A stretch of DNA of 35,751 nt, taken from positions 1-35,751 of IMG/VR virus record IMGVR_UViG_3300046002_002846; one strand, written 5' to 3'. Source of the DNA: a virus. Positions within the stretch are counted from its first letter, which is position 1. Each line of letters starts with the position of its first letter. Below are positions 1 to 35,751 of the stretch, piece after piece. The notes under the pieces were generated by a model that searched no databases, had not been told where the DNA came from, and worked only from the letters and a program-made list of their open reading frames with translations. The translations under genes and the position numbers were made by a program.

Positions 1-2
1 AC

Positions 3-1139
3 CATGTGTACTTGATTGGTCAGAGCGGTCAAATACATCAACCTATTATTCTTTCGGGCAATGTCACTGTTAACCCAACATCAGGTACATTAAACAATAA
101 CCATTTTAGTATCACTGGTTTAGAGATTGTGGGTGGTACAAACGGTAAAGCGATTTATGTAACAGGTACAAGTCCATTACGATTAAGTCTACAAGATGTA
201 TGGATTACTGCTAACGGTACCGGTGCAGGCTTATATCAAGACAATTCAGGCACAGGCACATATACTCATGGTGGACCACTAAAAGTAAGTCACAACGGTA
301 GTGGTGATGTGTATTGCTTTAATATCCTTAACGGTACAGCAAGTTTTGAAAGTGTAGAAACATCAGGTGCTACCCAAGTTGGTGCCGCAGGCCCAGGTGC
401 TACACTAACATTCAATAACTCACAACTTGATGCGAACGGTGATGTAGTAGTTGAAACATATGGTAATGGTATATTAGTTGTAACTAACTCTGTTATCAAG
501 AACTCACAAGCAAACGGTTTTGGTATTAAACTGAATGCGGTTGCTAATGTAGCCGGCACAGTGAGCGTCGGACAAAGTGCATTCAATGTTCCAGCTGGTA
601 CAGGTCAAGCAGTATGGTTAGATCCTAATACTACAGTAGGACTATCAGGGGTATTTGCTTGGGGAGGTGTTTCATTCTATCCCAGTACTAACACAACTAT
701 TAATCCATCAATAATACCCGGGCCATTAGCGACATTAGTAGGAACCATTGCAAGTCCTATACTATATGGTGATATCACTTCGTATGCTGTAGCACAAGAT
801 TGGGACTTACTTGACAACAATGCTAGTGCATTGAGTTTTGACACTACAGGTAAAACAGGTATTATTAATATCGTAACTACAAATAGTAGTGAAGGTGTAA
901 CTATGAGTGGTTACGCTAATGTTACAGGTAATATTACTGGCGGAAATGTGATAACAGCAGGGGTAGTTAAATCAGGGGCATTTGTTACTGGAAACATACC
1001 GGCTGCTGCAACTGCAGGTGCAGGTTCAAGAGCATTTGTTACAGATGCGACACTAGCAACATTTGGATCACTGTATGTAGGCGGAGCAGCCAATGCAGTA
1101 CCGGTATATAGTGATGGTTCTGCTTGGTTCATCGGTTAA
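3..1139 (+). CDS. Phage structural/fibre-like protein, C-terminal part (5' partial)
   Basis: The reading frame is open to the window edge (codon 3-5 is in frame and no stop precedes it), so the GTG at 6 is probably not the true start. The visible 378 residues are rich in Gly, Asn, Thr, Ser and Val with short repeated strands, as in right-handed beta-helix fibre or tail proteins. The last 60 residues contain GSRAFVTDATLATFGSLYVG, a C-terminal segment I recall from many environmental phage structural proteins. It probably acts at the virion surface. It is the only late-oriented gene at this end and stops just before a bidirectional terminator, facing the minus-strand operon. The exact structural role cannot be read from the sequence. 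Confidence 0.8.
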   Translation, partial: HVYLIGQSGQIHQPIILSGNVTVNPTSGTLNNNHFSITGLEIVGGTNGKAIYVTGTSPLRLSLQDVWITANGTGAGLYQDNSGTGTYTHGGPLKVSHNGSGDVYCFNILNGTASFESVETSGATQVGAAGPGATLTFNNSQLDANGDVVVETYGNGILVVTNSVIKNSQANGFGIKLNAVANVAGTVSVGQSAFNVPAGTGQAVWLDPNTTVGLSGVFAWGGVSFYPSTNTTINPSIIPGPLATLVGTIASPILYGDITSYAVAQDWDLLDNNASALSFDTTGKTGIINIVTTNSSEGVTMSGYANVTGNITGGNVITAGVVKSGAFVTGNIPAAATAGAGSRAFVTDATLATFGSLYVGGAANAVPVYSDGSAWFIG

Positions 1140-1162
1140 TAACAATAGAACCCATTAAAAAT

Positions 1163-1181
1163 GCCCCTTCCGGGGCTTTTT
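1163..1181. terminator. Bidirectional intrinsic terminator
   Basis: A GCCCC/GGGGC stem closes a TTCC loop. A T-tract follows on the plus strand and an A-tract precedes it, giving a U-tract on the minus transcript. It separates the convergent genes ending at 1139 (+) and 1180 (-). Confidence 0.85.
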
Positions 1182-1392
1182 ATGTTTTAACCTTTTTGAG
1201 CATATAGTCAGTGTACTTTGACATACACATTGCGGGAATTTCCAGAAACGGATCCTCTAGATGAAAGGGGCAACCTACTTTCCAAGTATTATGCTCCTTA
1301 AAAAATTTCAACTCTTTCAGATCAGTGACACTAGTTGGATCAAAGTTTCTACGAGGATTGAACTTACGAGCAAATGCATGTAGTACTGACAT
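1180..1392 (-). CDS. Hypothetical small protein (70 aa)
   Basis: I do not recognise this 70-residue protein. It is basic at both ends (N-terminal RKFNPRR, C-terminal KKVKT), has two cysteines and shows no membrane segment. It is the last gene of the minus-strand operon starting at the promoter near 2090 and ends inside the bidirectional terminator. No strong Shine-Dalgarno sequence is seen. Only 8 bases separate it from the gene upstream, so translational coupling is plausible. Confidence 0.6.
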   Translation of the reverse strand: MSVLHAFARKFNPRRNFDPTSVTDLKELKFFKEHNTWKVGCPFHLEDPFLEIPAMCMSKYTDYMLKKVKT

Positions 1393-1400
1393 ATCAATCT

Positions 1401-1589
1401 TTATTCACGCGGCAAGGCTGCGGCTTCTACAATAATCGCACAAACCTCAACTAGAGAAGGGCACATGATTTTAGCAGTTTTCCACTGGTCATTTGAATCA
1501 CGACCGGACACTTCAACCATGAAGCCATTATCGTACAGATTGACCATTAGATTGTCACTACATTTTGTAAGTTTATCAGAGAGTTTCAT
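1401..1589 (-). CDS. Hypothetical small protein (62 aa)
   Basis: The start at 1589 (MKLSDKL) is chosen over an upstream in-frame ATG because AAAGGA lies 6 bases before it. The product has 62 residues with an amphipathic N-terminal helix and a hydrophobic C-terminal part (VEVCAIIVEAAALP). No family is recognised. It follows the 1636-2028 gene after a small GC-rich hairpin and probably shares its transcript. Confidence 0.65.
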   Translation of the reverse strand: MKLSDKLTKCSDNLMVNLYDNGFMVEVSGRDSNDQWKTAKIMCPSLVEVCAIIVEAAALPRE

Positions 1590-1609
1590 ATTTTTCCTTT
1601 GTTGAGGGT

Positions 1610-1624
1610 GGGGCACATAGCCCC
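1610..1624 (-). promoter_or_regulatory. Intergenic hairpin
   Basis: GGGGC/GCCCC stem with a five-base loop between the genes at 1636 and 1589. No U-tract follows, so it is more likely an mRNA processing or attenuation hairpin than a full terminator. Confidence 0.45.
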
Positions 1625-1635
1625 TCTATTTATTA

Positions 1636-2028
1636 TTAAGCGGTAACACCTGCTTCAGCAAGAATTTGCTCTACTGAAACTTCTTTGGTAACCTTCTTAG
1701 CGCGGGCCTTGATGTTAGCAAGGGTAGGCTTTGCCTTAGTCTTTGCGACTTTGACTTTTACTGTACCTTTGCTTGCTTCCTTTGTTTTATCAGCAAGAGA
1801 ATCAGCGATAGTTGCTTGATCACCGGGTGATTGAAAGTCTGCATGAGTAGCCAGATAATTCAGAGCCTCAATCTTAGTCATTTCACTGGGCAAGTCCACA
1901 AAGTCAACACGAGTATGTCCACCTTTTGTAAACAGCTTGATACGGCGAATCATATCATCAGTAAAACGAACCTTAGTATTACCATTGTTAGTAGTAATAC
2001 CAGCGACTTTGAAAGTTTGTTTAGCCAT
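1636..2028 (-). CDS. Hypothetical protein with basic Lys/Ala-rich tail
   Basis: The 130-residue product has an ordered N-terminal half (about residues 1-65) and a strongly basic Lys/Ala/Val-rich stretch from about 80 to 115, like the tails of small nucleic-acid-binding proteins. An AAAGGA Shine-Dalgarno sequence precedes the ATG, and a consensus promoter sits about 60 bases upstream. Nucleic-acid binding is an inference from charge alone; I recognise no domain. Confidence 0.75.
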   Translation of the reverse strand: MAKQTFKVAGITTNNGNTKVRFTDDMIRRIKLFTKGGHTRVDFVDLPSEMTKIEALNYLATHADFQSPGDQATIADSLADKTKEASKGTVKVKVAKTKAKPTLANIKARAKKVTKEVSVEQILAEAGVTA

Positions 2029-2089
2029 TTTGTTTCCTTTAAGTTAAGCTAAGTTGAAAAATGCACTGATATTACTCAGCACTGTTATA

Positions 2090-2118
2090 ATGATAACACA
2101 GATTGGCATTGTTGTCAA
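2090..2118 (-). promoter_or_regulatory. Sigma70-type promoter
   Basis: On the minus strand TTGACA (2113-2118), 17-base spacer, TATCAT (2090-2095). Drives the 1636-2028 gene and the two genes after it. Confidence 0.8.
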
Positions 2119-2139
2119 TCGCAATGTTACCCGTTATTC

Positions 2140-2409
2140 TTACAGTCCTGTAATATCTACAGTGACTTCTTTGTGACCAGTTTTGCTTTGAATGAATTTC
2201 ATTCCTTGATGACCAGCAATTGCGTCCTTGATGATTGGGGATACATCATGCCCAACACCATCACGTTTAGATGCGGGTTCGAGGAATTTACCGATGAATG
2301 GGCGAGTAACTGTTGATGTTTCACCACTTGCGAGTTTAGATTGAATCAATAACAACCCGTTTTCTACGATAGCAGTTTCCAGTTTACGTTGATATTTTGC
2401 TTTAGACAT
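2140..2409 (-). CDS. Hypothetical protein (89 aa)
   Basis: The start at 2409 (MSKAKY) follows AAAGGA with good spacing; a further upstream ATG would lie in the -10 region. The product is 89 residues, soluble and basic, with no recognised domain. It has its own promoter at 2439-2467 and is followed by the next promoter, so it looks like a single-gene unit. Confidence 0.75.
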   Translation of the reverse strand: MSKAKYQRKLETAIVENGLLLIQSKLASGETSTVTRPFIGKFLEPASKRDGVGHDVSPIIKDAIAGHQGMKFIQSKTGHKEVTVDITGL

Positions 2410-2438
2410 ATTGTATCCTTTAGAGAGTTTAAAATTAA

Positions 2439-2467
2439 ATTTTAACACCAAAATAGTTTATTGTCAA
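2439..2467 (-). promoter_or_regulatory. Sigma70-type promoter
   Basis: Minus-strand TTGACA (2462-2467), 17-base spacer, TAAAAT (2439-2444), 30 bases before the 2140-2409 start. Confidence 0.8.
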
Positions 2468-2495
2468 CTATCATTTTTCCCGTTTTAGAGTAAAA

Positions 2496-2651
2496 TCACA
2501 CATGATTTGCTGATTCGGACATCAGCAAACGACCATACATGGCCCGAGCCATACCAATTGCCATAAACGGATTATCCGCTTGAATATGGACACGACCATA
2601 ACCTGCACCTGGTTCATCTTTATACTTTACGAAAACCCAATATGTATTCAT
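2496..2651 (-). CDS. Small hypothetical protein (51 aa)
   Basis: This 51-residue frame begins MNTYWVFVKYKDEPGAG and ends ESANHV. Its ATG overlaps the stop of the preceding gene (ATGA) and AAAGGT lies just upstream, which strongly supports translation. The aromatic N-terminal strand and Met-rich helix suggest a small folded domain. No family is recognised. Confidence 0.75.
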   Translation of the reverse strand: MNTYWVFVKYKDEPGAGYGRVHIQADNPFMAIGMARAMYGRLLMSESANHV

Positions 2652-2878
2652 ATATTACCTTTCAATGTAAACTTACTTAGGACATCTTTTGCAACAACAA
2701 GTTCATCAACAGGATCATGGAAGTCAGCTATTGCCAAATTCAAGTGTGTTCCTACATTACGCACAACCTGGAGAACATATTCTGATTCTTCCGGACCAAG
2801 CATTGCAAAATATTTTTTCAATTGAGCTTCGTTCAAAGAAGTCAAGAATTCAAAAAAATTGATTTTATCTTGGTTCAT
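2648..2878 (-). CDS. Hypothetical protein (76 aa)
   Basis: A 76-residue acidic, mostly helical protein (MNQDKINFFEFL...), with no membrane segment and no recognised domain. Its start overlaps the stop of a possible 33-residue frame (TAATG) and its stop overlaps the start of the 2496-2651 gene (ATGA), so it sits inside a translationally coupled string. Confidence 0.75.
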   Translation of the reverse strand: MNQDKINFFEFLTSLNEAQLKKYFAMLGPEESEYVLQVVRNVGTHLNLAIADFHDPVDELVVAKDVLSKFTLKGNI

Positions 2879-2979
2879 TATTCTACTCTAAAATATTTTG
2901 CAATCTCCAACACCCAGGCTACTCCCGTTTGCTGGTTTGGTTCATCCTCAAACATAGCATCCCCTGAATAACCACACAT
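2878..2979 (-). CDS. Possible 33-aa small protein
   Basis: ATG at 2979 opens a 33-residue frame ending IAKYFRVE, reminiscent of the C-termini of the MNERI-type proteins nearby (IKQYFGVEE). Its TAA overlaps the next ATG (TAATG), the junction type used throughout this operon. The ribosome-binding site is weak and the frame is short, so this is tentative; it may be a decayed relative of the MNERI family. Confidence 0.4.
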   Translation of the reverse strand: MCGYSGDAMFEDEPNQQTGVAWVLEIAKYFRVE

Positions 2980-2996
2980 TAAATACTACCATATTG

Positions 2997-3022
2997 ATTA
3001 TAATAGATACTATTGCAATAGT
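2997..3022 (-). promoter_or_regulatory. TATAAT box next to a perfect 14-bp palindrome
   Basis: Minus-strand TATAAT (2997-3002) lies beside the perfect palindrome ACTATTGCAATAGT (3009-3022). No good -35 is seen (TTCACA at 19 bases), so this may be an operator-controlled or activator-dependent promoter for the genes below 2979. Confidence 0.4.
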
Positions 3023-3045
3023 GTGAACAATAGTAAAGTTACTGT

Positions 3046-3288
3046 TCATTCTTCAACTCCGAAATATTGTTTAATCATTTTAGCACAACTATCGGCAGTT
3101 GCTTTGGTCTTGCGAGCCATTTCACCAGTGTTGGTGATTTCAGCCTGAATAGCAATAAACTCACATTTTTCAGCACATTCTAGAATAATCAACTGGGCGA
3201 ACTTTTTACAAAACTCGTCGGGAATATTCCAAGCACCTGGCATATCTTCAATAGCCTTATCAGCAAGTTTTAGAATTCGTTCGTTCAT
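3046..3288 (-). CDS. MNERI-family phage protein, copy 1
   Basis: The start at 3288 (MNERILKLADKA) is preferred over the ATG at 3303 because it makes an ATGA overlap with the preceding gene and matches the paralog starts. The 80-residue protein has the family pattern: N-terminal MNERI helix, a central F-AQLI-LECA helix, then a C-terminal IKQYFGVEE. Two relatives lie at 3524-3751 and 11377-11649. All three are short helical proteins of unknown function. Confidence 0.75.
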   Translation of the reverse strand: MNERILKLADKAIEDMPGAWNIPDEFCKKFAQLIILECAEKCEFIAIQAEITNTGEMARKTKATADSCAKMIKQYFGVEE

Positions 3289-3524
3289 ACTCGTGTGTTC
3301 CATTTTTTAATTGCTTCCTCTTTAGTGTCAGCGGACATTTCACACCCGCATCCACCGCTAGTTGTGGGGCAATGAAAACTGTAACACCATTGTTCCGGAG
3401 GCACTTCTCTGAATGAGAGATATGCCCTCCCATACTCCATATCCTTCCAGCCGATGGCGTTAGGGTATAGGGTGTCGCCATTTTCAATGTCAACTGCGTG
3501 ACCGCAGAACGGGCAAGGTTGCAT
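3285..3524 (-). CDS. Lar-like zinc-ribbon protein
   Basis: The 79-residue protein has CPFCG at residues 4-8, a second Cys cluster in the middle (HCPTTSGGCGC) and a C-terminal EEAIKKWNTR. That is the layout of the Lar restriction-alleviation family (Zn ribbon, conserved WN-R end). Lar proteins of Rac prophage and relatives modulate type I restriction; whether this one does is inferred from family only. It overlaps the genes on both sides (TAATG and ATGA). Confidence 0.75.
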   Translation of the reverse strand: MQPCPFCGHAVDIENGDTLYPNAIGWKDMEYGRAYLSFREVPPEQWCYSFHCPTTSGGCGCEMSADTKEEAIKKWNTRV

Positions 3525-3751
3525 TATTCAACTCCGAAATGTTGTTTAATCTTTGTTGCCCCACGATCATACAGATCCTGCTCCGACTGAGTATAAACTT
3601 CCATTGCGCCGTTGAGATAAGCTGCACATTCCAGAACAATCAACTGGGCGAACTTTTCTTTATCAAACACTTCAAAGGTAAGTGGATTGTAAGGAGTAGG
3701 GCCTTGAATAGATGTAGCCTGTTTAGAAAGTTGTTGAATTCGTTCGTTCAT
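3524..3751 (-). CDS. MNERI-family phage protein, copy 2
   Basis: A 75-residue paralog of the 3046-3288 protein: begins MNERIQQLSKQA, has the central EKFAQLIVLECA helix and ends IKQHFGVE. AGGAA precedes the ATG. The Lar-like gene lies between the two copies, so the arrangement is not a simple tandem duplication. Function unknown. Confidence 0.75.
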   Translation of the reverse strand: MNERIQQLSKQATSIQGPTPYNPLTFEVFDKEKFAQLIVLECAAYLNGAMEVYTQSEQDLYDRGATKIKQHFGVE

Positions 3752-3766
3752 TTAGTTCCTGTAAAT

Positions 3767-4177
3767 TTAAGCAGTAAGAATATAATCTTTATTCCAAAGA
3801 CCCACGTTCACATCAATGTACCATCCCACATCAAAGTAATCAGTTTGAATGTCGCTACGGTCATGATTACCAGTATTCATTGCAGCAAAAACTTCCTGCA
3901 TAAATGCAAGTGCAATGCCGCTGAAATGATTTTCATAGTGATAAGGATTCACACTAAGATATTTTTTTGCAGGAATGAAACCACGATCAACTTGATAGGG
4001 GTCAGCACCAACTGTCTCATTGAGGTTACCAATAAAATCAATAGCACCCATCTTGATATTCAGCACAAAGACAGCATTATTGCGTACAGCAAGTGAACCT
4101 GTGACATTGTACTTTTTCAGGATAGCCTTGATAGCTGGAGCTCGTTCTGCTTTGCGGTCTTGATCAAAATATGCCAT
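3767..4177 (-). CDS. Conserved phage/plasmid hypothetical protein (136 aa)
   Basis: 136 residues beginning MAYFDQDRKAERAP, with an N-terminal helix, a beta-rich centre (VFVLNIKMGAIDFIGN) and an aromatic C-terminal half ending NVGLWNKDYILTA. I recall related proteins in many phages and plasmids, without a known function. AAAGGA precedes the ATG, and a perfect consensus promoter lies about 34 bases upstream with the recurrent leader seen before several neighbours. It heads the operon running down to about 2496. Confidence 0.75.
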   Translation of the reverse strand: MAYFDQDRKAERAPAIKAILKKYNVTGSLAVRNNAVFVLNIKMGAIDFIGNLNETVGADPYQVDRGFIPAKKYLSVNPYHYENHFSGIALAFMQEVFAAMNTGNHDRSDIQTDYFDVGWYIDVNVGLWNKDYILTA

Positions 4178-4210
4178 TTAGAAATCCTTTAATTAACTGA
4201 TTAAGACTCT

Positions 4211-4239
4211 ATTATATACCCAAACCCATTTAATGTCAA
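4211..4239 (-). promoter_or_regulatory. Consensus promoter, recurrent cassette copy
   Basis: Minus-strand TTGACA (4234-4239), 17-base spacer, TATAAT (4211-4216). Spacer and leader closely match the copies at 4928, 5253, 5560, 6002 and 25983. The -35 contains the TGA stop of the 4236-4412 gene. Confidence 0.9.
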
Positions 4240-4412
4240 CCGTCAGAATTAACTGCATCGTCAAGACTTGAATCTGCCAGATCCTGTTCATACTCCAGAA
4301 CATCATAAACAAAGTACACGGGGATGCCCAGTCGTACAGAGATTGCTGCTGGTGCATAGTCCGCAGCCAGCATATCACGGATAGTGAAATCCAATTCAGC
4401 CATTTTGCTCAT
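4236..4412 (-). CDS. Small helix-turn-helix-like protein (58 aa)
   Basis: ATG at 4412 overlaps the stop of the membrane-protein gene upstream (ATGA). The product runs MSKMAELDFTIRDML to VNSDG. The stretch DMLAADYAPAAISVRLGIP resembles the paired helices of a small helix-turn-helix, with an acidic tail. DNA binding is inferred from this pattern only. An overlapping 61-aa frame (4193-4378) is its shadow. Its TGA falls inside the -35 of the next promoter. Confidence 0.65.
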   Translation of the reverse strand: MSKMAELDFTIRDMLAADYAPAAISVRLGIPVYFVYDVLEYEQDLADSSLDDAVNSDG

Positions 4413-4606
4413 TTTGATGTACTCACATTAGTTTTAACCAAGATACCAACCAGCACCATAATGCCCCATGCTTGGAGCCAAGACACTTCATTGACACCAG
4501 TAACGGCTCCAACTAGTGCGTTATTCCAAAGCCACATCACGGGCCAACTCAGTAGCAAACTTAGAAATACACCAAGACCAATTGCAGTTAAAACCATTGT
4601 TTTCAT
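4409..4606 (-). CDS. Small membrane protein (65 aa)
   Basis: Two hydrophobic segments (about residues 4-26 and 44-58) separated by a short loop mark a small two-pass inner-membrane protein. TAAGGAG sits 6 bases before the ATG. Phages encode such proteins for superinfection exclusion or membrane remodelling; nothing in the sequence identifies which. Its stop overlaps the start of the 4236-4412 gene. Confidence 0.75.
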   Translation of the reverse strand: MKTMVLTAIGLGVFLSLLLSWPVMWLWNNALVGAVTGVNEVSWLQAWGIMVLVGILVKTNVSTSK

Positions 4607-4616
4607 AATTTACTCC

Positions 4617-4895
4617 TTAAGCAGTAGAAAGCATATTAACGGGCACTCTCCAAGTATTCACAGGGCCAGTTCTGACGATAACAAACTTGCGATTGATTTT
4701 TTGCACATCGCCGGTGAGTGTAATCCCAGTTCGGTTACTCGTGAATTTCACTTTAGTACCGACTTTCAGGGTGTACTTAGTTTGTTGTCCAAGTTGAGCC
4801 CGAGCAAAACGAATTGCATCACCGATGCTATTCAATTGTGCATCAGTAAAGTTACCAGCAAGAATAGCACCGTTGATTGCAGAAATGTCATTCAT
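4617..4895 (-). CDS. Hypothetical protein with KOW/SH3-like barrel
   Basis: 92 residues: an N-terminal helical part (about 1-38) followed by a beta segment, KVGTKVKFTSNRTGITLTGD...WRVPVNML, that resembles the small SH3/KOW-like barrels common in T4-like phages. The family is inferred by pattern, and a nucleic-acid-binding role is plausible but unproven. AAAGGAG precedes the ATG. It heads the operon starting at the 4928-4956 promoter. Confidence 0.75.
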   Translation of the reverse strand: MNDISAINGAILAGNFTDAQLNSIGDAIRFARAQLGQQTKYTLKVGTKVKFTSNRTGITLTGDVQKINRKFVIVRTGPVNTWRVPVNMLSTA

Positions 4896-4927
4896 ATAAA
4901 CTCCTTTAATTAACTGATTAAGACTCT

Positions 4928-4956
4928 ATTATATAGCCAAACCCATTTAATGTCAA
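4928..4956 (-). promoter_or_regulatory. Consensus promoter, recurrent cassette copy
   Basis: Minus-strand TTGACA (4951-4956), 17-base spacer, TATAAT (4928-4933). The -35 contains the stop codon of the 4953-5219 gene. The leader AGAGTCTTAATCAGTTAATT is repeated from the 4211 copy. Confidence 0.9.
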
Positions 4957-5219
4957 GCCTGATAACTAGAATAGTTACGGATTTTGCTTTGCTTATTGGT
5001 GTGACTTTCGTTGAATTTTATCTCATACCCGCGGTCGCGCAGGGTGTTAACCAGGGTTCGCAAATCGCAGTCCTCTTCCAAGAAAGCATTAGCACCTTTT
5101 TGATAGCTGTAATGACTAATCTTGTTGGCAATACCAAGTTTAACCAACTTAGCTTTGGGGAAGCGGGCCCACGCATGACCTGAGTCAGAAAAAACTGTGA
5201 TAGAGATTTTTTTAGCCAT
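4953..5219 (-). CDS. Conserved hypothetical protein (88 aa)
   Basis: MAKKISITVFSDSGHAWARF opens an 88-residue protein with a central SYQKGANAFLEEDCDL motif that I recall from phage and plasmid hypotheticals. It has an N-terminal strand, a helix, then the acidic motif; no catalytic assignment is possible. Its stop codon forms part of the next -35 box, and its own promoter is at 5253-5281. Confidence 0.75.
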   Translation of the reverse strand: MAKKISITVFSDSGHAWARFPKAKLVKLGIANKISHYSYQKGANAFLEEDCDLRTLVNTLRDRGYEIKFNESHTNKQSKIRNYSSYQA

Positions 5220-5252
5220 TTTGTAGTCCTTTAATTAACTGTCTAAGTATGT

Positions 5253-5281
5253 ATTATATACCCAAAATCATTTACTGTCAA
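5253..5281 (-). promoter_or_regulatory. Consensus promoter, recurrent cassette copy
   Basis: Minus-strand TTGACA (5276-5281), 17-base spacer, TATAAT (5253-5258), upstream of the 4953-5219 gene. Confidence 0.9.
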
Positions 5282-5286
5282 CCTTT

Positions 5287-5529
5287 TTAGGCAGCAGTAA
5301 GTTGGACTTGCAGCCCTTCCCAAGTACCAGCAAGGCCGCTAGCACATTGATCGGCTGCACCGATACCAGAACGGATACCCTCAAGCGCATCCAATGCCTT
5401 TTGAGTAGCAGCATTGCACTTGGAAAAATCACCAACCCCGTTACGAATCTGTTTGACAGTAGCATAAAAACATGCAGGACCGACAATAACACGAAATTTT
5501 TGAGTCTGTTTGTAACGCTTGATAATCAT
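5287..5529 (-). CDS. Hypothetical protein (80 aa)
   Basis: 80 residues beginning MIIKRYKQTQKF, with a basic N-terminal strand followed by Ala/Gly-rich helices. AAAGGA precedes the ATG, which selects this frame over two overlapping ones (5268-5492 minus, 5302-5544 plus). Single-gene unit between two recurrent promoters. Function unknown. Confidence 0.7.
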   Translation of the reverse strand: MIIKRYKQTQKFRVIVGPACFYATVKQIRNGVGDFSKCNAATQKALDALEGIRSGIGAADQCASGLAGTWEGLQVQLTAA

Positions 5530-5559
5530 TCAATAGTCCTTTAATCAATCTAAGTATCT

Positions 5560-5588
5560 ATTATATACCCAAACCCATTTAATGTCAA
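5560..5588 (-). promoter_or_regulatory. Consensus promoter, recurrent cassette copy
   Basis: Minus-strand TTGACA (5583-5588), 17-base spacer identical to the 4211 copy, TATAAT (5560-5565). Confidence 0.9.
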
Positions 5589-5597
5589 GTTTTGGGA

Positions 5598-5972
5598 TTA
5601 CGCAACCTTACGAAAATATTGATAGGGCAAGCCCAGAACATAGCACAGATGTTCCCAGTCGCCGGGGAAGTCGCTAGCGTCCATGATCCAACGCAATGCA
5701 GTTTCACGGTCACATGCACCTATTCCGATAATATCGGTAACATGTTTCTCAAACTTAACAACCGCCTCTGATTCGGCAACCTTACGCTGGGCTTCTTCAC
5801 GCTCAATCACAACTTGCAACCTTGCAAACTCTGCTTGAAAGTCCTCAAGGGTCCAAGTGCTGGTGTCAATACAACGAGGGCGAACACCATGGGCATCCTT
5901 GTACATATCCCAGAAAATAGTCTGAGCCTGCTCCAAGTCAGACATTTGTTCCCAAGAAGTGAATTCAGACAT
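5598..5972 (-). CDS. Conserved phage/plasmid hypothetical protein (124 aa)
   Basis: The start at 5972 (MSEFTSW) follows GGAGCAAAT; the more upstream ATG lacks this. The 124-residue protein has a WDMYKDAHGVRPRCID motif, a coiled-coil-like Glu-rich centre (about 50-75), then GACDRETALRWIMDA and a terminal LCYVLGLPYQYF. I recall the WDMYKDAHG family from beta- and gammaproteobacterial phages and plasmids, without a function. It has its own recurrent promoter. Confidence 0.75.
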   Translation of the reverse strand: MSEFTSWEQMSDLEQAQTIFWDMYKDAHGVRPRCIDTSTWTLEDFQAEFARLQVVIEREEAQRKVAESEAVVKFEKHVTDIIGIGACDRETALRWIMDASDFPGDWEHLCYVLGLPYQYFRKVA

Positions 5973-6001
5973 ATTTGCTCCGTTAATCAATCTAAGTATG
6001 T

Positions 6002-6030
6002 ATTATATACCCAAAATCATTTAATGTCAA
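6002..6030 (-). promoter_or_regulatory. Consensus promoter, recurrent cassette copy
   Basis: Minus-strand TTGACA (6025-6030), 17-base spacer, TATAAT (6002-6007). Near-identical spacer and leader to the 5560 and 25983 copies. Confidence 0.9.
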
Positions 6031-6040
6031 GCAATTAACG

Positions 6041-6427
6041 CTATTTCACCAATGCTGCACGAATGATTGGGGTTGTTCTTTGTGTTATTTCATACGCACT
6101 ACCGCCTTGCCCTATGCAGACATATATATCACGCAACGCCTCGCGCAGCTCCTCATTTTCCTTGTCGGCCTTCACAATCCGTGCGTAGTGCTTGATTAGC
6201 GCATCGGCTACGGCTTTATCGGTTCCATGCTCGGTTTCGTAGTGCCCACCATCACCGTGCAGGATTGCAAGCAATTCACCAAGATTCTGGGACAGTGCAG
6301 CGCAGTCCGCAGCACTGACAGCAGCGGCGTGGGCTTTCATGTCCTTTCGTGTGTACTGCAAAAGATCACCACCATAGCTGGTGGCTCCGCTTTCGTGATA
6401 CCAAGGCTCAGGCAGTGGTACTGTCAT
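6041..6427 (-). CDS. Hypothetical phage protein with C-terminal coiled coil
   Basis: 128 residues: a Pro/Gly-rich start (MTVPLPEPWYHESG), then Ala-rich helices and a Glu/Lys coiled-coil stretch (about 90-105). I recall similar MPLPEP-type starts in temperate-phage hypotheticals. Its ATG overlaps the stop of the membrane-protein gene upstream (ATGA). Last gene of the operon starting at 7062. Confidence 0.7.
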   Translation of the reverse strand: MTVPLPEPWYHESGATSYGGDLLQYTRKDMKAHAAAVSAADCAALSQNLGELLAILHGDGGHYETEHGTDKAVADALIKHYARIVKADKENEELREALRDIYVCIGQGGSAYEITQRTTPIIRAALVK

Positions 6428-6627
6428 GCTTCTTCCTCCCTAATATCCAGAACAGCAGGAGAAATAATCCCCCCAATGTGCAAAATGAACAGCAAGATGA
6501 ATCTCGCCAATCCGTCACCTTTTGGATCCAATGGAGCCCACACGGTCTGTCCGGTGAAAGCGTAGCAAATAAGGCTAACAACACTCAGGGCGCACCAGAT
6601 GTATGCAAAGTATGCGGCGATCTTCAT
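6424..6627 (-). CDS. Small two-pass membrane protein (67 aa)
   Basis: Hydrophobic stretches at about residues 3-25 and 40-60 flank a short polar loop with a Lys/Asp pair, and the tail is acidic (DIREEEA). Likely an inner-membrane protein. ATGA overlaps join it to both neighbours, so the three genes 6624-6908, 6424-6627 and 6041-6427 are translationally coupled. Confidence 0.75.
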   Translation of the reverse strand: MKIAAYFAYIWCALSVVSLICYAFTGQTVWAPLDPKGDGLARFILLFILHIGGIISPAVLDIREEEA

Positions 6628-6908
6628 GTCATGTTACTCCCAATTTCCGCAGCAGCGTGGACGATGGCGCGGCGGGTTACTTCACATTGCTTGTCCTGTG
6701 AAACCTCCGCGAAACAGATATCGGTTGAGATAGGTAGACGCAACTGAACCGCTAACCGCAATGCGGCACCGTCGTCAGTGAGTGGGTTCCACTTTACTCT
6801 AGTACCACTGCCGCTAACATAGACATTCAAGCCGTCAAATTCCCATCGTGTGATCACTTGCCAACCACAAGCCTTCGCTGCAAGTTCCAGTAATTCTTGG
6901 TTGTTCAT
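6624..6908 (-). CDS. Conserved phage hypothetical (NPLTDDG motif, 94 aa)
   Basis: The start at 6908 (MNNQELLELAAKACGW) is chosen because AGGAAAG precedes it and one base separates it from the stop of the 6910-7062 frame. The protein has 94 residues, with the pattern ELLELAAKA-GW...WNPLTDDGAALRLAVQL that I recall as a common phage hypothetical family. The longer upstream frame is an artefact crossing the 50-aa gene. Confidence 0.75.
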   Translation of the reverse strand: MNNQELLELAAKACGWQVITRWEFDGLNVYVSGSGTRVKWNPLTDDGAALRLAVQLRLPISTDICFAEVSQDKQCEVTRRAIVHAAAEIGSNMT

Positions 6909-6909
6909 G

Positions 6910-7062
6910 TCAACTTTCCTGTTTAGAATGTTTGGATTTACGATTGTACAATACTTTGGATTGGACAACCTTAGGTTTGAACGGTGTGTTGTTTTGAAAC
7001 AACATACGATGAGCCCTGTGTTTGGGCTGTTCAACAGTGAAAGAGAAAATTTGCTTTTTCAT
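6910..7062 (-). CDS. Leaderless 50-aa basic protein, ArfA-like motif
   Basis: ATG at 7062 lies exactly 6 bases after the TATACT box and has no upstream room for a ribosome-binding site, so it would be translated from a leaderless mRNA. The 50-residue, very basic product begins MKKQIFSFTVEQPKHR, has a PFKPKVV stretch and the motif YNRKSKH near its end. This resembles the SYxRKxKH segment of the ribosome-rescue factor ArfA and of small phage relatives; the functional link is inference. One base separates its TGA from the next ATG. Confidence 0.65.
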   Translation of the reverse strand: MKKQIFSFTVEQPKHRAHRMLFQNNTPFKPKVVQSKVLYNRKSKHSKQES

Positions 7063-7068
7063 ACCCGT

Positions 7069-7097
7069 AGTATAACATATTCTCTATTTATTGTCAA
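7069..7097 (-). promoter_or_regulatory. Promoter for leaderless transcript
   Basis: Minus-strand TTGACA (7092-7097), 17-base spacer, TATACT (7069-7074), then 6 bases and ATG. The TGA of the DNA methyltransferase gene lies inside the -35. Confidence 0.88.
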
Positions 7098-8098
7098 CTA
7101 GACTTTTTATAAACCACTGTTGTGTCAGAACTTTTGGAATTCATTGCAGTAGTTTGATTGCTTTGTCTTTTGCTACTTATCACATTTAAAATGTCAACCT
7201 TGTCATATCCAAATTCATTGTGATATTTTAAAACATCAATATTCATATCACGATTTTTTACCTTACCTACATTCCAACAACTAGTTCCATTAACAGTTAA
7301 ATGTTCACTACTCAATTTAATTATCTCACGTAAGAATGAATCGGCCCAATCTTGGTAAGTTGGTGTGTTAGATATTGATTGAGTTTGTTCATGTGTATAA
7401 ACTTCTAAATCAAAGTAAGGAGGGCTTGTCAATACTAAATCTACGTTAGGTAAATTGTATTGTTTCATATTACGAGCATCATCACAAATTAATGTAACTT
7501 TATTTTGTATGCCTAAGAAACTAACCATACTCATTAGATTGTTATATGTCGTTGTGTTGGGTTCAAACGCAATATATTGTACACCGTAACTTACTGCACC
7601 TAACATACGTCCTCCCCAACCAGCACACGGGTCAAGAACAATTTCAGGCTTGTACTTAAGACAAGCTAGCTTCATCATCTGTGGACGATACATTGTGTTC
7701 TTTGTCAAACCACAACAAAAGTAAATCCCACGTTTCAATTCACTAAGGTACGGTGTGCTATGTGATTTACGATTCCAGCGCAATATCTTTTCCAAGTTAG
7801 GCGGAGTCCAAAGACTTTTAAAACTATTACCTGTTCTACTTTCAATATCATAAAAGTTAGGACAAAAATATTCACTTAGTTTCATCCCCATACGTGATGT
7901 AGAATTAATGTCATTACCGGTGCTAGTCCATTTACAAAGATTATTCCAGTCTTTATTTAATTCATCATCAGTATACTGAGGATAATAGCTTGTTTGTGAT
8001 AACTCTACAGCCAAACTAAGAACGGCGGCATCAAAATCTGTATCAGACAGATTTCGGGTTGATAAACGTTTGTTTAAAACATCAACTAGTTTTACCAT
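7094..8098 (-). CDS. Site-specific DNA methyltransferase (N6A/N4C type)
   Basis: The 334-residue protein has DPCAGWGG at residues 156-163 (S-adenosylmethionine-binding motif I) and TSPPY at 224-228 (motif IV catalytic loop of amino-methyltransferases), followed by VNGTSCWNVGKVK. This order fits an exocyclic-amino DNA methyltransferase. It overlaps the 8082-8687 gene by 17 bases. The recognition site cannot be read from the sequence. It may protect phage DNA from host or self restriction, and it ends inside the next promoter's -35. Confidence 0.85.
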   Translation of the reverse strand: MVKLVDVLNKRLSTRNLSDTDFDAAVLSLAVELSQTSYYPQYTDDELNKDWNNLCKWTSTGNDINSTSRMGMKLSEYFCPNFYDIESRTGNSFKSLWTPPNLEKILRWNRKSHSTPYLSELKRGIYFCCGLTKNTMYRPQMMKLACLKYKPEIVLDPCAGWGGRMLGAVSYGVQYIAFEPNTTTYNNLMSMVSFLGIQNKVTLICDDARNMKQYNLPNVDLVLTSPPYFDLEVYTHEQTQSISNTPTYQDWADSFLREIIKLSSEHLTVNGTSCWNVGKVKNRDMNIDVLKYHNEFGYDKVDILNVISSKRQSNQTTAMNSKSSDTTVVYKKSS

Positions 8099-8687
8099 TG
8101 AGGTGAGATTCTAACATAATTTGGTGTGGCTTAGAAAGACAATTCGTAGCATATGCTACGTTTTTGTTATAATAATGGACTATCAACTCATCAGAGTCAT
8201 AATTACTATAACCAAAATGAAGTACTTTGCGATTAGTTCCCTTTTCTATTTGGTTACATAATTGTTCTTTTAAATGTTCAAAAATAACTGATATAGGAAA
8301 TTCTACAATATAAATCAAATGAGAGTGATAAAACAAACTACAAACCATATCATAGTCTTTTTTCTTTTCTAATAATTTAAATGTCATGTCATTAAAGTTT
8401 CCACTATGGGTATTCATTTTTTGACCTTCCTTTAAATATCTAGGCTTTACTTCTTTTAGTCGTCCTGTGTTAGTATCTATTCCATCGGCACCATGTTTTT
8501 CTGAAAATGATTGATAACCTAAATAATTTATGGTAATTAACTCACGTAAAGTTGAAGAATTATTATCAGATGCATGATTTAAGAATAGATTCTTGCAAAT
8601 TTTAGATTCAGCATTAAATGCTTTAGTATTACCCAAAAAATATTGGGTTGCAAATTCTAGGCTTTCGGGCTCGTAAGTATAGTTCAT
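8082..8687 (-). CDS. Putative PD-(D/E)XK restriction endonuclease
   Basis: A 201-residue protein directly upstream of, and overlapping, the DNA methyltransferase. Residues 66-82 contain GADGID followed by KEVKP, a plausible D...ExK nuclease centre, then GNFNDMTFKLL and a hydrophobic core (LFYHSHLIYIVEFP). Size, position and motif suggest the restriction partner of the methyltransferase. The alternative is a DNA-binding accessory protein. Low GC matches the methyltransferase but differs from the operon genes upstream, suggesting joint acquisition. Confidence 0.6.
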   Translation of the reverse strand: MNYTYEPESLEFATQYFLGNTKAFNAESKICKNLFLNHASDNNSSTLRELITINYLGYQSFSEKHGADGIDTNTGRLKEVKPRYLKEGQKMNTHSGNFNDMTFKLLEKKKDYDMVCSLFYHSHLIYIVEFPISVIFEHLKEQLCNQIEKGTNRKVLHFGYSNYDSDELIVHYYNKNVAYATNCLSKPHQIMLESHLNGKTS

Positions 8688-8701
8688 ATATAGTTAGATA
8701 G

Positions 8702-9031
8702 TTAGATAGTAAATTCAACCCTAGTGACGTTTTTTGTAGTAAAGCTACGCCATTCTTTTAAGTCATTATCAAACACACGAATACTAGTGGTTGATTCTTT
8801 GCGAGGTTGCTTCCCTTCTGCTAATGGGTTTGTTTCAACTACAGGAAGCAATTCAGGTTTCAATGTACAGTTCATCACCCGTTCAGTTCCATCCTGCTTA
8901 GTGAATGTAACTGTGGTACTTTCATTTATCTTAAGCATACCATTCAACCATTTGGCAAACTTGTTCCATTCTTTGTCACCCCAATCTTTGGTTGGGTTTT
9001 GCGGAGTTGTTAGTATTTCAAGTGTTTCCAT
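8702..9031 (-). CDS. WYL_2/Sm-like SH3-barrel protein
   Basis: 109 residues. The centre, VTFTKQDGTERVMNCTLKPELLPV, and the C-terminal SIRVFDNDLKEWRSF match a small T4-like phage family I recall annotated as WYL_2 / Sm-like SH3 beta-barrel. The role is unknown; nucleic-acid binding is suggested by the fold. It overlaps the upstream gene by 14 bases. Confidence 0.75.
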   Translation of the reverse strand: METLEILTTPQNPTKDWGDKEWNKFAKWLNGMLKINESTTVTFTKQDGTERVMNCTLKPELLPVVETNPLAEGKQPRKESTTSIRVFDNDLKEWRSFTTKNVTRVEFTI

Positions 9032-9545
9032 TTTGTTGTTCTTCCCATGTGGTGAAAAAACTTTTCATTTTCTGTTCTTTGTTCCAGTCTTTAATGTAAT
9101 CATTGTCTTGGTCGCACATTGCCAAGGCTTCTTTCTTGGAAACAACACGATGACTAACAATCTGCTCACCAAGAAATTCTTGGCTGAATTCTTTAGCTTC
9201 ACTCATTGTTACTGTATCTAATGCCCATATAGTCTCACCTCTGGGCACTTCCACCATATATCGTTGACGGAATGTACTTACACATTCAACCAACACCCAC
9301 TCAGTTTCCTCGGATGCTTTCTTGGCAAAACTAAATGTTCCGTCTTTATTATCTTTCCACTGTAACACATCACCAATTTCAAATCCATTTGATTCCATTA
9401 CTTCATCTGGCAATGGTAAAATCAAGTCACCTGTATCTGGATCTTCTTGTAGTGTAGCAACCCAAGAGTTGTCACCTGTCTTGACCCAACCGTGTTCAAG
9501 ATTACTAGATTCAATTTTAGATTCAAGTTTTTGAGATTTTTTCAT
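9018..9545 (-). CDS. AbrB/MazE-like N-terminal domain protein (175 aa)
   Basis: Residues about 38-75 (GDLILPLPDEVMESNGFEIGDV-L then the basic strand) follow the swapped-hairpin pattern of AbrB/MazE DNA-binding domains. The C-terminal half (about 85-165) is a separate alpha/beta region with SHRVVSKKEAL. I recall similar proteins in T4-like phages. Possibly a regulator; no operator is identified. The stop overlaps the following gene. Confidence 0.7.
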   Translation of the reverse strand: MKKSQKLESKIESSNLEHGWVKTGDNSWVATLQEDPDTGDLILPLPDEVMESNGFEIGDVLQWKDNKDGTFSFAKKASEETEWVLVECVSTFRQRYMVEVPRGETIWALDTVTMSEAKEFSQEFLGEQIVSHRVVSKKEALAMCDQDNDYIKDWNKEQKMKSFFTTWEEQQNGNT

Positions 9546-9554
9546 AATATTTCC

Positions 9555-9845
9555 TTAATTAATTAACATACGAGCAAGACCAACACAATCAATAGTTACA
9601 AGTAAAGCATAGTTGGCAATCATGCCAAATGATTTACGACTATACGCACAACAACCAAACATAACACATTGAGCAATAAAAATAGGGTACAAAATGATAA
9701 GAGGCGGAGTCGGTACTGTAAGCGCCATAGTGACCGCACATCCGATACTAAGCATCCAAGCTGTAACTTCAACGACAAAACGAAAAGGGTTTGTTGAATA
9801 GTCATGGTTGATGTACTTGAGTATATTAGGTGCGATTAACTTCAT
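9555..9845 (-). CDS. Three-pass membrane protein of T4-like phages
   Basis: 96 residues with hydrophobic segments at about 28-45, 50-68 and 75-92 and the motif NPFRFVVEVTAWMLSIGCA. I recall a conserved family in T4-like cyanophages with this NP-RF-E...SIGCA pattern and IANY-LLVTIDC ending. Location: inner membrane; role unknown. Its start overlaps the gene upstream by 20 bases. Confidence 0.75.
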   Translation of the reverse strand: MKLIAPNILKYINHDYSTNPFRFVVEVTAWMLSIGCAVTMALTVPTPPLIILYPIFIAQCVMFGCCAYSRKSFGMIANYALLVTIDCVGLARMLIN

Positions 9846-10350
9846 GTTCGTTAATTACTTGCTGCAATATTACTTCAACCATCTTATTCAATGTGATATC
9901 ACGCTTATGTGCTTCCATTGCCAATTGCAACATGGTATCACTGTCTAAATCAATCGGGATTGAAATACGAGTATCAAAAGGGTCACCGTTAAACATAGCT
10001 GTGGCCTTTTCAATAAAATCTTCTGCTAAATCGCAGTCGATCCACTTTACATCATCCCATGCTTGATCAGGATCAATTTTGCGCTGTTCAGCTTCGGAAT
10101 AGTAAACATCTAGGTGATCTGGATTAAGCCAACGATAGGGCTTTGGTTCATCATCGTTCACTCGGTTCATGTTTGGACTAACTTCTATTGAATACACAGT
10201 ATGATTTTCTGTGTCAAAAACTACATAACCATGTGCATAGTCACTGGTATAATCTATACTCCGTGCATTAGGGCCATAACAAGCCCAACAAAACTTACCT
10301 CCATTGGAGATTTGATGTTTAAATATATTGTTTACTGTACTTAGTTTCAT
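9826..10350 (-). CDS. Hypothetical protein with C-terminal RHH-like helix pair
   Basis: The start at 10350 (MKLSTVNN) follows AAAGGAAAAT. The product has 174 residues. The C-terminal 45 residues (ISIPIDLDSDTMLQLAMEAH...TLNKMVEVILQQV) follow the strand-helix-helix pattern of ribbon-helix-helix DNA-binding proteins. The N-terminal part has CWACYGPNARSIDY and an acidic centre; I do not recognise it. It could be an operator-binding regulator. Confidence 0.7.
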   Translation of the reverse strand: MKLSTVNNIFKHQISNGGKFCWACYGPNARSIDYTSDYAHGYVVFDTENHTVYSIEVSPNMNRVNDDEPKPYRWLNPDHLDVYYSEAEQRKIDPDQAWDDVKWIDCDLAEDFIEKATAMFNGDPFDTRISIPIDLDSDTMLQLAMEAHKRDITLNKMVEVILQQVINEHEVNRT

Positions 10351-10351
10351 T

Positions 10352-10546
10352 TTATTTTCCTTTGTAGTGTTCAAGAATAGGTTCAATATCGTTATTATAT
10401 ATCTGTTCCATCGTTTTGTAAAGCATTATGGCATCCTGCTCTGTCATACCACTTGTCCAAGTGGGATCATCTGGTTCTTTACGCAACCCATAATCATGTC
10501 TATAAGTATAGCACATGCTGTTGATGATTTCTGCTTTAGTTTTCAT
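10352..10546 (-). CDS. Conserved small T4-type protein (64 aa)
   Basis: 64 residues with the CYTYRHDYGL...SGMTEQDAIMLYKTMEQIYNNDI pattern that I recall as a short conserved protein in T4-like phages. All-helical, soluble, no known activity. Its ATG overlaps the stop of the gene upstream (ATGA-type junction) and the next gene follows after one base. Confidence 0.75.
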   Translation of the reverse strand: MKTKAEIINSMCYTYRHDYGLRKEPDDPTWTSGMTEQDAIMLYKTMEQIYNNDIEPILEHYKGK

Positions 10547-10779
10547 AAAAATTTCAATCCAAAAAATACTGCATCTTTTCTTTCAGCGAATTTAAAAACG
10601 CTGCGGTATCGGTTTGCTGCGGTTTTAATAACATAACCACTGGTAGATTTCTTTTTACACCACGCAATAGCAAGATTGACTCTATCTACATAATCAAAAT
10701 GCTGTTCATTATGACTGATATTTATTGAAATACAGTAGGGATGTTCCCGTTTATTTTTTCTTCGCTGTGCTGAGTTCAT
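10543..10779 (-). CDS. Conserved small basic T4-type protein (78 aa)
   Basis: Begins MNSAQRRKNKREHPYC and ends KDAVFFGLKFL. The family pattern (basic start, then W-KK, then KDAV-F-LK-) is one I recall from T4-like phage genomes. The very basic N-terminus suggests nucleic-acid contact. Junctions on both sides are 4-base ATGA overlaps. Confidence 0.75.
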   Translation of the reverse strand: MNSAQRRKNKREHPYCISINISHNEQHFDYVDRVNLAIAWCKKKSTSGYVIKTAANRYRSVFKFAERKDAVFFGLKFL

Positions 10780-11075
10780 AGTTTAAGCAGTGCCCACATT
10801 GTAGTTTTTTCCAAATCACTTTCAAATTCTGGATATACAGTTTTTAGTTCATGCTCCTTGATCAATTGATAACCTTTATTTTGTTTTTCTCTGACCAATT
10901 TATCTAAGTCCCATCCGTCACGATCCATTTTAGTTTGCAGTTTCTTACCTCTACGACCCCAGAAAATCAATACATTAGGACAAAAATTTACGGAGAAATC
11001 TGCTAGATAGATAGCACCCCAAACTTTGTCAGATCCATCTTCTTTGTTCCAACCAATAAATTTATAGTCCATCAT
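10776..11075 (-). CDS. WGR-domain-like protein
   Basis: 99 residues. KFIGWNKEDGSDKVWGAIYL followed by VLIFWGRRGKKLQTK matches the WGR domain, named for its Trp-Gly-Arg signature (here FWGRRG, about residue 38), a small module found in PARP-like and bacterial DNA-associated proteins. The C-terminal helix binds nothing recognisable. A DNA- or nucleotide-related role is family inference. Confidence 0.7.
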   Translation of the reverse strand: MMDYKFIGWNKEDGSDKVWGAIYLADFSVNFCPNVLIFWGRRGKKLQTKMDRDGWDLDKLVREKQNKGYQLIKEHELKTVYPEFESDLEKTTMWALLKL

Positions 11076-11380
11076 TCGTCAACTCCGTATTCAATTTGAA
11101 GATCGTACAATGCTCGGCGAACCTTTTCAGACACCGGGCGATACTTAATCGGATGAATGGAATGATAGGACCAATTCATACCGTCCCACATTTTACTAGC
11201 GGTGAGTAATTTATCAACTTCTGATAGAATTTGAAATCTGGGATCAGCCCACATTTTGAGTACATCAGCAGAAACGCTTGGTGTGGGCTTTTTATAAGCA
11301 TATGGACCTTTACTACAGACATGAGCAACATCAAAGCCCGGATAAGTGTCACCGCAAAATTGACAAGTAATCGTGTTCAT
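11072..11380 (-). CDS. Small zinc-ribbon protein (102 aa)
   Basis: N-terminal CQFCG plus a downstream His-Cys (AHVC) form a likely zinc-binding knuckle within the first 25 residues. The rest is helical with a Trp-rich centre (MWDGMNWSYHSIHP). No family recognised. ATGA-type overlaps on both sides place it in the long early operon. Confidence 0.7.
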   Translation of the reverse strand: MNTITCQFCGDTYPGFDVAHVCSKGPYAYKKPTPSVSADVLKMWADPRFQILSEVDKLLTASKMWDGMNWSYHSIHPIKYRPVSEKVRRALYDLQIEYGVDE

Positions 11381-11649
11381 TCTTCCTCTCCGTAAAAATG
11401 TTCTCTAATGGCCACATAACTATCAACACCACACTGGACATAACCATCCCAATGCGTATCCTTCATCATTTCTTTATCTTCTAGTACAGGCAGATATTGT
11501 TCTTCAACCTGCCGCATACATTCTTTAATAATCAGTCCGGTGAACATTTCCAATGCTGGTTCACTAAAGGTATATGTGATGCCCAACTTTTCATCTTTGT
11601 CTCTACGATTGGCCCAGATGACAGCTAACTTTTCAATTCGTTTGTTCAT
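11377..11649 (-). CDS. MNERI-family phage protein, copy 3
   Basis: 90 residues beginning MNKRIEKLAVIWANRR, with the family's central LEMFTGLIIKECMRQVEEQ helix and the end VAIREHFYGEEE, aligning with the proteins at 3046 and 3524. It is longer by an inserted segment (YLPVLEDKEMMKD). Three dispersed copies point to an expanding helical family, perhaps an adaptor or inhibitor; function unknown. Confidence 0.75.
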   Translation of the reverse strand: MNKRIEKLAVIWANRRDKDEKLGITYTFSEPALEMFTGLIIKECMRQVEEQYLPVLEDKEMMKDTHWDGYVQCGVDSYVAIREHFYGEEE

Positions 11650-11876
11650 TCTTCCACCTCAATACTGTTCAGTTCATAGTATTGTACACTGTTAGCATAC
11701 TTTGTTGCTGACTCCAATGTGTAGGCACAGTGTACCATCAATGCCGTTACTTTATCAACAATGGCCTTGGCTTGCATTCGTTCAAACTCAGCATTCGCCT
11801 TGTCGTATGAATCGTAGGCTTTGATCATGTGATAGCCCAAGTCCACAGTTTCACAAATTACCCATACTGTTTTCAT
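11646..11876 (-). CDS. Hypothetical protein (76 aa)
   Basis: 76 residues, MKTVWVICETVDLGYHMIKAY..., with an alternating strand/helix pattern and acidic end (NSIEVEE). Reminiscent of small phage proteins that begin with a W-I-C strand, but I cannot name a family. Coupled to both neighbours by ATGA overlaps. Confidence 0.65.
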   Translation of the reverse strand: MKTVWVICETVDLGYHMIKAYDSYDKANAEFERMQAKAIVDKVTALMVHCAYTLESATKYANSVQYYELNSIEVEE

Positions 11877-12058
11877 TCTATAACCTCAAATGTAATTTTC
11901 ACCCGAGAACCTACTGGCAAATTGTCGCTGAACCAAAAGTATTCTTCTGGCAAACTGTTCTTTGAATGATCAAACAATGCTTCAAGACGATTTAGCATGG
12001 TCAAGTTCTTTGCTGTTTCCGCATCATCAAACAATGTCATTTCAAATTCTGTTTTCAT
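11873..12058 (-). CDS. Hypothetical protein (61 aa)
   Basis: The start at 12058 (MKTEFEMTLFDD) is preferred because TAATG joins it to the stop of the gene upstream; the ATG at 12070 lies inside that gene. The product is a 61-residue acidic protein ending GSRVKITFEVIE. No family recognised. Confidence 0.65.
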   Translation of the reverse strand: MKTEFEMTLFDDAETAKNLTMLNRLEALFDHSKNSLPEEYFWFSDNLPVGSRVKITFEVIE

Positions 12059-12306
12059 TACTTGCTCCATTCTTTAGCAGTGTGGGGGCAAATCTTTTGT
12101 ACCGGACACAAATCGCAGTACCAGTCACTAGTACTGAGAATGCAACCCCAAGGCTTAGGATCTTCCTGGCTCCATGGACGATCAATCGGCATCTCATCAC
12201 AGATTTTTGTACACAACTTTTGTAGCTTACTGTTGGATAAAGCAAGTCGCGGTGTTTGATCTGACTTGAGTTTATCGTATTCTTCTTGCGTGAGAATGTA
12301 TTGCAT
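12058..12306 (-). CDS. Cys-rich hypothetical protein (82 aa)
   Basis: 82 residues with a C-terminal Cys cluster (GCILSTSDWYCDLCPVQKIC, then PH) that could hold zinc or an iron-sulphur cluster; two further cysteines (CTKIC) lie earlier. Starts at the stop of the GIY-YIG gene. Function unknown. Confidence 0.7.
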   Translation of the reverse strand: MQYILTQEEYDKLKSDQTPRLALSNSKLQKLCTKICDEMPIDRPWSQEDPKPWGCILSTSDWYCDLCPVQKICPHTAKEWSK

Positions 12307-12647
12307 TATTCTTTAACTCCAAAAGTGTTCAATGCTGGCTGTAATGTGTTAATCAATTCAGTTTCACGAGCATGTGCAGGACGCTTGCCTCGCACAATTT
12401 CAATCATGCCGAATACAAAACGCTCGGCACCACGCTCACGCAATGCACAAGACAAACCCCAATTCTTCTGCTCAGTCAATGCCCGTTGCATATGTTTCTG
12501 CATACGACGGTTCAAAGTTTTACGCACATTTCCCGCGAAACTCATAGCAGTCAGACCAATATAAGTCTCTTCCGTTACTACATCTTGAATAAAATACAAG
12601 ACTTGATTACGATCAGTTCTGCGTTTGCGGGTGTTTTTCAAGTTCAT
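12306..12647 (-). CDS. GIY-YIG nuclease domain protein, leaderless
   Basis: The start at 12647 (MNLKNTRKRR) lies exactly 6 bases after TATAAT, so the mRNA would be leaderless; the longer frame reads through the promoter. The 113-residue protein has VLYFIQDVVTEETYIGLT (the GIY-YIG core, here YF and YIG), an Arg in LNRRMQKH, and a terminal Glu in RETELI. It matches compact homing-endonuclease or repair-type GIY-YIG domains. It heads the operon running down to the methyltransferase. Confidence 0.8.
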   Translation of the reverse strand: MNLKNTRKRRTDRNQVLYFIQDVVTEETYIGLTAMSFAGNVRKTLNRRMQKHMQRALTEQKNWGLSCALRERGAERFVFGMIEIVRGKRPAHARETELINTLQPALNTFGVKE

Positions 12648-12653
12648 AAGTGT

Positions 12654-12682
12654 ATTATATACCCAACCACATTTAATGTCAA
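12654..12682 (-). promoter_or_regulatory. Promoter for leaderless transcript
   Basis: Minus-strand TTGACA (12677-12682), 17-base spacer, TATAAT (12654-12659), then 6 bases and ATG. The TGA of the TOPRIM gene lies in the -35. Confidence 0.9.
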
Positions 12683-13194
12683 CCATAAGTTTCCAGTAAG
12701 GATGAGACAAAATCCGAGTCACTATCCCCAAGATCATTATCTGTTGTAAAAACACAACAGTCTCCGAACTTGGCTAGCTTGCGGCCTGCATCATCATTGT
12801 CACAAACTGATACAACCCGACGATTCAGACACGATAACCAGTTGCGTAAGTCGCTGTTGGGGTTGTTAGATAGCACGGCCAACGCACTAAATCCACGCTC
12901 AGTGAGTCGGGCCGCATCAAACACCCCCTCACACACAAACACGACTGAGGGGCTTAGATCCAGGCTCTCAACGCCCCAAACCGTGTGCGTGGGCCGGTTT
13001 CTGTATGTGAAATACTTACCTTCTTTGGGGTTATTTTGGGGCTTTTTCTTGCCTAGCGGGCGGTATTGCTGAAACCCAACCAGCTGTCCGCTTAGATTCC
13101 ACAAGTAAAATGTAGCAACACCTTCTGCTTCATCAAGCACGGGCCGGTGAAGTTCCAAGTCTAGGTGACGCGATTTCAGGTGTTCTGTCAGCAT
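12679..13194 (-). CDS. Stand-alone TOPRIM-domain protein, leaderless
   Basis: TOPRIM signature: the catalytic Glu in FVCEG (about 88-90) and the acidic DNDDAG (about 132-137), as in DnaG-type primases and small nucleases. The 171 residues lack the zinc finger and primase catalytic domain, so it resembles the isolated TOPRIM proteins of phages. The ATG at 13194 is 6 bases after TATACT, matching four other leaderless starts; ATG 13200 abuts the -10 and is less likely. Possible roles: primase-like or RNA/DNA end processing. Confidence 0.75.
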   Translation of the reverse strand: MLTEHLKSRHLDLELHRPVLDEAEGVATFYLWNLSGQLVGFQQYRPLGKKKPQNNPKEGKYFTYRNRPTHTVWGVESLDLSPSVVFVCEGVFDAARLTERGFSALAVLSNNPNSDLRNWLSCLNRRVVSVCDNDDAGRKLAKFGDCCVFTTDNDLGDSDSDFVSSLLETYG

Positions 13195-13200
13195 ACCCAT

Positions 13201-13229
13201 AGTATACACCCTAAACCATTTTTTGTCAA
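13201..13229 (-). promoter_or_regulatory. Promoter for leaderless transcript
   Basis: Minus-strand TTGACA (13224-13229), 17-base spacer, TATACT (13201-13206), 6 bases to the ATG at 13194. The stop of the GNAT-like gene lies in the -35. Confidence 0.88.
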
Positions 13230-13696
13230 ATGGTATTTTTGGGAATTTCCTTGGGAGATTCGGTCAGATATTCATAGTTGGTAGTATCTATGTTTTCCCT
13301 GAAAATGATAGCCCCGTTCTTAAGATGGAATCTTCGGGCCATGCTTGTCTTAGGACTTAGTGTCACGAATCTTGTAACGCCAGGATATTGTGCTTGAATT
13401 CCTTTTACTGCTTGAATAAGTAGTTCTCTACCAGACCCCGGCTTATAGCTCCAAATAGTATAAAATGTGGCCGTCGTGGGCTCTTGGGTAGTTTTCTGTA
13501 AATCTTCTATTCCTGCAGGAACAAAGTCATGGAAGCTAACACACACTATTGCTTCTGGTTTTTGTTCTTCATCTGTTAATGCTGCTACCACTCTACCATC
13601 ACTAACTCTAAAGTCAGTTGATATTTCAGGACGAACCGGATCATCTTTTATAAAAGACAATAATGTGTGTGATAGGTCAGTAATAAATTGAAACAT
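13226..13696 (-). CDS. GNAT-like acetyltransferase-fold protein
   Basis: 156 residues. The segment FYTIWSYKPGSGRELLIQAVKGI followed by RFVTLSPKTSMARRFHLKNGA fits the acetyl-CoA-binding loop and C-terminal half of a GNAT fold, as in a phage family I recall with the same RFVTLSP...HL-NGA ending. Substrate unknown. No clear Shine-Dalgarno sequence is seen at 13696, and it diverges from the plus-strand gene at 13753. Confidence 0.7.
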   Translation of the reverse strand: MFQFITDLSHTLLSFIKDDPVRPEISTDFRVSDGRVVAALTDEEQKPEAIVCVSFHDFVPAGIEDLQKTTQEPTTATFYTIWSYKPGSGRELLIQAVKGIQAQYPGVTRFVTLSPKTSMARRFHLKNGAIIFRENIDTTNYEYLTESPKEIPKNTI

Positions 13697-13738
13697 GACA
13701 TTGCTATTTAGTATTTTTTAAATATACTAATATTAATG

Positions 13739-13747
13739 TAATAAATA
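13739..13747 (+). promoter_or_regulatory. Late-type promoter TAATAAATA
   Basis: T4 late-type box (family consensus TATAAATA) ending 5 bases before the ATG at 13753; no ribosome-binding site in between. Confidence 0.6.
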
Positions 13748-13752
13748 GATGC

Positions 13753-14655
13753 ATGGAATGGAATGTTGGATTACAAAACTACAAAAAATGTTCACTTGAA
13801 CTACATGAAAACTGTAACCATTTTACCACTGAGTTATTAGATGTAGATTTTGAACGAGGTAGAGATATTGCTGATATATTTTATGATCATTTGGCAAACA
13901 GACAAACAAAATATGTTGAGGTACTGTACAGTGGTGGATTGGATAGTGAATTAGTTCTAATGTCGTGTTTGCGTAAAAATATCCCTGTTAAAGCTATTAC
14001 ATTATTAATAAGAATTAACGGAATGATTATTAATACACATGATCTATATTATGCAGAGAAATTCTGCAGGGAACAAGATGTACCTCACACCATTCTAGAA
14101 CTAGATGCTGTAGAATTTTTTCAAAGTGGAAAATTTTATGATTATTTAACACCGTATTATATATCAGAACCGCATATTGCAACACACATGTGGTTAATAG
14201 AACAATGTAGTCACTTTCCTATTATAGGAGGAGATTGGCCTTGGGTTCAAACTAACAAGGTTGATAAGATACTTTCACCCTTTAAACTAGAGTTTTCTAG
14301 TTATGAAAGATTTATGCAAGATAAAGGTATATATGGAATTGGTAATATGATAAGTCATAGCTTAGAATCCAGTTATAAAATAATGGAACTACATATACAA
14401 CACCACGAAGGTTTTACTGGTAATGAAAATCTTGCCCAACTTAAACAAAGAATGTTCAGTAAACTTGAACCCATGATAGAGCCGAGGATAAAAAGTTTTG
14501 GTTGGGAAAACAATAAACAACAAAATTTTCATCTACACCTCTTTAGATTAGAACTATTTAAAAAAGTAAGGCTAACTACGCATCGTATAAAATGGGGCGC
14601 TACCATAGCTGAATTATTAGGTACTACAATAAAAGAAAATGATACATTTAAATGA
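13753..14655 (+). CDS. Asparagine-synthetase-like PP-loop enzyme
   Basis: VLYSGGLDSELVL (about residues 58-70) is the SGGxDS pyrophosphate loop of N-type ATP pyrophosphatases. The surrounding fold and 300-residue length resemble the synthetase half of asparagine synthetase without the N-terminal glutaminase domain, a form I recall from marine T4-like phages. It would activate a carboxylate by adenylation; substrate unknown. ATG follows a late-type box by 5 bases. It overlaps the next gene by 4 bases (ATGA). Very AT-rich, unlike the flanking minus-strand genes. Confidence 0.75.
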   Translation: MEWNVGLQNYKKCSLELHENCNHFTTELLDVDFERGRDIADIFYDHLANRQTKYVEVLYSGGLDSELVLMSCLRKNIPVKAITLLIRINGMIINTHDLYYAEKFCREQDVPHTILELDAVEFFQSGKFYDYLTPYYISEPHIATHMWLIEQCSHFPIIGGDWPWVQTNKVDKILSPFKLEFSSYERFMQDKGIYGIGNMISHSLESSYKIMELHIQHHEGFTGNENLAQLKQRMFSKLEPMIEPRIKSFGWENNKQQNFHLHLFRLELFKKVRLTTHRIKWGATIAELLGTTIKENDTFK

Positions 14656-15215
14656 ATCCATTTGAATCATTCTCGCACGGATTAGTAACTAGTAAGATTT
14701 GGCTTTGTGAGGAGTTAGAAAAAGCCATTGGTAATAAAGAATTCCCCATACTTAATATTTTAGGGTGCTGGGACAATTTACTTGCTTTCATGCTGATTAT
14801 AAGAAAACCTAAATATTATAAAATAATAAATGGATATGATTTAAGCGACGAATCTATCAATGCCGCAAATAAAATATGCGATACTTGGTTATATGAATCT
14901 ACTAAAGTTGTTAATAAAGTAGTAGATGTTAATAATATAACTTTCGTTGATAGTAATGAAGTGTTTATTAATTGTAGTGTAGATCAATTTACATCAAATG
15001 AATGGTATGATAATATACCAAATGGCAGTTTGATGTGCATACAATCTAGTGACATGCCTATTGACAATGGCAGATGGGAAATAACTCAAAGTGTATCATC
15101 ACTGGATGAATTGCTTAATAAGTACCCAATGTCAGAACATATTTTTAGTGGGGCACATTTAGTTGAATACTCAAATTGGTCATATACTCGCTTTATGATT
15201 ATTGGCAAAAAATAA
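14652..15215 (+). CDS. SAM-methyltransferase-like partner protein
   Basis: 187 residues. FPILNILGCWDNLLAFMLI resembles a methyltransferase nucleotide-binding strand-loop, and VFINCSVDQFTSNEWYDNIPNGSLMCIQSSDMP looks like the strand-acidic region after motif IV in nicotianamine-synthase-like phage methyltransferases. It is coupled to the PP-loop enzyme by ATGA, so both probably act on the same substrate. Ends before a bidirectional terminator. Confidence 0.6.
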   Translation: MNPFESFSHGLVTSKIWLCEELEKAIGNKEFPILNILGCWDNLLAFMLIIRKPKYYKIINGYDLSDESINAANKICDTWLYESTKVVNKVVDVNNITFVDSNEVFINCSVDQFTSNEWYDNIPNGSLMCIQSSDMPIDNGRWEITQSVSSLDELLNKYPMSEHIFSGAHLVEYSNWSYTRFMIIGKK

Positions 15216-15240
15216 ATTACCAGTTAAATATTTGCCAAAA

Positions 15241-15264
15241 AAATAGGACCCGAAGGTCCTATTT
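15241..15264. terminator. Bidirectional intrinsic terminator
   Basis: AAATAGGACC/GGTCCTATTT stem (10 bp) with CGAA loop, A/T tracts on both sides; ends the plus-strand pair and the minus-strand RNA-repair operon. Confidence 0.9.
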
Positions 15265-15278
15265 TAATTTACGCAGGT

Positions 15279-15737
15279 CTATACATAGATGATTTCAGTA
15301 AACCCTTCTGCTAGCGTAGGTTCTTCCCATCCTGAAATCATGCTTCGCATCACATAGTCTGGAATATTCTTACCAGAACGACTGGCTAAACGCTTGGCTA
15401 ATTCTTCACTTTCAGGGGTACGACACACCACCGCAATATGCTCATAGTTAGGCAGCATGTTGAACTTCTTCTTACGGCTATTCACTGTGGTACTAGTTTG
15501 ATCCCAGATAATGTCTTTGCCCGCAGTTCGTGCAGCTACTACATCCTGAGCCATTAGTTCCACTGCTCGTGGCATGTGTTCTTTGAAAACTTCATTGTAT
15601 GTTTTGCCCATTAGAGTGGCATAATCTTCAACATGATTATCAGTGCTTACAAGAACACAATAAAGGGGCCAGTCTTGTGCTGCAACCCAGGTACTTTTAC
15701 CTGATCCCGGCACGCCAATCAATTGATAACACTTCAT
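15279..15737 (-). CDS. Polynucleotide kinase-like P-loop enzyme
   Basis: The start at 15737 (MKCYQLIG) follows AAGGAAC. GVPGSGKST (residues 8-16) is the Walker A loop, and DQTSTTVNSRKKKFNML (about 94-110) matches the lid region of 5'-kinase domains of T4 Pnk type. The 152 residues correspond to the kinase half only; no phosphatase domain is fused. With the RNA ligase upstream in the same operon it probably phosphorylates 5'-OH RNA ends for sealing. Confidence 0.8.
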   Translation of the reverse strand: MKCYQLIGVPGSGKSTWVAAQDWPLYCVLVSTDNHVEDYATLMGKTYNEVFKEHMPRAVELMAQDVVAARTAGKDIIWDQTSTTVNSRKKKFNMLPNYEHIAVVCRTPESEELAKRLASRSGKNIPDYVMRSMISGWEEPTLAEGFTEIIYV

Positions 15738-15748
15738 TTTATGTTCCT

Positions 15749-15982
15749 TCAAAGCCACTTGCCACTAATTGTGTTTTTTAAACTCTCAATTTCTTCTGCC
15801 GCTTCTTCTAACAATTCGGCAATACGATCTGGTTTACCTTCAGCTACACTTTTGCGGCTTTGAATCTGCCTACGAATCTCTGCCCGCTTACGCAAGCGAA
15901 ATACTAGGCTTTGTTGTTCCACGGGCAAGTGACTTTCATCATTTGCCATGTGTTCCTCAAATCGGTCAAATTCTTCGTTCAT
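15749..15982 (-). CDS. Hypothetical helical protein in RNA-repair operon
   Basis: 77 residues, mostly charged helices (MNEEFDRFEEHM...ELLEEAAEEIESLKN), likely coiled coil. It lies between the RNA ligase and kinase genes with an ATGA overlap to the ligase, so it may be a small accessory of the repair enzymes. No family recognised. Confidence 0.7.
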   Translation of the reverse strand: MNEEFDRFEEHMANDESHLPVEQQSLVFRLRKRAEIRRQIQSRKSVAEGKPDRIAELLEEAAEEIESLKNTISGKWL

Positions 15983-16863
15983 ATTGTCTCCATATAATTA
16001 CGCACCCACTCTAATCGTTCTTGCTCAGTCTTTGCAGTATATGATTCTATGTCAGCTTGGATTGCAGAAAGCAAAGGATAATATTCTTCATCAATTTGCT
16101 TCTTGAAATCCTCACGCATCAACTTGTCTGTTCTTGGATTACGGGCAACCCACTTGGAAGTCAAATAGTATGGGCTCTTGATCTTAAAAGATACTCCGTC
16201 ATCAGTGTAAGCAACAAAACCTTCATGTCGGCATTCCTTAGCCATGTCTTGTAATCGTGCCATATTAGTTATTACGCTTTCTGGAGCAAAACACCCAAAG
16301 CTATATCCAAAGTTTATTAGCGCAAAGGTATCGTGCTGCACTGAGCTATGCCAGATATTTTCACGCCAGCCAAGAATGTACATACCTTCTTTTTCAGGAA
16401 CAATGTGTGGGTCATTCTTATGAACGCACTCAAACATAAAAGTATAACCTTCATAACGCTTACAAACTTCAAGATACCGTGCTTCGTCAATCAGTTCACG
16501 AGCCATGTTAACATAGTCGCCATTGGTGCTACCAGTAGTAGACACCAACAGTTTACCGTTGTAAAATGTACATGCAACCATGAAACCGTTTACTTTGCGG
16601 TAAGCGGTAACCTTTGTATCTGGACTCAACACTGGTGCAGACTTTTCTATACCGTAGTTGTAGATTTTCTGGAATGGATAAGCAATCAGATTAAAGTCTT
16701 TATCAATTACTGATCCACGGCAGTGTTCTAGATACTCGTTCCACAGGTTATCGTAAAAAACTTTTTTGCGATATTTGAGCACAAAGATACCATCACCAGC
16801 AGGCTTCATAGAAACCAACCTTGGATTGTCTTCTACATATTGCTTCAATTCAGTTTTTAGCAT
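15979..16863 (-). CDS. rnlA: RNA ligase (T4 Rnl1-like)
   Basis: The start at 16863 (MLKTELKQYV) is chosen for AAAGGACATC before it. The 294-residue protein has the nucleotidyl-lysine motif KVNG (about 90-93, RKVNGFM), CRGSVI and PYPF-K upstream, FECVHKNDPHIV (motif III/IIIa region), EGFVAYT (motif IV) and FKIKSPYY (motif V). That is the order of T4 RNA ligase 1. It joins 5'-P and 3'-OH RNA ends using ATP, classically to repair nicked tRNA anticodon loops. It overlaps the phosphoesterase gene and sits upstream of the kinase. Confidence 0.9.
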   Translation of the reverse strand: MLKTELKQYVEDNPRLVSMKPAGDGIFVLKYRKKVFYDNLWNEYLEHCRGSVIDKDFNLIAYPFQKIYNYGIEKSAPVLSPDTKVTAYRKVNGFMVACTFYNGKLLVSTTGSTNGDYVNMARELIDEARYLEVCKRYEGYTFMFECVHKNDPHIVPEKEGMYILGWRENIWHSSVQHDTFALINFGYSFGCFAPESVITNMARLQDMAKECRHEGFVAYTDDGVSFKIKSPYYLTSKWVARNPRTDKLMREDFKKQIDEEYYPLLSAIQADIESYTAKTEQERLEWVRNYMETI

Positions 16864-17404
16864 GATGTCCTTTAATTTCACCCTTCATTGCGTCTTTGAT
16901 AGCATCTTCCATTGAGATAGCAATCATACCAGTTGCATCCATCCCCATATCACGACAGCGGAACTTTTCCATTCCACTAGGTCCACCGTGCAAGTGACCG
17001 TGAAAATGTACAGCACCGCGATGCATCTGATCCCACTCAGCAATTGGATAATGAAACATAACAACTTTAGTTCCATTGTAGTTGATATCCAAATACTTGT
17101 GTACTTCTTTAAAGCACTTGCGGAATGTAGGATCGTTCAATGCTTTACGGTCATGATTACCTTCAACTAAAATTTTAATGCCGTTACAACGATTCATGTA
17201 TTCGGCTGCCTTTTGAGCAGGCAAGAATGCTACATCACCCAAAATATAAACAAGGTCTGTGGGTTCAATTAAATCGTTCCATTCTCGAACCATTGCTTCG
17301 TTCATATAATCTACTTCATTGCGAAATCGTGCCCGTGATACCGGACAGAACTTCATAATGTTTTGGTGTCCCCAATGTGTATCAGAGGTTATCCATGTTT
17401 TCAT
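16850..17404 (-). CDS. Calcineurin-like metallophosphoesterase
   Basis: 184 residues with all five metal-binding blocks: SDTHWGH (7-13), GDVAF (56-60), GNHD (82-85), FHYP (117-120) and HGHLHG (135-140). This is a two-metal phosphoesterase. In this operon it could remove 3' or 2',3'-cyclic phosphates left by RNases before ligation; that role is inferred from context. ATGA joins it to the small gene upstream. Confidence 0.88.
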   Translation of the reverse strand: MKTWITSDTHWGHQNIMKFCPVSRARFRNEVDYMNEAMVREWNDLIEPTDLVYILGDVAFLPAQKAAEYMNRCNGIKILVEGNHDRKALNDPTFRKCFKEVHKYLDINYNGTKVVMFHYPIAEWDQMHRGAVHFHGHLHGGPSGMEKFRCRDMGMDATGMIAISMEDAIKDAMKGEIKGHHAKN

Positions 17405-17535
17405 TCTTTTTCTCTTTTCTGTGTGTCACGCTTTTGTGCCTGACGTTCTGTTTTCCAAAATACTCGCTTCCAATCTTTCAAGTGTTTCCACCATTGTGGA
17501 GCGGGGGAAAGTTGACCTTGATGTTTATGAGCCAC
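17401..17535 (-). CDS. Small basic protein (44 aa, GTG start)
   Basis: The GTG at 17535 follows AGGAGAAT. The 44-residue product begins MAHKHQGQLSPAPQWW and ends QKREKE, very basic with WKHLKDWKRVFWK. I recall short proteins with a similar W-KHL...K-FWK pattern in phages and plasmids. Its TGA overlaps the phosphoesterase ATG. Likely RNA- or DNA-binding by charge. Confidence 0.65.
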   Translation of the reverse strand: MAHKHQGQLSPAPQWWKHLKDWKRVFWKTERQAQKRDTQKREKE

Positions 17536-17536
17536 A

Positions 17537-17728
17537 TTATTCTCCTACAAATTCTTTGATACAGGTGAACTTGGTACTAGCAGGAACCCACTTAAAATGT
17601 TCACGCTTATGCTTAACTTTTTCAAAATCAAAGTTAACCATAAACCAGTCTTTGTCGGCACTGAAAGCTACATCACGCATAAATTTTACAACGTGAACCC
17701 AACGTCCGTCAAATTTTGCAACTATCAT
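17537..17728 (-). CDS. Hypothetical protein (63 aa)
   Basis: 63 residues starting MIVAKFDGRWVHVVKFM, beta-rich N-terminus and basic centre (KVKHKREHFKW). AAGGAG precedes the ATG. It lies second in the RNA-repair transcript. No family recognised. Confidence 0.65.
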   Translation of the reverse strand: MIVAKFDGRWVHVVKFMRDVAFSADKDWFMVNFDFEKVKHKREHFKWVPASTKFTCIKEFVGE

Positions 17729-17740
17729 AGTACCTGCTCC

Positions 17741-17962
17741 TTATCTACGTGTTGTCGCTCCTATGCGACTTGCCTTATTCCATGTATATGCTACACCATC
17801 TGGACACTTGCCATCTACAATAGAATCTACACCGAACATACCGCACACTTCAAAATCGTTACTTTTAATGGTGACAAACTCATTCATCAATTTCGCGTGT
17901 TCCATTGCTAAAGCTAGTGACGGGAACGATTGCTCTTTTTCTTTACTTATTACTTGATACAT
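17741..17962 (-). CDS. Hypothetical protein, leaderless (73 aa)
   Basis: ATG at 17962 lies 6 bases after TATAAT, so the transcript would be leaderless. The 73-residue protein starts MYQVISKEKEQSF and has a FEVCGMFGVDSIVDGKCPDGVAYTW centre with two cysteines; it appears to be a small beta-rich domain. It is the first gene of the RNA-repair operon. Function unknown. Confidence 0.7.
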   Translation of the reverse strand: MYQVISKEKEQSFPSLALAMEHAKLMNEFVTIKSNDFEVCGMFGVDSIVDGKCPDGVAYTWNKASRIGATTRR

Positions 17963-17968
17963 AGATGT

Positions 17969-17997
17969 ATTATAGCATAATCACCATTTATTGTCAA
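17969..17997 (-). promoter_or_regulatory. Promoter of RNA-repair operon (leaderless)
   Basis: Minus-strand TTGACA (17992-17997), 17-base spacer, TATAAT (17969-17974), then 6 bases and the ATG at 17962. Confidence 0.9.
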
Positions 17998-18005
17998 TAT
18001 ATGGT

Positions 18006-18027
18006 AATACCCGGCGAACCGGGTATT
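18006..18027 (-). terminator. Hairpin ending the TROVE transcript
   Basis: AATACCCGG/CCGGGTATT, 9 bp, closing a TTCG tetraloop on the minus strand. Only a short U-run follows, but the strong tetraloop hairpin sits exactly between the TROVE gene and the next promoter. Confidence 0.7.
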
Positions 18028-18083
18028 TTAGAGAACATATACGTACTTTCGCAGAGGTATCCGCCGTGTTATAACTATTTAGC

Positions 18084-19499
18084 TTACGCTAAATCGTACC
18101 GACTATTCATCACGGCCTTAAGCATAATTGCCTCGGGGCTAAATGCGTCTGGGTCTGCACCTAATACACTAGCAGCAATTGCTGGAGAGAATCCTGACAC
18201 AAGAGCGGTTCCGCTCTTGTCAAACTTGACTGGAGCGTTTCCGCTTGCATTCAAGTTCCAGAAAACTACCTTAGGCAATTCGTATCCTGCATCAGCATAC
18301 TTACGGGCAATCATTTCCATAGCACTGTCATCATGCTTGACACATTGGTCAAATTGCATATCAGAGAAAATCATCAGTGTTTCAGGCATTTCTGATTGAG
18401 GCACATGATTCTGAACAGCCGTGTTAAGAATTTGAACGAACGCACCATGTAGATTTGTATTCATGCACCAATCAGAACCGACCATTTGGTCAATCTTTTC
18501 ATTGATAGAACCCTTAAGGTTCATCAATCTTGGCTTTTCGCTGAAAGTCAAGAAACAGTCCTTGAACTTACCCTTGTTCTTGTCAGCAAAGTACAATCCC
18601 AATGATACCGCAATTTCTAGGCATGTGGTGTCACCCTTTTGGCCTGCCTTGCAACTCATGGAGCCACTAACATCAACTAGAGGCAACACGCTGGAGTCAC
18701 CAACATAGTCAGGCAATGCATTCCATTGTGCTTCAATAGCACCCAACTCAGTCACTGACCAAGCAGTTACACCGTACCCACCGATACGACCCTTCAACAC
18801 ATCATGCGGGAAGATTGCGCCAGCATTGATCTTCACACCTGCTTCGCCCTTAACCAACTTAGTGATGTACTCAGCATAAGTTGCACCATGACGACCAAAA
18901 GCCTTCTTGTAACGACTATGCGCCACACTTGGAACGTGACTGTAATTGATGTTATCCCAGTCATTGGCACACATTTGTGTTTCAACAACGGTCGTCATAC
19001 CAACCAAAGTTTTACGATATTGCTTTGGGCTCATACCGAAGAAGTCACGAATTTCAGCCGCGATCTTGCCCTTGCGAGGAGTCCATTTTCCTGCAAGGCC
19101 ATTCTTTTGACGCAAGTGATCACCAAGCAAGGTGTAGGCCTTATCCTTCATTTCCTTAGTTTGGAACACTAGCAAATCGTCAAAACGACCAAGTTCAGGC
19201 ACCTTAGTGATAAGGCGAGCGGCATCAGCTGGGTTAGTCTTTTCCAAGTGAGTCAACACTTGACGGAACAATTCACGCTCACCGGCGCCACCACGGACAT
19301 CACGTGCCCATTGAACAATACGCAATGCCAGATCGGCATTTTCAACATAAGCTGCGGTGAATTGAGGGATAATGTTTTTCCCACGACTTGCGCCGATGTT
19401 GTAGAACAAGTCAACACACGAGTTAGCTGTTGACTCACGAGCCTTCATACCATTAGTAGTGCGGGCCTCTTGATTAGCGATTGCTGTTGCGAATTGCAT
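18084..19499 (-). CDS. rsr: Ro60/Rsr-like TROVE-domain RNA-binding protein
   Basis: 471 residues. WARDVRGGAGER (64-75) and KWTPRKG (138-144) fit the TROVE HEAT-repeat ring. DVSGSMS (276-282) is the metal-ion-dependent adhesion site of the C-terminal von Willebrand A domain, the same order as Ro60 and bacterial Rsr. These ring proteins bind Y RNAs on the outer surface and RNA 3' ends through the hole, in RNA quality control. AAAGGAAAC precedes the ATG. A roughly 240-base leader with a structured RNA (E1) and a consensus promoter lies upstream. The RNA-repair operon is immediately downstream. Confidence 0.92.
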   Translation of the reverse strand: MQFATAIANQEARTTNGMKARESTANSCVDLFYNIGASRGKNIIPQFTAAYVENADLALRIVQWARDVRGGAGERELFRQVLTHLEKTNPADAARLITKVPELGRFDDLLVFQTKEMKDKAYTLLGDHLRQKNGLAGKWTPRKGKIAAEIRDFFGMSPKQYRKTLVGMTTVVETQMCANDWDNINYSHVPSVAHSRYKKAFGRHGATYAEYITKLVKGEAGVKINAGAIFPHDVLKGRIGGYGVTAWSVTELGAIEAQWNALPDYVGDSSVLPLVDVSGSMSCKAGQKGDTTCLEIAVSLGLYFADKNKGKFKDCFLTFSEKPRLMNLKGSINEKIDQMVGSDWCMNTNLHGAFVQILNTAVQNHVPQSEMPETLMIFSDMQFDQCVKHDDSAMEMIARKYADAGYELPKVVFWNLNASGNAPVKFDKSGTALVSGFSPAIAASVLGADPDAFSPEAIMLKAVMNSRYDLA

Positions 19500-19586
19500 A
19501 CTGTTTCCTTTCTTAGTTTTTAACAGGTTAATACTAGTTTAATGTCCTAGCAGACACAAATTATGTTGCTGATGCTAACCTAAATT

Positions 19587-19726
19587 TAACAGGATAGTTA
19601 TCTACTTTTTTCTTTTATCGAGGGGAACTGTCGAAACCACTCTATCTACTTAGTCTGGAGTTTGATGTCCAGGGTCAAAGTAGCATTCCAAGTTGATTAA
19701 TTTGATTGCTGCACCTATCCTAAATC
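19587..19726 (-). ncRNA. E1: structured leader RNA, candidate Y RNA of the TROVE gene
   Basis: On the minus strand the element begins TTTAGGATAG-GTG-CAGCAA and ends CTATCCTGTT. The ends pair as AGGATAG/CTATCCT (19715-19721 with 19591-19597). Inside are a CTACTT/AAGTAG hairpin capped by CTGG/CCAG and an arm containing GGTTTCGAC, like a tRNA T-arm. Five relatives in the tRNA array share the stem, the 3-base gap and CAGCAA (see E2-E6). It lies just downstream of the 19744 promoter, where bacterial Y RNA genes are often found. The Y-RNA identity is inference. Confidence 0.6.
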
Positions 19727-19743
19727 TCAGTGTCTAAGCATGT

Positions 19744-19772
19744 ATTATAGCTTAGTTTTGTTTACTTGTCAA
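19744..19772 (-). promoter_or_regulatory. Promoter of E1 RNA and TROVE gene
   Basis: Minus-strand TTGACA (19767-19772), 17-base spacer, TATAAT (19744-19749). The -35 lies within the last codons of the ATP-grasp gene. Confidence 0.9.
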
Positions 19773-20550
19773 CAATTGATTTCCATCGTTTACCCAAAAA
19801 GTTTAAATAAACCTTGGGTTCTAATGCTCTACTGTACAAACCGATTGCCCATGCATCGTTGGTTTCTACTAATGCGGTCTCACCAGTTGATAGTCTCCCT
19901 ACATCTAATGTATACGGGTGATCTGTCTGCATTGCTTCAATCATCTGGTGTACTACAGTGAGTTCCGGCGATAAGGCCTCATCAGGACCATCATCATATC
20001 TTGCTGAACCAACAATCTTATTGTCATCAATGTAATAGCGCCATTCACTAATGAAGTCTACTACATTGCTAACAAAAATCAGTTCCTTGCCACGAGAAGC
20101 CATCACAATATCCCACTGCTCCCTATCATGTTCATCGTACTCTGCTCTATCTTTATCGGGATAGAATATAAATCCATTGAACAACTTTAACTTAGCAGCA
20201 GGCTTGATAAAGATCGGACTTAATGCAGGCACTATTAGTTGTGATTGTAGCATGTTTCGTACATAAATTTCGCTGCGTACAACGATACGCCTGTGTAAGA
20301 ATGAATTCAACACCTTAGGGTATGAGTACCATAAGGGCACCTGGTGAATACCCATAATCTCAAAACATTCTCTTACAAATTCAACACTACCAACAGGCAT
20401 TAAGTCCCCTCGGCATAATTCAGCTTTGAAGTCAAAGAGGGTTTGTAACATTCCCAAACTAGTACGATGTACCTTTGTATTAGTAAGCATACATGCTTGA
20501 CTGATTGTTCGGGTTTCGTATGTACTGATATCTTGTAATAGAACTTGCAT
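19762..20550 (-). CDS. ATP-grasp-like protein (DUF4343 type)
   Basis: 262 residues. FIKPAAKLKLFNGFIF, SNVVDFISEWRYYIDDNKIVGSARYD and YTLDVGRLSTGETALVETNDAWAIGLY match the nucleotide-binding lysine, hinge and metal/phosphate regions of ATP-grasp ligase-like phage proteins. It would ligate a carboxylate to an amine using ATP; substrate unknown. The upstream 254 bases are non-coding and contain hairpins. Its 3' end carries the TROVE promoter. Confidence 0.75.
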   Translation of the reverse strand: MQVLLQDISTYETRTISQACMLTNTKVHRTSLGMLQTLFDFKAELCRGDLMPVGSVEFVRECFEIMGIHQVPLWYSYPKVLNSFLHRRIVVRSEIYVRNMLQSQLIVPALSPIFIKPAAKLKLFNGFIFYPDKDRAEYDEHDREQWDIVMASRGKELIFVSNVVDFISEWRYYIDDNKIVGSARYDDGPDEALSPELTVVHQMIEAMQTDHPYTLDVGRLSTGETALVETNDAWAIGLYSRALEPKVYLNFLGKRWKSIVDK

Positions 20551-20804
20551 ATAATTTAACGGGATGATCGTGCCAATTTGTTTATTTTCTGGTCTGGTTA
20601 ATTAAAGCACCCAGACCCTATCAACAGTTCATGTTGACTATTCACACTCGGTTTTCTGTAGTGAACACATAGCATGTCTTTCCGTGCCGTCATCCATTCC
20701 TTAAGCGTCTATTTCTAGAACAGTATTTCTACTGTGCCCTGCGACCACCTTCTATAGCTTTGAGTTGAGTAGTTTTTTGTATGCTGTAGCCATCCCTAGC
20801 ATTA
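20551..20804 (-). other. Non-coding region with hairpins
   Basis: No convincing gene. On the minus strand it holds GGTCTGG/CCAGACC (7 bp, 12-base loop), CAACA/TGTTG and CAGTA-GAAA-TACTG hairpins. No consensus promoter is seen. It could be a structured leader of the ATP-grasp gene or another small RNA. Confidence 0.4.
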
Positions 20805-21023
20805 TTATCGTACTTGTTTAAGGTACTCTCGTCCAACTAGACCCTTTTCAATTTCCATCAATGCCATAACAGTTGGTCCCGCAGTTGTGGGATGATCTAA
20901 TTTAGACTTATACCCACGCTTGATTTCCTTAGCTCTAGCTGATGCGATTAGCACCATTTCAAACCGATTACCAATCATGTCAACAGCCTCTTGGCTAGTG
21001 TACCTTGCCCTAGATTCAATCAT
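20805..21023 (-). CDS. rpoZ: RNA polymerase omega-subunit-like protein
   Basis: 72 residues that align throughout with bacterial RpoZ: the region VDMIGNRFEMVLIASARAKEI matches the conserved IGNRF-LVL-A-RAR-I, and PTVMALMEIEKGL matches TV-ALREIEEGL. Omega wraps the beta' C-terminus and helps RNA polymerase assembly. A phage copy could replace or displace host omega to alter promoter choice. It lacks the long C-terminal tail of E. coli omega. It overlaps the methyltransferase gene upstream by ATGA. Confidence 0.85.
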   Translation of the reverse strand: MIESRARYTSQEAVDMIGNRFEMVLIASARAKEIKRGYKSKLDHPTTAGPTVMALMEIEKGLVGREYLKQVR

Positions 21024-21565
21024 ACTATCTCCTTTTTAATGCCATAAAAATATAAATCGTGATGCGGCGCACCCACTTGAAATTCATATTCACTAAACAT
21101 ACTGTCAATATCAATGTATTTTCTGAAATCTTGTTCAGTTAAATTTTTGTAATATTCCCAACCATTTGTAACTGTTAACGGACTATCTTGTGGACTAGTA
21201 CGGGTTGTGCCATGCTCACCTCTGCCTGTTGTAGCACAAGACATAAACACCAAACCAGTAGATTTAGTCAGCCTGTACATGTTGTTAAATGTCTCTACCC
21301 AATAGGGGTTATGTTCAAAACACTCACAACTACCTACAGTATCATATGTTTCATTTGGGTAATCTAATCTTTGACCTTCACATACTAAATCAACATCGTT
21401 GCCTGGGCCAACATCAATTCCCAGATAATCACATTCGGTGAAGAATATTCTAATGGTGCCGTTGATGTTTAGACTACCTACTTCTAACACTTTCTTATTA
21501 AAGAAGTGAGTTGGGAACTGTAATTTCAATCGCTGAATAAAATCAAATTGTTGTTGATGGGCCAT
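21020..21565 (-). CDS. Class I SAM-dependent methyltransferase
   Basis: The start at 21565 (MAHQQQFDFIQ) is used; the longer frame would run into tRNA-Gly. The 181 residues contain VLEVGSLNINGT (motif I), YLGIDVGPGNDVDLV (motif II acidic) and YDTVGSCECFEHNPYW (motif IV region), as in Methyltransf_11-type enzymes. Substrate unknown. Small-molecule, glycan or RNA targets are all possible beside the tRNA array. Confidence 0.8.
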   Translation of the reverse strand: MAHQQQFDFIQRLKLQFPTHFFNKKVLEVGSLNINGTIRIFFTECDYLGIDVGPGNDVDLVCEGQRLDYPNETYDTVGSCECFEHNPYWVETFNNMYRLTKSTGLVFMSCATTGRGEHGTTRTSPQDSPLTVTNGWEYYKNLTEQDFRKYIDIDSMFSEYEFQVGAPHHDLYFYGIKKEIV

Positions 21566-21581
21566 ATTATAAATTATTTGG

Positions 21582-21652
21582 AGCGGGATAGGAGAATCGA
21601 ACTCCTGACTAAACCTTGGCAAGGTTTCATTTGGCCATTAAACTAATCCCGC
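21582..21652 (-). tRNA. tRNA-Gly(GCC)
   Basis: Acceptor GCGGGAT/ATCCCGC, anticodon loop TTGCCAA, T-loop TTCGATT, encoded CCA at 21579-21581. All arms fold. Confidence 0.9.
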
Positions 21653-21664
21653 GTACTAACTTGG

Positions 21665-21735
21665 TACCCTGTGACAGAATTGAACTGCCGCAACCGCCAT
21701 GTAAAGACGGAGTTCTACCATTAAACTAACAGGGC
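21665..21735 (-). tRNA. tRNA-Val(TAC)
   Basis: Acceptor GCCCTGT/ACAGGGT, anticodon loop TTTACAT on a CCGTC/GGCGG stem, T-loop TTCAATT, encoded CCA (21662-21664). Confidence 0.88.
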
Positions 21736-21748
21736 TTACTATCTGTGT

Positions 21749-21777
21749 ATTGTACTGCATTTTTTCTATTAAGTCAA
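21749..21777 (-). promoter_or_regulatory. Promoter for tRNA-Val/Gly
   Basis: Minus-strand TTGACT (21772-21777), 17-base spacer, TACAAT (21749-21754). Confidence 0.7.
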
Positions 21778-21824
21778 ATGCTTCTTGCTTATTTCGGGCA
21801 TATTGACTTACTACTTTAAGTTGG

Positions 21825-21909
21825 CGGAAGTGGTAGGATTCGAACCCACGGTGCCTTTCGACACGCCTGATTTCAAGTCAGGCACCTTAGACCACTCAGA
21901 CACACTTCC
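21825..21909 (-). tRNA. tRNA-Ser(TGA)
   Basis: Acceptor GGAAGTG/CACTTCC, anticodon loop CTTGAAA, long variable arm, T-loop TTCGAAT, discriminator G and encoded CCA: a normal class II serine tRNA. Confidence 0.9.
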
Positions 21910-21995
21910 ATTATTCTTTAATACCATATGTAAACACACTACTTGAACCTATGTTTCTCATCGTGTCGGCACAGGCGGAATGTGTTTGCATCTGG

Positions 21996-22067
21996 TCGGG
22001 GCACACGGACTCGAACCGTGATAGACCGGGTAAAAACCGGTTATTCTAGCCATTGAATTATACCCCG
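21996..22067 (-). tRNA. tRNA-Lys(TTT)
   Basis: Acceptor CGGGGTA/TGCCCCG, anticodon loop TTTTTAC on ACCGG/CCGGT, T-loop TTCGAGT, encoded CCA. Confidence 0.85.
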
Positions 22068-22074
22068 TATATGG

Positions 22075-22146
22075 TCCCTCCACTCAGAGTCAAACTGAGC
22101 CTTCTCGGATTAAGAGTCCGGTATGCTATCAAAACATCTTGAAGGG
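22075..22146 (-). tRNA. tRNA-Lys(CTT), atypical
   Basis: Acceptor CCCTTCA/TGGAGGG, anticodon loop CTCTTAA, T-loop TTTGACT, encoded CCA. The D-loop lacks the usual GG and the anticodon stem has a C-A mismatch, so it may be weakly functional. Confidence 0.65.
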
Positions 22147-22208
22147 GTTGTGCATATTAAATTGTCTTTAATGTGCCAACCAGTTGACCATATACGGGGT
22201 CTACGATT

Positions 22209-22247
22209 GACACTATAGTTTACGAGATTTTCGTTTCATATAGTATC
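22209..22247 (-). ncRNA. Hairpin RNA between tRNAs
   Basis: GATACTATA/TATAGTGTC closing stem (9 bp with one G-U) containing an inner ACGA/TCGT stem. No gene is seen in 22150-22298; this hairpin is its main structure. Confidence 0.4.
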
Positions 22248-22300
22248 TACTTTCTTTGTGTTAATACAACCTTTTGCAGTAGTTGTTAACTGTTTTTTGG

Positions 22301-22360
22301 TGCCCTAGGTCGGACTCGAACCGACACGCTCTTTGCGAATTTTATTTTTGAAATAAATTT
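22301..22360 (-). pseudogene. tRNA-Leu(CAA), 3' part only
   Basis: Anticodon arm TTTAT-TTCAAAA-ATAAA, variable arm, T-arm GTCGG-TTCGAGT-CCGAC, acceptor strand CTAGGGC and encoded CCA are present, but no matching 5' acceptor precedes them. The partner GCCCTGG occurs about 1.1 kb away at 23474. An intact tRNA-Leu(CAA) exists at 30870. Confidence 0.65.
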
Positions 22361-22469
22361 TCCAATGATAAATATAATTGAACCATAAGATTACGCATTA
22401 TCAGTGAGTAATCAACAATGCATGGAGTCATTGCTGTCTGGTTCGCAACTATTTATCATGGAGAAATAT

Positions 22470-23357
22470 ATGTCAGAAGAAAAAGAATTCAAATCACCTC
22501 TTGTTTCCTGCATCAGATGCAGAGAAGTCAAATCAGCTAGAGGAATTTTTAGCCATTTCATAAAAACACATACTGTTGAGGGGGCCGAAAGAGCTAAATT
22601 AGCTGGAAAATTAGCAGCACCCAAATATAAACAATATTGTGTCAGCAAAAGATCAAAAGTCGTCAGTGCATATGCCGATCACCCTGCAAGATGTTCTCAA
22701 TGCAATTCACCCTTGATATACGACAAAAGAAAAAATAAATTTTGCAATCAATCATGTTCAGCAGTTAACTCCAACAAACTGCGGCCTGCTGGCCATGCTT
22801 CTCGTAAATTAGGGAACGATTCGCGTAGAGAATCTGCCATTCTTAATAATAGTGGGCGCGCTAAACAACCCAAACCAGTCAAAGTAGAAAAACCTCTATA
22901 CACCAAAATAGCACAATGTTGTGCATGTAATAAATTTTTTCCCGGTAGTAGTAAAAGTTGCTCTTTGTCATGCAGATCAATTTTAATGTCAGCCAATAAG
23001 TCTAATGCAGGGATTAAAAAGAATTGCATTGAATACAATGGTGTTAAGTTAGGTTCATCATATGAACTCACTGTTGCTCAAAGTATGGATGCAAATAATA
23101 TTAAGTGGATTAAGCCTAAAGGACTTCGGTATATCGATCCGACAGGTAAACCTAGGACATATTATCCTGACTTTTATCTACCAGAATATGATATATACTT
23201 AGACCCGAAAAATGATTTCTTGATAAACAATCCAAACCCGTATCACGGGTTTATGGACTGCGATAAAATCAAATGGGCTGAAACATTCAATGTCGTAAGA
23301 GTGCTCATCTTGAATAAACACCAACTTGATTGGACCGTCTTCAAGAATCTTATTTAA
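22470..23357 (+). CDS. Homing endonuclease: zinc fingers + PD-(D/E)XK domain
   Basis: The start at 22470 follows GGAGA; earlier in-frame starts lack this. 295 residues. CIRC at 14-17 with later His residues, CSQC at 75-78 with C92/C96, and a CCAC cluster near 150 are zinc-binding modules. The C-terminus has SYEL (about 198), then PDFYLPEYDIYLDPK (233-247), the E...PD...DxK nuclease core seen in some homing endonucleases. It lies on the plus strand between the two halves of a tRNA-Leu and beside an intact tRNA-Leu(TAG). The N-terminal finger resembles the HNH enzyme at 32020. Confidence 0.75.
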   Translation: MSEEKEFKSPLVSCIRCREVKSARGIFSHFIKTHTVEGAERAKLAGKLAAPKYKQYCVSKRSKVVSAYADHPARCSQCNSPLIYDKRKNKFCNQSCSAVNSNKLRPAGHASRKLGNDSRRESAILNNSGRAKQPKPVKVEKPLYTKIAQCCACNKFFPGSSKSCSLSCRSILMSANKSNAGIKKNCIEYNGVKLGSSYELTVAQSMDANNIKWIKPKGLRYIDPTGKPRTYYPDFYLPEYDIYLDPKNDFLINNPNPYHGFMDCDKIKWAETFNVVRVLILNKHQLDWTVFKNLI

Positions 23358-23359
23358 TG

Positions 23360-23439
23360 TGGGCGGCCCGAGACTCGAACTCGGAAAAACCTGCGGTCTA
23401 AACGCAGTAGCTGTACCAATTTGCATATGTCAGCCGCCC
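23360..23439 (-). tRNA. tRNA-Leu(TAG)
   Basis: Acceptor GGGCGGC/GCCGCCC, anticodon loop TTTAGAC on CTGCG/CGCAG, T-loop TTCGAGT. No encoded CCA. Only 2 bases from the homing endonuclease stop codon on the other strand. Confidence 0.85.
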
Positions 23440-23450
23440 GAAATAATTAA

Positions 23451-23474
23451 CTCTACCAATTTCGCCACCAGGGC
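23451..23474 (-). pseudogene. tRNA-Leu 5' fragment
   Basis: GCCCTGGTGGCG then AAATTGGTAGA matches acceptor 5' strand plus D-arm of a leucine tRNA and stops there. Its acceptor pairs with CTAGGGC of the fragment at 22301. Confidence 0.65.
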
Positions 23475-23481
23475 AATATAC

Positions 23482-23546
23482 AACAGGATTCGCTTTTTTT
23501 CTGATTAATGGTAGAAATTTTTAGCTTGCTGAAAGAATCCTAAAAC
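23482..23546 (-). ncRNA. E2 element
   Basis: Minus strand: TTTTAGGATTC-TTT-CAGCAA ... GAATCCTGTT. Closing stem AGGATTC/GAATCCT (23535-23541 with 23485-23491) keeps pairing although two bases differ from E4-E6 (GGATGC/GCATCC), i.e. covariation. No tRNA-like insert; about 43 A/T-rich bases lie inside. Confidence 0.6.
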
Positions 23547-23549
23547 TGG

Positions 23550-23622
23550 AGTGGGTGACAGGAATTGCACCTGCATTATACTGATTTGCAGTCAGGTGCC
23601 TAACTATTCAGCGCACACCCAC
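23550..23622 (-). tRNA. tRNA-Cys(GCA)
   Basis: Acceptor GTGGGTG/CACCCAC, anticodon loop CTGCAAA, T-loop TGCAATT, encoded CCA. Confidence 0.85.
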
Positions 23623-23627
23623 ATATA

Positions 23628-23789
23628 TTATTTATCAGACTTTTCTCTGGCAGGGCGAGTTTCACTGGCCAATTGCGCTTGAATCATCATGCGCTTGAAT
23701 GCATGACTTTGATCCATATCCTTAAATCCAATCAATGCACGAATTGTTTTCGTGCGCTTTGTTAACTTAAATGTCTTACTGGGTTTCAT
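23628..23789 (-). CDS. Small basic conserved protein (53 aa)
   Basis: ATG at 23789 follows AAGGAAAC. The 53-residue product begins MKPSKTFKLTKRTKT and contains FKRMMIQAQLASE. I recall short proteins starting MKP-KTFKL-K in phages and bacteria. Highly basic, helical; likely nucleic-acid-associated. It sits alone between tRNA genes. Confidence 0.75.
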   Translation of the reverse strand: MKPSKTFKLTKRTKTIRALIGFKDMDQSHAFKRMMIQAQLASETRPAREKSDK

Positions 23790-23822
23790 TTTGTTTCCTT
23801 GTTAAAAACTACATACTCTTGG

Positions 23823-23911
23823 CGGAGACGGTGAGATTTGAACTCACGGTGCCAATTACTTGACACGACAGGTTAGCAACCTGCTGCCTTAGACCACTCG
23901 GCCACATCTCC
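23823..23911 (-). tRNA. tRNA-Ser(GCT)
   Basis: Acceptor GGAGATG/CGTCTCC, anticodon loop TTGCTAA, long variable arm, T-loop TTCAAAT, encoded CCA. Confidence 0.9.
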
Positions 23912-23922
23912 AAAATACATGG

Positions 23923-23996
23923 TACCCCCGCCGGGATTTGAACCCAGAAAAACGGCTTATGAGGCCGGCATTATAACCTGATTTAATTAAAGGGGC
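23923..23996 (-). tRNA. tRNA-Met(CAT) or Ile2(CAT)
   Basis: Anticodon loop CTCATAA; acceptor GCCCCTT/CGGGGGT with wobble and one mismatch; D-stem ATTA/TAAT; T-loop TTCAAAT; encoded CCA. Elongator Met or k2C-type Ile cannot be decided here. Confidence 0.75.
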
Positions 23997-24008
23997 ATTC
24001 ATTCTTGG

Positions 24009-24090
24009 TGCGACTGGCCGGAATCGAACCGGCACGCGGTTAAGCGAGAGATTTTAAGTCTCTTGTGTCTACCTATTTCACCACAGTCGC
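24009..24090 (-). tRNA. tRNA-Leu(TAA)
   Basis: Acceptor GCGACTG/CAGTCGC, anticodon loop CTTAAAA on AGAGA/TCTCT, long variable arm, T-loop TTCGATT, encoded CCA. Confidence 0.9.
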
Positions 24091-24103
24091 AAATCTTGTT
24101 ACT

Positions 24104-24132
24104 ATTATATATCAAATAGTAATTGTTGTCAA
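24104..24132 (-). promoter_or_regulatory. Promoter for tRNA-Leu(TAA) group
   Basis: Minus-strand TTGACA (24127-24132), 17-base spacer, TATAAT (24104-24109). Confidence 0.88.
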
Positions 24133-24159
24133 ACTAATTTAGTATCAGCTTGACCATTA

Positions 24160-24167
24160 TATAAATA
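24160..24167 (+). promoter_or_regulatory. Late promoter TATAAATA
   Basis: Exact T4 late consensus, 5 bases before the ATG of the HNH gene at 24173. Confidence 0.7.
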
Positions 24168-24172
24168 ATGTT

Positions 24173-24451
24173 ATGTTACAGAACAAAGCCCGTATTCCAT
24201 TACATCTACGCCGTAGAGTATTAGAACGAGATGGCTATTATTGTGTTTTTTGTGATGAGGACCTGCGTGATGCTGAGATACACATGGATCATGTTATCCC
24301 AGAATCAAAAGGAGGTCCAACTACATACGATAATCTACAAGTAACTTGCAGAAAATGTAATCTTGCTAAGGGTGTCTTATCGGAAAGTGAATTCACAAAC
24401 CGACTAAGAACACGAGCAATGAACATTTTGAATAAACTTGGAGCGGGATAA
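24173..24451 (+). CDS. HNH endonuclease (92 aa)
   Basis: CVFC (about residues 24-27), HMDHVIPESKGG (the DH of HNH) and CRKCNLAKG form a complete zinc-containing HNH core in 92 residues. Probably a free-standing homing endonuclease. The ATG follows a perfect late promoter by 5 bases with no ribosome-binding site. The last codons and stop overlap the 3' end of tRNA-Gly(TCC) on the opposite strand, so the gene is lodged precisely at that tRNA. Confidence 0.85.
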   Translation: MLQNKARIPLHLRRRVLERDGYYCVFCDEDLRDAEIHMDHVIPESKGGPTTYDNLQVTCRKCNLAKGVLSESEFTNRLRTRAMNILNKLGAG

Positions 24452-24513
24452 CGGAAGTCGAACCGTTACTAGAAGAATGGAAATCTACTGTGCTACCACT
24501 ACACCAATCCCGC
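24442..24513 (-). tRNA. tRNA-Gly(TCC)
   Basis: Acceptor GCGGGAT/ATCCCGC, anticodon loop TTTCCAT, T-loop TTCGACT, encoded CCA. The 3' ten bases overlap the HNH gene antisense. Confidence 0.85.
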
Positions 24514-24587
24514 ATATATTGAATTTGTAAGCATAGGACCCTCAGGTTAGTTCCTATTATTTAGATGTGCAACGCTAGCAATTCACA

Positions 24588-24650
24588 CCGAGGTTTTCCA
24601 GGGCATGTCACTTGGGATACTAGTCTAGCGTATAGACCTTTCTACCTCGG
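24588..24650 (-). ncRNA. Hairpin RNA with CCGAGGT/ACCTCGG stem
   Basis: 7-bp closing stem (24644-24650 with 24588-24594) in the 145-base gap between tRNA-Gly and the next tRNA fragment. No gene is visible there. Confidence 0.35.
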
Positions 24651-24657
24651 ACACTAT

Positions 24658-24690
24658 GTGCCCGGGTGGGGATCGAACCCATTTGCCTTC
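24658..24690 (-). pseudogene. tRNA 3' fragment
   Basis: T-arm ATGGG-TTCGATC-CCCAC followed by acceptor-like CCGGGCA, with no 5' partner found upstream. The sequence before it (24691-24740) folds into an imperfect CTATA...TATAG hairpin instead of D and anticodon arms. Confidence 0.5.
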
Positions 24691-24768
24691 TACTATAAAG
24701 TACCTTCGAAGAATACAGTATAGCGTGACTTTCTCTTGCTGACACTTACAAAACTTTTTTGATAATTA

Positions 24769-24847
24769 CCATATAGAAACATCTTATCCCCGATTACGCC
24801 TCCAGCATGCCTGCCTCCGTGACGATTAATAAGATGTTTTTATATGG
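24769..24847 (-). ncRNA. Long-stem RNA, CCATATA family copy 1
   Basis: The ends pair over 19 positions with one mismatch (24829-24847 with 24769-24787), closing a 41-base interior. The outer halves are shared with copy 2 at 25103, while the inner halves (CATCTTAT here) differ but stay paired. Confidence 0.55.
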
Positions 24848-24928
24848 CGAACTCGTGCGGGCAGGATTTCGAAACCTGCATTAAACCCAATAACGGGTTT
24901 TTCCTAGCCATTAGAAGACCGCGAGTTC
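24848..24928 (-). ncRNA. tRNA-like RNA without standard anticodon loop
   Basis: Has acceptor GAACTCG/CGAGTTC, extended inward by CGG/CCG with a CA bulge, D-arm TCTT-CTAATGGCT-AGGA, a T-arm with an enlarged loop around TTCGAA, and encoded CCA. The anticodon arm AAACCC/GGGTTT leaves a 6-base loop lacking T33. Probably a non-decoding tRNA mimic or a degenerate tRNA. Confidence 0.5.
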
Positions 24929-24979
24929 CTCAGGTCATGACTCCCGAGTATGGTTAAGGGTAATTACTCCTTATGAGAC

Positions 24980-25099
24980 CATAGTTCAACAGACTAGAAC
25001 GACCCTAGTGCGGGAAACTATTATATTCCTCTGTGCAGCGTCTGTTGCTCAGTCACCACCCTGAGAGTAAGATACTGTTGAGTAATCTGTTGAACTATG
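24980..25099 (-). ncRNA. Long-stem tRNA-like RNA
   Basis: Perfect 14-bp ends CATAGTTCAACAGA/TCTGTTGAACTATG. Inside, a 5-bp arm CTCAG-GGTGGTGA-CTGAG resembles a D-arm. ACTAG-GGTCGTT-CTAGT, 5 bp with a 7-base loop directly before the 3' closing strand, resembles a T-arm. 120 bases; no anticodon arm recognised. Confidence 0.6.
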
Positions 25100-25102
25100 A
25101 TA

Positions 25103-25190
25103 CCATATAGAAACACACTGACTTGTATACGCTGCCTATTATAGCAGAGCCGTTCTGATTCAGGTTGCCGGCTAGTGTGTTTTTATATGG
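25103..25190 (-). ncRNA. Long-stem RNA, CCATATA family copy 2
   Basis: 17-position closing stem (25174-25190 with 25103-25119, one mismatch) plus inner hairpins AGCCG/CGGCT and CTGC/GCAG. Outer half shared with the 24769 copy; inner half ACACACT/AGTGTGT covaries. Confidence 0.55.
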
Positions 25191-25239
25191 TAGAGGACAT
25201 TCTGTGAGGATTCCCCGTGAAGCAGATCACTGCTCTCCT

Positions 25240-25320
25240 GTTACATTGCATGATTGTACTATTGCTCGTCCCAGGGATTTTCTGCAGGATACCCCGATGA
25301 CTCATACTGGATAATGTAAC
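25240..25320 (-). ncRNA. Long-stem RNA (GTTACATT)
   Basis: Perfect 8-bp ends GTTACATT/AATGTAAC around 65 bases. An adjacent AGCAG-ATCA-CTGCT hairpin lies at 25221-25234. Confidence 0.45.
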
Positions 25321-25338
25321 TTATCCGCTGCTCTTTGG

Positions 25339-25413
25339 CGCCTCGTAGGGGATTTGAACCCCTGATCTCTACCGTGACAGGGTAGCGCATTAGGCCAGCT
25401 ATGCTAACGAAGC
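25339..25413 (-). tRNA. tRNA-Asp(GTC)
   Basis: Acceptor GCTTCGT/ACGAGGC, D-stem GCAT/ATGC, anticodon loop CTGTCAC on CTACC/GGTAG, T-loop TTCAAAT, encoded CCA. Confidence 0.88.
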
Positions 25414-25423
25414 AATAAAAATT

Positions 25424-25537
25424 GGAGACAGCCTACACAAAAGGGATGCCTCTTGTGCCGTCCACATTATTCGCTTATCTTTGATTACCTTTGCCGCCGG
25501 CTCGCGGGGGATAAACAACTGATAAGTTTCAGTCTCC
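25424..25537 (-). ncRNA. Multi-hairpin RNA (GGAGAC stem)
   Basis: Closing stem GGAGAC/GTCTCC, extendable by AA/TT across a single bulged base. Inside are CTTATC/GATAAG with nested CCGC/GCGG, and a perfect CACAAGAGG/CCTTTTGTG hairpin (one G-U). No coding frame. Confidence 0.5.
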
Positions 25538-25546
25538 GAAATCTGG

Positions 25547-25629
25547 TGAATGCTGATGGTAACGATCCATCAGAGCCTCGCGGCGTCCGGGTTACAGCCG
25601 GAACCGTCTCCTTAACGGTATAAGCATCC
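25547..25629 (-). tRNA. tRNA-Tyr(GTA), unusual T-loop
   Basis: Acceptor GGATGCT/AGCATTC, D-arm ACCG/CGGT, anticodon loop CTGTAAC, variable arm, T-stem GATGG/CCATC, encoded CCA. The T-loop is ATCGTTA instead of TTCRANN: bases 54 and 58 are A and T, the reverse of normal. A second, canonical tRNA-Tyr lies at 34121. Confidence 0.75.
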
Positions 25630-25631
25630 AT

Positions 25632-25741
25632 GTTATATATAAACTCACTTGCATCTGCCTTGTGGGCTGCGTGTTCTACACCCTTGATTCCAGACTAGTA
25701 CTAGGGGCGGGTGCTCATTTACACTAGAGCTTATATATAAC
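25632..25741 (-). ncRNA. Long-stem RNA (GTTATATATAA)
   Basis: 15-position closing stem GTTATATATAAGCTC / GAGTTTATATATAAC with one G-U. The interior holds CACCC/GGGTG and a CTAG-TA-CTAG palindrome. Confidence 0.5.
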
Positions 25742-25776
25742 TTTTCGCTACGCTGTCTTTCACAAGATTGCGGACT

Positions 25777-25863
25777 GTTATCACCTTGCAACAAAATCGT
25801 GCTTGATGTTGTCTTAGCGAGAAATTACATAATTAATTTTTTAATGATCTTGTTGCAGATAAC
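25777..25863 (-). ncRNA. Long-stem RNA with bulged terminal helix
   Basis: 5' GTTATC-TGCAACAA pairs with 3' TTGTTGCA-AGGT-GATAAC: 14 bp interrupted by a 4-base bulge on the 3' strand. A bulged terminal helix is the feature Ro60 recognises in Y RNAs. It is the first element after the promoter at 25888. Confidence 0.55.
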
Positions 25864-25887
25864 TCTATCATTTTCTGCTATGTGTCT

Positions 25888-25916
25888 ATTATAACACCGT
25901 TTAGATTAATTGTCAA
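25888..25916 (-). promoter_or_regulatory. Promoter of the RNA array
   Basis: Minus-strand TTGACA (25911-25916), 17-base spacer, TATAAT (25888-25893). Start about 18 bases before the bulged-stem RNA. Confidence 0.9.
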
Positions 25917-25982
25917 GAACTTTTTGTGTCTACTAGCATTAAGCTACCGTTTCCAAGAACTATTCAATCAATCTAAGTATGT

Positions 25983-26011
25983 ATTATATACTAAACACCA
26001 TTTATTGTCAA
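25983..26011 (-). promoter_or_regulatory. Consensus promoter, recurrent cassette copy
   Basis: Minus-strand TTGACA (26006-26011), 17-base spacer, TATAAT (25983-25988), leader matching the 6002 copy. The stop codon of the 26008-26754 gene is inside the -35. Confidence 0.9.
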
Positions 26012-26754
26012 CCTTTTGGAATAAGTTCTAATCCTGCATCACTATACTTCCCGTCCACTCTAATAGTATATGAGAAGTGAGGTAAAGGATCTACTCCATG
26101 ATAATCCGAAGTATTATAAGCATATAATTTGTAATCTTTAGGTAAAAATATCTTATTGTCATTTAAAGAATCATATATGAATACCGATCTATATCCACCG
26201 GGATTAAAATTAATATGATGATCAAAACCCTCGTACATCGGTTGATCTCTATGACACGGGACTCTTGCTTCAGGCCAAGAGCCATATATGACCACCCTAC
26301 CAATTTCCTTAAATGGCAATTGTTCAATACATTTTTTAGTGTATGGAAACTTTTCAATTATATCAGCCCAAGGATATAAATCTTGAGTTTTAGTTCTAAA
26401 CCAATTTGGTTTTAAATCTAAAATGAAATACCAAGGTATTAAACTTTTATGTTTAAAAAATAAATATTTTCTTTTTTCCATCGGAGACATGTTAGTAAAC
26501 ACACTTTTGTCTCCTGCATAATTAGCTAAAATTGATAATTCAAACTCAGCATCAATTTCTCTTTCTCTAAGTTTAGGAGGTATACCTCCACCAACCATTG
26601 GAAATTTATCAAGATTCGTAGTAGCAAGTGCTATGCAAATTTCCTCATTCATTTTTTCAAAATCAAAATTGCATGAAGCAGTAAAATCTACAAAAGGCAT
26701 TCCATTAATACCATTAATCACGGCTGGGATAAAATTATGTTTTGAATCTATCAT
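26008..26754 (-). CDS. 2OG-Fe(II) oxygenase-like protein
   Basis: 248 residues. RVPCHRDQPMYEGFDHH supplies a likely HxD pair, DYHGVDP a distal His, and SYTIRVDGKY an Arg for 2-oxoglutarate, with a beta-rich jelly-roll context (YRSVFIYDSLNDNKIFLP). Phages carry many such hydroxylases; substrate unknown. AAAGGAAATT precedes the ATG. It follows tRNA-Arg(TCT) on one transcript. Confidence 0.7.
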   Translation of the reverse strand: MIDSKHNFIPAVINGINGMPFVDFTASCNFDFEKMNEEICIALATTNLDKFPMVGGGIPPKLREREIDAEFELSILANYAGDKSVFTNMSPMEKRKYLFFKHKSLIPWYFILDLKPNWFRTKTQDLYPWADIIEKFPYTKKCIEQLPFKEIGRVVIYGSWPEARVPCHRDQPMYEGFDHHINFNPGGYRSVFIYDSLNDNKIFLPKDYKLYAYNTSDYHGVDPLPHFSYTIRVDGKYSDAGLELIPKG

Positions 26755-26774
26755 TTAATTTCCTTTTATTATGG

Positions 26775-26846
26775 TCCGGCGTAGAGGAATCGAACCTCTA
26801 TAATGACTTTAGAAGAATCATGTCCTATCCGTTGAACGAACGCCAG
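26775..26846 (-). tRNA. tRNA-Arg(TCT)
   Basis: Acceptor CTGGCGT/ACGCCGG, anticodon loop CTTCTAA, T-arm AGAGG-TTCGATT-CCTCT, encoded CCA. Confidence 0.88.
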
Positions 26847-26864
26847 ATGATTTTCACTACTGAC

Positions 26865-26893
26865 AGTATATCATACAAGTGATTTAGTGTCAA
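26865..26893 (-). promoter_or_regulatory. Promoter for tRNA-Arg and oxygenase
   Basis: Minus-strand TTGACA (26888-26893), 17-base spacer, TATACT (26865-26870). Confidence 0.85.
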
Positions 26894-26896
26894 GTT

Positions 26897-27091
26897 TTAG
26901 ACGGTTAGCGATTGTCTGAATTGTTCTAAATCCGCCAGAGACATAATCATATTAAATTTAGGTTGTTGTTTACCAGGTTCTTTGGCATGTTCATCTGTTG
27001 AATACATCCGAACATGGTAGTGGCCCGGAAGGACATCAATGAGATTGGTTTCGCAAAATACTTTATAACCTGCTGAATTACTAATTAACAT
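26897..27091 (-). CDS. Hypothetical protein (64 aa)
   Basis: 64 residues starting MLISNSAGYKVFCETN, with a central LPGHYHVRMYSTDEHAK and C-terminal helix. GGAGCATTT precedes the ATG. It lies between a hairpin RNA and the tRNA-Arg promoter. No family recognised. Confidence 0.65.
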   Translation of the reverse strand: MLISNSAGYKVFCETNLIDVLPGHYHVRMYSTDEHAKEPGKQQPKFNMIMSLADLEQFRQSLTV

Positions 27092-27135
27092 AAATGCTCC
27101 ATTAAAAATTTGGCAAGACCGTATCCGTCGTTGTC

Positions 27136-27175
27136 GTAGGTTAATGCAACCCGTGCCTGTTTGGATGTTGCCTAC
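27136..27175 (-). ncRNA. Bulged hairpin upstream of 64-aa gene
   Basis: GTAGG-CAAC pairs with GTTG-CATTAA-CCTAC (9 bp, six-base bulge). It may be a leader structure; a weak TATAAT lies about 20 bases upstream. Confidence 0.4.
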
Positions 27176-27221
27176 ATAACTTTCTACATTATATACTGTA
27201 TAAGTTACTGCTAAAATTTGG

Positions 27222-27294
27222 TGCCGATTGTCGGATTCGAACTGACCACATCCGCCTTACAAGAGCGGCGCTCTACCAAATGAGCTAAATCGGC
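27222..27294 (-). tRNA. tRNA-Thr(TGT)
   Basis: Acceptor GCCGATT/AATCGGC, anticodon loop CTTGTAA, T-loop TTCGAAT with an A-C mismatch in the T-stem, encoded CCA. Confidence 0.85.
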
Positions 27295-27342
27295 AATTTC
27301 AATAGCAATGTCGTTACTTACTGCTATCTTTATTTAATATGA

Positions 27343-27371
27343 ATTCTACACTAGCTTGATTTTTATGTCAA
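27343..27371 (-). promoter_or_regulatory. Promoter for tRNA-Thr(TGT)
   Basis: Minus-strand TTGACA (27366-27371), 17-base spacer, TAGAAT (27343-27348). Confidence 0.8.
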
Positions 27372-27372
27372 T

Positions 27373-27933
27373 CTAAGTCTGCCAAATTCTAGAATGTTTT
27401 GGAACACCTGCTAACAAGTAATCCATTTGATCCACTAAGATATTACGATGTTGTAAAATCATGTTTTCGTGATGAGAAGGGATATACGGAACATATAATA
27501 GTTCCATACGAGATTCCTTCAATGTCTTATGACCTTTCTTACTATTACAAACTTTACATGCAGTCACTACATTTTCCCAAACATTGTAGCCACCTAAAAA
27601 TTTAGGGACAATATGGTCCCTGCTTAAGTGATGAGTGTTGGCATGATGTTTGCCACAATACGCACACACTTGCCGGTCCCGTCCAAACAAGGTTTTGTTA
27701 GTCAATGCCACAGTAGCATGTTTGTATGGATTGAATCCGTGACCTTTAACAGCAATAATACTAGCAGTTTCAAGATAGCTTTGATCACCGGAGTTTTGAA
27801 CACCACCGTGATACTTAGCAACAATTTCACCCATGCTCCATGCTACCGCACCTTTGGCATGGTATGTAATTGCTTCATCGTGTGAGATCCATTGTCTTGG
27901 GATCCCTGAAATGTCCAATGCTAAAACAGCCAT
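27373..27933 (-). CDS. HNH endonuclease (186 aa)
   Basis: The start at 27933 (MAVLALDISGIPRQW) follows AAAGGAG; the longer frame overlaps tRNA-Arg(CCG). CAYCGKHH, LSRDHIVPKFLGG (DH of HNH), NVVTAC-VCNSKKG form a complete McrA-like HNH core in the C-terminal half; the N-terminal 90 residues are specific to a bacterial/phage HNH subfamily. Unlike the other nucleases here it has a strong ribosome-binding site and shares the tRNA-Arg promoter. Confidence 0.85.
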   Translation of the reverse strand: MAVLALDISGIPRQWISHDEAITYHAKGAVAWSMGEIVAKYHGGVQNSGDQSYLETASIIAVKGHGFNPYKHATVALTNKTLFGRDRQVCAYCGKHHANTHHLSRDHIVPKFLGGYNVWENVVTACKVCNSKKGHKTLKESRMELLYVPYIPSHHENMILQHRNILVDQMDYLLAGVPKHSRIWQT

Positions 27934-27969
27934 GTTAAACTCCTTTTCTGTCGTTGTATTTACCCCCTG

Positions 27970-28041
27970 AGAGCCTTGCAAGAATTGAACTTGCATCTCA
28001 AGTATCGGAAACTTGTATGCTATCCATTGCACCAAAGGCTC
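27970..28041 (-). tRNA. tRNA-Arg(CCG)
   Basis: Acceptor GAGCCTT/AAGGCTC, anticodon loop TTCCGAT on CAAGT/ACTTG, T-loop TTCAATT; no encoded CCA. Confidence 0.85.
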
Positions 28042-28050
28042 ATAATGTTT

Positions 28051-28079
28051 ATTATACTACAATTAGTATTTTGTGTCAA
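28051..28079 (-). promoter_or_regulatory. Promoter for tRNA-Arg(CCG) and HNH gene
   Basis: Minus-strand TTGACA (28074-28079), 17-base spacer, TATAAT (28051-28056). Confidence 0.9.
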
Positions 28080-28106
28080 CCAAACTAAAATCTAGATTGG
28101 TGTTGG

Positions 28107-28185
28107 TCTCACTAGATAGATTTGAACTCGCAGAACCCGGCTTTTTAGCCCGGTACTATTCGGTTATCAAATCATGTTTGGGTAC
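28107..28185 (-). pseudogene. Chimeric tRNA: foreign 5' part joined to the 3' end of tRNA-Arg(CCT)
   Basis: Bases 28107-28126 supply T-loop TTCAAAT, T-stem CTATC, acceptor TAGTGAG and encoded CCA. The T-stem strand before it is GCGAG, which does not pair with CTATC. The missing partners GATAG and CTCGCTA are found 0.76 kb away at 28885-28942. The 5' part (anticodon-like loop CTAAAAA) belongs to another, degenerate tRNA. Confidence 0.6.
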
Positions 28186-28202
28186 AGTTAAGTCCAGTGT
28201 TT

Positions 28203-28862
28203 TTAGACAGTAACTTGTATAACTAGCAATCCGGGCACTGTTAGGAACAAATTATTCCAGTACCCTGCCTCGGGAACCATGATCCAAATTTTAGAATTTG
28301 ACGGAGCAATAAGTGTGCTAGGTATTTCAAAATGAACTAGTGCTAATGCTTCAGCAACTCCTAAATAAGTTTTGGAAAAATCGTCTCCCACTAATAATGT
28401 ATTTTTAGATGCAAATTTCTTGATATCATGTAATACATGATTAACCGCATGATTTGCATCTATAAAAACCATATCAAATTGTTTTGTTAAATTATATTCC
28501 AAACTTGATGCAACTGATATCTGTATGTGATCTGCAACTTCTGGGGTTAAACAAAACCGAAATGATTCTTCCCAACTCCCTGTATTTTTAGCTATTTCTT
28601 TAATTTTGTTTTTGTAATATTGACTACCTTTAATATTATTATCAGAAATGTGTAATCCATATGGATTACTAACGTCAAATGTGTCTACCACTTCTAAAGT
28701 TGCACTAGCAGGTTTTCCTGAAAATAATGCAGATGTGGACCTGCCTACAAAACAACCAACTTCCAAAATGCTTCCGTTTTCAGGAACATAACTAGCAAGC
28801 CGGTTAAGTATCTCTAAGTCAACAACAGACATCCAACCGGGTATTAATAAATTATATCTCAT
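28203..28862 (-). CDS. Class I SAM methyltransferase, tRNA-interrupting cassette
   Basis: 219 residues of Methyltransf_24 type: GSILEVGCFVGRSTSAL (motif I, about 30-46), LEVVDTFD (motif II), FDMVFIDANHAVNHVLHDI (motif IV) and LLVGDDF. Similar to the protein at 29584. Such enzymes often modify sugars or small molecules. ATG follows late-type TAATAAATA by 4 bases with no ribosome-binding site. The gene is inserted inside the T-loop of tRNA-Arg(CCT). Confidence 0.8.
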   Translation of the reverse strand: MRYNLLIPGWMSVVDLEILNRLASYVPENGSILEVGCFVGRSTSALFSGKPASATLEVVDTFDVSNPYGLHISDNNIKGSQYYKNKIKEIAKNTGSWEESFRFCLTPEVADHIQISVASSLEYNLTKQFDMVFIDANHAVNHVLHDIKKFASKNTLLVGDDFSKTYLGVAEALALVHFEIPSTLIAPSNSKIWIMVPEAGYWNNLFLTVPGLLVIQVTV

Positions 28863-28866
28863 ACAT

Positions 28867-28875
28867 TATTTATTA
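28867..28875 (-). promoter_or_regulatory. Late-type promoter TAATAAATA
   Basis: Minus strand, 4 bases before the methyltransferase ATG at 28862. Confidence 0.6.
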
Positions 28876-28884
28876 AATGTTGAC

Positions 28885-28942
28885 TTGAACTATCATCTAT
28901 TCCTTAGGAGAAAATTGTTCTATCCAGTTGAACTATAGCGAG
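28885..28942 (-). pseudogene. tRNA-Arg(CCT), 5' part to the T-loop
   Basis: Acceptor CTCGCTA, D-arm GTTC/GAAC with GG in the loop, anticodon arm ATTTT-CTCCTAA-GGAAT, variable region and T-stem GATAG followed by TTCAA, after which the methyltransferase cassette begins. The 3' remainder is at 28107-28126. Confidence 0.7.
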
Positions 28943-28953
28943 AAATAATTTGG

Positions 28954-29010
28954 TACCATAGGTTGGATTTGAACTCAACCCTTCTAATGTTTCAATTGTT
29001 CAATGAAACT
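28954..29010 (-). pseudogene. tRNA-Phe(GAA)-like remnant
   Basis: T-loop TTCAAAT, T-stem CCAAC (partner GTTG-A-G with a bulged A), acceptor CTATGGT and encoded CCA, preceded by a loop containing TTGAACA. The 5' acceptor and D-arm are replaced by the end of the 29012 gene. Confidence 0.45.
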
Positions 29011-29011
29011 T

Positions 29012-29605
29012 TTACAACACTAATCCCGAATATTTGTAATGCCCATTCAATGAATAGGCCTTTCCTTCATCATATATGTCTACAAACATATATGTTCTAA
29101 TACTGTTACCTAAATTTTCACTATAATGTATTAATTTATTATTAATCTCATACAATTGCCCGATGGATAAATTAAATTCCTCATTTCCTATAAAAGATAC
29201 ACACTTATCGTTACCTGTTATAGGTATCACTAGTCTAGTGCAAAAATTATGGTAATATATACTGTCTATGTGGGGGTATTGTCTTCCGCTGGGGTTAAGT
29301 GCTACAAAATGTGATTTTAATACATTATGTTTCGGAAATATAGATTTGATGTTTTCTACAACCGGCATAGCAACATCAATTAATGTATTAATGTCTTTCA
29401 CATAGACAGGTTGTGGTCTAATGTGCCTCATTAATTTATTATAATTAAATTGAATTACCCCGGAATTCTTAAATGCAATATCAGCTATATTGAATAGATT
29501 ACTATGTTTTTGCCATTCAAAATTTAATATACAATGTCTCAAAGAGATAAATTCTTGAGTTGATTCTAAATCTAATAGAAATTTTACTTTACCGTCGAAA
29601 TGCAT
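29012..29605 (-). CDS. Aspartyl beta-hydroxylase-like 2OG oxygenase
   Basis: 197 residues. LNPSGRQYPHIDS provides HxD, NNKLIHYSENLGNSIRTYMFVDI the distal His and the Arg, and CTRLVIPITGND the preceding strand: the pattern of phage aspartyl/asparaginyl beta-hydroxylase-like proteins. Substrate unknown. It overlaps the methyltransferase gene upstream by 22 bases, so the two are probably coupled. Confidence 0.8.
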   Translation of the reverse strand: MHFDGKVKFLLDLESTQEFISLRHCILNFEWQKHSNLFNIADIAFKNSGVIQFNYNKLMRHIRPQPVYVKDINTLIDVAMPVVENIKSIFPKHNVLKSHFVALNPSGRQYPHIDSIYYHNFCTRLVIPITGNDKCVSFIGNEEFNLSIGQLYEINNKLIHYSENLGNSIRTYMFVDIYDEGKAYSLNGHYKYSGLVL

Positions 29606-30204
29606 TTTTGTAAAACCAAAAGAGCACCAACATGTGATATTTTTTTATATCCGTTAGCTAATAATTTTTCACTTTCGTATTCTACATCAATAAATCTATG
29701 AAAGTGATCCTTAGGAAGAAATGGTCTGCAATCATGCATTAATAAATACCCCCCTTCCTTAAGTTTTGGTTCCCAAAACTTAATATTCATGGATAATGAC
29801 GGATTAGTGTGTAAACTATCTTCAAAATACATATCAATAGGTGTATCCCAATTTACAAAATCAACCGGACTTCTACCTTTATATAAATGAATATTACTGT
29901 AAGATAAGATTTTACGCACATTATCTAATGATCTAACCGGCTTCTTTTCTTGTAAAAGTTGCGAAAATAACTTATACTGGTTCGGGCCTCTATAGGCAGT
30001 ATGGGTATCGTCCTCGAATAAATCAAAAGAATGCACCGATATTGATTTATTTGTATGTGCTATTATTGCTGCACTGCCGCCCATAAAACACCCAACCTCA
30101 ACCACTACAGAATTATCACTAAGCTGTAATGCAACGTGCTCCAATGAGAGTGCCTCATCCAATGACATTAATGCCATTTTATAAAAAAGAGATATAGTAT
30201 GCAT
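29584..30204 (-). CDS. Class I SAM methyltransferase (Methyltransf_24 type)
   Basis: The start at 30204 (MHTISLF) is chosen because CATAAATA ends 4 bases before it. About 206 residues: VVVEVGCFMGGSAAII (motif I), VHSFDLFEDD (motif II), IDMYFEDSLH (motif IV), GGYLLMHDC. Paralogous to 28203-28862. It overlaps the beta-hydroxylase gene, suggesting methylation and hydroxylation of one substrate. Confidence 0.78.
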   Translation of the reverse strand: MHTISLFYKMALMSLDEALSLEHVALQLSDNSVVVEVGCFMGGSAAIIAHTNKSISVHSFDLFEDDTHTAYRGPNQYKLFSQLLQEKKPVRSLDNVRKILSYSNIHLYKGRSPVDFVNWDTPIDMYFEDSLHTNPSLSMNIKFWEPKLKEGGYLLMHDCRPFLPKDHFHRFIDVEYESEKLLANGYKKISHVGALLVLQKCISTVK

Positions 30205-30208
30205 GTTA

Positions 30209-30216
30209 TATTTATG
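30209..30216 (-). promoter_or_regulatory. Late-type promoter CATAAATA
   Basis: Minus strand, 4 bases before the ATG at 30204; no ribosome-binding site. Confidence 0.55.
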
Positions 30217-30270
30217 CATAATGTAAAATGTTAATTATGTTATATTTTTATTGTTATCTCGTTTAGAGAT

Positions 30271-30330
30271 GAGACACAGCTTGATTTGAACGAGTTAGGC
30301 CTTGCAGTAACAATATTAAAACAATTTTAT
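30271..30330 (-). pseudogene. Degenerate tRNA remnant
   Basis: T-loop TTCAAAT with a poorly paired stem (ACTCG/CAAGC) and an acceptor-like TGTGTCT lacking a 5' partner; no encoded CCA. Lies directly upstream of the late-type promoter of the 30204 gene. Confidence 0.35.
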
Positions 30331-30335
30331 TTTGG

Positions 30336-30408
30336 TCCCGACTCTTGGTTACGCTCCAAGCCCTCCTGTTCTTCAGACAGGCGCTTCCACTAGGTTAGCT
30401 TAGTCGGG
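30336..30408 (-). tRNA. tRNA-Phe(GAA), unusual T-loop
   Basis: Acceptor CCCGACT/AGTCGGG, anticodon loop CTGAAGA on CCTGT/ACAGG, T-stem CTTGG/CCAAG, encoded CCA. T-loop AGCGTAA has A54 and T58, reversed from normal. Confidence 0.8.
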
Positions 30409-30413
30409 ATATG

Positions 30414-30566
30414 AGTTTTTGAGAGACCAACTATCTTTCTTAAGGACTCACTGGCTTGTCTCGGTTGTAGGAGTTTATACGACCTTATGTTGCTACTGGG
30501 GTGTCATGCTCAAGAAATAGGGCACTAGCGCACAAGGGACTCTACTACATCGTCTATCTCAAAACT
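30414..30566 (-). ncRNA. Long-stem RNA (AGTTTTGAGA)
   Basis: AGTTTTTGAGA pairs with TCTCAAAACT (10 bp, one bulged base) around about 130 bases. No gene in this gap. Confidence 0.45.
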
Positions 30567-30599
30567 GAATTTGTAGTAGGCTGCACACATTATCATTAA

Positions 30600-30670
30600 G
30601 TTGCGCTACGATGTTTAACGACATTTAAGCCCGCAACGCCTTTACCCTAGCTAACCGCTAGACTACAAAA
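30600..30670 (-). ncRNA. Nested hairpin and 5' tRNA-like fragment
   Basis: GTTGCG/CGCAAC enclosing ATGT/ACAT is preceded on the minus strand by CTAG-CGGTTAG-CTAG, a D-arm-like hairpin. The 30670-30770 gap also holds an AGTGT-TAAG/CTTACACT hairpin. Confidence 0.35.
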
Positions 30671-30772
30671 CTTTTTAGTGTGTAAGCATGACCAAACCTG
30701 CTACTTACACTTCAGCTACCTTACCTTGGCGCGTGGCGTTGTGGTCAACCCATGTAGCTTACAAAACTTTGG

Positions 30773-30861
30773 CGGAAGACGGAGGAGTCGAACCCCATCC
30801 CATTTCTGAGAACCCGGTATTCAAAGCCGGTCGCAGGACCATCCCCGCTGCATCATCTTCC
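30773..30861 (-). tRNA. tRNA-Ser(TGA)-like
   Basis: Acceptor GGAAGAT/GTCTTCC, D-stem GCAG/CTGC, anticodon loop TTTGAAT (one mismatch in the stem), class II variable arm, T-loop TTCGACT, encoded CCA. Second Ser(TGA). Confidence 0.65.
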
Positions 30862-30869
30862 ATAACTGG

Positions 30870-30945
30870 TACCCCGCCTCGGATTCGAACCGAGAACAAT
30901 CTTCCTTTTGAAGGAAGCGACTTTGCCAGATTTGTCCAGCGGGGC
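30870..30945 (-). tRNA. tRNA-Leu(CAA)
   Basis: Acceptor GCCCCGC/GCGGGGT, anticodon loop TTCAAAA on CTTCC/GGAAG, T-loop TTCGAAT, encoded CCA. Intact counterpart of the split copy at 22301. Confidence 0.85.
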
Positions 30946-30952
30946 ATAATAA

Positions 30953-31070
30953 AACAGGATGTTGTGTCTAAGCCGGGACTCGAACCCACGACACGCCCCC
31001 AGCGGGCCGGCCTCTTGAGTGCCTTTCGGCGATGGTAAGAGAAGTTTACTTTTGCTGTACTCATCCTAAA
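30953..31070 (-). ncRNA. E3 element with tRNA-like insert
   Basis: Minus strand: TTTTAGGATGA-GTA-CAGCAA ... CATCCTGTTTTA, closing stem AGGATG/CATCCT. The interior has GCC-GAAA-GGC, GCCC/GGGC and a GTGTC...GACAC arm enclosing GGGTTCGAGTCCC, a T-arm mimic. No acceptor pairing or anticodon arm is found, so it is not a normal tRNA. Layout parallels E1. Confidence 0.6.
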
Positions 31071-31080
31071 AATCTTTTGG

Positions 31081-31154
31081 TGCCCTGGGCGAGACTTGAA
31101 CTCGCAGATTACGGCTTCTTAGACCGTTGACTTTGCCAATTTGTCTACCAGGGC
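31081..31154 (-). tRNA. tRNA with AAG anticodon (Leu-type codon), class I
   Basis: Acceptor GCCCTGG/CCAGGGC, anticodon loop CTAAGAA on ACGGT/GCCGT, T-arm GCGAG-TTCAAGT-CTCGC, encoded CCA. The variable loop is only 5 bases, unlike class II leucine tRNAs, so its charging identity is doubtful. Confidence 0.7.
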
Positions 31155-31190
31155 ATGTTTGGGGGTAATTATCGTAAACGAACATGATGG

Positions 31191-31262
31191 GTCGAGTAAC
31201 GAGAATCTAACTCGCTCCGTGTGTGCCACAAACACAAGTGCTAACATTACACCATACTCAAC
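31191..31262 (-). tRNA. tRNA-His(GTG)
   Basis: Encoded G(-1) opposite C73, acceptor TTGAGTA/TACTCGA, anticodon loop TTGTGGC, T-loop TTAGATT, encoded CCA: typical histidine identity. Confidence 0.85.
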
Positions 31263-31308
31263 ATAAAATTAGTGGAACCTTTACACTATGGATACCGTAA
31301 TTGATTGG

Positions 31309-31379
31309 TCTCGGTAGCAGGAATCGAACCTACGCTTCAACGTCCCAAACGTCGGGTGATACCATTTCACCATACCGAG
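31309..31379 (-). tRNA. tRNA-Pro(TGG)
   Basis: Acceptor CTCGGTA/TACCGAG, anticodon loop TTTGGGA, T-loop TTCGATT, encoded CCA. Confidence 0.88.
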
Positions 31380-31426
31380 AGAATTTCTTTTATACATTCC
31401 TCAATGAAACTTGAGAAGTTGATTGG

Positions 31427-31499
31427 TTGCGATGGCAGGATTTGAACCTGCGATTCTTGGCTTATGAGACCAAGCGGATGACCACTTCCATACACCGCG
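31427..31499 (-). tRNA. Initiator-like tRNA-fMet(CAT)
   Basis: Acceptor CGCGGTG/CATCGCA leaves a C1-A72 mismatch, the hallmark of bacterial initiator tRNA. Anticodon loop CTCATAA; T-arm GCAGG-TTCAAAT-CCTGC; encoded CCA. The three G-C pairs of the initiator anticodon stem are not all present. Confidence 0.8.
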
Positions 31500-31523
31500 T
31501 AATTATTTATCTTATTTTCTTGG

Positions 31524-31597
31524 TACGTGATAAAAGATTTGAACTTTTGACCTCTACAATGTCACTGTAGCGTTCTTCCATGCTGAACTAATCACGC
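31524..31597 (-). tRNA. tRNA-Val(GAC)
   Basis: Acceptor GCGTGAT/ATCACGT, anticodon loop GTGACAT on CTACA/TGTAG, T-arm AAAAG-TTCAAAT-CTTTT, encoded CCA. Confidence 0.85.
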
Positions 31598-31601
31598 ATT
31601 T

Positions 31602-31664
31602 AACAGGATGCTGTTTTGCTTTTTTTCAATAAAGTTTGTTTTTCTTGCTGGAAGCATCCTAAAT
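31602..31664 (-). ncRNA. E4 element
   Basis: Minus strand: TTTAGGATGC-TTC-CAGCAA ... GCATCCTGTTAAA; closing stem AGGATGC/GCATCCT (31654-31660 with 31605-31611). Confidence 0.6.
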
Positions 31665-31740
31665 TTGGTGGAGGATAACAGTTATCCCCCGAAATTTGTG
31701 ATTGACTACTTATCTCATTGTACGCCATCAATCAAGGCGA
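31665..31740 (-). ncRNA. Hairpins and CCA-like end
   Basis: GATTGA/TCAATC and GGATAAC/GTTATCC hairpins, the latter ending CCTCCACCA like a tRNA 3' end. No full tRNA can be folded; probably a degenerate tRNA. Confidence 0.35.
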
Positions 31741-31749
31741 GTTTTATGG

Positions 31750-31821
31750 CATCCCCCCAGGGCTACGATCCCTGTCCTTCGGTTTTGGAGACCGATGTGC
31801 AGCCCATTACACCTGAGAGAT
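31750..31821 (-). tRNA. tRNA-Trp(CCA), unusual T-loop
   Basis: Acceptor ATCTCTC/GGGGGAT, anticodon loop CTCCAAA, T-stem CAGGG/CCCTG, encoded CCA. T-loop ATCGTAG has A54/T58. A related tRNA-Trp with a normal T-loop is at 31919. Confidence 0.8.
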
Positions 31822-31831
31822 ATATTTTTGG

Positions 31832-31907
31832 TCTGTGTGGCAGGATTTGAACCTGCGATTTCCCACTTCCAAGGCGGGTAGATTAAACCAGACTTTCTCA
31901 CACACAG
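31832..31907 (-). tRNA. tRNA-Pro(TGG), second copy
   Basis: Acceptor CTGTGTG/CACACAG, anticodon loop CTTGGAA on CCCGC/GTGGG, T-loop TTCAAAT, encoded CCA. Sequence is distinct from the copy at 31309. Confidence 0.75.
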
Positions 31908-31918
31908 ATAAACTTTGG

Positions 31919-31992
31919 CGTACCCCCCCAAGGACTCGAACCCTGACTGACCGACTTTGGAGGCCGGTGTGCTGCCATTACACTAGAGATAC
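31919..31992 (-). tRNA. tRNA-Trp(CCA)
   Basis: Acceptor GTATCTC/GGGGTAC with two extra bases before the T-stem, anticodon loop CTCCAAA, T-loop TTCGAGT, encoded CCA. Clearly homologous to 31750, with a canonical T-loop. Confidence 0.75.
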
Positions 31993-32003
31993 ATTAACTT
32001 TGG

Positions 32004-32028
32004 TGGACCGCTGGAGTAACTAACTCCC
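32004..32028 (-). pseudogene. tRNA 3' fragment overlapping homing endonuclease end
   Basis: T-arm GGGAG-TTAGTTA-CTCCA, acceptor GCGGTCC, discriminator A and encoded CCA, no 5' partner. The stop codon of the HNH gene lies inside the T-loop. Confidence 0.5.
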
Positions 32029-32880
32029 ACTATATTTAATATCCCACTCTTTAATTCTAGTTAGTAACTCATCTAATAAGATTGAACATTTACTATGTTT
32101 AGATGAATTCTTATTATGCTGCATTAACATGCAATTTGCCGGATGCCTTATAATTTCTGATGCAATATTATTATCAAATCCGTAGCGGACGCTAACCATA
32201 TGATCCCTACTTACCCCAGTTAAATGGTCTCCACGATTTTTCGCTTTATACCATCCGTACTGTTCGACTAATGTAAAGTCAAATTCTGTCGGATAGTCAT
32301 TTAGACTAAACTTAAAGTTACAATCTGTCCGGTAATTTGTTAGGGCAGGCCTTCGCAATCTTGCTGCTAGGCCTCTGCTAATGTTACTGTGTGTTGTTGA
32401 GCAAGATTGGCTACATGTCTTCCTATCCCGTTTTGTATAGTGTTTCGTATATGTAAACGGTGTATTACAATTAATACAATTTTTTGTTATCTCTTCTGGC
32501 GGTTTGTAAATTCTACCACTCAAGGTAGCAGATGTTTGTTGTCTGTGTTCTTCAGTTACAACATGACTATTACTGCATGTCAAAGAACAAAAGTATTTTG
32601 CCTTAGTAGGAAATTGTAAAGCTCGTTCGGTTACACTAAGTGCTACATTGCATTTTTCACACTCCACGGAAAATTTCGTAAGTTCACCAAGTTTCAAATT
32701 GTGAAACTTATCACGACTATCTTTGAGTTTAGCACGGCTTACGGTGTCATTATATTTTCCATTATGTCCACTTGAGTAGTGGGTGGCTCCTAAATGCGCT
32801 CGGGCTACATGAGTATGAATACCCTTTACTGATTTAACTTCCTTGCAGTATATACAACTGCATAATATTTGTTGTTCCAT
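32020..32880 (-). CDS. HNH homing endonuclease with N-terminal zinc fingers
   Basis: 286 residues. N-terminal CIYCKEVKSVKGIHTH is a zinc finger closely like CIRCREVKSARGIFSH of the 22470 enzyme. Two further Cys pairs follow (CEKC, CINC with CSQSC). The C-terminal GVSRDHMVSVRYGF and HPANCMLMQHNKNSSKHSKC form an HNH-type nuclease core. ATG follows CATAAATA by 5 bases. The 3' end runs into a tRNA fragment and another tRNA 3' fragment lies just upstream, as expected for a tRNA-targeting homing gene. Confidence 0.8.
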   Translation of the reverse strand: MEQQILCSCIYCKEVKSVKGIHTHVARAHLGATHYSSGHNGKYNDTVSRAKLKDSRDKFHNLKLGELTKFSVECEKCNVALSVTERALQFPTKAKYFCSLTCSNSHVVTEEHRQQTSATLSGRIYKPPEEITKNCINCNTPFTYTKHYTKRDRKTCSQSCSTTHSNISRGLAARLRRPALTNYRTDCNFKFSLNDYPTEFDFTLVEQYGWYKAKNRGDHLTGVSRDHMVSVRYGFDNNIASEIIRHPANCMLMQHNKNSSKHSKCSILLDELLTRIKEWDIKYSGS

Positions 32881-32885
32881 ATAGT

Positions 32886-32893
32886 TATTTATG
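32886..32893 (-). promoter_or_regulatory. Late-type promoter CATAAATA
   Basis: Minus strand, 5 bases before the HNH homing endonuclease ATG at 32880. Confidence 0.6.
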
Positions 32894-32897
32894 CCTG

Positions 32898-32921
32898 GTG
32901 GAGCATATCCATATTGAACTT
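32898..32921 (-). pseudogene. tRNA 3' fragment
   Basis: T-loop TTCAATA, T-stem strand TGGAT, acceptor ATGCTCC, A and encoded CCA, in exact 7/5/7 spacing without a 5' half. Resembles the end of the neighbouring tRNA-Ala. Confidence 0.55.
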
Positions 32922-32927
32922 AAATGG

Positions 32928-33002
32928 TGGAGAATATCGGTTCTGCCCCGATCTGTATCTTCATTGCAAGTGAAGTGACCACCCTAAGCAGTCCCATTCC
33001 CC
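32928..33002 (-). tRNA. tRNA-Ala(TGC)
   Basis: Acceptor GGGGAAT/ATTCTCC, D-stem GACT/GGTC, anticodon loop CTTGCAA on CTTCA/TGAAG, T-stem ATCGG/CCGAT, encoded CCA. T-loop GGCAGAA is non-canonical. Confidence 0.8.
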
Positions 33003-33082
33003 AAATTCTTTCTAAATTCATTTATGTAGGTTTTCTGAGAGCCGCACTATCTTCCTAAGAGCCCTCTGCTGCCCCCATTATT

Positions 33083-33152
33083 CGCAACTAACAGGACTTG
33101 ATACCTGCACCTCGTACCCATAGAGGGCCTTGTTCGCTTGAACTATAGTCGC
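33083..33152 (-). tRNA. tRNA-Pro(GGG)-like
   Basis: Acceptor GCGACTA/TAGTTGC, short D-loop (GTTC/GAAC around AAGC), anticodon loop ATGGGTA with one stem mismatch, enlarged T-loop; no encoded CCA. Divergent; functionality uncertain. Confidence 0.55.
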
Positions 33153-33165
33153 TACTAAAAATTGG

Positions 33166-33236
33166 TACCCGGTAGAGGTAACGCTCCTCTGTCTTTCGAT
33201 TATCAGTCGAATGCTCTACTTTTGTGCTAACCGGGT
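33166..33236 (-). tRNA. tRNA-Ile(GAT), unusual T-loop
   Basis: Acceptor ACCCGGT/ACCGGGT, anticodon loop CTGATAA on TTCGA/TCGAA, T-stem AGAGG/CCTCT, encoded CCA. T-loop AGCGTTA has A54/T58. Confidence 0.82.
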
Positions 33237-33237
33237 A

Positions 33238-33246
33238 TAATAAATA
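33238..33246 (+). promoter_or_regulatory. Late-type promoter TAATAAATA
   Basis: 5 bases before the ATG at 33252, immediately upstream of the 5' end of tRNA-Ile, which runs the other way. Confidence 0.55.
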
Positions 33247-33251
33247 CTTAC

Positions 33252-33413
33252 ATGAAAACCTACAAGAATGTTACTCCAGGAGGTTTAAACTTTCACCTAT
33301 CATTATGTGATGGTGTTTGTTGTATGATTGTATATGATAGATTCTTTTGTGAATATCATATGCAATACTTTACTAATATCAACAAAGCCTTACGCTTTAT
33401 TAACAATCTTTGA
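33252..33413 (+). CDS. Small Cys-rich protein (53 aa)
   Basis: ATG five bases after a late-type box opens a 53-residue frame, MKTYKNVTPGGLNFHLSLCD to ALRFINNL, with four cysteines and an aromatic centre. It lies on the plus strand between two minus-strand tRNAs. No family recognised. The promoter spacing, identical to other late genes here, is the main support. Confidence 0.6.
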   Translation: MKTYKNVTPGGLNFHLSLCDGVCCMIVYDRFFCEYHMQYFTNINKALRFINNL

Positions 33414-33417
33414 TTGG

Positions 33418-33490
33418 TGGTAATAATTGGACTCGAACCAACGATTGACTGCATATGAAGCAGTTGCATTAGCCGCTATGCTATATTACC
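33418..33490 (-). tRNA. tRNA-Met(CAT) or Ile2(CAT)
   Basis: Acceptor GGTAATA/TATTACC, anticodon loop TTCATAT on ACTGC/GCAGT, T-loop TTCGAGT, encoded CCA. Third CAT tRNA of the array. Confidence 0.82.
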
Positions 33491-33499
33491 ATTAAATGG

Positions 33500-33570
33500 A
33501 GCTCCTAGGAAGAATCAAACTTCCGACTACACTATACCACAGTGTCAGTATTTCATTTACCTATAAGAGC
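33500..33570 (-). tRNA. tRNA-Thr(GGT)
   Basis: Acceptor GCTCTTA/TAGGAGC, anticodon loop GTGGTAT on ACACT/AGTGT, T-arm GGAAG-TTTGATT-CTTCC, encoded CCA; D-loop is short and lacks GG. Confidence 0.75.
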
Positions 33571-33577
33571 CGATTGG

Positions 33578-33652
33578 TGCGCCCCGAGAGGTTCGAACTC
33601 CCGACCCCCGGCTTCGTAAACCAGTGCTCTAATCCAGCTGAGCTAGAGGCGC
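33578..33652 (-). tRNA. tRNA-Arg(ACG)
   Basis: Acceptor GCGCCTC/GGGGCGC, anticodon loop TTACGAA on CTGGT/GCCGG, T-loop TTCGAAC, encoded CCA. Confidence 0.88.
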
Positions 33653-33660
33653 ATTATAAT

Positions 33661-33724
33661 ACAGGATGCTTTTTTGCTTCATTTCAAGTAAAGTTGTATT
33701 TATTTGCTGGAAGCATCCTAAAAC
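33661..33724 (-). ncRNA. E5 element
   Basis: Minus strand: TTTTAGGATGC-TTC-CAGCAA ... AAGCATCCTGT; closing stem AGGATGCTT/AAGCATCCT, 9 bp (33711-33719 with 33663-33671). Confidence 0.6.
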
Positions 33725-33732
33725 TGAACATT

Positions 33733-33810
33733 TATAAGCACACTTAAACTTTTCTTCAGTGCTATGGACACTATCTCCCATTCCAAGAGGGCGTAGAGTG
33801 TGTGCTTATA
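33733..33810 (-). ncRNA. Long-stem RNA (TATAAGCACAC)
   Basis: Perfect 11-bp ends TATAAGCACAC/GTGTGCTTATA around 56 bases containing CTC-TTGGAATGG-GAG. The CTTGGAATG stretch is also present in E1. Confidence 0.55.
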
Positions 33811-33815
33811 GATGG

Positions 33816-33886
33816 TGCCCCTTGACAGAATTGAACTGCCTTATCCTGATTACAAAACAGGCGTAATACCGGTATACGAAAAGGGC
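33816..33886 (-). tRNA. tRNA-Thr(TGT), second copy
   Basis: Acceptor GCCCTTT/AAGGGGC, anticodon loop TTTGTAA on CCTGT/TCAGG (one mismatch), T-loop TTCAATT, encoded CCA. Confidence 0.78.
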
Positions 33887-33895
33887 AAAAAATGG

Positions 33896-33971
33896 CTCCG
33901 CATCTGGGTAACGATCCCAGCTAGTCATTGATTAACAGTCAAGCCCATGCACCATGCTCGGGTTCTGCGGA
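33896..33971 (-). tRNA. tRNA-Asn(GTT), unusual T-loop
   Basis: Acceptor TCCGCAG/ATGCGGA (last pair mismatched), anticodon loop CTGTTAA, T-stem CTGGG/CCCAG, encoded CCA. T-loop ATCGTTA has A54/T58. Confidence 0.78.
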
Positions 33972-34117
33972 ATAAATTAGTGATTGTGCTACGTTGGGAC
34001 TCTTACCCCAGTGTTTCTCAACCTTTTCGGGGCTGACGCAGTATACACTGCAAAGAACGCCGCACGACCATGACGTTCTACTGTTTACTTTGTGGCTCTT
34101 GCTTTCCACTTGATTCT
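33972..34117 (-). other. Gap with hairpins
   Basis: No gene. GCAGT-GTAT-ACTGC, GAACG/CGTTC and TGGG/CCCA hairpins are visible; the last resembles a T-arm. Possibly a further tRNA-like RNA, without a clear closing stem. Confidence 0.3.
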
Positions 34118-34120
34118 TGG

Positions 34121-34203
34121 TGGAGCAGAGAGGGTTCGAACCTCTACAGCAGTACTGTCCTCCGGGTTACAGCCGGGAGCCCTTCCTCTCAGGCGTCTAC
34201 TCC
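34121..34203 (-). tRNA. tRNA-Tyr(GTA)
   Basis: Acceptor GGAGTAG/CTGCTCC, anticodon loop CTGTAAC, long variable arm, T-arm AGAGG-TTCGAAC-CCTCT, encoded CCA. Canonical counterpart of the tRNA-Tyr at 25547. Confidence 0.85.
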
Positions 34204-34213
34204 ATAAACTTGG

Positions 34214-34285
34214 TACTCCGAACGGGTTTCGATCCCGCTTCTCCAACTTGAAAGGCTGGCGTCCTAGCCACTAGACGACCGGAGT
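34214..34285 (-). tRNA. tRNA-Glu(TTC)
   Basis: Acceptor ACTCCGG/TCGGAGT, anticodon loop CTTTCAA on CCAGC/GTTGG, T-stem GCGGG/CCCGT, encoded CCA. T-loop ATCGAAA has A54 but keeps A58. Confidence 0.82.
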
Positions 34286-34291
34286 AAAATA

Positions 34292-34354
34292 TAACAGGAT
34301 GCTTATTTTTCAATTATCATTTGAATTGTTGTATTTGCTGAACGCATCCTAAAA
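34292..34354 (-). ncRNA. E6 element
   Basis: Minus strand: TTTTAGGATGC-GTT-CAGCAA ... GCATCCTGTTATA; closing stem AGGATGC/GCATCCT (34344-34350 with 34296-34302). Confidence 0.6.
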
Positions 34355-34358
34355 CTGG

Positions 34359-34432
34359 CAGGGGATATCAGATTTGAACTGATGATGCCGATTTCAAAGA
34401 CCGGTGCCTTAGGCCAACTAGGCGAATCCCCA
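34359..34432 (-). tRNA. tRNA-Gln(TTG)
   Basis: Acceptor TGGGGAT/ATCCCCT with an open T1-T72, consistent with the weak first pair of glutamine tRNAs; anticodon loop CTTTGAA, T-loop TTCAAAT, encoded CCA. Confidence 0.8.
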
Positions 34433-34463
34433 ATAAATCTGTTTCGCACTATTTCTAATGCGT

Positions 34464-34599
34464 GTATTAAAACACACTACGGAATTAAACCGTCTTACCC
34501 GATACCCGGCTCGTGGCCGCGACCGAAACTGAGTGTACAACACTTTGACATTTGCGGATCTGCTGTTAGGCTCACCGATCAACGAATGTGTTTTAATAC
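34464..34599 (-). ncRNA. Long-stem tRNA-like RNA (GTATTAAAACACA)
   Basis: Perfect 13-bp ends GTATTAAAACACA/TGTGTTTTAATAC. Before the 3' strand lies ACGG-TTTAATT-CCGT, a 7-base-loop arm like a T-arm. Near the 5' strand GATC/GATC encloses a GG-containing loop like a D-arm. 136 bases, no anticodon arm. Confidence 0.6.
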
Positions 34600-34746
34600 G
34601 AACTAATTTTTCCTCCCACATAAGGGATTCCATCCTAGTTCACGCCCGTTCGTCCATGTTTTAAGTGCAGACTAGGTCCTCGTTACCTATACACACTATC
34701 TAACTCTCCACTACACAACTTTATAGTTGCTTCTTAATTAACACTT

Positions 34747-34785
34747 AGTATAACAGAGTATCCATTTACTGTCAAACTCTGTTAT
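34747..34785 (-). promoter_or_regulatory. Array promoter copy A with palindromic operator
   Basis: Minus-strand TTGACA (34770-34775), 17-base spacer, TATACT (34747-34752). A 10-bp inverted repeat ATAACAGAGT/ACTCTGTTAT (34750-34759, 34776-34785) covers the promoter. Confidence 0.8.
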
Positions 34786-34829
34786 GTTGTTTTTACGCAA
34801 CATCTTACTATTCTTTAAAGCCTTTTTAC

Positions 34830-34906
34830 TTGCTTCTTAATTAACACTTAGTATAACAGAGTATCCATTTACTGTCAAACTCTGTTATGTTGTTTCTACA
34901 CAACAC
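34830..34906 (-). promoter_or_regulatory. Array promoter copy B (tandem duplicate of A)
   Basis: About 75 bases repeated from 34727-34803 with few changes, offset 103 bases: TTGACA (34873-34878), TATACT (34850-34855) and the same 10-bp operator-like inverted repeat. Confidence 0.8.
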
Positions 34907-34914
34907 ATTAACTG

Positions 34915-35006
34915 GAAACCCCTGAGTACTTTCGTATCCCAGGGGTTTCATAAATCTTGTAGAGTTGTTACTTTAAGTGTAACTTTCTCTTTCTATGAAA
35001 CCCCTG
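34915..35006 (-). promoter_or_regulatory. Switch-like RNA with mutually exclusive hairpins
   Basis: On the minus strand CAGGGGTTTCATA (35006-34994) can pair with TATGAAACCCCTG (34952-34940) over 13 bp. The second segment can instead pair with a third, CAGGGGTTTC (34924-34915), over 10 bp. No U-tract follows. Confidence 0.5.
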
Positions 35007-35149
35007 AACATTCTTTGTGCATCAATATTTGTGCCGCGAATACTAGGTGTTGCTGAATAATTCCCCTCAAAGGCCGCTAATACGGGGCAAGATGGTACTA
35101 TCGACCATAGTCCTGTATGTTTCGGCAATTGACTGAGATTTTTCATCAT
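34973..35149 (-). CDS. Possible 58-aa protein
   Basis: Tandem ATG codons at 35149 open a frame MMKNLSQLPKHTGLWSIVPS to FRGFIERESYT. No clear ribosome-binding site; a TAAATA stretch lies about 7 bases upstream. It lies downstream of the attenuator-like hairpin, and its 3' end encodes the first arm of the switch-like RNA. Length alone gives modest support. Confidence 0.4.
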   Translation of the reverse strand: MMKNLSQLPKHTGLWSIVPSCPVLAAFEGNYSATPSIRGTNIDAQRMFRGFIERESYT

Positions 35150-35170
35150 AGTAGTTTATTTAGTCCTGGT

Positions 35171-35209
35171 TTAAAAAAACTGCAAATTAAGTTATCTTTT
35201 TTTGCAGTT
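35171..35209 (-). terminator. Attenuator-like intrinsic terminator
   Basis: AACTGCAAA/TTTGCAGTT, 9 bp, followed by a run of T on the minus strand, only a few bases after the predicted transcription start. The 5' strand is within the MNCKKR reading frame. Confidence 0.75.
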
Positions 35210-35212
35210 CAT
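35192..35212 (-). CDS. Leaderless 6-aa leader peptide MNCKKR
   Basis: ATG at 35212 is 6 bases after TATAAT, the spacing of four other leaderless starts here. It encodes Met-Asn-Cys-Lys-Lys-Arg-stop across the 5' arm of the terminator, so a translating ribosome would block the hairpin. Leader-peptide function is inference. Confidence 0.4.
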   Translation of the reverse strand: MNCKKR

Positions 35213-35218
35213 GTATGA

Positions 35219-35247
35219 ATTATATCAGCTTTTCTATTTTTAGTCAA
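35219..35247 (-). promoter_or_regulatory. Promoter upstream of the array attenuator
   Basis: Minus-strand TTGACT (35242-35247), 17-base spacer, TATAAT (35219-35224). Confidence 0.8.
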
Positions 35248-35335
35248 CCGCATGCTTGCCCTTTTTCTTGCAAGCTCTTTTGTACAGTATAACATATAAT
35301 AATCCCATGAATTATATTTAAGTTAGGAAACACAG

Positions 35336-35343
35336 AGTAAATA
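35336..35343 (+). promoter_or_regulatory. Late-like box AGTAAATA
   Basis: Four bases before the ATG at 35348, same spacing as the late-type promoters of other accessory genes; one position weaker than consensus. Confidence 0.4.
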
Positions 35344-35347
35344 CAAC

Positions 35348-35416
35348 ATGAACAAAGAAATTCAGTTTACCTTTAATCTAAGTAATACTAGGAAGCATGA
35401 AATAGAAAATGCTTAA
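35348..35416 (+). CDS. Short 22-aa frame overlapping next gene
   Basis: MNKEIQFTFNLSN to HEIENA, 22 residues, overlapping the next start by 8 bases. Either a translational-coupling leader or a small peptide. Supported only by the late-like box and the overlap. Confidence 0.4.
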   Translation: MNKEIQFTFNLSNTRKHEIENA

Positions 35417-35751
35417 CTATTTATTATTACCGGAAATTACCGAATTTGCAAAAATTTTAGACTATACAGATAACATAGTGTATACATCCATCTCTCCGGG
35501 TTTCAACGCATATCTCATTAAAGACTATGCAATTTTGCATCAAATTAGAAAAATATTTAAACCAATGTTAGGAGAAGAGTACAATAAACGAACAATAGTG
35601 TGGCTTCAAAAAATAGATAGCAGATTTAATGATTATATACACAGAGACCCAAGGATATATGGAATTTCATATATACTTAAAACCGGTGGGTCAGACGTAG
35701 TAACATCTTTATACGATGACAATCAACATATTAAATATTCAACTATAATAT
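35409..35751 (+). CDS. Oxygenase-like protein, 3' truncated by window
   Basis: ATG at 35409 opens a frame that runs off the window (114 residues visible): MLNYLLLPEITEFAKIL, then KDYAILHQIRKIFKPML, WLQKIDSRFNDYIHRDPRIYGISYILKTGG. The FNDYIHRDPR-YGISYIL segment resembles phage 2OG-Fe(II) hydroxylase-like proteins in which H-D lies in this position; the rest of the active site is outside the window. AT-rich like the other accessory enzymes. Confidence 0.6.
   Translation, partial: MLNYLLLPEITEFAKILDYTDNIVYTSISPGFNAYLIKDYAILHQIRKIFKPMLGEEYNKRTIVWLQKIDSRFNDYIHRDPRIYGISYILKTGGSDVVTSLYDDNQHIKYSTII

What the first reader, a model, noticed from the sequence alone, without database searches (positions are those of the whole stretch)
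18084..19772. Phage Ro60/TROVE protein behind a structured leader RNA, with five related RNAs in the tRNA array
E1 (19587-19726) in the TROVE leader and E2-E6 (23482, 30953, 31602, 33661, 34292) share one architecture on the minus strand: TTTAGGATNN, exactly 3 bases, invariant CAGCAA, then a distal NNATCCTGT closing the stem. The closing stem changes compensatorily (ATAG/CTAT, ATTC/GAAT, ATGC/GCAT), so the RNA structure is conserved. E1 and E3 are long and carry TTCGA-containing T-arm-like modules; the others are about 57-nt minimal forms. Bacterial Ro proteins are known to bind tRNA-mimicking Y RNAs often encoded upstream of rsr. I infer a phage Ro with a family of Y-like RNAs dispersed among tRNAs, which I have not seen described.
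Basis: partly seen in the sequence, partly recalled or inferred. Interest (0 to 1): 0.92.

Follow-up and report, generated by a model that had tools for sequence, protein, structure and literature searches.

The report
Phage Ro protein's conserved RNA partners
Next to a phage gene for a ring-shaped RNA-binding protein (a relative of human Ro60), and scattered among the phage's tRNA genes, lie several copies of a small structured RNA with a fixed CAGCAA signature; the same protein-RNA pairing recurs in hundreds of phages, bacteria and one archaeon, which makes these RNAs its probable Y-RNA-like partners.

Summary
All share one form: a 7-bp closing stem, 3 nt, an invariant CAGCAA, a variable interior, the closing arm and then G. 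Covariation is overwhelming (98.8% of cells paired; score 0.949 against 0.268 shuffled). The protein is not PF05731 TROVE by sequence. It is DUF2828+DUF7788, but its predicted structure matches Ro60 first. A covariance model of the element hits all 25 DUF2828-positive virus records tested and, at E<0.09, none of 12 DUF2828-negative ones, including four phages with a TROVE-type Ro. In 80 mostly bacterial Ro loci there are 146 elements on the sense strand and none on the antisense. Long forms carry tRNA-like modules in the YrlA (permuted) order, yet fail Rfam's YrlA cut-off and lack its Ro-side motif. Best reading: a Y-RNA-like partner family of the DUF2828 branch of Ro, excised from tRNA arrays. 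Ro binding was not tested here. Phage Y RNAs near Ro have been reported (Chen 2014) and proposed for Listeria phage CKA15, so this is a new variant of a known kind, not a new kind.

The parts
18084..19499 (-). Ro60-fold protein, 471 aa (DUF2828 + DUF7788; phrog_850 RNA-binding protein)
   Evidence: phrog_850 6.7e-139; AF2 pLDDT 86; top 10 PDB hits all Ro60/TROVE/Rsr; invariant MIDAS residues D276 S278 S280 T348 D380
19520..19585 (-).
   Evidence: (1 mismatch), R1 match E=7.2e-5
19591..19724 (-). E1, long leader element (about 133 nt)
   Evidence: R1 weak (E=0.5) because of its long interior
23480..23545 (-). E2, short element starting just after the CCA end of tRNA-Cys
   Evidence: R1 E=4.2e-10
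30956..31070 (-). E3, long element with a T-arm-like hairpin; 5 of 6 inner pairs
   Evidence: E3-like interiors recur in L066, L079, L099; no Rfam match
31600..31664 (-). E4, short element, upstream of tRNA-Val(gac)
   Evidence: R1 E=5.3e-9
33658..33723 (-). E5, short element, upstream of tRNA-Arg(acg)
   Evidence: R1 E=2.2e-10
34291..34354 (-). E6, short element between tRNA-Gln and tRNA-Glu (stem starts 6 nt after the tRNA; next tRNA 12 nt on)
   Evidence: R1 E=2.9e-10
15282..17404 (-). RNA-repair-like neighbours: AAA_33/polynucleotide-kinase-like (15282-15758), T4 Rnl1-like RNA ligase (15982-16881), phosphoesterase (16853-17404)

Best explanation
E0-E6 are small non-coding RNAs (or RNA modules) that act as the Y-RNA-like partners of the adjacent Ro-fold protein. 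SHOWN by computation: one strand-fixed RNA family with a 7-bp covarying closing stem and an invariant CAGCAA exactly 3 nt inside it; its close association with the DUF2828 branch of Ro in phages, bacteria and an archaeon; and tRNA-like modules in many long members. INFERRED: most copies are transcribed with the tRNA array and cut out by the tRNA-processing enzymes acting on the flanking tRNAs. The closing stem plus the CAGCAA strand is the Ro-binding site, on the outside of the Ro ring. The variable apex is the effector: short A-rich forms mainly occupy or gate Ro, and tRNA-like forms attract tRNA-handling proteins (a host exonuclease, the neighbouring RNA ligase and kinase, or a host anticodon nuclease that they would decoy). 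The copies just upstream of the Ro start codon would load Ro on its own transcript and may regulate it. Overall role: an RNA quality-control, repair or tRNA-protection particle during infection.
For: Element real and strand-locked; 171 sense against 1 antisense in 70 independent loci, anagram hexamers median 1, max 8; 146 against 0 in 80 mostly bacterial loci. Covariation. Co-occurrence: model R1 hits 19/19 DUF2828+ records, including seven phages absent from its training set (KVP40, Ci1, DLP6, BF, OC, PX29, Milchi; best E 1.5e-5 or lower), and 0/6 DUF2828- phages below E=0.6; a further 6/6 against 0/3. Picked by the RNA pattern alone, L128, L148, L154 and 9 of 13 other contigs carry DUF2828. 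Four TROVE-branch Ro phages have no R1 match better than E=0.09. Ro fold. tRNA-like module in YrlA order: 47 elements against about 0.2 expected; YrlA CM spans the module 1-114/114, up to 47.8 bits, E=1.4e-7. tRNA punctuation: 82/317 elements begin within 20 nt of an upstream tRNA end and 76/317 end within 20 nt of the next tRNA. An element ends 120 nt or less before the Ro start in 48/48 window-clade loci, median 33 nt. RNA-repair neighbours.
Against: No binding or transcript data for this phage. No Rfam family covers the short elements. Long elements score below the YrlA gathering cut-off (47.8 of 69 bits at best) and lack the YrlA consensus in the Ro-side strand. In the window itself no element has a clean permuted tRNA module; E3 is degenerate. 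Some DUF2828 loci (15 of 80, 16 of 70) show no strict element within the flank held. The effector role is inference.
Confidence: 0.78

Rival explanations
1. The elements are cis-acting control elements of the Ro mRNA leader (autogenous repression or processing), and the distant copies are sponges or remnants.
For: An element ends 120 nt or less before the Ro start codon in 48/48 window-clade loci (median 33 nt) and most bacterial loci have them just upstream.
Against: In Felix-like, Staphylococcus and Mycobacterium phages the elements lie downstream of Ro, and in many phages kilobases to tens of kilobases away among tRNAs. Up to 8 copies per phage, and tRNA-like inserts, are not expected of a simple leader switch. 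Partly compatible with the best explanation.
Confidence: 0.12
2. They are spacer or processing stems of tRNA arrays (punctuation or insulation), unrelated to Ro.
For: Many copies sit exactly between tRNAs.
Against: Nine DUF2828-negative large phages, several tRNA-rich, lack them, and they stand upstream of chromosomal Ro genes. An invariant unpaired CAGCAA suggests a ligand, not a spacer.
Confidence: 0.04
3. Dispersed mobile or palindromic repeats (REP, MITE or attC-like) spread through the array.
For: Multiple copies per genome.
Against: Copies differ in most interior bases, stems diverge with compensatory changes, they are locked to one strand, and they track one protein branch across phages, bacteria and an archaeon.
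Confidence: 0.02
4. The long forms are circularly permuted tRNA genes that mature into working tRNAs.
For: T-arm, closed acceptor and D-arm are well formed, and some long forms also hold a complete anticodon arm (L219:3905, L251:925, L326:2344, L338:220).
Against: Most copies are short with no tRNA part; YrlA-order forms interrupt the anticodon arm with the closing stem; the same stem is kept whether or not a tRNA-like part is present.
Confidence: 0.04

Closest known systems
Bacterial Y RNAs / YrlA (Rfam RF02553; Chen et al. 2014, RNA 20:1715, not held here)
   Same: Encoded beside a Ro gene; closing stem joining 5' and 3' ends; several per genome, long forms with a tRNA-like module in the order T-arm, closed acceptor, D-arm; YrlA CM aligns over its full length
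   Different: Score at most 47.8 bits against a cut-off of 69; the YrlA Ro-side strand is replaced by N3-CAGCAA; short forms lack the tRNA module; many copies dispersed among tRNAs; other tRNA-module orders also occur
Proposed Ro/Y RNA pair of Listeria phage CKA15 (PMC12282133)
   Same: Same protein branch (33.5% identity) and the same CAGCAA elements, three of them directly upstream of CKA15_055 (L213:4623-4883)
   Different: The paper did not define the RNAs; its strongest candidate region, 26,236-26,727, is a ROOL RNA by Rfam (L213:3428-3979), not a Y RNA
Ro60 / Rsr / TROVE proteins (2i91, 1yvp, 2nvo; Thermus phage phiLo Ro60 9l5y)
   Same: Fold: Foldseek top 10 of PDB, best E=7.6e-9; vWA domain with MIDAS residues
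   Different: About 13% identity, no PF05731 match; belongs to DUF2828/DUF7788, also found in giant viruses
Vertebrate Y RNA (Rfam RF00019)
   Same: Idea of a Ro-bound stem with a conserved internal strand and a variable apex
   Different: No Rfam match; sequence of the bound region differs (own knowledge)

Membership tests
TROVE / Ro60 protein family (PF05731) | Match to the TROVE profile | tested here: not met
   No PF05731 hit among 44 members or in the window or five other DUF2828+ records; vWA_Ro60 only marginal (4 members, best 0.03)
TROVE / Ro60 protein family (PF05731) | Ro60 fold (helical-repeat ring plus vWA domain) | tested here: met
   AF2 pLDDT 86, pTM 0.87; top 10 PDB matches all Ro60/Rsr/TROVE, E<=2.4e-7, then a drop to 1.8e-3
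TROVE / Ro60 protein family (PF05731) | MIDAS motif DxSxS...T...D in the vWA domain | tested here: met
   D276, S278, S280, T348, D380 invariant in A2 and A3
TROVE / Ro60 protein family (PF05731) | Binds Y RNA | not testable with these tools
   Needs a pull-down or binding assay
Bacterial Y RNA / YrlA (RF02553) | Encoded with a Ro gene | tested here: met
Bacterial Y RNA / YrlA (RF02553) | Closing stem with base-pair covariation | tested here: met
Bacterial Y RNA / YrlA (RF02553) | tRNA-like module (T-arm, closed acceptor, D-arm) in at least one RNA | tested here: met
   Met in relatives (47 elements); in the window only the degenerate E3, but the window is a fragment
Bacterial Y RNA / YrlA (RF02553) | Rfam gathering score (69 bits) | tested here: not met
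   Best 47.8 bits; E3 no match
Bacterial Y RNA / YrlA (RF02553) | YrlA consensus in the Ro-side strand (cggCgaAUGCuuggGgaa) | tested here: not met
   Alignment: replaced by AGGAUACAUACAGCAA
Bacterial Y RNA / YrlA (RF02553) | Bound by Ro | not testable with these tools
   Needs a pull-down or binding assay
ROOL / GOLLD giant phage RNAs | Rfam match in the window | tested here: not met
   Only tRNA found at gathering thresholds

The most novel reading that the evidence does not exclude
The CAGCAA elements are an uncatalogued RNA family that is the dedicated partner of a second, DUF2828-type branch of Ro. It is shared by phages, bacteria and at least one archaeon, and tRNA-like modules have been grafted onto it repeatedly and in different orders (opened at the anticodon arm as in YrlA; acceptor hairpin first; normal tRNA order). 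In phages it is a multicopy RNA set cut out of tRNA arrays that protects or repairs tRNAs against host nucleases.
Probability: 0.5. Interest if true: 0.86.

Novelty: new variant of a known kind. Interest (0 to 1): 0.76.

Why it matters
Hundreds of cultured phages (682 records), among them phages of E. coli, Salmonella, Listeria and Mycobacterium, carry this Ro-like protein, often annotated only as hypothetical. A one-line signature (stem, 3 nt, CAGCAA, stem, G) now names its likely RNA partners in each of them. The question 'what RNA does phage Ro bind, and why do Ro genes sit beside tRNA arrays and RNA-repair genes?' becomes testable with ordinary laboratory phages. It also extends the Ro/Y pairing to a protein family (DUF2828) that Pfam does not link to Ro by name.

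Tried and rejected
Single-sequence folding does not show structure by itself (z from +0.4 to -2.1). The first AF2 job on 21 close homologs was poor (pLDDT 65) and was discarded; 44 diverse homologs gave 86. Sequence search of PDB: single protein nothing; profile A2 gave TROVE/Ro60 chains only at E 0.1-0.56 and profile A3 none, so the Ro assignment rests on fold. Rfam at gathering threshold: only tRNAs; E3: no match. KVP40 L207:4957 overlaps the Ro start codon and was treated as chance; the model finds a better element elsewhere in that phage (176660-176726). A search for near DNA relatives of the window among named phages found nothing relevant. Searches for DUF2828 with TROVE and for permuted tRNAs with phage found no paper describing this. 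A GNCGAAG-type motif (recalled from memory) near TROVE-branch phage Ro genes gave one unconvincing hit.

Full report
OBSERVATION. The pattern TTTAGGATNNNNNCAGCAA with up to two mismatches occurs seven times in the 35,751-base virus record, all on the - strand, never on the + strand, and never as the reversed control. The seventh, E0 (19520-19585), lies between E1 and the Ro ORF and has GGTT/AACC where the others have GGAT/ATCC. E3 pairs at 5 of 6 inner positions. Single-sequence folding is only mildly better than shuffles, so structure has to be judged from relatives.

RELATIVES OF THE WINDOW. 365 stretches of IMG/VR encode close relatives of the Ro protein; 80 loci were fetched. The elements recur in nearly all of them, essentially always on the sense strand. 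Of 158 TTAGG-N7-CAGCAA hits (124 unique), 157 have a closing arm. In a test that chose the 3' arm by sequence alone (CCTGTT), 102 of 106 elements pair at all six positions, against 28 on average (maximum 39 of 1000) when arms are re-dealt. In 48 of 48 loci examined an element ends within 120 nt of the Ro start codon, median 33 nt.

OTHER PHAGES. tblastn finds the protein in 682 named phage records, of Escherichia, Mycobacterium, Salmonella, Vibrio, Listeria, Staphylococcus, Campylobacter, Enterococcus and others. In 18 named-phage loci a strict scanner (6 Watson-Crick pairs, 3 nt, CAGCAA, closing arm then TG or AG) finds clusters of elements beside Ro or in the tRNA array in 11; shuffled sequence gives 2.85 hits for the whole set. 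In 70 further viral loci it finds 171 sense and 1 antisense; anagrams of CAGCAA give a median of 1 and at most 8. On 47 diverse short elements all seven closing pairs covary: 98.8% of cells paired, 113 cells with both sides changed, covariation 0.949 against 0.268 shuffled and 0.118 or less when slid. The outermost pair was only half constrained by selection, and it still shows A-U 29, U-A 14, other 4.

CO-OCCURRENCE TEST. A covariance model (R1) was run on whole records. All 19 DUF2828-positive records match (weakest best hit E=0.0089), including seven phages that gave no training sequence (KVP40, Ci1, DLP6, BF, OC, PX29, Milchi). T4, T5, phiKZ, CcrKarma, G and RaK2 give nothing below E=0.6. 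Six more DUF2828-positive records match and three more negatives do not (best 0.365). In reverse, contigs picked by the RNA pattern alone carry DUF2828 in 3 of 3 and 9 of 13 cases (fragments). Four phages whose Ro is of the TROVE branch (G, crAss001, Gordonia Neville, Streptomyces JustBecause) have no element near Ro and no match better than E=0.09. The RNA therefore tracks the DUF2828 branch, not Ro in general, although four is a small sample.

BEYOND PHAGES. The DUF2828 Ro also occurs in chromosomes and genome bins of Ruminococcus flavefaciens, Lachnospiraceae, Synergistaceae and others, and in a Woesearchaeota bin. 65 of 80 such loci hold strict elements: 146 sense, 0 antisense, anagrams at most 5. 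An unbiased hexamer scan returns CAGCAA (31.7% of its occurrences in the architecture), then CAGCAT and CAGCAG, and everything else at 1.6% or less. R1 finds 69 matches in 32 loci, all on the + strand.

THE PROTEIN. Pfam gives DUF7788 and DUF2828, not TROVE; PHROGs gives phrog_850, RNA-binding protein. The AF2 model on 44 diverse homologs (pLDDT 86, pTM 0.87) has Ro60, Rsr and TROVE structures as its ten best PDB matches (2i91 E=7.6e-9; 9kop; 1yvp; 9l5y, Thermus phage phiLo Ro60; 2nvo), then a drop to 1.8e-3. MIDAS residues are invariant. It is a Ro60-fold protein outside PF05731.

tRNA-LIKE MODULES. Among long elements, 47 contain a T-arm followed by an acceptor stem closed by a short loop, 45 of them followed by a D-arm; shuffles give about 0.2 in all. 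This is the order of YrlA, and the Rfam YrlA model aligns end to end (34.8 bits in L076; 47.8 bits, E=1.4e-7, in Enterococcus phage EfS3; 45.7 bits in a Clostridia locus), but under its 69-bit cut-off. The YrlA consensus on the Ro side is replaced by N3-CAGCAA. Other orders exist: acceptor hairpin, D, anticodon, T in Bacillus-type phages (L219:3905, L251:925), and normal tRNA order in bacterial loci (L326:2344, L338:220). In the window only E3 has a recognisable T-arm, in a degenerate module; E1 belongs to a clade-specific long class.

CONTEXT AND MECHANISM. Of 317 elements, 82 begin within 20 nt of an upstream tRNA and 76 end within 20 nt of the next, so the enzymes that trim the tRNAs would also release the element (inference). 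Ro in the window is flanked by a T4 Rnl1-like RNA ligase, a kinase-like AAA_33 protein and a phosphoesterase, in line with the view that phage ROT/TROVE proteins belong to RNA repair (PMC7824862). In Salmonella, PMC7790460 suggests that Rsr and Y RNA could act in tRNA decay or that the YrlA tRNA-like domain could competitively inhibit an anticodon nuclease; both fit a phage with a tRNA array. For Listeria phage CKA15, PMC12282133 found the Ro protein in purified virions (20 peptides) and very high transcription from unannotated regions just upstream, and guessed Y RNAs. Three CAGCAA elements lie there (25,551-25,291) behind a consensus-like promoter. The strongest region in the paper is instead a ROOL RNA (90.1 bits, below its 99.1 cut-off but full length).

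NOVELTY. Y RNAs near Ro60 in phage species were reported by Chen et al. 2014 (paper not held here; own knowledge of its abstract, and cited in PMC12282133 for mycobacteriophages). What appears new is the defining signature, its tie to the DUF2828 branch in phages, bacteria and an archaeon, the dispersal of many mostly short copies through tRNA arrays, and the varied grafting of tRNA modules. I could not check whether Chen et al. already noted CAGCAA. Identity as a Ro-partner RNA family: about 0.9 likely. The particular functional role: about 0.4.

Noticed in passing
L213:3428-3979 (Listeria phage cka15, OR088597.1 about 26,195-26,746): The region reported in PMC12282133 as among the most transcribed unannotated RNAs (26,236-26,727; three dubious ORFs) matches Rfam ROOL over its full length (90.1 bits, E=8e-17; cut-off 99.1), so it is probably a ROOL RNA and not a Y RNA or siRNA.
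   Followed up: partly
PMC12282133, Table 1: The Ro homologue CKA15_055 was detected in purified virions (20 peptides, 57% coverage), which would let the phage deliver Ro with its DNA.
   Followed up: no
L219:3905, L251:925, L326:2344, L338:220: tRNA-like modules inside the same closing stem occur in orders other than YrlA: acceptor hairpin first, or complete normal-order tRNAs with anticodon arm, suggesting repeated independent grafting of tRNAs onto the Ro-side stem.
   Followed up: partly
leader elements such as L055:9427-9592, L063:4991-5161, L042:9491-9660; window E1 19591-19724: A long class (interior 88-146 nt or more) specific to the window's phage clade, with conserved internal segments (CTATGG..TGGAG..GTTGAAGG..GTGATGGCCC) and no tRNA-like order; structure unknown.
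   Followed up: no
window 22404-23357 (+) and 32020-32880 (-): Two ORFs inside the tRNA array share a CxxC motif N-terminus (CIRCREVKSARG / CIYCKEVKSVKG); no Pfam match; perhaps homing-endonuclease-like mobile genes, along with HNH genes at 24173 and 27373.
   Followed up: no
window 33166-33236 (-): A tRNA found by Rfam (53.3 bits) but missed by ARAGORN, so the array holds at least 32 tRNAs.
   Followed up: no
BFVD hits A0A481Z9J2, A0A5B8HXI0, E3T4S5: Proteins of the same fold and DUF2828/DUF7788 family occur in giant viruses of eukaryotes (Pithovirus, Mimiviridae ChoanoV1, Cafeteria roenbergensis virus); whether they have RNA partners was not examined.
   Followed up: no
L208:6988-7101 (Citrobacter phage Ci1): A 114-nt 'tRNA-Pseudo-AAC' annotated just downstream of Ro; may be a misannotated long RNA or an interrupted tRNA.
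   Followed up: no
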